Source: Terriglobia bacterium
Lineage (GTDB): Bacteria > Acidobacteriota > Terriglobia > Bryobacterales > Bryobacteraceae
DNA: 49,373 bases
Assembly: GCA_025358575.1 (NCBI GenBank)
Contig: JANYJA010000012.1
Location: 1 to 49,373 of the forward strand
Direction of reading: 5' to 3'
The notes under the pieces were generated by a model. It saw nothing but the letters and a program-made list of their open reading frames with translations. It was not told the origin of the DNA and did not search any database. The stretch's first letter is position 1. Every line of letters starts with the position of its first letter. Position numbers and translations under genes: made by a program. Shown piece after piece: positions 1-49,373 of this stretch.

Positions 1-1070
1 CCCCCAGCGCCACCCGCCCCCATGCCCCCGCCCGCCACTGTCGCGATTGTTCCTGTCGCAAGGTCGACCGCGCGAACGCGGTGGTTGTCGGTGTCGGCGA
101 TGTACAGGCGTCCGTCGGCTCCGAATTCGATATCGCGGGGCCGCATCAGCAGCGCCTGCGTCGCGGGGCCCCCATCGCCGCCAAAGCCAGGCACGCCGGT
201 GCCCGCGATGGTCTCGACCGTGCTGGCCGAAAAATCTATGCGACGAATGCGGTTGTTGAATGTATCGGCGACATACAGGCGCCCGGTCGCGTCCAGCGCG
301 ATGCCGCCACCTGGTTCAGGATTTTCGTCGACCAGCTGCATGTAGAAGTCGGCGCGCAGGGGATCGCCCCCGTCGCCGCCAAAGCCCTTCTTGCCGCTGC
401 CCGCGACCGTCGTGATCATCTGGCTGTCCGCCTGAATGCGCCGGATGCGCTGATTCCGCGAGTCCGCCACGTAGATGTCGCCCGATGGATCGATGGCAAT
501 CGCCTTCGGTTGGTTCAGCTGCGCCCGGGACGCCAGGCCGAAATCGCCCCGATCCCCGGCCGCGCCACCGCAGATCACCGTCACGCGGCCAGTCACCGGA
601 TCGAAGCGACGCAGCTTGTGGTTGTGCCAGGCCGCCAGCAGTAGCGTACCGTCGGCGAAGAACTGAATGTCCGTCGGATGATTCAGCTCGACCTTGGTTC
701 CCGGCGCGCCGGCCGCCGTGGCGTCCGAACCATCAGGCGGCCCGTCGCCCACGAAATCGGTCCCGATCACGGTTTGCACGCGGCCATCGGCGTTGACGCG
801 TCTGACCCGGTGATTCTGCCAGTCGAGAACATAGGCCCGGCCATCGGGCGCGATCTCGAGATCCATTGGCCAGTAAAAAGACGTATCCGCCAGCGACCGC
901 CCGTCACCATTGAATGATCGTTCGCCCGTACCGGCCCAGGTGCATATCGTCCCCGAGCCGCCACACGGGGCCGGGGACGACGGGGCCGTGTCATCGCCAC
1001 AGCCCGCCCCGAGAACGGCGAGCGCGCACAGCAGGCCGACGGGGCAAACGAACGTTGTGCGCGACAACAT
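1..1070 (-). CDS. NHL-repeat beta-propeller lipoprotein (C-terminus beyond window edge)
   Basis: Reverse-strand reading from ATG at 1070 stays open to the window edge, giving about 356 residues without a stop. The N-terminus is a lipoprotein signal peptide with lipobox VLGAGC followed by acidic residues. The rest consists of recurring NHL-type units of the form PxDIxxxxDGxxYVADxxNxRIRRI, at least five copies, each followed by an 'AGTG..GFGGDGGPA' style linker. This is an extracytoplasmic beta-propeller; its ligand is unknown. It begins 6 nt after the stop of the upstream DUF2330 gene, so the two are probably co-transcribed. The true end lies outside the window. Confidence is high for the fold and low for function. 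Confidence 0.85.
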   Translation of the reverse strand, partial: MLSRTTFVCPVGLLCALAVLGAGCGDDTAPSSPAPCGGSGTICTWAGTGERSFNGDGRSLADTSFYWPMDLEIAPDGRAYVLDWQNHRVRRVNADGRVQTVIGTDFVGDGPPDGSDATAAGAPGTKVELNHPTDIQFFADGTLLLAAWHNHKLRRFDPVTGRVTVICGGAAGDRGDFGLASRAQLNQPKAIAIDPSGDIYVADSRNQRIRRIQADSQMITTVAGSGKKGFGGDGGDPLRADFYMQLVDENPEPGGGIALDATGRLYVADTFNNRIRRIDFSASTVETIAGTGVPGFGGDGGPATQALLMRPRDIEFGADGRLYIADTDNHRVRAVDLATGTIATVAGGGMGAGGAG

Positions 1071-1076
1071 TGAGAC

Positions 1077-2801
1077 CTACCTTCGACGGCGCTCCCGGAT
1101 GACAGCACCCACCAGGGCCGACAGAAGAAGCAGGACCAGCGGGTCGGCCGAATCGGCCCGCCCCGTCACGCGACACCCGCCCGAGGTGGACGCAGGCATC
1201 GAAATCAACCCAGCCGGCACCCTGCCCCGCACCAACTCGGGTGATTCCTTGTCGAGGTACACGTCGGCGACCTTGGCCTGGGCACGCGTATAACGAATGG
1301 GCTTTCCGGAAGTTCCCACCAGTTCAATCGTGCGCGCGGCCGACTCGGAAGCCGCGTAGGTCCACATCGTGTTGCTGCTATAGGGCCGCCACGGCTGGTC
1401 CAGCAAGATGCGGTCGCCGCCGGGCAGGGTCAGCATGATGTTCTGCAACTGCCCATCTGCCGAGCACGTGCCTGTGCCCCGGGCCGTGTGCACGTTCGAG
1501 ACAGGCGGCAGGTCGGGGTTCATGTGGAACAGGGGATCGCGGGTCATCTCATCGGGCGATACCGTCGAATACAGGCGCGTCAGATAGGGCTTGCCGTCGA
1601 ACATCGCCTGCGCCCCCTTGGCCGGCTGAACAACGGCCGCGTCCAGGGCCGCGATGAAAGCATCGATATTCACCTGAAAGCCGGCAAGCTCTGTCTTGTA
1701 ATTTGCGATGCCGTTATAGAACGCGGTCTCGCTGACCCCCTTGTCGACCAGCAACTGCGGCTCGGGAATGTACGTCCGAAACAGCGCCAGCATCGTCTGA
1801 TCCCGCGGATACCCCATTTGCGCAATCGTGCTGACCAAACGCGCGGGATCGGTGATTCCACGCAGCGCCTCCAGATTCCAGCGCCCGGGCGTATACAGCG
1901 TCCCCTTCATGATGCTGCTTGGCCCCGCGTACTCGGTCACGAAGGCGTGTCCGGCCGCTTCGTCGATGGCCTGCGTGACCAGCGCCCCGTAATTGCTGCC
2001 ACCGGCAAGCCAATTGATCCTGCGCTCGTTGATCTCGACGTGGAACCAGTTGCGCGGAAACGCGCGGTAGTCGCTAAGCACGTACACCCGCACCGGCATG
2101 TCGGGCGTCGCCGCCACCTGGGTGAGAATCAGCGGCACGCAGGCCTCGGGATCCGAGTCCATGTCCAGGACCAGCGGCTGGATCTCGCCGACGGTCGCGT
2201 TCTGCTTAAGCCGCAGGGCCACGAACAGCATGTTCTTGTCGACGTAGTGCTTGATAAGCGGCGTCGACGAAGCCGGCTGCTCGTAGCCGTTGTCGTTCAG
2301 CCATTTGATCAGTTCATCGGCGTCCTTCGATTCCAGGGTCACCGTCTTGTACGGCCCGACTTCCCTTTCGTCGACCACCTGCACGCCGGTCGCGTCCTTG
2401 GCGCCAGCGGTGGGGGCCGCTGCACCCGCAAGGTCAACAGACCTTCCCTGACACTGGCCTGCGATCGACGTGCCCCAATCGACGTTGAACACGGGCGTGG
2501 TCCGCCCCTGAAGCTGCGTGAAGACCGCCTGCGAGCCGACGCTGATAACAGGTTTCGACTGCACGGGGACCACCCACGCGAAATCCTTGGCCTTCCCGGT
2601 GAACGAGATCTGGATGTACGCCGTCACGTGGTCCGGGGAGATCGAAAAGACGATCTGCTCACCCGATTGGTCGACCCGGGTCTGGCTGCAGAAGAAACCG
2701 CCGCAGGCCTGCGCCGGGCGGGCAGCACCCAACACCGAAACAACCGCCAGCCCCGCCGCGCCCAACCACAATCCCGTGTGTCCCGTGTGCTTGCGTGTCA
2801 T
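1077..2801 (-). CDS. DUF2330 protein with MYXO-CTERM-like tail
   Basis: The product is about 574 aa. The ATG at 2801 was chosen because AAGGAGG lies 5 nt upstream; longer in-frame starts have no such site. The N-terminus is a signal peptide ending near ARPAQA, then the ACGGFFC segment that opens DUF2330 proteins. The C-terminus has a Gly-Cys pair, a Leu-rich hydrophobic segment (LVLLLLSALVGAV) and a final Arg cluster (RERRRR). This resembles the MYXO-CTERM sorting signal known from Myxococcota. The protein is therefore likely exported and surface-anchored. DUF2330 has no established activity. It lies upstream of the NHL lipoprotein on the same strand. The tail is one reason to suspect that the left end has a different taxonomic origin from the rest of the window. 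Confidence 0.85.
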   Translation of the reverse strand: MTRKHTGHTGLWLGAAGLAVVSVLGAARPAQACGGFFCSQTRVDQSGEQIVFSISPDHVTAYIQISFTGKAKDFAWVVPVQSKPVISVGSQAVFTQLQGRTTPVFNVDWGTSIAGQCQGRSVDLAGAAAPTAGAKDATGVQVVDEREVGPYKTVTLESKDADELIKWLNDNGYEQPASSTPLIKHYVDKNMLFVALRLKQNATVGEIQPLVLDMDSDPEACVPLILTQVAATPDMPVRVYVLSDYRAFPRNWFHVEINERRINWLAGGSNYGALVTQAIDEAAGHAFVTEYAGPSSIMKGTLYTPGRWNLEALRGITDPARLVSTIAQMGYPRDQTMLALFRTYIPEPQLLVDKGVSETAFYNGIANYKTELAGFQVNIDAFIAALDAAVVQPAKGAQAMFDGKPYLTRLYSTVSPDEMTRDPLFHMNPDLPPVSNVHTARGTGTCSADGQLQNIMLTLPGGDRILLDQPWRPYSSNTMWTYAASESAARTIELVGTSGKPIRYTRAQAKVADVYLDKESPELVRGRVPAGLISMPASTSGGCRVTGRADSADPLVLLLLSALVGAVIRERRRR

Positions 2802-3068
2802 CAGAGCCTCCTTGTCCATACCGAAACTTGCCAGTGCCGACCTTGGCAGCATTAGCCATACCAGGATGCCACCTTGGCCCCAAGGAACCGGAAATACAGC
2901 CCAAAGGGCCACGTCCCCCCAGTTATCCCCGACACCAGGGCGACCGGCCCGCCCCGGACGCCTCAGAATTTCGTCGCGTCGACATCGCCTTCCTGATTCG
3001 GTGACAGCGCTTGCGACGGGTCGCTGTTCTCCTTGGCCGCTCGGCGGGGCGGCCTGTAAAGTCTGACC

Positions 3069-4328
3069 ATGTCTGTAACCCGCACCTGGCCCGGCCTTCT
3101 CATGCTCATGATCCTTGGCTGCGCCTGCGCCGCCACCACACACACCCCCGCCGCCCCGACACAACCGGGCACGCCACCGCCGGGCTTCGTGGCCCTGTTC
3201 GACGGCCGCAGCCTGGCCGGCTGGCAAGCACCCGCCGACCACTGGCGGGCCGACAGCGGCGTGCTGGCCAACGACGGCGCCGGCAGCAACCTGGTTTCGA
3301 CCAAGTCCTTCGGCGATTTCGAGTTACTGATTGACTGGAAGGTGCAGGCCAAGGGCGACAGCGGCATTTACCTGCGCGGCCTGCCCCAGGTGCAACTGTG
3401 GGATCCGGACAATGCCGATGCCCTGCAGCACGGGGCGGACAAGGGCTCGGGCGCCCTGTGGAACAACGTCAAGGCCGGCAATCGACCTGCCGTCCGCGCC
3501 GACCGGCCGGTGGGGCAGTGGAACGCCCTGCGTGTGCGCATGGTGGGCGAATTGGTCTGGGTGTGGCTGAACGGCAAACTGGTCGTCGACCGCGTGGCCC
3601 TGGAAAATTACAAGCAGCGCGACAAACCCGCCGCCGTCACGGGGCCCATCGAATTGCAGGCGCACACGCAGCCGACCTGGTTCCGCAACGTGTACGTGCG
3701 CGACATTCCGTACGACGAGGCCATGGCAGCCCTGACCGCGACGGACGAACGCGATTTCAAGTCATTGTGGAACGGCCGCGACTTTTCCGACTGGGATGGA
3801 CCGCTGGACAACTACGAGATCGTCGACGGCGCCATCCGTTGCAAGCCGGGCAAGGGCGGAACGATCTACGCGAAGCAATCGACGTCGGACTTTGTGGCCC
3901 GGCTGGAATTCAAGCTGCCGCCCGGCGGGAACAATGGCCTGGCGATTCGTTACCCGGGCGCCGGCGACACGGCCTACGACGGGATGTGCGAACTTCAGGT
4001 GCTGGACAGCGAGTTTCCGAAATACGCCACCCTCGACGCCCGGCAATTCCACGGCTCGGCCTACGGCCAGGTGGCGGCCCACCGGGGTTACCTGCGCCCC
4101 GTCGGTGAATGGAACTTCGAACAGGTCACCGTGCGGGGGTCGACGATCAAGGTGGAACTGAACGGCACGACGATCCTGGACGCCGACCTTTCGAAGGTGA
4201 CCGAATTCATGAACGGCAAGGCCCACCCCGGCAAGGATCGGACGTCGGGATTCTTCGGCGTCGCGGGTCACAACGATCCGGTCATGTTCCGCAGTCTGCG
4301 CATCAAGCACCTGCGCGCATCTAACTGA
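3069..4328 (+). CDS. Lipoprotein with two DUF1080 (3-keto-disaccharide hydrolase-type) domains
   Basis: This 419-aa product has a lipoprotein signal peptide (lipobox LMILGC). Two concanavalin-like DUF1080 domains follow, at about residues 35-210 and 225-416. Each opens with the typical 'FDGRSLAGW' / 'WNGRDFSDW' motif and contains the 'GDSGIYLRG' / 'NNGLAIRYP' segment. Both end in an 'FRNVYVRDI' / 'FRSLRIKHL' strand. Characterised relatives hydrolyse 3-keto-glycosides; this activity is inferred from the family only. No obvious ribosome binding site precedes the ATG. The 3' end overlaps the convergent gltD by 8 nt. GC is very high (46 of 60 bases in line 3181-3240). Confidence 0.88.
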
Positions 4329-5805
4329 GGGCGGTTTCGCCCATCAGGAAGCGGTCGACTCCCCTGGCGGCCTGACGGCCCTCGGCTATCGCCCACACGA
4401 TTAGCGACTGGCCCCTCGACATGTCGCCGGCGGCGAAGACGCCCGGGACGCTGGTTTGCTTGTCGCTGCCAACCGCCACGTTGCCACGCTGGTCCAGCTT
4501 GACCTGAAGATCCGCCAGCAGGCCTTCGCGTTCGGGCCCGACAAATCCCATCGCCAGCAACACCAGGTCGGCGGGCAGCACACCTTCGGTGCCCGGGATC
4601 TCTTCAAAGCGCGGGGCGCCGCCCGGGCCGGCCGCCTTGCGGATGCCCACGACGTGAACGCTGCGCAGGTTGCCGTCGGTGTCGCCGACCAGGCGCTTGG
4701 TCTGCACGGCGTATTGCCGCGGGTCCGCGCCGAACAGGGCGGCGGCCTCCTCCTGCCCGTAGTCCATGCGATAGATCTTGGGCCACTGCGGCCACGGATT
4801 GTCGGACGCGCGATCGTCCGGCGGGCGCGGCAGGATTTCAAGCTGAACCAGGCTTTTGCAACCATGGCGCAGCGATGTGCCGACACAGTCCGTGCCGGTG
4901 TCACCGCCGCCGATGACGATGACATTCTTGTCCTTGGCCGAGATGTACTTGCCGTCCGCAAGGCCGCTGTCCAGCAAGCTTTTGGTCGACGCCGTCAGGA
5001 ATTCCATCGCGTAGTGGACGCCCTTCAGGCTGCGCCCCTCGACGCCCAGATCGCGCGCCCAGGTGGCCCCCCCGCACAGCACGACCGCGTCGGATTCCTC
5101 GCGCACCCGCGCCGTCGCGTAGTTCTTGCCCACCTCGACATTGGTCACGAAACGGACGCCTTCTTCCGCCAGCAACTTCACCCGCCGGTCGACCAGACCC
5201 TTGTCCAGCTTCATGGGTGGAATGCCGTACAGCAACAGCCCGCCGATGCGATCGGCGCGCTCGAACACCGTCACGGTATGCCCCGCCTTGTTCAACTCGG
5301 CCGCGCACGCCAGCCCCGCCGGTCCCGACCCGATAACCGCCACGCGCTTGCCGGTGCGCACGCTGGGCGGCTCGGCGACGATCCAGCCTTCGTCGAAGCC
5401 GCGATCAACGATGGACACCTCTATGCTTTTGATCGTCACGGCGGGCGAATTGATGCCCAGCACGCACGATCCCTCGCAAGGCGCCGGACAGACGCGACCG
5501 GTGAACTCGGGAAAGTTGTTGGTCTTGTGCAGGCGGTCCAGTGCCTCGCGCCAGCGGCCCCGATAGACCAGATCGTTCCATTCCGGGATGAGGTTGTTCA
5601 GCGGGCAGCCCGATGTCAGCCCTTCAATCAGCTTGCCGGTGTGGCAGAACGGCACGCCGCAGTCCATGCAGCGGGCGCCCTGCTCGCGCAACGTCTCCTC
5701 GGGCAGGTGTTCGTGAAATTCGCCCCAGCTTGCGATGCGTTCCCGGGGATGTCGGGAAATCGGAATCGTTCGCGGGTATTCAATGAAGCCAGTCGGCTTG
5801 CCCAT
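4321..5805 (-). CDS. gltD: Glutamate synthase (NADPH) small subunit
   Basis: The 494-aa product matches the full length of GltD. It supplies electrons from NADPH through FAD and Fe-S clusters to the large subunit for making glutamate from glutamine and 2-oxoglutarate. The N-terminal cysteine clusters are visible: CMDCGVPFC near residues 47-55, GCPLNN, and CPAPCEGSC near 107-115. The FAD dinucleotide fold is [15 protein letters not shown] and the NAD(P)H fold is [16 protein letters not shown]-terminal [14 protein letters not shown] flavin motif completes it. It starts 6 nt after the gltB stop, the usual gltBD arrangement. Its composition matches the high-GC left end rather than the genes beyond 8 kb. 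Confidence 0.97.
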
Positions 5806-5811
5806 GACCTG

Positions 5812-8800
5812 TTATTTGCCGATCAGCCGCGCGGGCTCTTTCGTGTTCATCTCAAAAGCTGCCATCTCGGCTTCTTCGGGCGACAGACCCTTTTGCCGCA
5901 TCTGCTTCTGCGCCTCCAACACCCGTCGGTAGTCGTTGGGCATCACCTGGACAAACAGCGGCCGCCAGTGCGCCCAGTTGGTCAGAATGGTCTGGGCGCG
6001 CTGACTGCCCGTCGCCTCGAAATGGCTGCGGATCATCGTCTGCACGACCTCGATTTCGTCCGCATCGTCAAGACCCGTCAGCCCCACCATTTCGCCGTTG
6101 CAGCGGCTGGCGAATGATCGTCCCTCGTCTAGGACATAGGCGATGCCGCCTGACATGCCAGCGGCGAAATTCCGGCCGGTCGCGCCCAGGACAACCACGC
6201 GGCCCCCCGTCATGTATTCGCAGCCGTGGTCGCCCACGCCCTCGACGACCGCGCGCACGCCGCTATTGCGAACGCAGAAGCGTTCGCCGCCGATGCCCCG
6301 GATGTACGCCTCGCCGCTGGTCGCGCCGTAAAAAGCGACGTTGCCGGTGATGACGTTGTCCTCGGGCACGAAGGTCGCGTTCTTCGGCGGGAAAACGATG
6401 ATCTTGCCGCCCGACAAGCCCTTGCCGAGATAATCATTCGCGTCGCCCTCAAGCGTCAGCGTGATGCCCGCAGGCACGAAGGCGCCGAAGCTTTGCCCCG
6501 CCGACCCCGTGAAATGTAGCTGTACCGTGTCGTCGGGAAGGCCACTTGGGCCGTATCGCCGCGTGACCTCACTGCCCAGCCGCGTGCCCACCGTCCGATG
6601 GGTGTTGCGAATGGGCAGGCTGGCCTCGACGGGACGCTGGTCATCCAGGGCCGGGCGACACAGCGGAATCAAGGTCCGGTCGTCCAGCTCCTTTTCAAGT
6701 GAATGGTTTTGCGCGATGGTGCAGCGACCCGGCACGTCGTCCGGCACGGTCGGCTTGTAGAAGATCGTCGACAGGTCGATGCCCTTGGCCTTCCAGTGAT
6801 CGATCGCCCCCCGCGTCTCCAGGCATTCGCTGCGGCCCACCATCTCGTTGAAGGTGCGGAAACCCAGTGACGCCATCAGCTCGCGCGCCTCCTGCGCGAC
6901 GAAACGCATGAAGTTCACCGCATGCGACGCGTCCCCGGTGAAACGCTTGCGCAGCTCGGGATCTTGCGTGGCCACGCCGACCGGACACGTGTTCAAGTGG
7001 CAGACACGCATCATGATGCAGCCGACGGCCACCAGCGGCGCCGTCGAGAAGCCGAACTCCTCGGCGCCCAACAACGCGCCCACCACGACATCGCGCCCCG
7101 TCTTTAGCTGACCGTCCGTCTCGACGGTGACGCGGCTGCGCAGATTGTTCAGCAGCAACACCTGGTGCGCCTCGGCCAGGCCCAGTTCCCACGGAATGCC
7201 TGCGTGCTTGATGCTGGTCAACGGTGACGCCCCCGTGCCGCCATCGTGTCCGCTGATCAGCACCACGTCGGCATGTGCTTTGGCAACACCCGCGGCCACC
7301 GTCCCCACGCCCACTTCGGCCACCAGCTTCACCGAAATTCGCGCCGCCGGATTCACGTTCTTCAAGTCGTAAATCAACTGCGCCAAGTCTTCAATCGAAT
7401 AGATGTCGTGATGCGGGGGCGGGGAAATCAACCCCACGCCCGGGATCGAGTGCCGCACCTTCGCGATCACATCATCCACTTTGTGGCCCGGAAGCTGGCC
7501 GCCTTCGCCGGGCTTAGCGCCCTGGGCCATCTTGATCTGCAGCTCGTCGGCATTCACCAGGTAATTCGTCGTCACGCCGAAGCGCGCCGAAGCCACTTGC
7601 TTGATCGCGCTGCGCCGCAGATTGCCGTCCGGATCGCGCTGGAAACGGTCTTCGTCTTCGCCGCCCTCGCCGGTGTTTGATTTCCCGCCGATGCGGTTCA
7701 TCGCGATGGCAATCGTCTCATGCGACTCTTTGCTGATGGAGCCGTAAGACATCGCACCGGTGGCGAAGCGCTTCACCAGCTCCGTTGCAGGCTGCACTTC
7801 GTCCAGCGGAATGGGCGTGCCGGTCTTGAATTCCATCAGCCCGCGCAGCGTATTCAGGTGCCGGTTTTGGTTGTCGATCAGTTCCGAATATTCGTTGAAA
7901 GTCTCGAAGCTGGATTGCGTAACCGCCTGTTGCAGCTTGCTCACCGTCAGCGGGTTGTAGGAGTGATACTCGCCGTTCACGCGATACTGATAATTGCCGC
8001 CGGTCGATAGCTCCGTTTCGTTCTCGCCGATGGGCAAGAAAGCGAATGCGTGCTTCATGCGCGCCTCTTCCGCCAGCACCTCAAGCCCAACGCCTTCGAT
8101 GCGCGACGCCGTACCGGTGAAATACTTATCCACCAGCTTTCTGTTAAGGCCAATCGCTTCAAACACTTGGGCGCCGCGGTAACTTTGCAGCGTGGAGATA
8201 CCCATCTTCGAGAACACCTTCAACAAGCCTTTGTTTACGGACTTGATGTAGTTGTACAGCGCCCTCTCAAGCGTGACGCCGTCGGGCAGGTATCCGCGCC
8301 GGCCTAAATCTTCAAACGTTTCGATGGCCAGATACGGATTCACCGCGCTCGCGCCGTACCCGATGAGCAGCGCGAAATGCATGACTTCGCGCGGTTCGCC
8401 CGATTCGATAATCAACGCAACCTGCGACCGCGTGCCTTCGCGAACCAGATGATTGTGAACCGCCGCAAGGGCAAGCAGGCTGGGGATGGGCGCATAGTCG
8501 TCATCTACGCCGCGATCCGAAAGAATGAACACGTTATAGCCCGACTGGAAAGCCAGCGATGCGCGCCGCCCCAATCCATCGAGCGATCGCGTGAGACCGC
8601 GCTCTCCTTCCGCCACGGGAAACAGCGTAGGCAGCGTGGTCGCGAGAAAATCGCCATGCGAAACGCGCCGCAGTTTCTCCAGATCCCGATTATTCAGGAT
8701 TGGATGCGGCAGCTTGAGCGTGTGGCAGTGCTCCGGCGTCTCGGCGAGAATGTTGCGCTCGGCTCCAATATAGGAAATGAGAGACATCACCATCTCTTCG

Positions 8801-10419
8801 CGAATCGGATCGATCGGCGGGTTCGTAACCTGGGCGAAAAGCTGCTTGAAATAATGAAACAACGGCTGCGGCTTGTCCGAAAGACACGCCAGCGGCGTAT
8901 CGGTGCCCATCGATCCAATAGGTTCGTCGCCCGTCGCCGCCATCGGTGTGAGGAGAATGCGCAGATCCTCGTCCGTATATCCAAACGCGCGCTGCCTTCG
9001 CAAAATCGTCGCGTCGTTCGAGCCGTGAAAGCGCGGCGGCTCGGGCAGCTTCTCAATGGTGATCTGGTTGTCTTCCAGCCACTTCGCATACGGCTGCCGG
9101 CTGTACAAGCGCTCTTTCAATTCATAATCGGAAACAATACGACCCTCGACTGTATCCACCAGGAACATCTTCCCCGGCTGCAAACGCCCCTTCATGCGGA
9201 CGTCCTTCGGCCGCACTGGCATCACGCCAGTTTCGGATGAAAGAACCACCAGGTCGTCGGTTGTCACCAGATAGCGCGCCGGGCGCAATCCATTGCGATC
9301 CAGCGTCGCGCCGATCACCTTGCCGTCGGTGAAAGCGATTGCGGCGGGCCCGTCCCAAGGCTCCATGAGCGAGCAGTGATACTCGTAGAATGCCTTTTTG
9401 TCCGCATTCATGTGCGGGTTGGTAGACCACGCTTCCGGGATCAGCATAGCCATGGCATGAGGAAGGCTGCGGCCCGACTGCACCAGCAGCTCCAGCACAT
9501 TGTCGAACGACGATGAGTCGCTTCCGCCCGGAGGATTGATCGGGAAAAGTTTCTTGATATCGTCGCCGAACAGCGGCGAAGAAAGAATTGATTGCCGCGC
9601 ATTCATCCAGTTCACGTTGCCGCGAACGGTGTTGATCTCCCCGTTATGCGCGATGTAGCGGAAAGGATGCGCCAGTTGCCAAGTGGGGAAAGTATTCGTC
9701 GAAAAGCGCTGATGCACCAGACACAATGCGCTGGTGACATCGGGATCGGAAAGCTCCGGATAGAACTTGGCAATTTGGGGAGCCAGCAGAAGCCCTTTGT
9801 AGATAATGGTTCGCGCCGAGAGGGAAGGAACGTAAAACGACTCCTTATCCTCGATGTCCGACTTGGCGATTTCAATCTCCGCGCGTTTACGAACCACGTA
9901 GAGCTTCCGCTCCAGCTCGTCTTCCGCCATGCCTTGCCCGCGGGCGACAAAAATCTGTTGAATGTAGGGCTGCGAAGCGCGAGCCACCCGGCCCACAGCC
10001 TCTCCTTCGGTTGGCGTATCGCGCCAGCCCAGCATCGTGAGCCCTTCCTCAGTAACCACGCGCTCAAGAATGCCTTCGCATTTCAGACGCGACTGCGGAT
10101 CCACGGGAAGAAAAATCATGCCCACGCCGTATTCGCCTGGCGGCGGCAGCGTAAAGCCTAAAATTGCCGCTTCGCGCGCAAAAAACCGATGCGGAATCTG
10201 AATGAGAATGCCCGCGCCGTCACCAGTTTCCGCATCACACCCGCACGCGCCCCGGTGCGTCAAATTAATGAGAATCTGGATGCCCTTGAGAATGATGTCG
10301 TGAGACTTTTGGCCTTTGATATGGGCCACGAAGCCGATACCGCAGGCGTCGCGCTCGTTTTGAGGGTCGTACAATCCCTGTGCTTCAGGGAGACCATTGC
10401 GAAGGGAATGGCTTTTCAT
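5812..10419 (-). CDS. gltB: Glutamate synthase large subunit
   Basis: The 1535-aa product is full length for bacterial GltB. I prefer ATG at 10419 ([10 protein letters not shown]) over the in-frame start 60 nt upstream, because it gives a normal short propeptide before the catalytic cysteine in DACGIGF (Cys26). Domains in order are class II glutamine amidotransferase (about 26-420), central domain (about 460-760), FMN-binding synthase domain (about 820-1190) and the GXGXG beta-helix (about 1250-1460). The 3Fe-4S cysteines are in [15 protein letters not shown], and [10 protein letters not shown] is intact. It is divergent from a LysR gene that could be its regulator. Base composition changes within the FMN domain while the reading frame stays intact. 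Confidence 0.97.
7081..7920. other. Composition transition inside gltB (possible joint)
   Basis: GC counted by eye in single 60-base lines is 75% at 5041, 68% at 7081, 65% at 7501, 47% at 7861, and 52% at both 8161 and 8221. Genes left of this zone resemble a GC-rich myxobacterial-type lineage and genes to the right an acidobacterial one. The zone lies in the most conserved part of GltB ([10 protein letters not shown] to [10 protein letters not shown]), where unrelated gltB genes could recombine or be mis-joined. Sampled third-position GC does not differ sharply and individual lines vary, so the signal is suggestive only. Confidence 0.45.
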
Positions 10420-10446
10420 AGGGCTACTTTCGGGGTAGTTCCTAGC

Positions 10447-10476
10447 ACTATAACAAGGTCTGCGAATATTAGGCAA
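10447..10476 (-). promoter_or_regulatory. Predicted sigma-70 type promoter for gltBD
   Basis: Reading the minus strand, TTGCCT (10476-10471) and TATAGT (10452-10447) are separated by 18 bp. A start point near 10440 would give a leader of about 20 nt before the gltB ATG. The placement relative to the LysR-type palindrome supports it. Confidence 0.5.
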
Positions 10477-10499
10477 CACAATTCAGGAGTATGGCTTAA

Positions 10500-10514
10500 A
10501 TAAGAAAATCTTAT
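10500..10514. promoter_or_regulatory. LysR-type operator (T-N11-A palindrome)
   Basis: ATAAGAAAATCTTAT is a perfect 6-bp inverted repeat around a 3-bp centre and fits the T-N11-A consensus of LysR regulators. Its centre is about 67 bp upstream of the predicted gltB start point, the usual recognition-site position for LysR activators. It is 14 bp upstream of the GTG of the divergent LysR gene, so it could also serve autoregulation. Confidence 0.6.
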
Positions 10515-10528
10515 GCTAAAGTCGTAAC

Positions 10529-11431
10529 GTGATCTCCGCTGATTGCAAGCTGTTTCGGGATATTGCTCAGTTGCGCAGTGTGAGTCGAGGGGCGGCCATC
10601 AACGGCATCAGTCAGTCCGCCGCGAGCCAATATATTCAGGAATTGGAAAGAAAGCTCGAATCCGAACTTTTGGACCGTGGCACGCGCCCCCTAACGGTCA
10701 CGACCGCCGGAAAGCTTTTTTTGGACTTCTGCCGCGAGGTGGTTCGTCGCGAAGAGGAGCTGTTGACCGGCCTGGAACAACTTCGCGGGTCGGTTGAGGG
10801 TTCGGTTCGCGTGGCCTCGATTTATTCCGTGGGTCTCTCGGAAATGGCCAGCCTGCGCGAGCAATTCGCTGTGGTCTGCCCGGATTGCCAAGTTCACGTG
10901 GAGTATTTGCGCCCCGAAAAAGTGTATGAAGCAGTGCTGGCGGATCAGGCCGATCTCGGAATCGTCAGCTACCCCGAGCCCAGCCGCGAGATTTCCGTGA
11001 TTCCCTGGCGCGCCGAGCAGATGGCGATCGCGGCGCACCCCGACCATCCCCTTGCCGGACGCTCTCTGCTGCGCCCCGCCGACCTGGAGCAGCTCGATTT
11101 CGTGGCCTTCGATGAAGATCTCTCCATTCGCAAAGAGCTGGATCGTTTTCTTCGGGAGCAGGGTGTCGCCGTCACCGTCGTGATGCAATTCGACAACATC
11201 CAGATGATAAAGGAAGCGGTGGCCCACGGTTCAGGCCTGAGCATTCTGCCGGAGCGGACGATGCAGTTAGAGATCGAGCAAGGGCGGTTAGTGTCGATCC
11301 CGTTTCATGCGCCGGGTCTGGTGCGGCCGGTTGGTGTAGTGCACCGCCGCAAGAAGCGGTTTACGCGGGCCGCGCAGCGGTTTCTGGAAGTGCTGGAGGC
11401 GCATGGGGTGGAGTTGGCGGGCACATTCTAG
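10529..11431 (+). CDS. LysR-family regulator, candidate GltC-like regulator of gltBD
   Basis: This 300-aa product starts with GTG at 10529. The N-terminal winged helix-turn-helix (about residues 5-65) includes SVSRGAAINGISQSAASQYIQELE and the TTAGKLFLDF segment. The C-terminal part is a LysR substrate-binding domain (about 88-295). It is transcribed divergently from gltB across a 109-bp gap that contains a T-N11-A palindrome and a promoter-like pair facing gltB. In Bacillus subtilis a divergent LysR protein, GltC, activates gltAB; a similar role here is inferred from arrangement, not from sequence identity. Its composition belongs to the right-hand (acidobacterial-type) part. Confidence 0.93.
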   Translation: MISADCKLFRDIAQLRSVSRGAAINGISQSAASQYIQELERKLESELLDRGTRPLTVTTAGKLFLDFCREVVRREEELLTGLEQLRGSVEGSVRVASIYSVGLSEMASLREQFAVVCPDCQVHVEYLRPEKVYEAVLADQADLGIVSYPEPSREISVIPWRAEQMAIAAHPDHPLAGRSLLRPADLEQLDFVAFDEDLSIRKELDRFLREQGVAVTVVMQFDNIQMIKEAVAHGSGLSILPERTMQLEIEQGRLVSIPFHAPGLVRPVGVVHRRKKRFTRAAQRFLEVLEAHGVELAGTF

Positions 11432-11440
11432 GGCGGCCTA

Positions 11441-11699
11441 CTAGCGTCGTTCTTCAGACGATGGTCTTCGCCGCTTCGGCGGCAACGCCATCTCGATAAA
11501 TTCATAACTGCCGGGTGTAACCGCATCCATCGCGGCCGTTATTGTCACGCCGTGGCCTCGAACGATCGGCCAAATGTTAGACCCAAGCACGACCAGCGCG
11601 AGTCGACGGCCCGCCAGGTTCGACGAACGTTGACACGTCGCGCCCAGACAGGAATTGACGCACACCGGCAGGAACGTTTTTGTCAAACAGGATGCGCAA
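11441..11699 (-). pseudogene. Decayed DUF5615 (PIN-like) toxin gene
   Basis: A TTG at 11699 opens LRILFDKNVPAGVRQF, the normal beginning of DUF5615 PIN-like toxins, and overlaps the end of the DUF433 gene. After about 27 residues (…STFVE) the frame leaves the family. In another frame, from about 11620 to the stop at 11441, the family's C-terminal half resumes (NLAGRRLALVVLGSN, then PGSYEFIEMALPPKRRR). From memory of the family, about 34 middle residues, including the second acidic motif, are missing. The evidence is therefore an internal deletion with a frame change. The 81-aa open frame 11441-11686 holds only the C-terminal remnant. Confidence 0.75.
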
Positions 11700-11919
11700 C
11701 GCGGTGGCTCTTGGCGTACGCTACAATCGCCTCGACGCTGTCGACTGGCAATTCAAACTGCTCTGCAATTTCGGACACGCTCACACCATAATCGAAATTG
11801 TCGATAATCGCGCTGACGGGCATCCGCGTCCCGCGAAGCACCAGAGCACCACTTTGCACGCCGGGCTTGATTTCGACTAGCGGGCAATTCGACCAATCGA
11901 TTTCGTCTTGGGTTTCCAT
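11683..11919 (-). CDS. DUF433 antitoxin-like protein
   Basis: The 78-aa product has the features of DUF433: GVQSGALVLRGTRMPVSAIIDNF followed by a predicted helix-turn-helix-like stretch (GVSVSEIAEQFELPVDSVEAIVAY). DUF433 proteins commonly pair with PIN-like DUF5615 toxins and are thought to act as DNA-binding antitoxins. Here the gene is complete and overlaps the start of its presumed toxin, but that toxin is broken. This makes it an orphan antitoxin unless another partner exists elsewhere. Confidence 0.85.
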   Translation of the reverse strand: METQDEIDWSNCPLVEIKPGVQSGALVLRGTRMPVSAIIDNFDYGVSVSEIAEQFELPVDSVEAIVAYAKSHRVAHPV

Positions 11920-12111
11920 CGGGCTATTCCATTAATTATCATTCCACGTTTTGACCCGAGCGCGCAGGGCGAGGGCGCCCATTTCGTTTCAGTCCGTTAC
12001 AATTAAAGGCAAAAAAGCGCGATTCTTCACTGCTTCCAGCCCCACATCGATTCCATCCGCGCGCAATTCCAGGCGGCGTAATATTAGTTTCGGAACTAAC
12101 CAGGAGAACCT

Positions 12112-12492
12112 ATGAAAATCGCATCGACCATCGCCCGCTACTTACTGGGGATCATGTTCACCATCTTCGGGCTGAATGGCTTCCTGCAATTCCTTCCGGC
12201 GCCCCCCATGCCACCACTCGCCGGCCAGTTCTTCGGTGCGCTTATAGCATCGCATTACACCGTTCCCATCTTCCTGGTGCAACTCACGTGCGGCATCCTT
12301 TTTCTCGTTAACCGCTATGTGCCGCTGGCGCTCACATTGATCGGTCCCGTGATCGTCAACATTCTCATTTTCCACGCGCTAATGAATCCCGAGGGCGTCG
12401 CGCCTGGTGCTGTTGCCACTGTCTGCTGGTTTATCCTCTTCAAACGGCTTCGCCCGGCCTTCGACGGCATTTTGCGGAGCCAGAGCACTTAA
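12112..12492 (+). CDS. DoxX-like four-helix membrane protein
   Basis: The 126-aa product is almost entirely hydrophobic, with about four predicted membrane helices near residues 5-25, 45-66, 70-90 and 100-118. The opening MKIASTIARYLLGIMFTIFGLNGF and the F(F/L)GAL…GILFLVNRYVPLAL pattern resemble DoxX/DoxD-like proteins. An AGGAGA site precedes the ATG by 5 nt, which fixes the start. The biochemical role is unknown. It stands alone, between the toxin-antitoxin remnant and the OmpA-family gene. Confidence 0.8.
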   Translation: MKIASTIARYLLGIMFTIFGLNGFLQFLPAPPMPPLAGQFFGALIASHYTVPIFLVQLTCGILFLVNRYVPLALTLIGPVIVNILIFHALMNPEGVAPGAVATVCWFILFKRLRPAFDGILRSQST

Positions 12493-12593
12493 CCGCAATC
12501 AAGACGTGTGTACGATCCAATACTGTTATCCCTGGGTCGGTTCTCCGGCTTTGGCATCCCCCGTGCATGCTTCATGGGCTGAGGTCTAAAACT

Positions 12594-14276
12594 ATGAAAA
12601 CTGGTTTGTCATTGCTGTTAATCGGAGGTTTGGGAGTTGCGGGATTGCAAGCGCAAGAACCAAACCCCACTCAAACTGTCATCCGGCAAAGTGGCGATGC
12701 GCCACAACCCATCTTTCGCGTGACGGTTGTTTCGCGGACAACCAAGGCCGTAAATTTTCATCATCGCAAGGGTTCCACCATGGTTGATTTCCGTGGTACC
12801 GCGCTGATGCCACTCGCAAAAGGCGATGCCAAAGTGGAAAGCAACACCGGCGCGACCAAAGTTCAAACACATTTCGAAAAGATTGGCGATGCCACTCAGT
12901 TCGGCCCGGGCTACCTGACGTACGTTCTTTGGGCGATTACGCCTGAGGGCCGGGCGGTCAACATGGGTGAAGTGGTTAAGAACGACGATGGCCGCAGTCA
13001 CATTGAAGTGGCGACCGACTTACAGGCATTCGGAATGATCGTAACTGCTGAGCCCTATTGGGCGGTGACCGAGCCGAGTGACGTGGTCGTGATGGAAAAT
13101 TTTGTTCGCAACGATACTACGGGAACCATCGAAGAAGTGGACGCCAAGTATGAATTGCTGCAACGCGGCATGTACGAAGGCAATGTAAACCTATCCAAAC
13201 TCGAGCCTTCAAATTTCGATTCTCGCGTGCCCTTGCAACTTCGCGAGGCGCGGACCGCGGTTTCGATTGCACGATTTACCGGTGCGGATAAGTATGCCGC
13301 CGATACTTACCAGAAGGCGTTGATCGATCTCCAAAACGCCAATGATTACTTCTCCAATAAACACGGTGACAAGAAGTCGATGGAAACGAACGCCCGCGAA
13401 GCGGTTCAGATGTCTGAAGACGCTCGCATCATCACTATTCGCAAAATGCGCGCTGAAGCGTTAGACGCTGAGCGTCAGGCGGCTGCCGATAAGGTAGCGT
13501 CCGCCAACGCTAGCGCGGATGAAGCGGCTCGCCAGCGCGCCCTCGCCGAGCAGCAGCGGTTGCAGGCTCAACAACAGAGCGCGCAATCTGAAGCCGAACG
13601 TCTTGCGGCGGATAAGGCTCGCATGGAAGCCGATGAAGCCCGGAAGGCCGCCGAAGCCGCGAGCGCCCTCGCGCAACGAGATCGCGCTGCCGCCGAAGCC
13701 GATCGCGCCGCCGCGGAAGCTGCCCGTCAAGCCGCACTTGCGCAACAGCAAGCTGCGCAAGCCGATGCGGACAAAATGCGTTTGGCCGCGCAGCAAGCCG
13801 AAGCGGAGAAGCAGGAACTTCGTCAGAAACTGCTCACTCAGCTCAACATGATTTTGGCCACACGCGACAGCGCCCGCGGACTAATCGTCAATATGTCGGA
13901 TGTGTTGTTTGACTTCAACAAGAGCACGCTGCGCGCGGGGGCCCGCGAGAAGCTAGCCAAGATCACCGGTATCGTGCTGGCTTATCCCACGCTAAAACTC
14001 GCGATTGAAGGTCATACCGATAGCATCGGAACCGACGTGTATAACCAGACGCTGTCGGAAAAACGCGCCTATGCGGTGCGTGACTATCTCACAGCCCAGG
14101 GTCTAAATGCGGCGTCGCTCACTGCCATCGGTCTTGGAAAAGCCGACCCGGTTGCATCAAATGATACGGCAGCTGGACGGCAGCAGAACCGCCGTGTGGA
14201 AATGGTGGTCTCGGGTGAAGTGATTGGCACTCCACTCGCTCCCGGCTTGGCCACCGCGCCTACGGCCGCGCGTTAA
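12594..14276 (+). CDS. OmpA-family protein with Ala-rich coiled coil
   Basis: The product is about 560 aa. The ATG at 12594 gives a clean signal peptide (MKTGLSLLLIGGLGVAGLQA); a longer in-frame start 27 nt upstream would add a non-signal extension. Residues about 30-190 form a predicted beta-rich domain. Residues about 285-425 are a long Ala/Gln/Glu-rich heptad region (repeats such as AAEADRAAAEAARQAA) likely to form a coiled coil. The C-terminal about 110 residues are an OmpA peptidoglycan-binding domain with FDFNKSTLRAGA, IEGHTDSIGT, LSEKRAYAV and GRQQNRRVEM. It probably bridges the periplasm and holds peptidoglycan. A rho-independent terminator follows the stop. Confidence 0.9.
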   Translation: MKTGLSLLLIGGLGVAGLQAQEPNPTQTVIRQSGDAPQPIFRVTVVSRTTKAVNFHHRKGSTMVDFRGTALMPLAKGDAKVESNTGATKVQTHFEKIGDATQFGPGYLTYVLWAITPEGRAVNMGEVVKNDDGRSHIEVATDLQAFGMIVTAEPYWAVTEPSDVVVMENFVRNDTTGTIEEVDAKYELLQRGMYEGNVNLSKLEPSNFDSRVPLQLREARTAVSIARFTGADKYAADTYQKALIDLQNANDYFSNKHGDKKSMETNAREAVQMSEDARIITIRKMRAEALDAERQAAADKVASANASADEAARQRALAEQQRLQAQQQSAQSEAERLAADKARMEADEARKAAEAASALAQRDRAAAEADRAAAEAARQAALAQQQAAQADADKMRLAAQQAEAEKQELRQKLLTQLNMILATRDSARGLIVNMSDVLFDFNKSTLRAGAREKLAKITGIVLAYPTLKLAIEGHTDSIGTDVYNQTLSEKRAYAVRDYLTAQGLNAASLTAIGLGKADPVASNDTAAGRQQNRRVEMVVSGEVIGTPLAPGLATAPTAAR

Positions 14277-14289
14277 CTCGCAATTATTG

Positions 14290-14331
14290 CCGCGCTCAGG
14301 ATACTTTTTTTCTGGGCGCGGTGCTTTTTTT
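14290..14331 (+). terminator. Rho-independent terminator of the OmpA-family gene
   Basis: The arms CCGCGCTCAG (14290-14299) and CTGGGCGCGG (14312-14321) form a stem with one non-canonical position around a 12-nt loop. A run of seven T residues lies at 14325-14331. It starts 14 nt past the stop codon and lies within the 3' end of the convergent thioredoxin-like gene. Confidence 0.75.
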
Positions 14332-14862
14332 GGTAATCGTCTTTTCCTTCAGCAAATCCTCAACCGCATCTTTGAAGTTTTTTACCTGATCCCCTTCAAA
14401 AAATTTATCATCCCCGGTTAGCTGCCTCCGAATGACACCTTTGCGATCTATGATTGCGATTTGCGGCATCATCATCTGCATCATGGGCGATCGCTGTAAA
14501 AATTCCAGCACCGCCTGACGGTCGTTGGAGCCGACGGGAAACGGAGGGTTGAAACGCCTAATAAAGCTTGGCACGGCGGCTGCGGCGTTGTCCTCGATAG
14601 CTGAACCCATAACCTGCAGCCCCTGTGCGCCCAAATCGTTCTGAACTTTGACCAGCGACTCGATGGCTTTCTGGCAGTGCGCGCAATAGGTGAGGATAAA
14701 AGCGACAATCACTACTTTGCCCCGCTGCTTGCCGACCAGCATTTGAGAGCCATCGTTCATGTGAATGGCTAGCTCGGGCGCTGGGCGCGGGACTGTTTGC
14801 GCCGCTGCCACCGACACGGTCAACGCCGTGAGAATTGCCAGAGAAATCCACCTGCGCTTCAT
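14296..14862 (-). CDS. Exported thioredoxin-fold (TlpA/AhpC-like) protein
   Basis: The 188-aa product begins with a signal peptide (MKRRWISLAILTALTVSVAAA). It continues as a thioredoxin-like fold of the TlpA/redoxin type: GKVVIVAFILTYCAHCQKAIESL with the CAHC redox pair, an extended central insert, and the PQIAIIDRKGVIRRQLTG strand with its cis-Pro. The probable role is a periplasmic thiol reductase or peroxiredoxin-like function. The Met-rich stretch (SPMMQMMMPQ) before the cis-Pro is unusual. It starts 9 nt after the stop of the upstream metalloprotease gene, suggesting an operon. Confidence 0.85.
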   Translation of the reverse strand: MKRRWISLAILTALTVSVAAAQTVPRPAPELAIHMNDGSQMLVGKQRGKVVIVAFILTYCAHCQKAIESLVKVQNDLGAQGLQVMGSAIEDNAAAAVPSFIRRFNPPFPVGSNDRQAVLEFLQRSPMMQMMMPQIAIIDRKGVIRRQLTGDDKFFEGDQVKNFKDAVEDLLKEKTITKKSTAPRKKVS

Positions 14863-14871
14863 GTGGACATT

Positions 14872-16071
14872 CTAACGCTTATCGGCGAAGCCCTCTTCAC
14901 TCCGAACTCGCGACCCGTCGATCCATAACCGGAAGTAGCCGTCGTCGCCTTCTCCCGCGATCGCCGAGGCGCTGCGCGTCTGCACTTCGCAGCGTTTCCA
15001 TTTGCCGTTTAACACCTTTTGATAGGCCTCGAAAAAATCGCGAGCCGATGCGGGGTCTTTCCATTCCGATGCGTAGAGCAGCATTAGCCGCTTGGTCGCG
15101 CGATGTTCCAGCAATTGATACGAAGATCCGCGCCACTGGGGGGCGATTTGGTCCGAGGTTTCGCGGCTGCCATACTGGCGCATCAGAATGGCATGTTCCA
15201 GTTCTCCGAGAGTGCCTTCGACCAGACGCCGCGAGCCCTTCACCTGTCCCTTAATTTTGGGCGACGTGGGCAGCTCTCCGGCAAAGTAAGCCGCGGGGTG
15301 GAGGATCTGGTGTGTCGAAACCGGCGGAACGCGGAATAACTCAGCGAACGCCGATTTCCCGTCGCGCTGGAACACTGCCTGCTGAAAAGCCATGCCTTGG
15401 GAATATGGAAAGAGCAGCGTTTCGCGCAGAAATAGCGGCGCTCGGTCGTACACCGGATATTGCCCGCCGGAACTATCCGACGCCGCCTTCAGCATTTCAT
15501 GAGCGGTATCCTGGTTGGCTAACGTTCGGCCGGCCCGACGCGCCAATACTTCGGTCATCAGCCACGTGGCCTGACCTTCAACCACGGCTTCGCGCGCCAG
15601 CGATTGCTCGCTATCGTGCTCCACTTTTCGCGTGTATTTTTCGAGCGGGAAATTTTGGTCAGCCAGAGCATGCGCGAGTTCATGCACCAAAGCCACATCG
15701 CGCAAAGACGCGGAGGTCCAATCTGTCATAAACAGTCGTTTACGATGAAAGTCGTAAAACGCCGCGGCCTGCTCGGTCAGTAAGTCGAGAGTGTTTTTTT
15801 TTAGATCGAAATCCGCCGGGACGAAGCCGAACTTTTTCAAGGTCAGTTCTTCCGCGCGAATTTCCTGGGGCTTCACCACTTCGCGAATACGCGCTTCCAG
15901 ATAGCGCGTTACTCCGTCGCGATCGATGGATTGAAAGTGAACTGGGTGTTTAAAACGAAAACCGCTAATCTCGGCGAGCTCACGCATCGGGGCATTGAGC
16001 TCTGGCGACTGCGCCGCGGGCAAGCTGGACACTGCCGCTAAACAAAGCGACAGGAATTTAGTTTTTGCCAA
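14872..16071 (-). CDS. Secreted HExxH zinc metalloprotease-like protein
   Basis: The 399-aa product has a signal peptide (LSLCLAAVSSLPAAQS). The zinc motif HELAH at residues 130-134 follows the short DVALV strand. The downstream EAVVEGQATWLM segment, with conserved Glu residues, is placed to supply the third zinc ligand as in gluzincins. No named peptidase family is certain. Relatives in Acidobacteria are usually annotated only as hypothetical exported proteins. It is followed closely by the thioredoxin-like gene and preceded by a 40-aa membrane protein gene on the same strand. Confidence 0.75.
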   Translation of the reverse strand: MAKTKFLSLCLAAVSSLPAAQSPELNAPMRELAEISGFRFKHPVHFQSIDRDGVTRYLEARIREVVKPQEIRAEELTLKKFGFVPADFDLKKNTLDLLTEQAAAFYDFHRKRLFMTDWTSASLRDVALVHELAHALADQNFPLEKYTRKVEHDSEQSLAREAVVEGQATWLMTEVLARRAGRTLANQDTAHEMLKAASDSSGGQYPVYDRAPLFLRETLLFPYSQGMAFQQAVFQRDGKSAFAELFRVPPVSTHQILHPAAYFAGELPTSPKIKGQVKGSRRLVEGTLGELEHAILMRQYGSRETSDQIAPQWRGSSYQLLEHRATKRLMLLYASEWKDPASARDFFEAYQKVLNGKWKRCEVQTRSASAIAGEGDDGYFRLWIDGSRVRSEEGFADKR

Positions 16072-16150
16072 AAAGATCCCCGGACCGCGCCATCACCTTG
16101 TATACAGAATAGCGCGCTACAATTAGCGCATACGGGATCCGAAAACGGGA

Positions 16151-16273
16151 TTAAAGTTTCTGTCGGCGTGCCGGGTCGATGGCATGCATCCATGCTCCCA
16201 ACATGGCCTTCTGAAGCAAAAACGCGGCTCCTAGACTTCCACAGAGCGTTGCGCCAATCACGAAAACTTCCAT
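16151..16273 (-). CDS. 40-aa single-span membrane protein
   Basis: A short frame from ATG 16273 encodes 40 residues. They contain one hydrophobic segment (VFVIGATLCGSLGAAFLL) followed by a basic C-terminus (ARRQKL), so the likely topology is N-out/C-in. GAGGTGA lies 5 nt upstream of the ATG, a better ribosome site than many larger genes here have. Small proteins with the same GSLGAAxxLQ pattern occur in Acidobacteria to my recollection, but I know no function. It is divergent from the glucarate dehydratase gene with only 40 bp between the start codons, and it lies 79 nt upstream of the metalloprotease gene. Confidence 0.65.
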   Translation of the reverse strand: MEVFVIGATLCGSLGAAFLLQKAMLGAWMHAIDPARRQKL

Positions 16274-16313
16274 CTCTCTCACCTCGCAATTCCTTAAGCA
16301 TCCAGAGCGCCAT

Positions 16314-17621
16314 ATGAAAATTTCTTCAGTTACGCTGCATCCCATTGCCATCGCCGACCCGCCCTTGCGCAGTTCTTACGGATTGCATGCGCCGTTCGCC
16401 CTTCGCACCATTGTGGAGATTAAGTCGGACGATGGCATCACAGGCTTCAGCGAGACTTATGGAGGCGATGGCCCGCTTGGGGCGCTCGAAGCGATGAAAC
16501 CTCGCCTGCTAGGCATGAACCCATTTCGCCTCGCGGGTCTATTTCAATCGCTGACCGGGTCTTCGTCGGACGTTCCAGGGGGACACTCCCAAACCTGGCT
16601 TGTCCCCGGCGAAAATCCGCTGGATCTTCATACGCGCACCTTTGCGGCTATTGAAATCGCATGCCTCGATCTCATTGGCAAAGCTGTCAATCAGCCGGTC
16701 TGCGAGGTGATCGGCGGGCGAGTGCGCGATGAGGTCTGCTTTTCGGCGTATCTCTTCTATAAACACGGCGGCGGCGGTGGAATTGGCAGCGACAAGTACG
16801 ACGATGAATACGGTGAGGTGCTCGATCCCGCGGCCACGGTACGCGAAGCGCGGCAAATGATCAAGCAATACGGTTTCCGCGAGATAAAGCTGAAGGGCGG
16901 CGTTCTGGAGCCGTCGCTCGAAATCGAATCCATCCGCCAACTCAGGCAGGCATTCGGAGAGTATGTTCCGCTTCGAATCGATCCAAACTGCGCTTGGTCC
17001 ATGGACACATCGGTCGAAGTTGGACGCGCGCTCCAACACGAACTTTCGCACGGCGGTTACCTGGAAGACCCCTGCGCCGGTCTGGATGGAATGGCGGAAG
17101 CACGGCGCCGACTCACCTCCGACGGAATTCATACGCCGTTCGCCAGCAACGTTGCGGTCACGTCATTTCCAGACGTGGTTCAGGCCGCGAAATACGATTC
17201 CGTCCAGATTGTTCTCTCGGACCCGCACTATTGGGGTGGAATGCGCCAATTGCAGTTCCTGTCTCACCTCTGCGGCACTCTGGGAATGGGCCTTTCGATG
17301 CACTCGAACAGTCATCTGGGCATCAGCCTGATGGCGATGACGCACGTGGCTGCCGCGTGCCCCAACCTGACCTACGCTTGCGACACCCACTACCCGTGGC
17401 AATCGGCGCGCGATGAAGTTGTGGAAGGCGGCCGCATCAAATTTCACAACGGCGCGGTGGCCATTCCGGACAAGCCCGGCCTGGGAATTTCAATTGACTG
17501 GGATCAGCTTGCGCGCGGCCGCGAACGATACGAAAAAATTCCCTACCGTAAGCGGGACGACCAAGCCGAAATGCGGCAGCACGTAGATCCAAACTGGAAA
17601 CGCGTGCTTCCGCGATGGTGA
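16314..17621 (+). CDS. gudD: Glucarate dehydratase (enolase superfamily)
   Basis: This 435-aa product has the family length. It converts D-glucarate to 5-dehydro-4-deoxy-D-glucarate. The catalytic set of the GlucD subgroup is visible: K192-L-K194, metal ligands D223, E251 and N279, the D303 of SDPHYWGGMRQ, and H330 in MHSNSHLGISLMAMTH. The C-terminal ACDTHYPWQ is also typical. It is followed on the same strand by the gene for the next pathway enzyme at 18065, with a transposase remnant between. The start ATG is 40 bp from the divergent small membrane gene. Confidence 0.93.
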   Translation: MKISSVTLHPIAIADPPLRSSYGLHAPFALRTIVEIKSDDGITGFSETYGGDGPLGALEAMKPRLLGMNPFRLAGLFQSLTGSSSDVPGGHSQTWLVPGENPLDLHTRTFAAIEIACLDLIGKAVNQPVCEVIGGRVRDEVCFSAYLFYKHGGGGGIGSDKYDDEYGEVLDPAATVREARQMIKQYGFREIKLKGGVLEPSLEIESIRQLRQAFGEYVPLRIDPNCAWSMDTSVEVGRALQHELSHGGYLEDPCAGLDGMAEARRRLTSDGIHTPFASNVAVTSFPDVVQAAKYDSVQIVLSDPHYWGGMRQLQFLSHLCGTLGMGLSMHSNSHLGISLMAMTHVAAACPNLTYACDTHYPWQSARDEVVEGGRIKFHNGAVAIPDKPGLGISIDWDQLARGRERYEKIPYRKRDDQAEMRQHVDPNWKRVLPRW

Positions 17622-17631
17622 TCCGTCATTC

Positions 17632-17994
17632 CTATTCCGTATGGGCGCTCGACCAAGGCCACTGCTCCGGCCGCGATACTAACCCGGCCTGCACCGGGAA
17701 CCGTTCCATAAACCATACTAATTCCGCGCATTCCAAACTGCTTCGAATCCAGCGATATTGGTAAGTCGGCGGCGTCGCCCGATGGGTCGTTTTGGTGATG
17801 GATTGCATGATGTGCGAAACGCCAGCTTTAGGATAGACCAACATGCGAACTTCATTGTTCACGATGACCCACGAACGCAAATCGTAGAGCCGGAGGCGGC
17901 TCTCGCCAGATTGAATACCTTTCTTTCCCGCTTGGGCAGCGCCGTTGGCGTGGGAGGCACCTGGCAATTGCCACGTTAAGAATAGTGGTGTCAT
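17632..17994 (-). pseudogene. RAYT (Y1/HUH transposase-type) remnant
   Basis: An open 120-codon frame ends with …WIRSSLECAELVWFMERFP, then PVQAGLVSRPEQWPWSSA, the signature C-terminus of REP-associated tyrosine transposases. It starts with LFLTWQLPG, typical of their N-terminus. The catalytic HUH motif (normally PNHVH) is replaced by NNEVR. Much of the middle, including the tyrosine helix, is missing, so it cannot be an active nuclease. It is antisense to and between the two glucarate genes. I saw no REP palindromes beside it. Confidence 0.7.
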
Positions 17995-18064
17995 GTAAAT
18001 TGTCCTGTCATATCTTCATCGGCGGATTTTCGTGAAACTTTAGGCGTGTGTTACAACAAAAAAT

Positions 18065-19018
18065 GTGACTCATCGACAATTTGCCAGCCGCCTGACTGGC
18101 GTTTTCGGATTTCCGGTTACCCCTTTCCGCTCCGATCTTTCGCTTGACTTGAACGCGTTGGCTCGAAACGTTTCGGAAATGGCCGAACATCCATTCTGCG
18201 CCATGGTGGCCGCGGGCGGCACGGGGGAACTCTATTCGCTCTCGCCTGGTGAAATCGAGAAGGTGGTTCGCGTCACCGTGGAAGCCGTCGCGGGGCGTAT
18301 GCCAGTGGTCGCCGGGACTGGATTCTCAACGGTCCTGGGCACCGATATCGCGCGCCGCGTGGAAGCCGCGGGAGCGCAATGCCTTTTGGTATTACCGCCA
18401 TATTATTCCAACGCCCCGGAGGAAGGTTTGTTCGCTTACTATCAGGCCATCGGCGCAGCCACGGCGTTGCCCATGATGGTGTATTCACGGGATTGGGCGG
18501 CGTTCACTCCGCAAATGGTGTCGCGGCTGGCGGATCTGGTTCCGTCGCTGGTTGCATGGAAAGACGGGCAGGGCGATGCCCGCAAACTCCAGCGCATTAT
18601 GGCTCATGTCGGTGATCGTTTGGCATGGCTCGGCGGGCTTGGTGACGACGTGGTTCCCCCCTATTTTTCGGTGGGTGTGCAGGCATTTACTTCAAGCATT
18701 TCGAATATCGCTCCGCGAGTGTCGTTGGCGCTTGCCGATGCCGGCATCAAGGGTGATTCGAAACGGTTGACCGAGCTAATGAATCGCTACGTGCATCCGC
18801 TCTACGCCATTCGCGATCGCGCCAAAGGCTACGAGGTCGCGGTGATGAAGTCGGCGATGGAAATTCTAGGCTTGCCGGCCGGTCCGGTGAGGCCGCCGCT
18901 GATGAATTGCCGTCCAAACGACGTGGCGGACATTGCCAAGCTGATGGATGTTTACGCCGATATGTTGGGTAAGAGTGAATCGCGCTCCTCGGTGGAATCG
19001 GGCGCGGTTTCAAGGTAG
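18065..19018 (+). CDS. kdgD: 5-dehydro-4-deoxyglucarate dehydratase (DHDPS/NAL family)
   Basis: The 317-aa product begins with GTG at 18065 with no strong ribosome site. It is a TIM-barrel Schiff-base enzyme with AAGGTGELYSLS, LPPYYSNAPEEG, the tyrosine of MMVYSRD (Y140) and the catalytic lysine K166 in VAWKDGQGD. The KDGxGD form is typical of KdgD. It dehydrates and decarboxylates the GudD product to 2,5-dioxopentanoate. A dehydrogenase to 2-oxoglutarate would be needed next and is not in this window. Confidence 0.9.
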   Translation: MTHRQFASRLTGVFGFPVTPFRSDLSLDLNALARNVSEMAEHPFCAMVAAGGTGELYSLSPGEIEKVVRVTVEAVAGRMPVVAGTGFSTVLGTDIARRVEAAGAQCLLVLPPYYSNAPEEGLFAYYQAIGAATALPMMVYSRDWAAFTPQMVSRLADLVPSLVAWKDGQGDARKLQRIMAHVGDRLAWLGGLGDDVVPPYFSVGVQAFTSSISNIAPRVSLALADAGIKGDSKRLTELMNRYVHPLYAIRDRAKGYEVAVMKSAMEILGLPAGPVRPPLMNCRPNDVADIAKLMDVYADMLGKSESRSSVESGAVSR

Positions 19019-19099
19019 GGTGAGCGTTACAAAAAATTAGTTTCGATCTAAAGTAATTCCACGCTCCGGCCGATCAATGACCCATGCGTCCGGGGCTGC

Positions 19100-20467
19100 T
19101 CAACCAAATCGTTCTGAACTTCGTGTTTCTGGCGTTGCCGAATCACCGGCTCGTCGCGCCGCAACGTCCAATAAAATCAGGCCAGGCCGTGGTTTCTCGC
19201 GTAATCCAATCTCGGTCACTGAGCCGATGCGGACTGAACGTAATTGATTCGCTCCCGTCCAGTTCTCAATCTGCACGGGGAGGTAGTTGTCCGACAGAGC
19301 CGCGCCGGGGTGCTCGAGCGTGACCACGCTTACTGTTCGCTCGATCATGCTCTGACGGAAAGCCAGATTTTTGGCCTCGGCTAACTCGCGGAGAACGCGG
19401 TTTCGGGCCCGGCGCACCTGCATGGGAACCGCGCCCTGCATTGCAGCCGCCGGCGTGCCCGGCCGCTCCGAGTAGGTGAACACGTGCAGGTAAGTAAACG
19501 GAAGGCTCTCAATGAAACTTCGGGACTCCTCGAACTCGGCGTCAGTCTCCCCCGGAAATCCGGTCATGACGTCGGCTCCGATGGCGGCATCGGGCATCCA
19601 GGCGCGCGCTTTGGCGAGGCGGTCGGCATAGTGGCGGGGACGATATTTTCGGTGCATGCGGCGGAGCACCGCGTCCGACCCAGATTGCAATGGCGCGTGA
19701 ACATGAGGGGCGATTCGCGGCGATTCGGCCATCAATCCAAGCAGATCGTCGCTGAAATCCATCGGCTCGACTGAACTCAACCGAATCCGCGCTGCGTGGG
19801 TCTCGGCGAGAAGCCGGCGAAGCAGATCGGGAAGACGCAGCGAACTGCCAGTCTCGCGCCCCCAGCGCCCGAGGTTGATCCCAGTCAGCACGATCTCGGG
19901 GTAACGATCGCTTAGTCCGCGGACCTGCTCGATCACCTGTTCCACTGGCGAGAACCGGCTTCGGCCGCGCACCGACGGAATGATGCAGAAAGAGCAGCGA
20001 TTGTGGCACCCGTCCTGAATTTTCAGGTTGGGCCGAGCCCGGTGGGGAAGAGATTCCATACCCGGCGCGGTCAGATAGTCCCGCGAACTAAAGATATCTG
20101 CCACATGCAGATGCGAATGGTAAGGCGCGCCTGCGACAATCTCGGGGATGAGGCTTTTGTGAGAGTTGCCGACTACCCACTCGACGCCAGGCAGATCGGC
20201 GAGTTCGGCGGGGGCTCGCTGGGCGTAGCATCCCGTGACCAGAATGCGGGCGCTCGGATTGTCGCGATGCACCCGCCGAACGGCTTGCCGCGCATCGGAA
20301 TCGGCGGCGGATGTAACGGTGCAAGTATTGAGAATGACAAGATCCGCGCTGCTGGACTCTGAACTTTGGAGGCCAATTGCAGAAAGGAGGGATTCAAGCG
20401 CCGCCCCATCCGCCTGGGTAGCGCGGCACCCGAAATTTTGAATGTGAAAGCGAGCCGGAGTGCTCAT
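19100..20467 (-). CDS. mtaB: tRNA t6A37 methylthiotransferase MtaB
   Basis: The 455-aa radical SAM enzyme adds a methylthio group to t6A at position 37 of ANN-decoding tRNAs. The N-terminal domain carries the auxiliary cluster cysteines (C14 in FGCRATQAD, C49, C80). The radical SAM motif is CHNRCSFC (C154, C158, C161) preceded by KIQDG. Residues FCIIPSVRGRSR and the TRAM-like C-terminus fit the MiaB/MtaB group. FGCRATQAD rather than the MiaB-type start favours MtaB. It lies 18 nt downstream of a small charged protein gene. Confidence 0.92.
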   Translation of the reverse strand: MSTPARFHIQNFGCRATQADGAALESLLSAIGLQSSESSSADLVILNTCTVTSAADSDARQAVRRVHRDNPSARILVTGCYAQRAPAELADLPGVEWVVGNSHKSLIPEIVAGAPYHSHLHVADIFSSRDYLTAPGMESLPHRARPNLKIQDGCHNRCSFCIIPSVRGRSRFSPVEQVIEQVRGLSDRYPEIVLTGINLGRWGRETGSSLRLPDLLRRLLAETHAARIRLSSVEPMDFSDDLLGLMAESPRIAPHVHAPLQSGSDAVLRRMHRKYRPRHYADRLAKARAWMPDAAIGADVMTGFPGETDAEFEESRSFIESLPFTYLHVFTYSERPGTPAAAMQGAVPMQVRRARNRVLRELAEAKNLAFRQSMIERTVSVVTLEHPGAALSDNYLPVQIENWTGANQLRSVRIGSVTEIGLREKPRPGLILLDVAARRAGDSATPETRSSERFG

Positions 20468-20485
20468 CGGCCCTGCTGTCGACCT

Positions 20486-20704
20486 CTACTGTTCGCCTTC
20501 GGTCTGCTCGACGATGACAAGTCGATCCAGGTAATCGAACTCCTGGGGGGAGAAGAACTCTAGATCGTCGTCAGGGGCGCCAGGCCCGCGGGTGAGCTTT
20601 TCTTCTTTCCTTTGCTCACGCTTCGCGGCTTTGTCCTTTTGACGATCTTGGCGAGCGAGCTCTTTTTGGCGCTTTTTGAAGGTGGTGCTTGATCGACCGG
20701 CCAT
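20486..20704 (-). CDS. Small charged protein of unknown function (72 aa)
   Basis: The product is almost entirely charged. Residues 9-38 are Lys/Arg/Gln/Glu-rich and probably helical. An acidic tail follows with FFSPQEFDYLDRL. The opening TTFKKRQKELARQ is reminiscent of small hypothetical proteins common in Acidobacteria and other soil bacteria. A G-rich site (AAGGGGG) lies 8 nt before the ATG. The strong basic helix suggests nucleic-acid or ribosome association, but this is inference. It sits between the RRM gene and mtaB on the same strand. Confidence 0.7.
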   Translation of the reverse strand: MAGRSSTTFKKRQKELARQDRQKDKAAKREQRKEEKLTRGPGAPDDDLEFFSPQEFDYLDRLVIVEQTEGEQ

Positions 20705-20793
20705 GATTTGCCCCCTTGTTCCGTTCCGGGCGACCTCGGGCCACCCGGTCTCTAATTTTTAGACGCGCCGCTCCCGGCGCAAGGTTCTACTTC

Positions 20794-21189
20794 TTACCAG
20801 CGCGGCTCCCGGCGTTGCCGACCAGAGCCGCCGCCGCCGCCTTCACGATTCCCGCCGCCTCCGCCTCCGCCGCCTCTATTGCCGCCGCGGTCTCCGCTAT
20901 AACCTCCGCCGCCCCCACCGCCAAAGCCCCTTCCGCCGCCTTCGGTTTTAGGACGCGCCTCATTGATATTTAGCGCGCGACCGCCCAAATTGGTGCCGTT
21001 AAGCGCCGTTATGGCGCGGTCCGCTTCGCCCTCATCCGACATTTCCACAAACGCGAAGCCGCGTGAGCGTCCGGTGTCCCGATCGGTCTTAATGCTGACC
21101 CGGTCGACCGTGCCGTGCGTTTCGAAAAGCGCCCTGATCGATTCCTCGGTTGCCCCGAAATCCAGATTCCCCACAAAAATGTTCTTCAC
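20794..21189 (-). CDS. Gly-rich RRM RNA-binding protein (cold-inducible type)
   Basis: This 131-aa product has one RNA recognition motif (residues 1-80) with RNP2 (NIFVGNL) and RNP1 (RGFAFVEM). A C-terminal low-complexity Gly/Arg tail (FGGGGGGGYSGDRGG…) ends in RREPRW. The start is GTG at 21189, fixed by AAGGAG 5 nt upstream. Bacterial RRM proteins of this layout are typical of cyanobacteria and are also seen in Acidobacteria; they are thought to bind single-stranded RNA, often under cold stress. A promoter-like pair 105 nt upstream implies a long leader. Confidence 0.93.
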   Translation of the reverse strand: MKNIFVGNLDFGATEESIRALFETHGTVDRVSIKTDRDTGRSRGFAFVEMSDEGEADRAITALNGTNLGGRALNINEARPKTEGGGRGFGGGGGGGYSGDRGGNRGGGGGGGGNREGGGGGSGRQRREPRW

Positions 21190-21300
21190 GAAATCTCCTT
21201 AACTCGATTTGAAAGCTGGCTGCAACTGGGCAGAGGGGAGAGGGGCGACCGGGTCGCTCGAAACGTCAGCCGGGTTAGCGGGACAATCAAATCCGTTTCA

Positions 21301-21330
21301 ACTATATCAGTGACCAGTGGTTTGCCGCAA
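21301..21330 (-). promoter_or_regulatory. Predicted promoter of the RRM gene
   Basis: On the minus strand TTGCGG (21330-21325) and TATAGT (21306-21301) are separated by 18 bp, the same -10 and spacing as the gltB promoter. Transcription starting near 21294 would give a leader of about 105 nt. Long leaders are common in cold-regulated RNA-binding protein genes. Confidence 0.4.
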
Positions 21331-21364
21331 GCGAAGCCCTTAGAACTTTTCTGGGAATGCGGCT

Positions 21365-22057
21365 CTAAACAACTGAAAAAACGGGATGAATCTTCGATGC
21401 GGCGCGCGCGAACACTGCCGAGAGCATCGCTTCGGTGAGGCGCCCGGTGGACGTGTTTTGCTGGCTCGGATGGTAGGATGCAAGCAGAAGGGGATGCCCC
21501 GGTCCGGTGGAGTGAGCCTGATTGTGACCAAATCTGAATTGGCCACGACTCCCGATGGCGCCGCGTTCCTGCAGCACTGACAGATAGGAATCGAAAGCGA
21601 TGTGGCCCAACGCGACGACTACTTGGATGTCGGCGAGCAGGTCCAATTCCCGGCGGAGAAACGGGCGGCAGTTCACGATTTCTTCGCGGGCCGGCTTGTT
21701 ACCGGGGGGAGCGCAGTGCGCCACGGCGGAAATCCAGGCATCGCGCAATCGCAGGCCGTCATTTCGGTCGCGGCTTTCCGGCTGGGAGGCGAATCCGTTT
21801 TGGTGTAAGACTCGATAGAGGAGGTCGCCGGAACGGTCGCCGGTGAACACTCGTCCAGTACGGTTAGCGCCGTGTGCGGCGGGAGCCAGTCCCAGAATCA
21901 GGAGGCGCGCGGAGGGGTCGCCGAACGATGGCACGGGCCGGCCCCAATAAGTCCATTCGCGGAAGGCGCGACGCTTAATCTCTGCAATCTCGATGCAATG
22001 CCGGCGCAGGCGCGGACATCGTTCGCAAGCGATGATCTCTTCCTGCAAGACGGCCAT
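21365..22057 (-). CDS. udgB: Family-5 type uracil-DNA glycosylase
   Basis: The product is about 230 aa from ATG 22057 (MAVLQEEIIACERCP); a start 36 nt further upstream would overlap the divergent SDR gene. The motifs fit the UdgB family: cluster cysteines in CERCPRLRRHC, motif 1 GLAPAAHGANRTGRVFTGDRSGD without the catalytic Asp of other families, and motif 2 YHPSQQNTSTGR. It removes uracil and other deaminated bases from DNA. The neighbours give no functional link. The stop is 175 nt upstream of the RRM start. Confidence 0.9.
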   Translation of the reverse strand: MAVLQEEIIACERCPRLRRHCIEIAEIKRRAFREWTYWGRPVPSFGDPSARLLILGLAPAAHGANRTGRVFTGDRSGDLLYRVLHQNGFASQPESRDRNDGLRLRDAWISAVAHCAPPGNKPAREEIVNCRPFLRRELDLLADIQVVVALGHIAFDSYLSVLQERGAIGSRGQFRFGHNQAHSTGPGHPLLLASYHPSQQNTSTGRLTEAMLSAVFARAASKIHPVFSVV

Positions 22058-22080
22058 CCCGGATTGGATATTATGCAACG

Positions 22081-22830
22081 ATGACTCAACCATTTCGATT
22101 AGACGGACGGAAAGCGCTGGTTACGGGAGGCGCGAGCGGCATCGGGGAGGCGACTTGCCGGGCACTTAGCGCCGCGGGAGCTTCCGTGATTATTGCAGAC
22201 ATGAATCGCGAGAAGGCCGAGAGCCTTTCGGCGGAACTTTCGGGTTCTGCTGTATTGGTAGTCGACATAACTGACGATATACATGTTAAGGAGTCGGTTG
22301 GCAGTCTCGACCGGCTGGATATTTTAGTCAACAATGCGGGCATTGGGTTGGTTGGAGGCGTCGAAGACACGGAATTGGCGGATTTCCAGCGTCTGTTTCG
22401 AGTGAATGTGGAAGGACTCTTCCTGGTGACGAAACATGCTATGCCCCTCTTGATTGCCTCATCCGGGTGCATTGTCAATATCGGGTCGGTTGCGGGGCTC
22501 GTCGGGGTGAAGAAGCGGTTCGCCTATTGTGCAACCAAAGGAGCGGTTGTTGCCATGACACGTCAACTGGCAGTGGACTATCCAACCCAGATTCGCGTGA
22601 ACTGCATTTGTCCCGGAACCGTGGACACGCCTTTTGTGGAAGGTTACTTGCAAAAGTATCACGCGCACGAGCTTGAGAAGATGCGAGCGGAGTTAAGTCA
22701 GCGGCAGCCAGTTGGACGGCTGGGCAAGCCCGAAGAGATCGCGAGTCTGGCTCTTTTTCTTTCGACGTCGGAAGCGCAATTTGTGAATGGAGCCGTAATA
22801 CCGATCGATGGCGGGTGGACGGCAGCCTGA
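22081..22830 (+). CDS. Short-chain dehydrogenase/reductase
   Basis: This 249-aa classical SDR has the cofactor motif TGGASGIG near residues 16-23, NNAG near 86-89, the catalytic Ser in NIGSVAG, YCATK as the YxxxK motif, and the C-terminal GAVIPIDGGWTAA. An Asp after the second beta strand (IIADMN) favours NAD over NADP. The closest remembered relatives are sugar-acid or 3-oxoacyl type dehydrogenases (for example 2-keto-3-deoxy-L-fuconate dehydrogenase), but the substrate cannot be read from sequence. It is divergent from udgB. Confidence 0.9.
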   Translation: MTQPFRLDGRKALVTGGASGIGEATCRALSAAGASVIIADMNREKAESLSAELSGSAVLVVDITDDIHVKESVGSLDRLDILVNNAGIGLVGGVEDTELADFQRLFRVNVEGLFLVTKHAMPLLIASSGCIVNIGSVAGLVGVKKRFAYCATKGAVVAMTRQLAVDYPTQIRVNCICPGTVDTPFVEGYLQKYHAHELEKMRAELSQRQPVGRLGKPEEIASLALFLSTSEAQFVNGAVIPIDGGWTAA

Positions 22831-22970
22831 AAATGAGGGGAATTCTGCAAATATCCAGTTCGATTAAAATGAGAGTAGTATTGACGAGGACAACTACATT
22901 CATTCAAACTGTAACTTCCGGTTGCTCCTCCGGATCTCAAGCCGGTGTTCTATCACAATCTGCGCGAAAC

Positions 22971-24161
22971 ATGAAAAGCCGACTCCTAAATTCTCCCGCT
23001 TCAGTTCTGATTCAGCTTGCGCTGCTGCTGGTGTTTTTATCTGGCGACTGTCTGGCGGCTAAATCTCGCCACACGAAACACGCGGCCGCTGGTACGTCCC
23101 GTCATTCGCGCGGCTCTTCCCGCCACCGAGCCGCCGTTAGATCCGTTCATGGTCACCGCCATGGAAAAACCCATGGCGGGTCGCACGTTGCCCGATCGGG
23201 ATGGAGTCCCTGGGATGAGCCCACCTATAAAGATTCAACCGCGGGCGACAATGTCGACGGGGAAGACCTGGATATCCGGCGGGCGGCAGTCGAGGCGTTA
23301 GGACAATTCAACGGGTCGATCGTCGTGGTGGATTCCAATACGGGTCGCATCCTTACCATGGTGAACCAGAAGCTGGCGTTAGGCGGCGGATTCCAGCCGT
23401 GTTCCACCATTAAAGTTTCGGTTGCCCTGGCGGCTTTACGGGAGCACTTAGTAGAGCGCACCAGTTTGATTCACCTCCCTGGCCGCGCCCACATGGACCT
23501 CACCACTGCCATCGCGCACTCTAATAATTTTTATTTTGCGAACCTCGGAATGAAATTGGGCTACGAGCGCGTGAATTACTACGCGCATTTATTTGGTTAC
23601 GGCGAAAAAGCCGGCTTGGATATCCCAGGCGAACAGCCCGGTCATTTCCCTTCGGCTCCCCCGAAAAATGGCGGTGTTGGAATGCTAACCAGCTTCGGCG
23701 AAGAGATTGAGCAGACTCCGCTACAGCTTGCGGGTATCATGACGGCGATCGCCAATGGGGGCACACTTTACTATTTGCAATATCCCCGCACGCAGCAGGC
23801 TCTGGCTGCGTTTAGTCCGCAGGTTAAGCGGCACCTGGATATCAAGCCCTTGATTGACGAAATCAAGCCAGGGATGCAGGGGGCGGTGGAATTCGGGACC
23901 GCGCGACGCGCCAAGCAGGAAGACACAATCATGGGCAAGACTGGAACCTGCAGCGAAGGGCGCACCCATCTTGGCTGGTTTGGCTCCTTCAACGACGCGG
24001 GTAAGAACAGAATTGTGGTGGTGGTGTTGTTGACGGGTGGCAGGCCTTCCATCGGCCCCATGGCTGCGGGTGTTGCCGGTGACGTATACCGCCATTTGGC
24101 GCAGAAGAACTACTTCGCCACGAATCACCCTCTTACTCCAGCCGCGCTAATTGCGCCGTAG
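22971..24161 (+). CDS. Penicillin-binding-type transpeptidase with basic His-rich linker
   Basis: The product is about 396 aa from ATG 22971, chosen because it starts a signal peptide or anchor (LIQLALLLVFLSGDCLA); in-frame codons further upstream give no membrane segment. Residues about 31-78 are a low-complexity basic linker rich in His, Ser and Arg. The transpeptidase domain follows with S145-TIK, S184-NN and the KTGT motif near residue 323. The dimerisation domain of classical PBP2/PBP3 is absent, so this is a short periplasmic transpeptidase or a related serine acyltransferase. The upstream 140 bp shows no convincing promoter. Confidence 0.85.
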   Translation: MKSRLLNSPASVLIQLALLLVFLSGDCLAAKSRHTKHAAAGTSRHSRGSSRHRAAVRSVHGHRHGKTHGGSHVARSGWSPWDEPTYKDSTAGDNVDGEDLDIRRAAVEALGQFNGSIVVVDSNTGRILTMVNQKLALGGGFQPCSTIKVSVALAALREHLVERTSLIHLPGRAHMDLTTAIAHSNNFYFANLGMKLGYERVNYYAHLFGYGEKAGLDIPGEQPGHFPSAPPKNGGVGMLTSFGEEIEQTPLQLAGIMTAIANGGTLYYLQYPRTQQALAAFSPQVKRHLDIKPLIDEIKPGMQGAVEFGTARRAKQEDTIMGKTGTCSEGRTHLGWFGSFNDAGKNRIVVVVLLTGGRPSIGPMAAGVAGDVYRHLAQKNYFATNHPLTPAALIAP

Positions 24162-24210
24162 AGAAATCCGCTGCGCGTGATAAAGATCGCGCATGGAGTA
24201 TTCTCTAAAG

Positions 24211-24543
24211 ATGCGAGTAATTTTTCTCTCTCTTCTTCTGGCTGCGTCGTCCTTTGCGGCTGACATTACAGGCACCTGGAATTTTTCCGTGAATACTCCG
24301 GCCGGGAATGGTAGTCCCACATTTGTTTTCCAACAGACTGGCGAGAAGCTGACCGGCACCTACACCGGATATTTCGGCAGCGCGGAGTTGCAGGGGACCG
24401 TGAAAGCAGATGATGTGGAGTACTCTTTCACCACCCAGACCGGAAAGATATCTTATAAGGGTAAGGTCGCAGGCACCAAGATGAAGGGGATCGTTAAGCT
24501 GGAAGAATTGGGAGAGGGTACCTTCGAAGGCTCAAAGAAATAG
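24211..24543 (+). CDS. Small exported beta-rich protein
   Basis: The product is about 110 aa. ATG 24211 gives a compact signal peptide (MRVIFLSLLLAASSFA); a start 18 nt upstream is also in frame. The mature part (ITGTWNFSVNTPAG…, FVFQQTGEKLTGTYTG, LQGTVKADDVEYSF, GTKMKGIVKLEELGEGTF) has an alternating strand pattern like lipocalin or DUF-type beta-barrel proteins found next to secreted enzymes in Acidobacteria. The function is unknown. Confidence 0.75.
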   Translation: MRVIFLSLLLAASSFAADITGTWNFSVNTPAGNGSPTFVFQQTGEKLTGTYTGYFGSAELQGTVKADDVEYSFTTQTGKISYKGKVAGTKMKGIVKLEELGEGTFEGSKK

Positions 24544-24622
24544 CCATTAGATAGTACCATTCAAAGACAAAAATTGGGGATTGTACGGTATCCTTTAGCT
24601 TCCAGCCCGCATTCTCCCCATT

Positions 24623-26680
24623 ATGTCCAAACTTGTACCGCAGTCCCTCGTATTGTTTTTTATTTCCCTGGTGGTCAACGCTCAAACGCCGCCACCGGTT
24701 CCTTCGCTTTTCCAGGACTTATATACCCAGCTCACGAATCAGATTACGAGCTTCAACACTATCGTAGGCGGCGGATGGAACGGCCAGCCGTATCCGGTCA
24801 TTAATTCGGCCCAGCTTCGATCGGCTTCTTGCGAGCAGGGTGGGCTGCTGCTTGGGCCGGGGTATTACAGCGGAGTTCTAAATGAAATTCAATCCTTGCA
24901 AGCCCTCGGGATTAACACGTTTACGGTACACATTGACTTTCCCACGCTCGATCCGGCTTTTTACCTTAACCAGGCGGACTACCAGAACTACCTGAACTTC
25001 TATATCCAGCTCAGCAATGATATTCACGCCAGAGGCCTGAAACTGATTGTGGAGAATTCTGTCGTGTTTCCGCAGCCGGGAATTTCTACCCTGAGCGCGC
25101 CTGTGTTCTATAAAACATTAACCTGGACAACTTATGAGCAATCGCGGGCGCAGCAAGCAGCGTTGATTGCGCAGCAACTTCATCCGGATTATCTGTCGGT
25201 GATAACTGAGCCAGATACCGAATCAAGCGCCACTCTCCAGATCAACGTAAACACGGTGAGCGGAGCGACGGATATGCTGAATCAAATGCTGGCTGCGATT
25301 CAGGCGACGGGCGTGACCGGGGTCAGTGTAGGGGCTGGATGTGGAACTTGGCAGAATGGATTTTCGAATTTTGCGACTAGTTTCGCGGGCACGGCGGTGC
25401 AATTCGTCGACATGCATATTTATCCGATCAATCGAACCTACCTGCCGAATGCGATCACGATTGCCCAAATTGCGCACGCGGCCGGTAAGCAGGTGGGAAT
25501 GACGGAAACCTGGATGTACAAGGAAAGAGACAGCGAGCTTGGGAAGCTCACGTCGACAGTCATATATGGCCGAGATCCATTTAGTTTTTGGGAGCCTCTC
25601 GACCAGAGCTACCTACAGTCGATCGTGAACTTCGCCCAGTATCAGCAGTTGACCTTCATTTCTCCTTTCTGGAGCACTTATTTCCATGTGTATCTGGATT
25701 ATGCGACTTATGGCACGATGACCGCGTCGCAGTTACTGTCCTTATCGGGCACTCAATCCGGCGTCGCGATCAGCTCGGGCCAGTTCACGCCTACGGGAAC
25801 GGCTTATGAAAACATGTTCTTTAAACCGATTGACACTATACCGCCCACCGCCCCCCCTGGTCCTGGGTACACTGCAACCACGACTCAGATTAATTTGACC
25901 TGGCTTTCCAGCAGCGATAACGTTGGGGTCGCCGGATACAATATTTATCGCAATGGCACCCTTGCAAACACCACCAGCGGCCTCTTCTTTCAGGACCTGA
26001 ATCTCACCGCGAACACCGCATACAACTATGCCATTGAAGCGTTTGACGCGCTGAAGAATACCTCTCCCCAGACGTTAATTACGGCCACTACCCAGCGGAA
26101 TCCGGATACACAGCCGCCGACAGTGCCCACGGGTCTGGCAGCCACTGGGACGGGCGTCACCCAGATAAGCCTTTCATGGACAGCATCTACGGATGACGTA
26201 GCCGTAACGGGTTATAAAATTTACCGGGGTACTGCTCCGACCACAGTGGCGATTTATTCAAGCTCCGCCTCTAACTCATTCCTCGATTTGAACTGCAGCC
26301 CGACAGCCGCCTATTATTATTCCGTGGCTGCGTACGACGCCGCCGGCAACGTATCCGCTCAATCCACGGTGATTTCCGGGAAGAGCCTCCCCGATACCGT
26401 TCCGCCGTCGGTGCCGACGAATTTGCAGACCACCGCAGTGGCCAGCACCAGCGTTTCGCTTGCGTGGAGTGCATCTACCGACAATGTGAAAGTTTCGAAC
26501 TATCGCATTTATCGCGGGACTTCCCCGACGACGCTCCAAAATATTGGCTCGACCACGACCTTGGCTTACACCGATACCAAGGTGACGACTAAGAAGACTT
26601 ACTATTACACGGTGGCTGCCGTGGATACGTCCAAGAACGTTTCCGCCCAGAGCCCAGCTATACTGGTGACGACTCCGTAG
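24623..26680 (+). CDS. Secreted glycosidase-like barrel with three fibronectin type III domains
   Basis: The 685-aa product has a signal peptide. Residues about 30-400 form a probable (beta/alpha)8 barrel with two Glu residues placed like the acid/base and nucleophile of clan GH-A glycosidases: E196 in SVITEPD and E295 in VGMTETWMY. The usual Asn before the first Glu is replaced by Thr, so activity is not assured. Three FN3 modules follow (about 407-495, 500-590 and 592-685), each starting with a PPT(A/V)P-like linker and containing the W-x-(A/S)S(T/S)D(N/D)V signature. No exact GH family is recognised. It would act outside the cell on polysaccharide. Confidence 0.75.
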   Translation: MSKLVPQSLVLFFISLVVNAQTPPPVPSLFQDLYTQLTNQITSFNTIVGGGWNGQPYPVINSAQLRSASCEQGGLLLGPGYYSGVLNEIQSLQALGINTFTVHIDFPTLDPAFYLNQADYQNYLNFYIQLSNDIHARGLKLIVENSVVFPQPGISTLSAPVFYKTLTWTTYEQSRAQQAALIAQQLHPDYLSVITEPDTESSATLQINVNTVSGATDMLNQMLAAIQATGVTGVSVGAGCGTWQNGFSNFATSFAGTAVQFVDMHIYPINRTYLPNAITIAQIAHAAGKQVGMTETWMYKERDSELGKLTSTVIYGRDPFSFWEPLDQSYLQSIVNFAQYQQLTFISPFWSTYFHVYLDYATYGTMTASQLLSLSGTQSGVAISSGQFTPTGTAYENMFFKPIDTIPPTAPPGPGYTATTTQINLTWLSSSDNVGVAGYNIYRNGTLANTTSGLFFQDLNLTANTAYNYAIEAFDALKNTSPQTLITATTQRNPDTQPPTVPTGLAATGTGVTQISLSWTASTDDVAVTGYKIYRGTAPTTVAIYSSSASNSFLDLNCSPTAAYYYSVAAYDAAGNVSAQSTVISGKSLPDTVPPSVPTNLQTTAVASTSVSLAWSASTDNVKVSNYRIYRGTSPTTLQNIGSTTTLAYTDTKVTTKKTYYYTVAAVDTSKNVSAQSPAILVTTP

Positions 26681-26688
26681 CGCGCAAG

Positions 26689-27834
26689 TCACCGCAAGTC
26701 CGAGCGCTCGATAGAAACATCCGGACGGCTCAGCACTTCCGGCAGAAGCTCAATACCCAACCCAGGACCGGGAGGCAGCGGGAAACTCCCGTTGACCGAC
26801 GGTATTGGATTCGAGACGACGCCAATGTACTCGTCGCCGTAGTGGCGGCGCACCGATTCGAGAATATAAAGATTGGGCACATTCGCGGCTAAGTGAAGCG
26901 ATGCCGCATGCAGCACCGGACCGCCGCAGTTATGAGGAGCGATAGGCAGATACCACGTTTCCGCCATGATGGCGATTTTCTTCGCTTCGGAAATTCCTCC
27001 GCACCAGCAGATATCCGGCATCACGATGCGCGCGGCTTGGTTCTCGAACAACTCGCGAAAACCGTAGCGCGTCATCAGCCGCTCGCTCACGCACAGCGGC
27101 AGGCTAGTCGTCGCCGCCAGCTCACGGTATGCGGTTAGGTTGTCCTGCGGGAGCATCTCTTCGAGCCACATTGGAGAATACGCTTCCACGGCCTGCGCGA
27201 TCTTGATGGCGCACGGCAGATTCCAATAGCCGTGGAACTCCATGGCGACATCCATCGAGTCGCCGAATTCCTCGCGAATCAGGCGCAGAGGCTCGAGGCC
27301 CTGGCGCATCTGATCCGCGGAAATGAAATTGCCGCCGGTTTCGACAGCCACACCGTCGAAAGGCCAGATCTTCATGGCGTTCACGCCCGCCGCCTTCAGC
27401 TCCCGCGCCAAACGCACGGGCTCCTTCATGAAATCGATATGGTCGTAGCAGGTGTTGTAAGTGCGGATACTGTCTCGCGAAGCCCCACCAAGTAACTGAT
27501 AAATTGGCACGTTGGCGGCTTTACCGGCAAGATCCCACAGCGCGACATCGATCGCACTGATGGCGCGCATCTCGGCTCCGCCCCAACCGCTGTAAGACAC
27601 CGCGCGGAACATATCCAGCCAGAGCTTGTCGATTTCCGCAGGGTCGCGGCCCAGCAAGACCGGCGCCAGCGCATGATGGACGATGGCCTTTTCGGCGTCC
27701 GGCCGCGGATAGGTTTCGCCAAGCCCCACCAGCCCGGTGTCAGTGTGGATCCGGACCCATAGCCACTGAATCGGCCCCCAGTGTACGGTGATCCCACGGC
27801 GGACATGGATGGTTTCAATCGCGGTGATGCGCAT
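26689..27834 (-). CDS. Mandelate racemase-type sugar-acid dehydratase
   Basis: This 381-aa enolase-superfamily protein of the MR subgroup has K155 (MKIWPFD), metal ligands E199 (in MEFHG, with H201), E225/E226 (LEEM) and E251 (SER), and H301 in APHNCGGP. This arrangement is shared with galactonate and similar acid-sugar dehydratases. The exact substrate is undetermined. It is convergent with the FN3 glycosidase-like gene, 8 bp apart, and divergent from the site-2 protease region. Confidence 0.88.
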   Translation of the reverse strand: MRITAIETIHVRRGITVHWGPIQWLWVRIHTDTGLVGLGETYPRPDAEKAIVHHALAPVLLGRDPAEIDKLWLDMFRAVSYSGWGGAEMRAISAIDVALWDLAGKAANVPIYQLLGGASRDSIRTYNTCYDHIDFMKEPVRLARELKAAGVNAMKIWPFDGVAVETGGNFISADQMRQGLEPLRLIREEFGDSMDVAMEFHGYWNLPCAIKIAQAVEAYSPMWLEEMLPQDNLTAYRELAATTSLPLCVSERLMTRYGFRELFENQAARIVMPDICWCGGISEAKKIAIMAETWYLPIAPHNCGGPVLHAASLHLAANVPNLYILESVRRHYGDEYIGVVSNPIPSVNGSFPLPPGPGLGIELLPEVLSRPDVSIERSDLR

Positions 27835-27870
27835 TCCGCCAGTTTAAGCGGTTACGATGGGAGAGACGCA

Positions 27871-27942
27871 ATGGCCCTGCTGGCAATCGGAATTATTGTG
27901 GCGCTGCTGGTGCTGTGGTCCACCGTAATTCGCCGACGCTAG
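27871..27942 (+). CDS. Possible 23-aa membrane peptide
   Basis: A short frame (MALLAIGIIVALLVLW, then STVIRRR) encodes one hydrophobic helix ending in three arginines. A purine-rich GGAGAGAC lies 3-10 nt before the ATG. It starts 36 bp from the divergent MR-type gene and ends 33 bp before the site-2 protease gene. The composition and positive C-terminus fit a real single-span peptide, but the frame is too short for sequence alone to prove coding. Confidence 0.35.
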   Translation: MALLAIGIIVALLVLWSTVIRRR

Positions 27943-27975
27943 AACATCGCTAAAGAACGGATTTCTCAAAATAAA

Positions 27976-28602
27976 ATGGATGTCAAAGAAGTCAGCCACG
28001 CGCTGATCAATGTGGCGGCGCTGTGGATGCTGACCACCCCTCACGAGTTTTCACATGCCTGGGTGGCGACCAAACTGGGCGACGATACTCCCGAGCGGGA
28101 AGGCCGCGTGACGCTGTATCCACTGGCGCATATCGACTGGCTGGGGACCACGCTACTTCCTTTCATCACCTCGCTGATGGGCGGCGGATTTATCGGATGG
28201 GGCAAGCCGGTGAATACCAATCCAAGCAAACTGCGCTTTGGCCTGAACGGGCTGGCGCTGGTGGCCATGGCGGGACCGATCAGCAACGTGATCTTCGCTT
28301 TTTTTCTGACTGGACTTTCGGTGCTCACCTTGCGGGCGCTGCCACCCCTGGCTGAATTCGCGGCGATGGCCGCGAATTTGAGCCTCTATCTGGCGCTCTT
28401 CAATCTGCTTCCGGTGCCGCCTCTGGATGGCTCGAAGCTGCTGCTGGCCGCGCGCATTCCGGTTTCGGTATACAACGAGCTTGCGCGTTTTGGTTTCATT
28501 CTGCTTATCGTGGCGTTGTCCATCACAAATTTAGGCTTGTGGATGGCAATTGCGAGCGACCGGGCCACGCGGTTTTTTTTCCATCTCTTCGGAGCCATGT
28601 AA
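27976..28602 (+). CDS. Site-2 protease family (M50) membrane metalloprotease
   Basis: The 208-aa product has the zinc motif HEFSH (near residue 23) in a membrane helix and the second motif NLLPVPPLDG (near 146-155), supplying the Asp ligand. Four to five further hydrophobic segments are predicted. It is the short form without PDZ or CBS domains, like the YwhC/Rv-type M50 proteins common in Acidobacteria. The substrate is unknown. It precedes a TAT-exported oxidoreductase gene, but no link in function is apparent. Confidence 0.9.
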   Translation: MDVKEVSHALINVAALWMLTTPHEFSHAWVATKLGDDTPEREGRVTLYPLAHIDWLGTTLLPFITSLMGGGFIGWGKPVNTNPSKLRFGLNGLALVAMAGPISNVIFAFFLTGLSVLTLRALPPLAEFAAMAANLSLYLALFNLLPVPPLDGSKLLLAARIPVSVYNELARFGFILLIVALSITNLGLWMAIASDRATRFFFHLFGAM

Positions 28603-28653
28603 TTTGAGTATTTGCCCGCCAACCAGATAGACTAACCATCGAGGAGCACCCAC

Positions 28654-29994
28654 ATGTCCACGTCGCGACGTCACTTCCTGCAGGCTTCGTCGGCCGCGCT
28701 CGCCTTCGGCACGAAAGCCGCGCAGAGCGCCCGCAAGATATCGCCTAATGACAATGTCCAGATTGCGACGATTGGTCTCGGAGGGATGGGCTCCGGTGAC
28801 ACGAAGTCTTCGTTGGCGCAGCCCGGAGTGAAGTTGGTCGCTGTCGCCGATGTGTACGATGGGCGGCTGGTTCATGCCAAGGAACTGCACGGGGCTGACA
28901 TTTTTACCACGCGCGACTATCGAGAGGTGCTCGCACGGCCCGACATTGATGCGGTTATTATCGCGACTCCCGATCACTGGCACTCGAAGATTTCAATCGA
29001 CGCGATGAACGCAGGCAAAGATGTCTATTGCGAGAAGCCGATGGTCCAGCACCTCGACGATGGCAAGCCGGTAATAGCCGCCCACCAGAAGACTGGGCAG
29101 ATCATGCAGGTGGGCAGCCAGCGCGTAAGTTCGGTGGTCTATCAGAAGGCCAAGGACCTTTTGAAACAGGGCGTGATCGGGCAGTTCAACATGGTTGAAG
29201 CGTGGTGGGATCGCAACTCGGCCATCGGTGCGTGGCAGTATTCCATACCGCCAGACGCTTCCGAGCAGACTATCGACTGGGACCGTTTTTTGGGGCGTGC
29301 GCCTAAAGTGCCGTTCGATCCGAAAAGAATTTTTCGCTGGCGCAACTATCGCGATTATGGAACCGGGGTGGCGGGCGACCTCTTCGTGCATCTGTTTTCA
29401 GGGATGCATTTCGTGACTGGCGCAATCGGTCCGACACGCGTTTATGCCACCGGCGGAACGCGCTTCTGGAAGGATGGGCGTGATGTGCCCGACTTACTGC
29501 TGGGCGTTTACGATTATCCCGAGACGGCGCAGCATCCCGCGTTCAACTTGGCTCTGCGGGTGAATTTTGAAGATGGGTCAGGCGAGACATCGGGCTTTCG
29601 ATTTATCGGCAGCGAAGGCATCATGACCATCGGGAACGGCGTCACGGTAATGCGTCATCCACGCGAGACCGAGCCGGGATACACCATAGAAACGTTTGCC
29701 GACAAAACGCAGGAAGAGTTTATTAAGAAATATCAGGCGGAGTATCCAAAGCTTCCGGCCAATGCGGATAGCATTCGACCGGAAAGCGAGGAGAAATTCA
29801 TGCCGCCTCCCGGATATAACGATCATCTGGACCATCATCGGAACTTCATCAATGCGGTGCGCACCCGCAAGCAGACGATTGAAGATCCGACCTTTGGATT
29901 CCGCGCGGCGGGACCGGCCCTGCTATCGAACATCAGTTACTTCGAGCAGCGCATGTGCCACTGGGATCCGTCGACCATGACGATGAAGGGATAA
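28654..29994 (+). CDS. TAT-exported Gfo/Idh/MocA-family oxidoreductase
   Basis: The 446-aa product begins with a twin-arginine signal (TSRRHFLQASSAALAFG). The NAD(P)-binding Rossmann part contains IGLGGMGSGDTKSS, VADVYDGRL and the EKP motif in YCEKPM. A C-terminal alpha/beta substrate domain follows. GAGGAG lies 8 nt before the ATG. Such exported members are abundant in Acidobacteria and Planctomycetes and probably act on sugars or glycosides using a tightly bound cofactor. The substrate is unknown. Confidence 0.92.
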   Translation: MSTSRRHFLQASSAALAFGTKAAQSARKISPNDNVQIATIGLGGMGSGDTKSSLAQPGVKLVAVADVYDGRLVHAKELHGADIFTTRDYREVLARPDIDAVIIATPDHWHSKISIDAMNAGKDVYCEKPMVQHLDDGKPVIAAHQKTGQIMQVGSQRVSSVVYQKAKDLLKQGVIGQFNMVEAWWDRNSAIGAWQYSIPPDASEQTIDWDRFLGRAPKVPFDPKRIFRWRNYRDYGTGVAGDLFVHLFSGMHFVTGAIGPTRVYATGGTRFWKDGRDVPDLLLGVYDYPETAQHPAFNLALRVNFEDGSGETSGFRFIGSEGIMTIGNGVTVMRHPRETEPGYTIETFADKTQEEFIKKYQAEYPKLPANADSIRPESEEKFMPPPGYNDHLDHHRNFINAVRTRKQTIEDPTFGFRAAGPALLSNISYFEQRMCHWDPSTMTMKG

Positions 29995-30016
29995 GAATTA
30001 GCCGTTTGGTTGAAAA

Positions 30017-30091
30017 TGGAGCGGGAGACGGGGATCGAACCCGCGACCAACAGCTTGGAAGGCTGAGACTCTACCACTGAGTTACTCCCGC
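30017..30091 (-). tRNA. tRNA-Gly (anticodon TCC), CCA encoded
   Basis: The reverse strand folds as a cloverleaf. The acceptor is GCGGGAG/CTCCCGC, the D stem ACTC/GAGT, the anticodon loop CTTCCAA with anticodon TCC, and the T arm GCGGG-TTCGATC-CCCGT. The discriminator T is followed by CCA at 30019-30017. The first anticodon-stem pair (27-43) is T-T, a mismatch. It begins 20 nt after the stop of the 610-aa protein gene on the same strand. Confidence 0.97.
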
Positions 30092-30111
30092 TACTTTCAC
30101 TTCATTCTAGC

Positions 30112-31944
30112 TCACCACAAATATTCCTTTGCGATCTTGCGCTTGTCGTAGCCGTCCAGCACGTGCACCACGCGGATCTTCTTCAACGTAACAGGCGAAA
30201 GCTGGCCGATAGGGACGTAGATGATGGTTCGCCCATAACGGGCCGCAATGCTCCGGAACACCGAGCGCGGTGGTTTTGCAGCCACGTAAACCACGAACTT
30301 CTGGATGGAATAATCTAAACCCGCGAGCAGCAACCGCTCAGGCTTGTTCTCGGCGAAATCGTAATCGCCGTCCTGCCAAACGTCGTACATGCGCCGGGCC
30401 GGCAAGCTCATCAGAAATCCGCCGTACTCACCGCGCCCGATGCCCGGACCCACCATGTGATCGAACGGAAAAGTCGAATAGAAGGCCATATCCGATTCGT
30501 TCTGATTCTCGCCGAGCCATGTGGTCATGTACTGGCACCGGCCATCGCGGTCTTCGTCGAAAATCACAATCACCGAACCGACTTCACCCTGGATTTTCTG
30601 GTGATCGCGCACATAAATCCGCCCTTCATGCCAGTTGCGAATGGTCTCGCGGAGATCGATCCCGTCCAGCAGCGAAGTGGTAAACGGTTCCACGCGAGTG
30701 CGCTCTTCGGAAAGAATGCTCTTGCCTTTCTTCTTGAGAAAACGCCCGTAATCTTCAATCACCAAATCTTCCGGCGGATACGAACAGATGCTGGTGCCGT
30801 TAAGTTCGCTGGCCCACTCGCCGGGAATTGTCTCTTTCTTTCGAGGACGCAGACCGACGGGCCGCAGGCGACGCTTCTCACTGGGGAGGCGTCGGCGCAA
30901 ATGCAGTCGGCGGGTATCGATCCAGACCTCCTCACCCGAGATCTTGACTGTTGGAAGATCGGACTCGGTCTTCTGGAAAGTGTATTTGCCGGCATTTTCC
31001 CAAACTTCCCAAGCGTAGTTATCGTCAACAACGGAGCGCGCCGCGACGGTGAGATCGAAGAGCGAAGCTACCAATTCACGGCTGGTCACAGCGAGATTTC
31101 GCGTGTACCGGGCCAAAGTCCGGCGCTGCCAGTGAGCCACATGTTCACCCGTGGACGCCTCGTAAGACTTTTCAGCGGCCCTAAAAACGGCTGCCTGTGC
31201 GCGCCGCCGATCCACAATATTCGCATTGCCGGGTGAGTCGCGATCAAGCTCGTATTGTTGCTGGAGATACGGGTACTCGGCAGTTATTTCCGCAAGACAA
31301 TCGGGATGCGGGTTCAGAACTTGAATCCCTTCGCGCCGCACTCTGTTGAAAGGTTGCGCCTGCGGGCGCTCCATCGCGTCCAGCACCGGATCCAGCAGAT
31401 TCAGCGACACCACGACCAGCACTTTCGCCATCGGATCGATGCCTTGCAGCTTCCACGCGATGCCGCCGGCGTGCCGCTCTGTCGCCTCGGAACGCTCCTG
31501 AGGATACAGGCGGTAGCTCTCGATGTATCGTTCGCGCGTGATGGACCGGAGTGAATAGGTATCGGGGTACGCGTCGGGAAGATGAGGACGCGCGCCGGAA
31601 TCGGGGTCAATACAGACGACGCCGATATTCAACTCACGCGCCGTGCGAAAAGCCTCCGCAAAGGGGTCGGCTGGCTCGACGGGAACGTAGACGGCTTCAT
31701 CGTCCGAAAGCTGTTCGGAGTAAAAAATTACGGAGATCTGTGGCAGGCGCGAGACGGCCCGCTCGAATGCCTGTTGCAGAGTAACTGGAAGTTCAATCGC
31801 GACCACATCGGGCCGCGACCCCAAAATTTCCTGGCGAACTTCCCGCGCGAACTCCAGGCGGCCTGGAACCACCGGAAAGTATGTGAAACGCCCGCGCCGC
31901 AAGCTGCCGAAATCAGGAAGCGCCGGGTCGATTTCTTCGGGCAT
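30112..31944 (-). CDS. 610-aa MoxR-partner protein; possible TraB/ChaN-like N-terminal half
   Basis: I do not recognise this protein as a named family. Residues about 20-125 (GRLEFAREVRQEI, then RPDVVAIELPVTLQQAF, ISVIFYSE, DPFAEAFRTARELNIGVVCIDPD) resemble the start of DUF5682/TraB/ChaN-like proteins, which open with 'EIRPDAVLIEGP…' and are often encoded beside MoxR ATPases. The match is by pattern only and the His usual in that fold is not evident. A basic middle part (HLRRRLPSEKRRLRP) follows. The C-terminal about 170 residues contain VIVIFDEDRDG, WLGENQNESDMAFYS and LSPVTLKKIRV. There are no membrane segments. Its start overlaps the MoxR gene by 32 nt. Confidence 0.75.
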   Translation of the reverse strand: MPEEIDPALPDFGSLRRGRFTYFPVVPGRLEFAREVRQEILGSRPDVVAIELPVTLQQAFERAVSRLPQISVIFYSEQLSDDEAVYVPVEPADPFAEAFRTARELNIGVVCIDPDSGARPHLPDAYPDTYSLRSITRERYIESYRLYPQERSEATERHAGGIAWKLQGIDPMAKVLVVVSLNLLDPVLDAMERPQAQPFNRVRREGIQVLNPHPDCLAEITAEYPYLQQQYELDRDSPGNANIVDRRRAQAAVFRAAEKSYEASTGEHVAHWQRRTLARYTRNLAVTSRELVASLFDLTVAARSVVDDNYAWEVWENAGKYTFQKTESDLPTVKISGEEVWIDTRRLHLRRRLPSEKRRLRPVGLRPRKKETIPGEWASELNGTSICSYPPEDLVIEDYGRFLKKKGKSILSEERTRVEPFTTSLLDGIDLRETIRNWHEGRIYVRDHQKIQGEVGSVIVIFDEDRDGRCQYMTTWLGENQNESDMAFYSTFPFDHMVGPGIGRGEYGGFLMSLPARRMYDVWQDGDYDFAENKPERLLLAGLDYSIQKFVVYVAAKPPRSVFRSIAARYGRTIIYVPIGQLSPVTLKKIRVVHVLDGYDKRKIAKEYLW

Positions 31945-32755
31945 AGCGCAATGCTTCTTCTCCCAAGGTTTCTATCACCGCGGTCTCCAGCGCATCGGTC
32001 TCGTGGCTGGGCTGAGTGGCCAGGCTCTTCAGTTTGATGGCGAACCGCCCTATATTGATGCCGTCTCGAACGGTGTAGCGCTCATCGGCGGCGTGTGCCT
32101 GCTGAAGAAATTCGGTGACATAAAACAGAATCTTGTCCTCGGCGAAGGGCAGATTTTCCTTGAGGATGTGATACTCTTCATCGCGTTCGGGAAAGTCGAT
32201 GAAGATCTGCGGCTGCAAGCGCGAATGAATGTATTCAGGTAGTTCGAAGGTGGAAGCGTCGTCATTCATAGTGGTAACGAGGCGAAAACTCGGATGCGCT
32301 TTAATCTTGATGCCCGCGACCAGGGATTCCACATAGCGCCGGTTATCCAGCAGCGGCGCAAGGCTGGCCCAACTCTTCTCGCTCATTCTGTTGCCTTCAT
32401 CCAGAATGACGACGCCGCCGAGAATCATCGCCGTAACCAGCGGCGATGCGACATAGCGCAACTGCCTCGCGCCTTCAATCACGGGAGTGACGATCAAATC
32501 TTCAGGGCGGGTGTCTAGCGTCGCTTGCATGATGAAAACGTCGCGGCCCAACCGCTGGGCGGCCGCGTAGGCCAGCGTAGTCTTACCGACACCCGGCTTG
32601 CCGAGCAGGCGCGGGTTCATCGGAATGTCCTGGTCGTGCACCACCAGCCACGCCGCCAGCAACTGGCGCATCATTTCTTCTTGCCCAACCCAGCGGACAT
32701 TGAGCTGGTCGGGATGGGCCAGATGAAGGGTGACACCGTCAATTTCTACGATCAT
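31913..32755 (-). CDS. MoxR-family AAA+ ATPase
   Basis: The 280-aa product has Walker A GKPGVGKT (52-59), Walker B VVILDE (115-120), sensor 1 TTMN (161-164), and R179 in the arginine-finger position. The order and the absence of other domains fit MoxR-type chaperone ATPases, which usually act with a VWA protein or another partner. No VWA gene is adjacent here. The partner candidate is the 610-aa protein whose start lies inside this gene. The 5' end overlaps the upstream glycoamylase-like gene by 17 nt, suggesting translational coupling. Confidence 0.93.
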   Translation of the reverse strand: MIVEIDGVTLHLAHPDQLNVRWVGQEEMMRQLLAAWLVVHDQDIPMNPRLLGKPGVGKTTLAYAAAQRLGRDVFIMQATLDTRPEDLIVTPVIEGARQLRYVASPLVTAMILGGVVILDEGNRMSEKSWASLAPLLDNRRYVESLVAGIKIKAHPSFRLVTTMNDDASTFELPEYIHSRLQPQIFIDFPERDEEYHILKENLPFAEDKILFYVTEFLQQAHAADERYTVRDGINIGRFAIKLKSLATQPSHETDALETAVIETLGEEALRYARRNRPGAS

Positions 32756-33971
32756 GGATACCTGATTGTCGCAGAGAGCGCCCGTGCTTTTGGAAGCCGA
32801 TTCGCTGAAGCGCGCGCTGCATTTCCGGATTTGCCATGAACCATCGCCATACCTTTCCGGTCTTAAGATCTTCGGCGCTCAGCAGCGTGATACCCAGATC
32901 GATTCCGATCACATCGGGATCAATCCAGTTCTTCAGCGGATTGAAAGCATCCACAAAGCCGTAGCGGCCATAGATGGTGTCTCCATACTTCTGGCGCATA
33001 GCGGTGAGGGCTGCCGATGAGATGTCGCCCGTAAACATCAGGGATCCAGCGGGAGCCGAAGGGACAATGGTTCCGTCGATGGCGGGGTCGCGCGGGGGGC
33101 CGCCCCAGGCAACATAGCCAAACGGGCTGTCGGATGCGGAGATCCCCCAAATGTTCAGCGAGTAAGTGGCAAAGTCAGGGCTCAAATCCATGCAGAATGC
33201 GCGGTGCGCCAGGGTGGCGGTAATCGAATTGGCGAAGAAGTCGGTGTATGGCGGGCGGGATTCATTGAGATTTCGAAAGTCAATCCATGCTTGCGAATAC
33301 TGATGAGTGAATAGCGGTCCGCCGGACACGTAAGTGAAACCGGAGTAGGTGATGCGGGGCCTAAGCCATGCGCTCCAGCTTGCCACCGGGATCGGGTGTG
33401 TGGGCGACGCGATCGCTAGTAAGTAGAGGATCATGAGTTCGCTGTAAGTGTCCCACCGCGCAGGCAGAAAGCCGGACTCGGGCATCCATCCGTGGGAGAG
33501 AAGTGCTTTGTCACCGTTAAGCATCCAGGGAAAATCCACTTGTTCGTAAATTCGGCGGGCCAGTTTCGGAATTTCGGGATCGGTGGAGAATGCCTGCCGC
33601 GCGGTCAGAACTCCGGCCAGCAGCAGAGCAGTGTCGATCGACGAGAATTCGCTATTCCAGCGTCGCTGGCCCGTCGCTGGATCCATCCAATGATAAAACC
33701 AGCCATGTTCCCGCGGCGCGTTTTCGGCAAAGAAACGAAGCGTTCTCCGAACTTGGTCACGTGCCTCGGGTTCGCCGGTCCAATGGTGTGCGAAGCCGAT
33801 GGAAAGCGCGGTGAGTCCGAAGCCCGTCGCCGCGATGCTGGCAATTTGACCCCCGGGCGCTGAAGATGGCGAACCGTCGATGTGAGCGCGATCGCGAACG
33901 AGACCTGTTTTGGAATCGGCTTGCTCGATAAAGTATTGGAAGGACCGGCGCGACAAGTCATCGAGAAACAA
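32739..33971 (-). CDS. Glycoamylase-like secreted protein (PF10091-type)
   Basis: The frame gives 410 aa from TTG 33971. It resembles the glycoamylase-like (alpha/alpha)6 domain: SFQYFIEQADSKTGLVRDRA near the start, then HGWFYHWMD, SEFSSIDTALLLAGVL, GGPLFTHQYSQAWIDFR, WGISASDSPFGYVAWG and VDAFNPLKNW. Upstream codons in the same frame encode a signal peptide (VRLAAILFISAAASKAA) back to an ATA at 34037 preceded by GAGGTGAT, so the functional start is probably there and non-canonical. It would act on beta- or alpha-glucans in the periplasm. It is preceded by the GH39-like gene and followed by moxR with overlap. Confidence 0.88.
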   Translation of the reverse strand: MFLDDLSRRSFQYFIEQADSKTGLVRDRAHIDGSPSSAPGGQIASIAATGFGLTALSIGFAHHWTGEPEARDQVRRTLRFFAENAPREHGWFYHWMDPATGQRRWNSEFSSIDTALLLAGVLTARQAFSTDPEIPKLARRIYEQVDFPWMLNGDKALLSHGWMPESGFLPARWDTYSELMILYLLAIASPTHPIPVASWSAWLRPRITYSGFTYVSGGPLFTHQYSQAWIDFRNLNESRPPYTDFFANSITATLAHRAFCMDLSPDFATYSLNIWGISASDSPFGYVAWGGPPRDPAIDGTIVPSAPAGSLMFTGDISSAALTAMRQKYGDTIYGRYGFVDAFNPLKNWIDPDVIGIDLGITLLSAEDLKTGKVWRWFMANPEMQRALQRIGFQKHGRSLRQSGIHDRRN

Positions 33972-34033
33972 GTTGTCATGAGTCGCAGCCTTGGATGCCG
34001 CGGCAGATATGAAAAGGATTGCAGCAAGACGAA

Positions 34034-35530
34034 CTATGGGATCACCTCAACCAGCGCCAGACTATGCGCGGGCAGACTTAGTGAAACCGATCCGAAAAAC
34101 GGGCGAACTTCCGCGGGCGGCATTTGGCCTGCGGCGCGCAATAGTTTCTGCTGCTCGCGGCTGGGGAAGTCGGGGCGGCCCATGGCTTCCCAGGCGGTAA
34201 GTGCCGACCCATGATCTTGATCGAGCAAGCGAACGCGGACCCGATGGAATTGGGAGACGTGTTCGATAGTAACTTCAACCTGCTTTGGGCTTCCGATCTG
34301 GTCGGCCGGGACGTAATTCCACACGGCTAGAACCAGGGATTTGTCGGCGCGCCGCGTCGCGATGATCGAATCGGAACGCAGGGGAATCCTCTCAGTTCCA
34401 AGGTCGTGCAGCATGGCAAATGCATTGAAAGCGGGTTTCGGGATTCCGTCCACAGCGATTAGGCCGTAACCTCCATAAAATGGTTTCTTGACGACGCCTT
34501 GTTCTTCAAAAACATCCGAGAAGCCCCAGTAAGCCATGGTGGTCACGAGCCCGTCGCAAAGCCGAATGTTATTAGCCAGCCAGGGCCCCATGTAAGTGGA
34601 ATCGGTGACCTGAACGTCGTTTAAATAAGTCGCGTTATATTCAGTAAAAAGGATCGGTAACGCCGGCATCGCCGAAGCTTTAACTTGGTCGAACACCTTG
34701 CGGGCAGCGCGGGCCACCATGTCGCTTTGAGGAATCCGCTCGTCGGTTCCGAAGACATCTTTCGCGGATTCGTTTCCGTACACGTGGGTTGACGCGAAAT
34801 CGACCGGAACGTGGCGCTTTGCGCAATGATCGATGAACCGGTCAACCCAGGCAGCCTGCGCGGTGGAGGGACCTCCGACTCGAAGCCGACGATCGGCCTT
34901 TTTCACAGCAGCCGCCGCAGAGTCGTAGAGATGAAAGTAGGTTTCTTCTTTGGGCTCACCGCTCCAGAAATCGATATTCGGTTCGTTCCAAACTTCGAAA
35001 TACCACTGGCTGACCTCGTCGATGCCATAACGCTGGATAAGATGCTGCGTGAATCGAAAAACGAGCTCGGCCCAGCGGTCGTAGTCCTTGGGCGGATTAG
35101 GAAACGGTTTGTACCAGAAAGGATGAAGATGATCCGTGGCCGACAGCTTGCGCGGCATAAAACTAAGCTCCACGAAGGGGCGAACATTCCGCTCCAGGAG
35201 CCCATCGTATATCTGATCGACATAAGAGAAGTTATAGACCGGTTTACCTTGTGCGTCCTCGTCGTACACGCCAAGTTCATCGTGGAAAATAGCGTGGAAG
35301 CGAACATACGAAAAGCCGGTAGCCTTCTTAGTTGCGGTCAAATCGCGGCGATAACTCTCGCGAAGAGAAAGCCCCGCGCGGCCAGAGCCGAACATCTGCT
35401 CCCAGAAATGCGGGAATGGCTTCCCTGGGGCGTCGGCACGAATGCCGATTCGCTCAATGGCTAACGGCTGGGCGGGACCAAATACGCTCCCAGCCAGCAG
35501 GCAGATGATGAGCTCAACGCGGCGTGCCAT
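34034..35530 (-). CDS. GH39-like glycoside hydrolase (beta-xylosidase type)
   Basis: The 498-aa product has a signal peptide (LIICLLAGSVFGPAQP) and a (beta/alpha)8 barrel with the acid/base Glu in YFEVWNEPNIDFW and the nucleophile Glu in ILFTEYNATY. Further GH39 marks are FSYVRFHAIFHDELGVYDE and a C-terminal beta-sandwich (LVLAVWNYV, then VTIEHVSQFHRVRVRLLDQDHGSA). It probably cleaves xylo-oligosaccharides or related glycosides in the periplasm. It starts 7 nt after the TonB-dependent receptor stop, so the two form an operon. Confidence 0.93.
   Translation of the reverse strand: MARRVELIICLLAGSVFGPAQPLAIERIGIRADAPGKPFPHFWEQMFGSGRAGLSLRESYRRDLTATKKATGFSYVRFHAIFHDELGVYDEDAQGKPVYNFSYVDQIYDGLLERNVRPFVELSFMPRKLSATDHLHPFWYKPFPNPPKDYDRWAELVFRFTQHLIQRYGIDEVSQWYFEVWNEPNIDFWSGEPKEETYFHLYDSAAAAVKKADRRLRVGGPSTAQAAWVDRFIDHCAKRHVPVDFASTHVYGNESAKDVFGTDERIPQSDMVARAARKVFDQVKASAMPALPILFTEYNATYLNDVQVTDSTYMGPWLANNIRLCDGLVTTMAYWGFSDVFEEQGVVKKPFYGGYGLIAVDGIPKPAFNAFAMLHDLGTERIPLRSDSIIATRRADKSLVLAVWNYVPADQIGSPKQVEVTIEHVSQFHRVRVRLLDQDHGSALTAWEAMGRPDFPSREQQKLLRAAGQMPPAEVRPFFGSVSLSLPAHSLALVEVIP
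34035..34048 (-). promoter_or_regulatory. Ribosome site followed by ATA instead of a normal start codon
   Basis: On the minus strand GAGGTGAT (34048-34041), then CCC, then ATA (34037-34035) lead into an in-frame signal peptide of the glycoamylase-like gene. The next standard start in frame is TTG 33971, which would remove the signal peptide. The ATA overlaps the TAG stop of the GH39-like gene. Confidence 0.5.
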
Positions 35531-35537
35531 GCCGCTA

Positions 35538-38500
35538 TTAAAAGCTAAATCTGGCTTGTAGTTCCACCACGCGTCCCGCGAGAGCCGTGTCGGCTCGGCC
35601 GAAGAAGGTATTGTTGTCGGCGAAGGTGCCAGGGCTGAAAAAGCGGAACGGCGATAGATTCAGCTTGTTGAAAGCGTTGTAGAGGTTCGCGCGCAATTCA
35701 AGATTGGCGGCTTCGCCCAAGTGAAACGAAGACAGGCGAGTCTGTTTCACAAGGCTGAGATCCGTTGAAAAATAGCGCGGGCCGCGAAACACATTGCGGC
35801 CAATTCCAGGAGGCCCAGCTTTGGTGAAATCGAAATACTTAGCGCCGCCGCCAGGGAAGTTGCCGCCTGGGCGAATGAACTCATCGTTCGAAGTGTCGTG
35901 GAGCGCGCCGCCGAAGTACGCGATCGGTCGCGTGGGGCCGATGGAAGGTCCACCGGGAGTGCTGACGGACTGGCCGGATTTCGGAGTCCATGGAAAGCCG
36001 GTATGAGCAGTGACGATGGGGTTGATCTCCCATCCACCTAAAAGCGCTCCAGCGATACCTTGGCGGCTTCGGAAGATAGGCAGATCCCAGATCGCGGAAA
36101 AATTGAAATTGTGCGTGGCGTCGAAATCCGAAGGCCCGCGCTCGCTCTTCAGATCCTGCGGGTAGGTTTGATTAGTCTCCGCGCCGGGTCCGCCGTAAGA
36201 GAGTGTGTCGATACTCTTGGACCACGTGTAGTTCGCCTGGAACTGGATACCCTGCGCGAACTGGCGTGAGAGTCGGACATTCAGAGCGTTGAAGTTCGAA
36301 TTGACATCCGGCTGCGGGAAGAAAACCGGGCCAAACGCCGGGTTATTCGGGTACAGGAAGTTCTGGTTCACTAATCGAATCAATTTGTGGTCGGTACTGC
36401 CCTGAAAACCGACGCCTGCGACGAGTTTGGCGGGAAGGCTGTACTCGAATCCAAATGAGTAGATGTAAGCGTAACCGTTGGGCAAATGCTGCGGCGCTCC
36501 CCAGATTTCAACGGTCCGGTTTAGCGGGCCGCCCGTCTTCGGGTCGATACCGGTGGCGAGCCCCGGATTCACGGGATAACTAAATGGCGACTTGCTGGAA
36601 CCGAGAGTATACAGGATTTGTCCGTTTGCATAGGGACTGTCGGGGAACCCGCAGCAGAGGCCATATCTTGCGAATAACGGAGGATTCCCTCTTGTGTTGC
36701 TGAACAGGACATTGGGAATCCGATTGAAATAGATTCCGAAGCCGCCACGGACCACAAGTTTCTTGGAAAGAAAATCGGGGTTATAAGCAAAGCCAAAACG
36801 GGGCGCGACGTTGTTGCCATCGGAGTTAAATAGCTTCTTAACCGGGACCAGCCGGGAGTCGATCAGTCCGTGCGGGCCGAACACCAAATTGGTGATGCGA
36901 TTTTGCTTTTCAGTGAGGGGGGTGAATAGTTCCCAGCGGAGCCCAATATTGAAGGTGAGGTTGGGACTTGCTTTCCAGTCGTCCTGAACATATTCAGCCC
37001 AGTCGCTGGTGCGGAAATAACGCTGGGCATCGGCGGGAGCGCCAGTGATTGGGCTGGCATTGATGCCTTCGTACACCGGCGTATCGTTGGCGAGGTTGAA
37101 CAGGCCAACGAAGGAATAAATTGGGCGGGCGCCTCCAACTAGATTGTTATTGTCTTGTTCCTTGCGGTACTCAAGCCCGAACTTGAGCGAATGGTTGCCG
37201 AGAATTTTGGTCAGGTTATCGCGGAACTCAAATGTATTCTGGGCAAAGATGCCTGGCGTGGTCTCGCCCTGCTGCGCGCCAAACCGAATTCGGTCGAACG
37301 GAAGGCCTTCTACCTCGATCCGCGGGATACCGAAATTTGTGTTCGACGAGGCACTCACTTGGTTGAATGAAAATCGGGTGGCATTGAAACGGATTTCATT
37401 GAACACCGTGGGCGAGAAAATATGGTTGTAAGTGATAGTCGCCGCGGAGTTCAAGGGCTTATTGGTCAAGTCTGCCATGGGGCGGCTGCGCCCGCCAGCA
37501 TCGCTACCGAGGTCGTCCCGGTGGGAGAAGTAAGTGCTGATGGCCACCGAATCGTTTCCGTGAGTGTAATCAAGACGCCCGTTGTACTGGTCGCCATGAG
37601 ATCGATTGGGCAATGCAAGCTGAGCGTATTGAATGTCTGGAACTCCGTCAAGGCCGCCGCCGCTCGTGCCAGTATACTTTCCGCGAGCTCCGGTGATGGA
37701 ACCGATGTCGAGACCGCCCGAAACTTGCTGGCACTGCGTGGAATTGAATGCCGACGGGCACGGCACTGTAAGCACGCTCAATATTCGCGGCATGATCCCT
37801 GGGGAATTAAATACCTTTGCCGTCACGCCATCGGGGCGGGCCGACAAAACTGCTTGCCGGTATTGGGGCGTTTCGATAAAGGCATTGACGGAGTCGTTGC
37901 TATTATTTCGCAGCCCCTCGTAAGAGGCGAAGAAGAACAGCTTGTCTTTCAGAATAGGCCCGCCTAAACTTCCGCCAAATTGGCGCAAGTTGTTATTCAC
38001 GCGGACTGGCGGGGCATTCACCCCTCCATAGCGATTGTATGCATTCAGTTTGGGGCTGTTGTATTTGAAAAATCCGCTGCCATGAAACCTGTCGGTGCCA
38101 TTCTGCGAAACTACTTCAATCTGGGCACCGGAATTCCGGCCGTATTCGGAGGAGTAGGCGTTTGAACTAACTTTAATCTCCTTGATCGACTCCTGGTTCG
38201 GAGTAACTACCGCGGCGCCGCCGTACCCAAGACTATTCACGCTGACACCGTCAATCTCAAAGTTGTTTTCTGAAACGCGCTGACCATTGGCGGAGATCGG
38301 AACCTGATTTTCGGTTTGGAAGATGGAACTATTCGATCCGCCGGGGCCCGTTGTGTTGGGCAGGCCGGACGAGAGTCCCGCGCCAGACCTGGCGCCATCG
38401 CCGAAGATTCCTGGCGTCAAGCGCAACAGCTCATAGGGATCGCGGCCAATCTGTGGCAGGCCTTTGATTTCGCGGTTGGAAATCGAGCGGGATACGTCGG

Positions 38501-38888
38501 CTGTTTCCGTTTGTAAATCTGGCGTCGAATCGCTTGTAACGGTGATGGCCTGGGTCACTTCGCCAGGAGGAAGCGTAACGTTTACACCTAGCATTGTCTC
38601 GGCGCTAACGGCGACGTTCTCAACGGTTACTTTTTGAAATGCCGCGCGCTCGGCAATTAGCGTGTAGCGGCCCGGTGCAAGGCCGGTAAAAGTATAAAAT
38701 CCGTCCGCGTTGCTGGTTGTGGTTTGCTGCCGGCGGGTCTCACTGCTCGTTAAGGTGAGCGTGGCTGCCGGAATGGCTCCCCCGCTCGAATCGACAACAG
38801 AACCTTGAACCCCGGCGCGAAATTGCGCAAAGAGAGTTGCGCAGCTTACAAACAGAAAAACAAAAAAAAGCGTACGACTGGGACGCAT
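35538..38888 (-). CDS. Oar-like TonB-dependent outer-membrane receptor
   Basis: The product is about 1116 aa from ATG 38888, which has AGGAGG 4 nt upstream. A signal peptide (LFFVFLFVSCATLFA) is followed by a carboxypeptidase-regulatory/CNA-B-like domain (QGSVVDSSGGAIPAATLTL … GFYTFTGLAPGRYTL). A plug domain (SRSISNREIKGLP…) and a long outer-membrane beta-barrel follow, ending in a terminal Phe (LQARFSF). This architecture is a hallmark of Acidobacteria. It likely imports a glycan or other large ligand. It leads a set of glycosidase genes, so a sugar ligand is probable. Confidence 0.95.
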   Translation of the reverse strand: MRPSRTLFFVFLFVSCATLFAQFRAGVQGSVVDSSGGAIPAATLTLTSSETRRQQTTTSNADGFYTFTGLAPGRYTLIAERAAFQKVTVENVAVSAETMLGVNVTLPPGEVTQAITVTSDSTPDLQTETADVSRSISNREIKGLPQIGRDPYELLRLTPGIFGDGARSGAGLSSGLPNTTGPGGSNSSIFQTENQVPISANGQRVSENNFEIDGVSVNSLGYGGAAVVTPNQESIKEIKVSSNAYSSEYGRNSGAQIEVVSQNGTDRFHGSGFFKYNSPKLNAYNRYGGVNAPPVRVNNNLRQFGGSLGGPILKDKLFFFASYEGLRNNSNDSVNAFIETPQYRQAVLSARPDGVTAKVFNSPGIMPRILSVLTVPCPSAFNSTQCQQVSGGLDIGSITGARGKYTGTSGGGLDGVPDIQYAQLALPNRSHGDQYNGRLDYTHGNDSVAISTYFSHRDDLGSDAGGRSRPMADLTNKPLNSAATITYNHIFSPTVFNEIRFNATRFSFNQVSASSNTNFGIPRIEVEGLPFDRIRFGAQQGETTPGIFAQNTFEFRDNLTKILGNHSLKFGLEYRKEQDNNNLVGGARPIYSFVGLFNLANDTPVYEGINASPITGAPADAQRYFRTSDWAEYVQDDWKASPNLTFNIGLRWELFTPLTEKQNRITNLVFGPHGLIDSRLVPVKKLFNSDGNNVAPRFGFAYNPDFLSKKLVVRGGFGIYFNRIPNVLFSNTRGNPPLFARYGLCCGFPDSPYANGQILYTLGSSKSPFSYPVNPGLATGIDPKTGGPLNRTVEIWGAPQHLPNGYAYIYSFGFEYSLPAKLVAGVGFQGSTDHKLIRLVNQNFLYPNNPAFGPVFFPQPDVNSNFNALNVRLSRQFAQGIQFQANYTWSKSIDTLSYGGPGAETNQTYPQDLKSERGPSDFDATHNFNFSAIWDLPIFRSRQGIAGALLGGWEINPIVTAHTGFPWTPKSGQSVSTPGGPSIGPTRPIAYFGGALHDTSNDEFIRPGGNFPGGGAKYFDFTKAGPPGIGRNVFRGPRYFSTDLSLVKQTRLSSFHLGEAANLELRANLYNAFNKLNLSPFRFFSPGTFADNNTFFGRADTALAGRVVELQARFSF

Positions 38889-38919
38889 GTGGCCTCCTGA
38901 GCTATGAAATCCTGTGCCA

Positions 38920-38948
38920 ATTATAAGCATCTGCGATGCGAGTTTGAC
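38920..38948 (-). promoter_or_regulatory. Predicted promoter of the TonB receptor operon
   Basis: A perfect TATAAT lies at 38925-38920 on the minus strand, 31 nt before the ATG. A weak -35 (GTCAAA at 38948-38943) sits 17 bp further upstream. It would give a leader of about 25 nt containing the AGGAGG site. The poor -35 suggests activator dependence, which is inference. Confidence 0.45.
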
Positions 38949-39003
38949 CACGGCAGGAAGCCCTGGAATGTATAAACAGTTACAATCTGCTTGCGCGCGA
39001 GAT

Positions 39004-40101
39004 CTAACGCGAGGGCTTGCCTAACACGCAAAGGGGATCGCCAATCACAATATTCATCCAGCTCACCGCGGGTATTGAAAGGTAGTAACTCTCGGCCAGA
39101 TTCCGACCACTATAATATGCGGGCAATAAGAAATCCGGCCGGGGGGTGAGGTGCAGGTAAGGCTCGTAGACGTGCCCAGAGCAGCCGGTTGCCCCGGAAT
39201 GAATGTAATCCGCGGAAAGAGTTTGCGGCGCGCCGGCAAACCAAGAGGCTTGGTTTGGCCATGTACCCAATGTCCAACTCGCGGGAGGACGCGCAAAGGT
39301 GCGGCCGTTAGTCGAAACAAACTCGGTGACGATGGCGCCCGGAAGCCAGCGAAAGTTCAGGTCGCGCGTCTTGCGGTCGGGGTCATTTGATCCCCATGAC
39401 GCATATCCGATCACGTCCTTCTGGCCCATGACGACAGTCCCAGTGTCTTCCAGGAAAACACGGTCCTTTGGCAGCTTTTCGGCGGCCGCGCGAAGCCAGC
39501 CGTTGCCCGGCAAATTGTTATCCGCCCGAAGATCCACCACGAACTTGCCGGTGTTGCGAGCTTCCAAAGAGCGGTCAATCAAACCGCGAACGTCTTCGTA
39601 ATCGTAGCCGGCTAACCGGGTCACCAAGTAGATGGGTGCCGCGGTATGGTTGAATGCGGCCTCGCGCTGCCCAAAAAAAGGGTTTCGCAGCGGGCCGGAA
39701 AGCTCGTGCGGCTTGCCCTTCAACTGGGAATATAGCAGAGTCAACTCGGAATCGACCGAGGCGGCATCGCTTTCGAGCGCGGTCCCCGAGCCGGATATTT
39801 TCAGAGGCACGCCGAGGGTAGTAGCGATGTAATAGATTTGTTCCTCCAGATGCTGCTTTCGCAGGAAAGCGGCAATGACCGCTTCGATCTTATTACTGTA
39901 GTTATCGCGAGAAATTTCTTCTTGCGGGGAGACGTCTATGATGCAAACGTTGGCCGGCGGCAGAAGACGCCTGTGGGCGTAGTAAGCTCCGATTTTTTGC
40001 GAGACGGAAGATTGCTTGTTGACAATGAGGAGAACGCGGCTGCTATCCTGTGCCACTAGAGCCGTGCCGAAAAGCAGCGTGGAAAGGGCGCAACAATACA
40101 C
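39004..40101 (-). CDS. TIGR03790 family exported protein
   Basis: The 365-aa product starts with GTG 40101 and a short signal peptide (ALSTLLFGTALVAQ). The features of TIGR03790 are present: IGAYYAHRRLLPPANVCIIDV, YIATTLGVPLKI, YLVTRLAGYDYEDVRGLIDRSL, GATGCSGHVYEPYLHLTP and SWMNIVIGDPLC. The family is found in Acidobacteria, Planctomycetes and some others; its function is unknown. It is divergent from a LysR-family gene over 63 bp, which may be a shared control region. Confidence 0.9.
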   Translation of the reverse strand: MYCCALSTLLFGTALVAQDSSRVLLIVNKQSSVSQKIGAYYAHRRLLPPANVCIIDVSPQEEISRDNYSNKIEAVIAAFLRKQHLEEQIYYIATTLGVPLKISGSGTALESDAASVDSELTLLYSQLKGKPHELSGPLRNPFFGQREAAFNHTAAPIYLVTRLAGYDYEDVRGLIDRSLEARNTGKFVVDLRADNNLPGNGWLRAAAEKLPKDRVFLEDTGTVVMGQKDVIGYASWGSNDPDRKTRDLNFRWLPGAIVTEFVSTNGRTFARPPASWTLGTWPNQASWFAGAPQTLSADYIHSGATGCSGHVYEPYLHLTPRPDFLLPAYYSGRNLAESYYLSIPAVSWMNIVIGDPLCVLGKPSR

Positions 40102-40164
40102 TCTGTTACAATACTCGACTAGAACCCAAGCCGAGAGAAATTAAATTTTTGAATTGTCTCTATC

Positions 40165-41100
40165 ATGGATTTTGATCAGCTCCATACATTTCTGGAAATT
40201 GTCAGGCTTAAAAGTTTCTCTAAAGCGGCCCAGACTTGCTATCGCACGCAACCGGCCATCAGCGCACAGATCCGCCAACTGGAGCAAGATCTAAAAACCG
40301 AGCTTTTTGAAAGATTTGGAAGCCGAATTTCACTGACCACGGCCGGGAAGATTTTTAGCGAATATGCCGAGCAGATTCTGGAACTCCGGCGCCGCGCGCA
40401 GGATGCGCTGCATGAATTGGAGCTAGTTCCTCGCGGCGAATTGGTGATTGCAGCCAACGAAGCCACCTGCATTTACATGCTGCCCGGGGTCTTTTCGGAA
40501 TACAAAAAACAATTTCCGGCGGTGCAGCTTCAGGTCAACCGCTCTTACGGCGCGCGCGTGGTGGAAGCGGTGATGGAGAATGTGGCTGATTTCGGTTTGG
40601 TGCAATTGCCCATCGGTGAAAAGCGTATAGAGGTTGTGGACATATATAGAGATGAAATTCGCGTGATCATGCCCGCGCGACATCCCCTTGGGGACGGAGC
40701 CGTGGTGACTTGTGAGGATATCGCGAAATATCCTCTGCTGCTGCCCAAATCGGGAACGACTCGGGCGCGCCTCGACATCTGGCTGGAGCCGGTGCAGGAT
40801 AAAATCCAAGTGTCGATGGAGCTCGATTCCACGGAGATGATGAAGCGATTTGTGAACGCCGGTTTGGGTGTTTCATTCCTGGCGGTTTCAAATTGCCGTG
40901 AAGACATTCAGGCCGGCAAACTTCGGGCCGTTTCGCTGGGGCCAGAGCCGATGGCCCGCAGGCTAGGCCTGATCTATCGCAAAGATAAGGCTCTTTCCAA
41001 AGCCGCGCTGGGCTTCATTCAAGTGGTTTTGAATCATTTCGGTGACGCCAAGCCGCGGATCGAAACGGCGATCAAAGTGCCATCGGTAGTCGCCGGCTAA
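40165..41100 (+). CDS. LysR-family transcriptional regulator (CysB-like layout)
   Basis: This 311-aa protein has an N-terminal winged helix-turn-helix (LKSFSKAAQTCYRTQPAISAQIRQLEQ) and the LTTAGKIFSEYAEQIL linker helix. The effector domain starts with GELVIAANEATCIYMLP. The ligand is unknown. It may control the divergent TIGR03790 gene or its own operon. It is followed at 4 nt by a zinc-ribbon protein gene, so it probably heads a four-gene operon. Confidence 0.93.
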   Translation: MDFDQLHTFLEIVRLKSFSKAAQTCYRTQPAISAQIRQLEQDLKTELFERFGSRISLTTAGKIFSEYAEQILELRRRAQDALHELELVPRGELVIAANEATCIYMLPGVFSEYKKQFPAVQLQVNRSYGARVVEAVMENVADFGLVQLPIGEKRIEVVDIYRDEIRVIMPARHPLGDGAVVTCEDIAKYPLLLPKSGTTRARLDIWLEPVQDKIQVSMELDSTEMMKRFVNAGLGVSFLAVSNCREDIQAGKLRAVSLGPEPMARRLGLIYRKDKALSKAALGFIQVVLNHFGDAKPRIETAIKVPSVVAG

Positions 41101-41104
41101 TTCA

Positions 41105-41560
41105 ATGCTTTGTCCTCAGTGCAATGAGCATTTTCCTGGATCCTCCTCAGGCAGTTGTCCGCGCTGTGGAATGGCATGTGCGCGGACCACATCCGGCGTT
41201 CTGAAAACATCCACTATCCTGATTTCCGCGGACGATGTGGATGGCACCTATCGATCGATTCGCGATGTTCCGCCGAAGCTGCGCAAGCGATTGATTGAGT
41301 GCACCAGCTCGTCGAACGCCGCGACGATCCTGATTGCGGACCGCGCGGGGCGCGAACAGATATCGAACGCCATCCGCAACTTGCCGGCTCAAGAACGTCG
41401 CAAGCTTGAGGAAACGGCGCTGGGATCGATTCTGACGGGAGGTCTTGACGACCTTGCCGCGCGATCCCGTTTTCGGATTTCGGCAGCTCAGGCCGCGGCG
41501 CTGGCCATCGCGATTGCCGGCGGCGCGATGACGTGGGCATTGTGCGTGCACCAGTGGTGA
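41105..41560 (+). CDS. Zinc-ribbon protein with C-terminal membrane anchor
   Basis: The 151-aa product has an N-terminal zinc ribbon (CPQCNEHF … CPRCGMAC). A middle helical region of about 80 residues (LRKRLIECTSSSNAATILIADRAGREQI…) follows, then a single C-terminal membrane helix (AALAIAIAGGAMTWALCV). It is therefore tail-anchored with a cytosolic zinc ribbon. No function is known. It is tightly packed with the LysR gene (4 nt) and the PilZ-like gene (4 nt). Confidence 0.8.
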   Translation: MLCPQCNEHFPGSSSGSCPRCGMACARTTSGVLKTSTILISADDVDGTYRSIRDVPPKLRKRLIECTSSSNAATILIADRAGREQISNAIRNLPAQERRKLEETALGSILTGGLDDLAARSRFRISAAQAAALAIAIAGGAMTWALCVHQW

Positions 41561-41564
41561 ACTA

Positions 41565-41903
41565 GTGCCGGAGTTGGAAAAAAATTCGCCGTTGACGTTC
41601 ACCATCCTTTCGGAACCGGAAATTGTGATGTCGGGGCGCTTCCTGGATCTATCGGAAAAGCGGATCGTGATTTCTACACCGGAGCCCGCGGGCGTGGGGC
41701 AGCCAGTGCAGATTGAAGCTTCCAACACGCTTTGGCTCGGGGAAGTGCGCGATTGCCAGCCGGCGCTGGGCGAATTCGAAGTGCGAGTTGACATCACTCA
41801 TGTGCTTCAGGATCTTGCGGAATTGGCACGGCTCAGCGAGCGCTTTACAGGCCGCCCTGGGACGGACCGCCCGGTAATTCCGATTCCGGCCTTGAGTAAT
41901 TGA
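41565..41903 (+). CDS. PilZ-like small beta-barrel protein
   Basis: The 112-aa product starts with GTG. A six-strand pattern (FTILSEPEIVMSGRFLDLSEKRIVIST … GQPVQIEASNTLWLGEVRDCQPALGEFEVRVDI) resembles a PilZ domain. The c-di-GMP binding RxxxR and (D/N)xSxxG motifs are not evident; 'DLSEKRI' stands where DxSxxG is expected. It may be a divergent, non-binding member or an unrelated barrel. It is immediately followed by rmlD. Confidence 0.65.
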   Translation: MPELEKNSPLTFTILSEPEIVMSGRFLDLSEKRIVISTPEPAGVGQPVQIEASNTLWLGEVRDCQPALGEFEVRVDITHVLQDLAELARLSERFTGRPGTDRPVIPIPALSN

Positions 41904-42764
41904 ATGCCGGGCAGAGCGGTTATTTTCGGAAGTTCGGGTCAACTTGGGGTTGAACTTTGCCGTGAATTGGCGAGCCGTGGCTACGAGCGAAAGGGTTTTG
42001 GACGCGCGGAAATCGATATCTGTGACGCTGCCAAAGTGGAAGAGGCGCTAGCGAGTTTCGATCCCCAGTTTGTGTTCAATTGCGCGGCGTATAACCAGGT
42101 GGATGTCGCCGAGCGCGAACCGCATGCCGCTTATTCCGCGAATGCATTGGGGGTTCGCAATCTCGCTTTGGCGTGCCGCCAGGTGGATGCGCGGCTGATC
42201 CACTATTCGACCGACTACGTGTTCGATGGAACAGCGGGTCGCCCTTACACCGAGGTGGACGCCACGCATCCGCTAGGCGCTTATGCGGTCTCAAAGCTCG
42301 CCGGTGAAATGTATGCCGAAGCTTATCTGGAGAAGCCGCTCATCATCCGGACGTCGGGCGTTTTCGGGCCGGCAGCCGCGCACACGAATCGCGGGAATTT
42401 TGTTGAATTGATGTTGCGGCTCGCGACAAGGGGTCAACCCATTCGCGTGGTGGAAGATCACGTCGCGTCACCGACCTATGCGCCCGCTTTGGCGGCGCGC
42501 TCCGTGGATTTAGTTGAGCGGGGGGAATCGGGAACATTTCATATCGGGGGCGGCACATCGATTTCCTGGTTTGACTTCGCGCGCCAAATCTTCGAGGAGG
42601 CGGGAGTGAAGCCGGAACTGCATGCCACCGATGAGCGCGAGTATCGCACGCCCGCGCGCCGCCCGAAATTTTCGGCGCTGGACAACGCGAGAATGAATCA
42701 ACTTAAGTTGTCGGCAATGCCGGCCTTGCCACAGGCGCTTAAAGAATACTTCTCGCGGCGATAG
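41904..42764 (+). CDS. rmlD: dTDP-4-dehydrorhamnose reductase
   Basis: The 286-aa product fits the usual length. It makes the last step of dTDP-L-rhamnose synthesis. GSSGQLGVELC is the cofactor motif, STDYVFDG and YAVSKLAGE include the catalytic YxxxK, and RTSGVFGP and VEDHVASPTYAPALA are typical. It starts directly after the preceding stop. Other rml genes are not in the window, so substrate identity rests on the family alone. Confidence 0.92.
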   Translation: MPGRAVIFGSSGQLGVELCRELASRGYERKGFGRAEIDICDAAKVEEALASFDPQFVFNCAAYNQVDVAEREPHAAYSANALGVRNLALACRQVDARLIHYSTDYVFDGTAGRPYTEVDATHPLGAYAVSKLAGEMYAEAYLEKPLIIRTSGVFGPAAAHTNRGNFVELMLRLATRGQPIRVVEDHVASPTYAPALAARSVDLVERGESGTFHIGGGTSISWFDFARQIFEEAGVKPELHATDEREYRTPARRPKFSALDNARMNQLKLSAMPALPQALKEYFSRR

Positions 42765-42766
42765 CG

Positions 42767-43753
42767 CTACTTATCGTCAGGCCGCATCGCGTAATACCCC
42801 TTGCGAGCCTGCACCTTTAAATCTTTATCGTTGGTCCGCAGTTCGATCTTGTGATACGAGCCATCCGTCTTCGGATTATTCGAGGAAAAGCCAATGGCAT
42901 ACTGGCTGCGCATCTCCTGCTGCAACTGCTCGAATCCATTTTCCAGAGTGTTCCGGCGATCCACGCGGAACACGCGCCCGCCTGTCTCATCCGACATTTT
43001 CTTTAGATATCCTTCGCCCCCGCCGCCGAATCCCATGCCCGCATGCATGTAGAACCCCGTATCCACGTAGTAGAAGCTGTAGATCACCGCATCCGATTTC
43101 TGCGCGGCTTCCACGGCTTGCTTCAGATTCAACTTGCTGCCCTGGTCGTCGCCGTCGGTAATCAGAACGATTACTTTGCGTCCAACTTCCTTGGCCATCC
43201 GGTCGCTCGCCGCCAAGTATATGGCGTCGTAGAGCACCGTTCCGGCGGGGTGATTCGCCGTGGGCACCGGGCCGGAGTTGATGCCGGAAAAACCGCCATT
43301 TAGGCGCAATTGATCGAGGCCCTCGCGCAGCAGCCGCGGCGATCCGGTAATATCTTGCAGAAGTTCGGAATCGGCCCCGAAGCTGATCAGGAAGGCCACA
43401 TCTTTCTTCTTCAGAACAGAATGGAAAAAGGCGTCGGCGGCGCTTTTCTCGATGCTGATTAGATTTTCCTGACTGCGGCTCACGTCAACAAGCAAGCCTA
43501 TCGTGAGAGGTAGGTCGGTCTCGCGAGAAAAAAATTTGATCGGCTGCTCTTTGCCATCTTCCAATAAATGGAAATCGTCTTTGTTCAGGTTCGAGATCAG
43601 GCCGCCGTGCTTATCGTGTACCGAACAGAGAACGTTGACCAGATTAACGTCAACTTTGATGGGGGCGGGGAGGTCTTCCTCGGCTTTCTGCGCCTGCAAT
43701 GCCAACGCGGCAAAAGCAACCACCGCGACGGCGACAAGAGTCCATTTCTTCAT
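42767..43753 (-). CDS. Exported VWFA-related protein (TIGR03436 type)
   Basis: The 328-aa product has a signal peptide (LVAVAVVAFAALALQA) and an N-terminal region typical of the acidobacterial VWFA family (IKVDVNLVNVLCSVHDKHG, LNKDDFHLLEDGKEQPI, FSRETDLPLTIGLLVD). The MIDAS motif is DVSRS (D90, S92, S94). The C-terminus has the RRNTLENGFEQLQQEMRSQYAIGF segment. This family is almost a phylum mark of Acidobacteria. It is presumably periplasmic and protein-binding. It is convergent with rmlD, 2 nt apart. Confidence 0.93.
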   Translation of the reverse strand: MKKWTLVAVAVVAFAALALQAQKAEEDLPAPIKVDVNLVNVLCSVHDKHGGLISNLNKDDFHLLEDGKEQPIKFFSRETDLPLTIGLLVDVSRSQENLISIEKSAADAFFHSVLKKKDVAFLISFGADSELLQDITGSPRLLREGLDQLRLNGGFSGINSGPVPTANHPAGTVLYDAIYLAASDRMAKEVGRKVIVLITDGDDQGSKLNLKQAVEAAQKSDAVIYSFYYVDTGFYMHAGMGFGGGGEGYLKKMSDETGGRVFRVDRRNTLENGFEQLQQEMRSQYAIGFSSNNPKTDGSYHKIELRTNDKDLKVQARKGYYAMRPDDK

Positions 43754-43794
43754 ACTGATAAAGTTAAAGACGCGGTCCGCCGCAAGTCTGTTTC

Positions 43795-44430
43795 ATGCGC
43801 AAAGCCCTAAAACATCTTAGCCGCGACCCGGTGCTCGCTACCATTATCAAACGAGTTGGACCGTACGCCATGCAGTTTGCGCCTCCGACATTCGAAAATC
43901 TGGTTCGCTCCATCGTCTCCCAGCAGCTCAGCGGACGCGTGGCGGCGGTAATTTTCAAGCGGCTCATCGACGCCATGCCGGACGGCAACATCACGCCCGA
44001 AGGCATTCTAAAGCTTCGCACCGAACGCATGCGCAAGCTTGGGCTTTCCGGCCAGAAGACAATCTACATCCGCGAACTCGCCAAGCACGTTCGCAAACGC
44101 AAGATCGTCTTCGAAGACCTTCCAGACTTGTCCGACGAAGATGTAATTGCGCATCTCACGCAGGTAAAGGGAATCGGGGTTTGGACCGCGCATATGTTCC
44201 TGATGTTCGCGCTGCGCCGAGACAACGTGCTGCCAGTGGGCGACCTGGGCGTGCGCTCCGCGATTCAGAAAGCTTACGGTCTGAGCGAACTGCCAAAGCC
44301 CGCCGAAATTGAGGCTCTGTCGAAGCACTGGCACCCATACTGCTCGGTGGCGTCGTGGTATCTGTGGCGCAGTCTGGATTTCGCCAAGGCAGATCTGCTG
44401 GAAGCTAAGAAGAGACCAGTTTTGTCATAG
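43795..44430 (+). CDS. DNA-3-methyladenine glycosylase II (AlkA-type HhH-GPD)
   Basis: The 211-aa product has the helix-hairpin-helix LTQVKGIGVWTAHMFL and the catalytic Asp D150 in LPVGDLGV. It lacks the 4Fe-4S loop and the N-terminal AlkA domain, so it is the short form. It excises alkylated bases from DNA. It is divergent from the VWFA gene (41 bp) and overlaps the convergent aminotransferase by 26 nt. Confidence 0.92.
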   Translation: MRKALKHLSRDPVLATIIKRVGPYAMQFAPPTFENLVRSIVSQQLSGRVAAVIFKRLIDAMPDGNITPEGILKLRTERMRKLGLSGQKTIYIRELAKHVRKRKIVFEDLPDLSDEDVIAHLTQVKGIGVWTAHMFLMFALRRDNVLPVGDLGVRSAIQKAYGLSELPKPAEIEALSKHWHPYCSVASWYLWRSLDFAKADLLEAKKRPVLS

Positions 44431-45670
44431 CGTCGACGAATGAGCGCACCTCGCCGACGGTTGTGTAGACGTTAGGCGTGATCCGAAGCCCTTCGAAATC
44501 CGCATGAACGATGGGCGTCACAATGATTTGGTAGCGGTCCCACAACTGGTCGGCCAGAGTGCGGCAAGACTTGCCGGCTACCGACACCAGCGCGATTCCG
44601 CAGCTCTGCTCCGGATCGGCACTGGTGCGCACGATGACGCCAGGAAGACGTGTCAGTGGCTCTGTCCAAAGGCCGCGGAGATAGCGCAGACGCGCGGCCT
44701 TGCGCTCCACGCCAATCGCTTCATGAAATGTCAGGGCTTCGGCGATCGCATTGTGATTGGCCGCCGGATGCGTGCCGATCTCTTCAAATTTGCGAATGTT
44801 GTCCGCCATGGACTGGGGCGCGGCCATGAGCGGCCACAGCTTTCGAATCTTGGACTTCTTCACGAACAGAAAACCGGTGCCGTGCGGCGCTAGAAGCCAC
44901 TTGTGAAGACTGGTGCCGTAGTAGTCGCAGTCCAGGTCGGCGTATGTAAAAGGGAACTGCGCATAGGCGTGCGCACCGTCCACAATAGTTTCGATGCCGC
45001 GCTGCCGCGCCATCTGGGAGATGCGCTTCACCGGAAAAATCTGGCCCGTCAAATTGGTGATGTGACAGAAGTGAATCACGCGCGTTTTCGGCGTGACGGC
45101 GGCTTCAAACCGAGTGTACAAATCGTCGAGGGATGGCGGCGGCGTGGGAAATGAAATTTTCTTGAGCACGATGCCTTCGCGGCGCACGCGCTGCTCCCAG
45201 GTGGTTAGCATGCGCGGGTAGTCTTGATCCGTAGTCAGGACTTCATCGCCGGGCTTCAGGTCCATCCCGAACTGGCAGATCTCTAGCGATTCCGACGCAT
45301 TTCGGGTGATCGCCAACTCTTCCGGGTCGCAGCCAAAGTTTGCGGCCAGACGGCGCCGCACCGATTCCACTTCCGGTTCCAGCACGCGCCACATATTGAT
45401 CGCGGGCGCCATGTTGCTGAACTCAAGCTGGCGTCGCATGGCGTCCTGCACCACGCGGGGCGACGGGCACACACCGCCGTTATTTAGATTGACGAGATTG
45501 CGGTCGACAGTGAAAGCCTGCTGAATTTCGCGCCAGAAATCTTCATCTTTGGCGACGTCATAGGCCGGACGGTTATTGCCGATGGAGTTGGCCGCGTTAG
45601 CGCGTGAGAGGGAATCGGGCAAGAAGAACGCGCTGCCCGCGGCGGCACGGAGAAAGTTTCGACGCTGCAT
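44405..45670 (-). CDS. TAT-exported class V aminotransferase-fold protein
   Basis: The product is about 421 aa from ATG 45670, which begins a twin-arginine signal (MQRRNFLRAAAGSAFF). The upstream extension in the same frame has no such feature. The fold-type I PLP enzyme has NNGGVCPSPRVVQDAM, DGAHAYAQFPF, and the lysine of GTSLHKWLLAPHGTGFL. It is similar to isopenicillin-N-epimerase-like and cysteine desulfurase-like proteins. Substrate unknown. Export of a PLP enzyme is unusual but common in this group of Acidobacteria and actinobacteria. Confidence 0.9.
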   Translation of the reverse strand: MQRRNFLRAAAGSAFFLPDSLSRANAANSIGNNRPAYDVAKDEDFWREIQQAFTVDRNLVNLNNGGVCPSPRVVQDAMRRQLEFSNMAPAINMWRVLEPEVESVRRRLAANFGCDPEELAITRNASESLEICQFGMDLKPGDEVLTTDQDYPRMLTTWEQRVRREGIVLKKISFPTPPPSLDDLYTRFEAAVTPKTRVIHFCHITNLTGQIFPVKRISQMARQRGIETIVDGAHAYAQFPFTYADLDCDYYGTSLHKWLLAPHGTGFLFVKKSKIRKLWPLMAAPQSMADNIRKFEEIGTHPAANHNAIAEALTFHEAIGVERKAARLRYLRGLWTEPLTRLPGVIVRTSADPEQSCGIALVSVAGKSCRTLADQLWDRYQIIVTPIVHADFEGLRITPNVYTTVGEVRSFVDAMTKLVSS

Positions 45671-45722
45671 TCGGAAGTCCCTTTCTTTTACTGTGCTTCC
45701 CAGGCTATCATCCGCAGCCCGT

Positions 45723-46889
45723 TCAGAGTCGAGCAACACTAGCTTTAATGCGCTCCACTGCCTCTTGCAGATTCTCCAACGAATTCGCGTAGCTGAAACG
45801 GATATAGCCTTCACCGTGCTTGCCGAAGGCGCCGCCGTTGAGGCAGGACACACCGCCGTCGTAGAGAAGGCGATCGGCCAGCTCCCTCGATGGCAGCCCC
45901 ACGCCCTTCACGTTTGCGAAGGCATAAAAGGCTCCGCCGGGAAGCGCGCATCGGAACCCTGGAATCGTGTTGAGTCCCGCGCAAAACGCGTCGCGCCGCT
46001 GGCGGAACTCCGCGACCATCTTTTCGACTTCGTCCTGCGGGCCGTTCAGCGCTGCAATACCGGCGCGCTGCGTAAAGCTTGCGGTGCAGGAGTTGGAATT
46101 GACCATCAGCTTGTTCACGGCGTCTATGAGCCACTCCGGCATCACCCCATAGCCCATGCGCCACCCCGTCATCGCGTAGGACTTTGAAAACCCGTCCAGC
46201 AGAATCGTCTTTTCCAGCATGTCCGGCAGCGACGCGATGGAGAATGGCGGCTCCGCGGTATAGAATATCCGCGAATAGATTTCGTCCGAGAGCACCATGA
46301 TGTCACGGTCGCGCACCATGTCCGCAATGGCGCGAATGTCTGCTTCTGGAATTACGCCCCCGGTCGGATTCTGCGGCGAATTCAAAATTAGCAGCTTCGT
46401 TTTATTAGTGATGCTGTCGCGCAGCAGATCCAGATCGAAAGAGAATCCACGTTCTTCCACCAGCGGAATCGGCACGGGCACTGCGCCCAGGAAGTTAATC
46501 ATCGATTCGTAGATCGGAAACCCCGGATTGGGGTAGATGACTTCATCGCCCTGTTCGAGCAGCGCGATCATGGGGAAGAAAATAATCGGCTTGCCGCCCG
46601 GCACCACCGACACGTGCTCTGGCCCGACATCGATCGACCGCGTTCGTGAAATGTAGGAAGCAATCGCTTCGCGTAATTCGGGCAGGCCTTGCGTTGGCCC
46701 ATAATGCGTCCATCCCTCGTCAAGAGCTTGTTTTGCGGCTTCGACGATGTGGCGCGGCGTGGGGAAATCCGGCTCGCCGATCTCCAGATGAATGATGCTT
46801 CGGCCTTGCGCTTCGAGCGCCCGTGCGCGAACCAGCACTTCGAATGCGGACTCAACTCCTATCCGCTCCATCCGCCGCGCTAATTTCAT
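45723..46889 (-). CDS. Class I aminotransferase (aspartate aminotransferase-like)
   Basis: The 388-aa product is fold-type I with IGEPDFPTP, HYGPTQGLPELREAIA, NSPQNPTGG, DEIYSRI and the PLP lysine in DGFSKSYAMTGWRMGY. The C-terminal Arg is in IRFSYANS. It is cytosolic. Its ATG overlaps the stop of the small DUF35 gene by four bases (ATGA), so it is coupled to the thiolase-DUF35 genes. An amino-acid substrate is likely; which one cannot be told. Confidence 0.93.
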   Translation of the reverse strand: MKLARRMERIGVESAFEVLVRARALEAQGRSIIHLEIGEPDFPTPRHIVEAAKQALDEGWTHYGPTQGLPELREAIASYISRTRSIDVGPEHVSVVPGGKPIIFFPMIALLEQGDEVIYPNPGFPIYESMINFLGAVPVPIPLVEERGFSFDLDLLRDSITNKTKLLILNSPQNPTGGVIPEADIRAIADMVRDRDIMVLSDEIYSRIFYTAEPPFSIASLPDMLEKTILLDGFSKSYAMTGWRMGYGVMPEWLIDAVNKLMVNSNSCTASFTQRAGIAALNGPQDEVEKMVAEFRQRRDAFCAGLNTIPGFRCALPGGAFYAFANVKGVGLPSRELADRLLYDGGVSCLNGGAFGKHGEGYIRFSYANSLENLQEAVERIKASVARL

Positions 46890-47095
46890 GCAGCTTTCCG
46901 GAAGCGCGGAACTCCGTCCGTCGATTCGATTTCCGCAACCCGGTCTTCAATGGCCACTGCCTCACCTTGGATGCGCGCCGTAAGCCGCCCGCCCTCGTCC
47001 AAACTAATGATCGCCACCTGATACGGCACGTCGGCTTGAAATCGTTCCGGCGCCAAGTAAAGGGTGGTTTCCGTATACACCGTTCCGGATCGCAT
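46886..47095 (-). CDS. Minimal DUF35 OB-fold protein (69 aa)
   Basis: The product reads MRSGTVYTETTLYLAPERFQ, then PYQVAIISLDEGGRLTARIQGEAV and a Glu/Ile tail. The PYQVAIISLDEGxRLTA(R/Q)I pattern is the OB-fold of DUF35 proteins, which partner SCP-x/thiolase-like enzymes and carry acyl-CoA. The usual N-terminal rubredoxin-like zinc ribbon is absent. Its ATG overlaps the thiolase stop (TGATG) and its stop overlaps the next ATG. The larger open frame reaching 47401 is not real, since its 5' part lies inside the thiolase. Confidence 0.8.
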   Translation of the reverse strand: MRSGTVYTETTLYLAPERFQADVPYQVAIISLDEGGRLTARIQGEAVAIEDRVAEIESTDGVPRFRKAA

Positions 47096-48255
47096 CAGTC
47101 GCTCCCCAGGATGCTGACGACGCACGACGCGCCCGATCCGCCTAGATTCTGCGCGAGCCCAAGCGCATGCCGCACTAGTTGACGCTCGCCAGCCTCGCAA
47201 CGGATCTGCTGGACCACGTCGCAGATTTGAGCAACGCCTGTCGCGCCCACGGGATGTCCTTTGGACTTCAGGCCGCCGCTCGCATTGATCGGTTTCTCGC
47301 CTGAGCGCCGTGTCTGCCCCGCCGCTGAATAAAATCCGCCTTGGCCGCGTTCCACGAAACCGAGGTCCTCCATCGCGACGATTTCCGCGATGGTAAAACA
47401 ATCGTGCAACTCGGCGAATTCAATATTTTTTGGACTAATTCCGGCTGCCGCGTAGGCTTTTCGGGCCGCCGCGCGCACAGCGGGAAAGGTCGTAATGTCC
47501 AGCTTTTGATCCAGCGCGACATAGTCCGAAGCCTGCGCGATTCCGAGTACACGCACCGGTTTATCCGTGAAATCGCGCGCCTGTTCGAGCGGAGCCACGA
47601 TTACCGCCGCGGCCCCGTCGCTGATCAACGAGCAGTCGTAGAGATTCAGCGGATCTGCAATGGGCTTGCCCGCCATGGCCTGAGCCAGCGTGATGGTTTT
47701 GCGCATGTGGGCGTCCGGATTCAACGCCCCGTTTTCGTGATTCTTCACCGCCACCGCCGCCAAGTGTTCGCGCGTTGTTCCAAAATCGTGCATGTGACGT
47801 TTGGCAATCATTGCGAAAAGGGAAGGGAAGGTGGAGCCGCACAAAATCTCGCCGCTGCAATCGCCCGCTGCCGCCAGGATTTCTGTGACTCGTGGTGTCG
47901 GCTGCGACGTCATTTTCTCGACTCCCACCACCATCACAATGTCATACAACCCTGCGGCCACTCCCTGTACCGCATGGAAAAACGCCGAGCCGCTCGAGGC
48001 GCAGGCCGCTTCAATACGAGTCGCGGGAATACCGGTCATGTCTAATGCCGTGGAAACATAGGGCGCGAGATGATTCTGACCGGTGAAGGACGGCCCCGCG
48101 AAATTTCCCAGGAAAAAGGCATCCACCTGATCCGCGCGCACGCCGGCGTTCCGGAAGCACTTCTGGCCCGCTTCTACTGCCAATGACCGAAGGTCGCGGT
48201 CCGCAAACGCCCCGAAAGGCGTCTTTCCCGCCCCGATCACCCCGACTGGTCTCAT
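47095..48255 (-). CDS. Thiolase family (SCP-x-like acetyl-CoA acyltransferase)
   Basis: The product is about 386 aa from ATG 48255 (MRPVGVIGAGKTPFGAF); a longer in-frame start adds 45 unrelated residues. The nucleophile C85 is in EAACASSGSA. Catalytic HDCF and GHPVGATG are present. It belongs to the group that associates with DUF35 OB-fold proteins, as encoded immediately downstream. It condenses or cleaves acyl-CoAs. It is divergent from the ECF sigma gene over 65 bp. Confidence 0.93.
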   Translation of the reverse strand: MRPVGVIGAGKTPFGAFADRDLRSLAVEAGQKCFRNAGVRADQVDAFFLGNFAGPSFTGQNHLAPYVSTALDMTGIPATRIEAACASSGSAFFHAVQGVAAGLYDIVMVVGVEKMTSQPTPRVTEILAAAGDCSGEILCGSTFPSLFAMIAKRHMHDFGTTREHLAAVAVKNHENGALNPDAHMRKTITLAQAMAGKPIADPLNLYDCSLISDGAAAVIVAPLEQARDFTDKPVRVLGIAQASDYVALDQKLDITTFPAVRAAARKAYAAAGISPKNIEFAELHDCFTIAEIVAMEDLGFVERGQGGFYSAAGQTRRSGEKPINASGGLKSKGHPVGATGVAQICDVVQQIRCEAGERQLVRHALGLAQNLGGSGASCVVSILGSD

Positions 48256-48320
48256 ATACTTAAGAGTAACGCTGAAAGTCGATTTCCACGTTTGGGAAGT
48301 TCGCTCGTCATCTCTATTTG

Positions 48321-48893
48321 ATGGATGCGATGGGGGACGCCGATCTGGATATTGCGGTGAATTACGCGATGAGTGACGCCACCCAGCCAACCGTTCTCGC
48401 GCGGGAACAGCAGGACCGCTTTGTCTCCGAGAACATGCGCCGAATTTTCCTGCAAATTTACCGGATTGTGGGCAATGTCGCCGATGCTCAGGATCTGACG
48501 CAGGAAGCTTTCATCAAGGCGCTTCAGCGGCAGGATCAGTTGAAGGACGAACAAAAGGCGGCTCACTGGCTTTCCCGCATCGCCACCAACACGGCACTGG
48601 ATTTTCTGCGGCGCCACGGTCGCGTTACGTTTTGCGAGATTGACCATGCCCCCGACAGCCACGGCGAGACGCCGGAACAGATTTTGTTGCGAAGCGAGCG
48701 TTGCGATTACCTGGAAGCGGGTTTGCGGACACTGACCGCGCGCGAGCGGGCGGCTATCGTGCTGCGCGATCTGGAGGATTTACCCGCCGAAGAGGTGGCG
48801 CGTCGCCTCAATTGCAGCAAGGCTACGGTGCGTTCTCACATTGCGAATGCACGGATCAAGTTTCGGAAGTTCGCCGCCAAGAGGAAATGTTAG
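48321..48893 (+). CDS. ECF RNA polymerase sigma factor
   Basis: The product is 190 aa from ATG 48321. Region 2 (VGNVADAQDLTQEAFIKALQ, then HWLSRIATNTALDFLRR) and region 4 (LTARERAAIVLRDLEDLPAEEVARRLNCSKATVRSHIANARIKFRK) are clear. No good ribosome site is seen; an alternative TTG precedes by 3 nt. The next gene, an anti-sigma factor, starts right after the stop, so the pair is co-expressed. I could not find a convincing ECF promoter in the 65-bp divergent region. Confidence 0.93.
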   Translation: MDAMGDADLDIAVNYAMSDATQPTVLAREQQDRFVSENMRRIFLQIYRIVGNVADAQDLTQEAFIKALQRQDQLKDEQKAAHWLSRIATNTALDFLRRHGRVTFCEIDHAPDSHGETPEQILLRSERCDYLEAGLRTLTARERAAIVLRDLEDLPAEEVARRLNCSKATVRSHIANARIKFRKFAAKRKC

Positions 48894-49373
48894 ATGCCCC
48901 ATCCCTCGGAAGAACAACTCGCGCTTTTTGCAGGTAACGATCTCGGATGGTTGGCGCGACGTCGCGTGGCTGGGCATCTGACTTCATGCGGCGATTGCCA
49001 ATCGAGCGTGGTTGCGTACTCCTCGCTGCGCGCGGAAATTTTGGATGGGGCGGATCAGCTTCAGGACGCCTTGCCGTGGAATCAAATGGCGGCGGAAATG
49101 CGCGCCAATATCCGTCTGGGTCTGGCGGCTGGCGAATGCGTGAACGCCCGTGCGGGTGTGCGCGCTTCAAGCCCTCGCCTGATTGCGGTGCTGGCAAGTT
49201 TCACGATTTTAATCGCCGCGGCTTGGGTGCTGAATTATCCGGCGGCGGCACCACATTCCGCCGAACCGTTTACGCTACAGACCAGCGGCGGCGGCATCGC
49301 GGTCAGTGAAGGCAGCCAGTTGCGAAGCGTTTTGCACAGTCGCGGCAAGGATGTAGTGTACTCGGTCGGCGCG
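48894..49373 (+). CDS. Zinc-finger anti-sigma factor (C-terminus beyond window edge)
   Basis: Translation from ATG 48894 is open to the end of the window (160 residues). It begins MPHPSEEQLALFAGNDLGWL. The anti-sigma zinc motif is in GHLTSCGDCQ (H-x3-C-x2-C). One membrane helix (LIAVLASFTILIAAAWVL) near residues 100-117 leads to an extracytoplasmic domain (FTLQTSGGGIAVSEGSQLR…). The gene starts at the base after the sigma stop. It presumably holds the sigma factor at the membrane. Confidence 0.88.
   Translation, partial: MPHPSEEQLALFAGNDLGWLARRRVAGHLTSCGDCQSSVVAYSSLRAEILDGADQLQDALPWNQMAAEMRANIRLGLAAGECVNARAGVRASSPRLIAVLASFTILIAAAWVLNYPAAAPHSAEPFTLQTSGGGIAVSEGSQLRSVLHSRGKDVVYSVGA

Follow-up and report, generated by a model that had tools for sequence, protein, structure and literature searches.

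A PF10091 enzyme gene without a canonical start codon behind a GH39-like gene in a Terriglobia bacterium: a candidate AUA start at a stop codon overlap

Natural translation starts at AUA are reported for infC, ccpN and citZ of Staphylococcus aureus (PMC13009471). According to that report, the AUA sites are supported by retapamulin ribosome profiling and, for ccpN and citZ, by reporters. The non-canonical sites tested (AUU of cvfC1, AUA of ccpN and citZ) reached about 10% of the AUG level in poor medium, and the AUA of ccpN gave up to 30% of AUG in rich medium. The same source describes an extended Shine-Dalgarno motif predicted for infC, cvfC1 and ccpN, and a non-canonical start that is conserved in relatives for ccpN and lineage-limited for citZ (PMC13009471). 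An AUA can amount to loss of the gene as well, as indicated by the spontaneous ATG-to-ATA mutant of Bdellovibrio bd0108, which is reported to behave like other bd0108 mutants, the wild-type gene giving a gain in plaquing (PMC3818213). A stop/start overlap with the ribosome-binding site inside the upstream gene is described as a usual setting of termination-reinitiation (PMC6728339, PMC12548453). Our literature search on AUA start codons in Acidobacteria translation found no paper.

The DNA analysed here comes from contig 155 of the draft genome of a Terriglobia bacterium (G000; 261 contigs, 4.77 Mb, 95.6% complete, 1.05% contamination), and by the window we mean the whole stretch of 49,373 nucleotides. 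On its minus strand, a GH39-like gene is followed by a PF10091 gene whose signal-like N-terminus is preceded by ATA in place of a normal start. The features are as follows.

34034..35530, minus strand: GH39-like (beta-xylosidase-like) gene, an open reading frame with PF01229 at E 4.6e-102
34036-34034, minus strand: TAG stop of the GH39-like gene, from the open reading frame
34041..34048, minus strand: GAGGTGAT, a strong Shine-Dalgarno-like site within the GH39 tail, from its duplex (-11.9 kcal/mol) and the distribution of GAGG in GH39 tails
34047..34049, minus strand: TGA, the in-frame stop from which the enzyme frame opens, from the sequence
34035..34037, minus strand: ATA, candidate start codon with two bases in common with the GH39 stop, from the sequence and the junctions of relatives
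34032..34034, minus strand: GTT, the codon after ATA and an alternative start remnant, from the L081 and L084 junctions
33972..34037, minus strand: [I/M]VRLAAILFISAAASKAATHDN, a segment resembling a signal peptide but lacking a normal start codon, from the sequence and hydrophobicity
33969..33971, minus strand: TTG, first canonical start in the enzyme frame, at the edge of the enzyme domain and without a ribosome-binding site (-2.6 kcal/mol)
32739..34037, minus strand: glycoamylase-like or beta-1,2-glucanase-like gene (PF10091, E 2.5e-64) with an intact frame

The 3' end of the GH39 frame reads GTT GAG GTG ATC CCA TAG and the enzyme frame reads TGA GGT GAT CCC ATA GTT CGT CTT GCT GCA ATC CTT TTC (both on the minus strand), the latter translating as GDPIVRLAAILFISAAASKAATHDNLFLDDL after the TGA at 34049-34047. 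The initial annotation had stated that no ordinary start precedes the signal frame, and indeed there is no ATG, GTG or TTG in the enzyme frame between this TGA and TTG 33971 on the minus strand. A start at TTG 33971, the nearest normal one, would cost the entire hydrophobic stretch, also as stated there. The absence of a start codon is therefore real in the sequence as given. The claims about the overlap are correct too: ATA shares two bases with the TAG at 34036-34034, and putting ATG in its place would convert this TAG into TGG and leave the GH39 frame open to 33605. The ATA does come after the putative ribosome-binding site, as had been noted; the layout needs to be corrected in that three bases, CCC, intervene between GAGGTGAT and ATA, and in that the strand is minus.

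The enzyme matches PF10091 with 217.3 bits against a curated cut-off of 27 (E 2.5e-64). Eight solved sequences match it, with XCC2207 (8xul, E 2.6e-64) being the best; three others are named putative glucoamylase (3eu8, 4qt9, 4gl3), and the endo-beta-1,2-glucanase 5gzh matches at E 1.7e-51. XCC2207 is reported to be XcSGL, a GH144 enzyme (PMC12102758), and the Pfam name 'glycoamylase' may be misleading for the protein studied here. The best solved chains for the GH39 partner are beta-xylosidases; its N-terminus, MARRVELIICLLAGSVFG, is signal-like too, as judged by eye. The last 17 bases of the PF10091 gene are shared with the beginning of an AAA ATPase gene (PF07728), which we take to be MoxR-like (window 32739-32755, minus strand). 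Two more open frames on the minus strand of the window, at 30112-31944 and 39004-40101 (610 and 365 residues), have no Pfam match at E 0.001.

Relatives of the enzyme were collected by searching the family (150, then 237 genomes) and the order (257 genomes) and by a scan of public genomes (33 loci). Matches were found in 79 of the 237 genomes of the family search and likewise in 79 of the 257 genomes of the order search, where all matches listed belonged to the same family. After removal of duplicates, the retrieved loci held 75 distinct near-full-length enzyme places, this gene included. An ATG, GTG or TTG is present at least 15 codons before the domain in 73 of them by a lax criterion that counts any such codon in the open frame, and the two exceptions are this gene and a second copy in L073 that is truncated by the locus edge. 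Among the other 74 places, 71 have a canonical start 15-60 codons ahead of the domain. ATA as the sole start was found at none of the enzyme places examined. The genus is represented by one genome, from which conservation of the odd codon within the genus is not observable. In the relative with loci L015 / L077 (G058 contig 656) the enzyme gene is present in two tandem copies, the first beginning with DPMMRF where DPIVRL stands here.

Downstream of GH39 genes, the enzyme gene begins within 160 bases in 9 of 32 tails, this one included; on three other contigs (G137 contig 339, G116 contig 317 and G014 contig 39) a glucanase-like gene precedes rather than follows the GH39 gene. The initial annotation had proposed to compare the overlap with that of homologues. 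The three junctions with the highest GH39 identity (65-68%), namely L081, L084 (the same place as L066) and L067, all have ATG followed by QRRTAI or LRRTAI, their sequences being GAGGTGGTCCCCTGATGCAG (L081), GAGGTAGTCCGCTGATGCAG (L084 = L066) and GAGGTAACCCATTAGATGCTT (L067) versus GAGGTGATCCCATAGTTCGT here. Judged from these alignments, the relatives' ATG has no counterpart here, whichever register is used. If the signal peptide defines the register, ATA sits at the relatives' ATG. In L081 and L084, stop and start share one base (TGATG), and in that register it is GTT that matches ATG (TG-A-TG versus TA-G-TT, 10 from GAGG in each). The L067 junction has no overlap. Nucleotide alignment does not pair ATA with ATG but opens a gap of 4 bases where the relatives have their start region, so that the start may equally well have gone by a small deletion at the junction or by a substitution. 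The protein register favours ATA over GTT, but an identity of about 60% is too low to settle the history, and either ATA or the GTT after it may be the remnant of the start. The GH39 protein ends here as it does in its relatives, with Glu-Val plus two codons in L081, L066, L067 and L083.

To evaluate the signal-like character of the N-terminus, open stretches of 22 codons were sampled at random from 290 kb of this genome, including the window. An 11-residue stretch this hydrophobic (mean Kyte-Doolittle 2.51) occurred in 152 of 20000 such stretches, and in 56 of 20000 when K or R was also required within the first six residues. At a lower threshold (mean 1.6), 60 of the 73 relatives with a canonical start carry an 11-residue hydrophobic stretch, which runs against the possibility, raised in the initial annotation, that homologues lack a signal peptide; the RRx[FLAMI] motif is present in 37 of the 73. 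The sequence after ATA, VRLAAIL, resembles QRRTAIL, QRRTAIL and LRRTAIM of the three closest syntenic relatives, against which the score is 17.0 in the ATA register and 1.3 in the GTT register; only 10 of 3000 shuffles show as much likeness, i.e. reach 17.0. Against six N-termini picked by eye, 87 of 20000 shuffles did as well. A family-wide likeness was absent in a test with 56 relatives of at least 48% identity whose start lies 15-60 codons upstream (0.18 for the ATA register, 0.12 for the GTT register, a score reached by 967 of 3000 shuffles), because N-termini vary widely in the PF10091 family. The argument from likeness therefore rests on close relatives, and the signal frame is, as far as such comparisons go, beyond chance by hydrophobicity and by its closest relatives but not by family-wide conservation. 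Close relatives carry a twin-arginine pair (MQRRTAI; SRRxFL in others), and the segment at 34037-33972 (minus strand of the window) has leucine as the second residue of the pair. Since the second arginine is replaced by leucine, the export route of the enzyme may have changed from Tat to Sec.

Duplex energies were calculated with an assumed 16S 3' end (anti-Shine-Dalgarno), a search for 16S in this genome having given no match. With this assumption, GAGGTGAT pairs at -11.9 kcal/mol, compared with -11.6 for L081, -10.7 for L084 and -10.7 for L067, making the site here the strongest of the four junctions compared. TTG 33971 has only -2.6 kcal/mol and no ribosome-binding site. GAGG lies 7 nt from ATA, versus 10 to 11 nt from the start in the three closest relatives. 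Within the last 24 nt of GH39, GAGG is found in 6 of 9 tails that have the enzyme gene after them and in 2 of 23 that do not (Fisher p 0.002, which overstates independence as the six are close relatives); it is missing from 3 of the 9. That GAGG tends to occur where the enzyme gene follows suggests a function of the site for this second gene. The idea that GAGGTG merely represents GH39 codons for a conserved Glu-Val is weakened by the same counts. RNA folding of the junction revealed no stable structure over the site (z 1.41).

Taking these data together, we consider weak initiation on AUA following GH39 termination to be the best reading, albeit one held with somewhat less than even confidence. 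The GH39 and PF10091 genes form a tight pair, with stop and start touching or overlapping in the closest relatives. Ribosomes terminating GH39 at UAG would be retained by GAGGUGAU and would restart, inefficiently, on the AUA overlapping the stop, the resulting AUAG overlap being equal in length to the common AUGA. The product would be an exported enzyme of 432 residues, made at a reduced dose. That AUA is read, that its reading is coupled to GH39 and that the yield is low are all three things we infer. Speaking against them are the gap over the relatives' ATG in the nucleotide alignment and the occurrence of the odd codon in a single genome, unlike the situation in ccpN. It is tempting to go further and to regard AUAG as a fixed, working overlap in which an 8-base Shine-Dalgarno helix holds post-termination ribosomes for restart on AUA, building in a low ratio of the glucanase-like enzyme to GH39; this stronger version we find distinctly improbable. 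The initial annotation had offered a choice between ATA used through coupling and a base error. The strong site that has been kept and the signal-like N-termini of relatives speak for the former, whereas a simple ATG-to-ATA error appears unlikely, and a third option has to be added, in which the start is lost and the gene either decays or yields a short cytoplasmic form.

According to this third option, a small deletion or a substitution at the junction has truly removed the start, and the gene is in early decay or gives traces of a non-exported form from TTG 33971. We regard it as unlikely, yet as a serious contender. The gap of 4 bases in the nucleotide alignment is consistent with it, as is the precedent of the ATG-to-ATA mutant in Bdellovibrio (PMC3818213). 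In an alignment of 60 sequences, the enzyme has altered two residues (R to Q and N to D) at positions invariant in the other 59, and only 3 of the 60 sequences retain a smaller share of conserved columns, which makes it the fourth lowest. Its terminal branch is also long (0.324, where the median is 0.184 and the upper quartile 0.235), although this is as expected of a lone genus, represented here by one genome. On the other hand, the frame is open over 432 codons, 48 of the 50 columns that are each at least 97% conserved in the 59 relatives are retained, and the root-to-tip distance in a midpoint-rooted tree is short (54th longest of 60, with six shorter). The ribosome-binding site is retained at full strength, and the short form would have to start from TTG 33971, at the domain edge and without such a site. 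The evidence from conservation is thus mixed but seems closer to that expected of an intact gene.

An error of consensus or assembly, or a strain mosaic, could also produce the observed junction, in which case the organism itself has a canonical start there. The genome is a draft in 261 contigs, and this is the sole place of 75 that lacks an upstream start and is not cut by a locus edge. An error at ATA itself, the base change at 34035 suggested in the initial annotation, is unlikely, since ATG would cost GH39 its stop, whereas its terminus agrees with those in L081, L066, L067 and L083. By contrast, an error in the adjoining codon would leave the GH39 stop as it is and would fit both genes as well as the geometry of relatives: that codon is one substitution away from a standard start, which would restore the one-base overlap of L081 and L084 at the same 10-nt distance from GAGG. 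However, a single error would have to hit this one particular codon, while both frames are intact elsewhere, and on the whole we find this explanation fairly improbable.

Initiation on the GTT at 34034-34032 would preserve the stop/start overlap of relatives, with identical geometry and the same distance of 10 from GAGG as in L081 and L084, but it gives the poor protein register mentioned above (1.3 versus 17.0 against the three syntenic relatives). Near-cognate starts as a rule differ from AUG by a single change, and GUU differs by two, which makes this option very unlikely. A -1 ribosome slip at CCA-TAG, fusing GH39 to the second enzyme, is hardly credible: relative to GH39 the enzyme is read in the -1 frame, and CCC offers a site for re-pairing, but the closest relatives have a separate ATG, the genes are non-overlapping in L067 and the signal peptide would be buried in the fused protein.

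We also looked at the genomic background for features that bear on initiation. Initiation factor IF3, encoded by infC, rejects non-AUG starts. No infC match was detected in this genome, either by family or by the protein of a relative, whereas 57 of 60 other genomes have the gene; the missing match is probably due to an assembly gap at 95.6% completeness. The rplT gene lies here near a contig end, but its location could not settle the absence since infC is not beside rplT in two relatives (gene lists inspected by eye). If the IF3 gene were truly absent, AUA-type starts could be tolerated more widely in the lineage. Among 30 of the 42 tRNA matches, scanned as loci together with flanks, both methionine tRNAs reported have anticodon CAT and no TAT anticodon was reported. 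A codon-score scan for startless genes over 380,665 bases of the same genome covered 194 genes, 9 of them with a lost score above 3; the present enzyme was not flagged, its signal region being too short to register, and so the scan gives no base rate. Elsewhere in this genome (G000 contig 100), the plus strand of L121 has at 4860-5249 an open frame, presumably ParB-like, that runs from IAACIREFGFTNPLLVDTNAGIIASHGRLLAARKL and has its first canonical start 34 codons in; it is possibly a broken gene.

The question of whether AUA is used has consequences in either case. Prodigal is described as considering AUG, GUG and UUG only (PMC4444185), and with this set of starts a standard pipeline would begin the enzyme at TTG 33971 and miss the export signal. 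Should the cell read AUA, the range of natural AUA starts would come to include an exported enzyme and an overlap of stop and start; otherwise the locus would be a clean example of a gene that has lost its start codon and is intact elsewhere.

How, then, does the locus compare with the described systems? Here the AUA is in frame, no canonical start gives the full protein, and there is a long Shine-Dalgarno match, with GAGG 7 nt from ATA, to the 16S 3' end that we assumed. The odd start is not seen to be conserved in relatives, as the closest junctions have ATG and the genus is represented by one genome. The gene thus resembles the S. aureus AUA genes, as reported (PMC13009471), in having AUA instead of AUG behind a long Shine-Dalgarno match and in the low yield to be expected; it differs from them in being known as a sequence in one genome, and in encoding an enzyme with an export signal whose start would overlap an upstream stop. 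With overlapping coupled pairs, as described in PMC6728339 and PMC12548453, it shares the same strand, the overlap of stop and candidate start, and a site inside the upstream gene. The relatives L081 and L084 are UGAUG pairs of this kind. At the present junction there is no standard NTG start, ATA and TAG share two bases, which counts only if ATA is the start, and coupling is putative. Compared with the PF10091 / GH144 beta-1,2-glucanases (8xul, 5gzh; PMC12102758), the domain and the length are alike and the N-terminus is signal-like in frame; the differences are that the signal here lacks a canonical start and that beta-1,2-glucanase activity is putative. Starts at AUA being already known, this gene would be a candidate for a further case.
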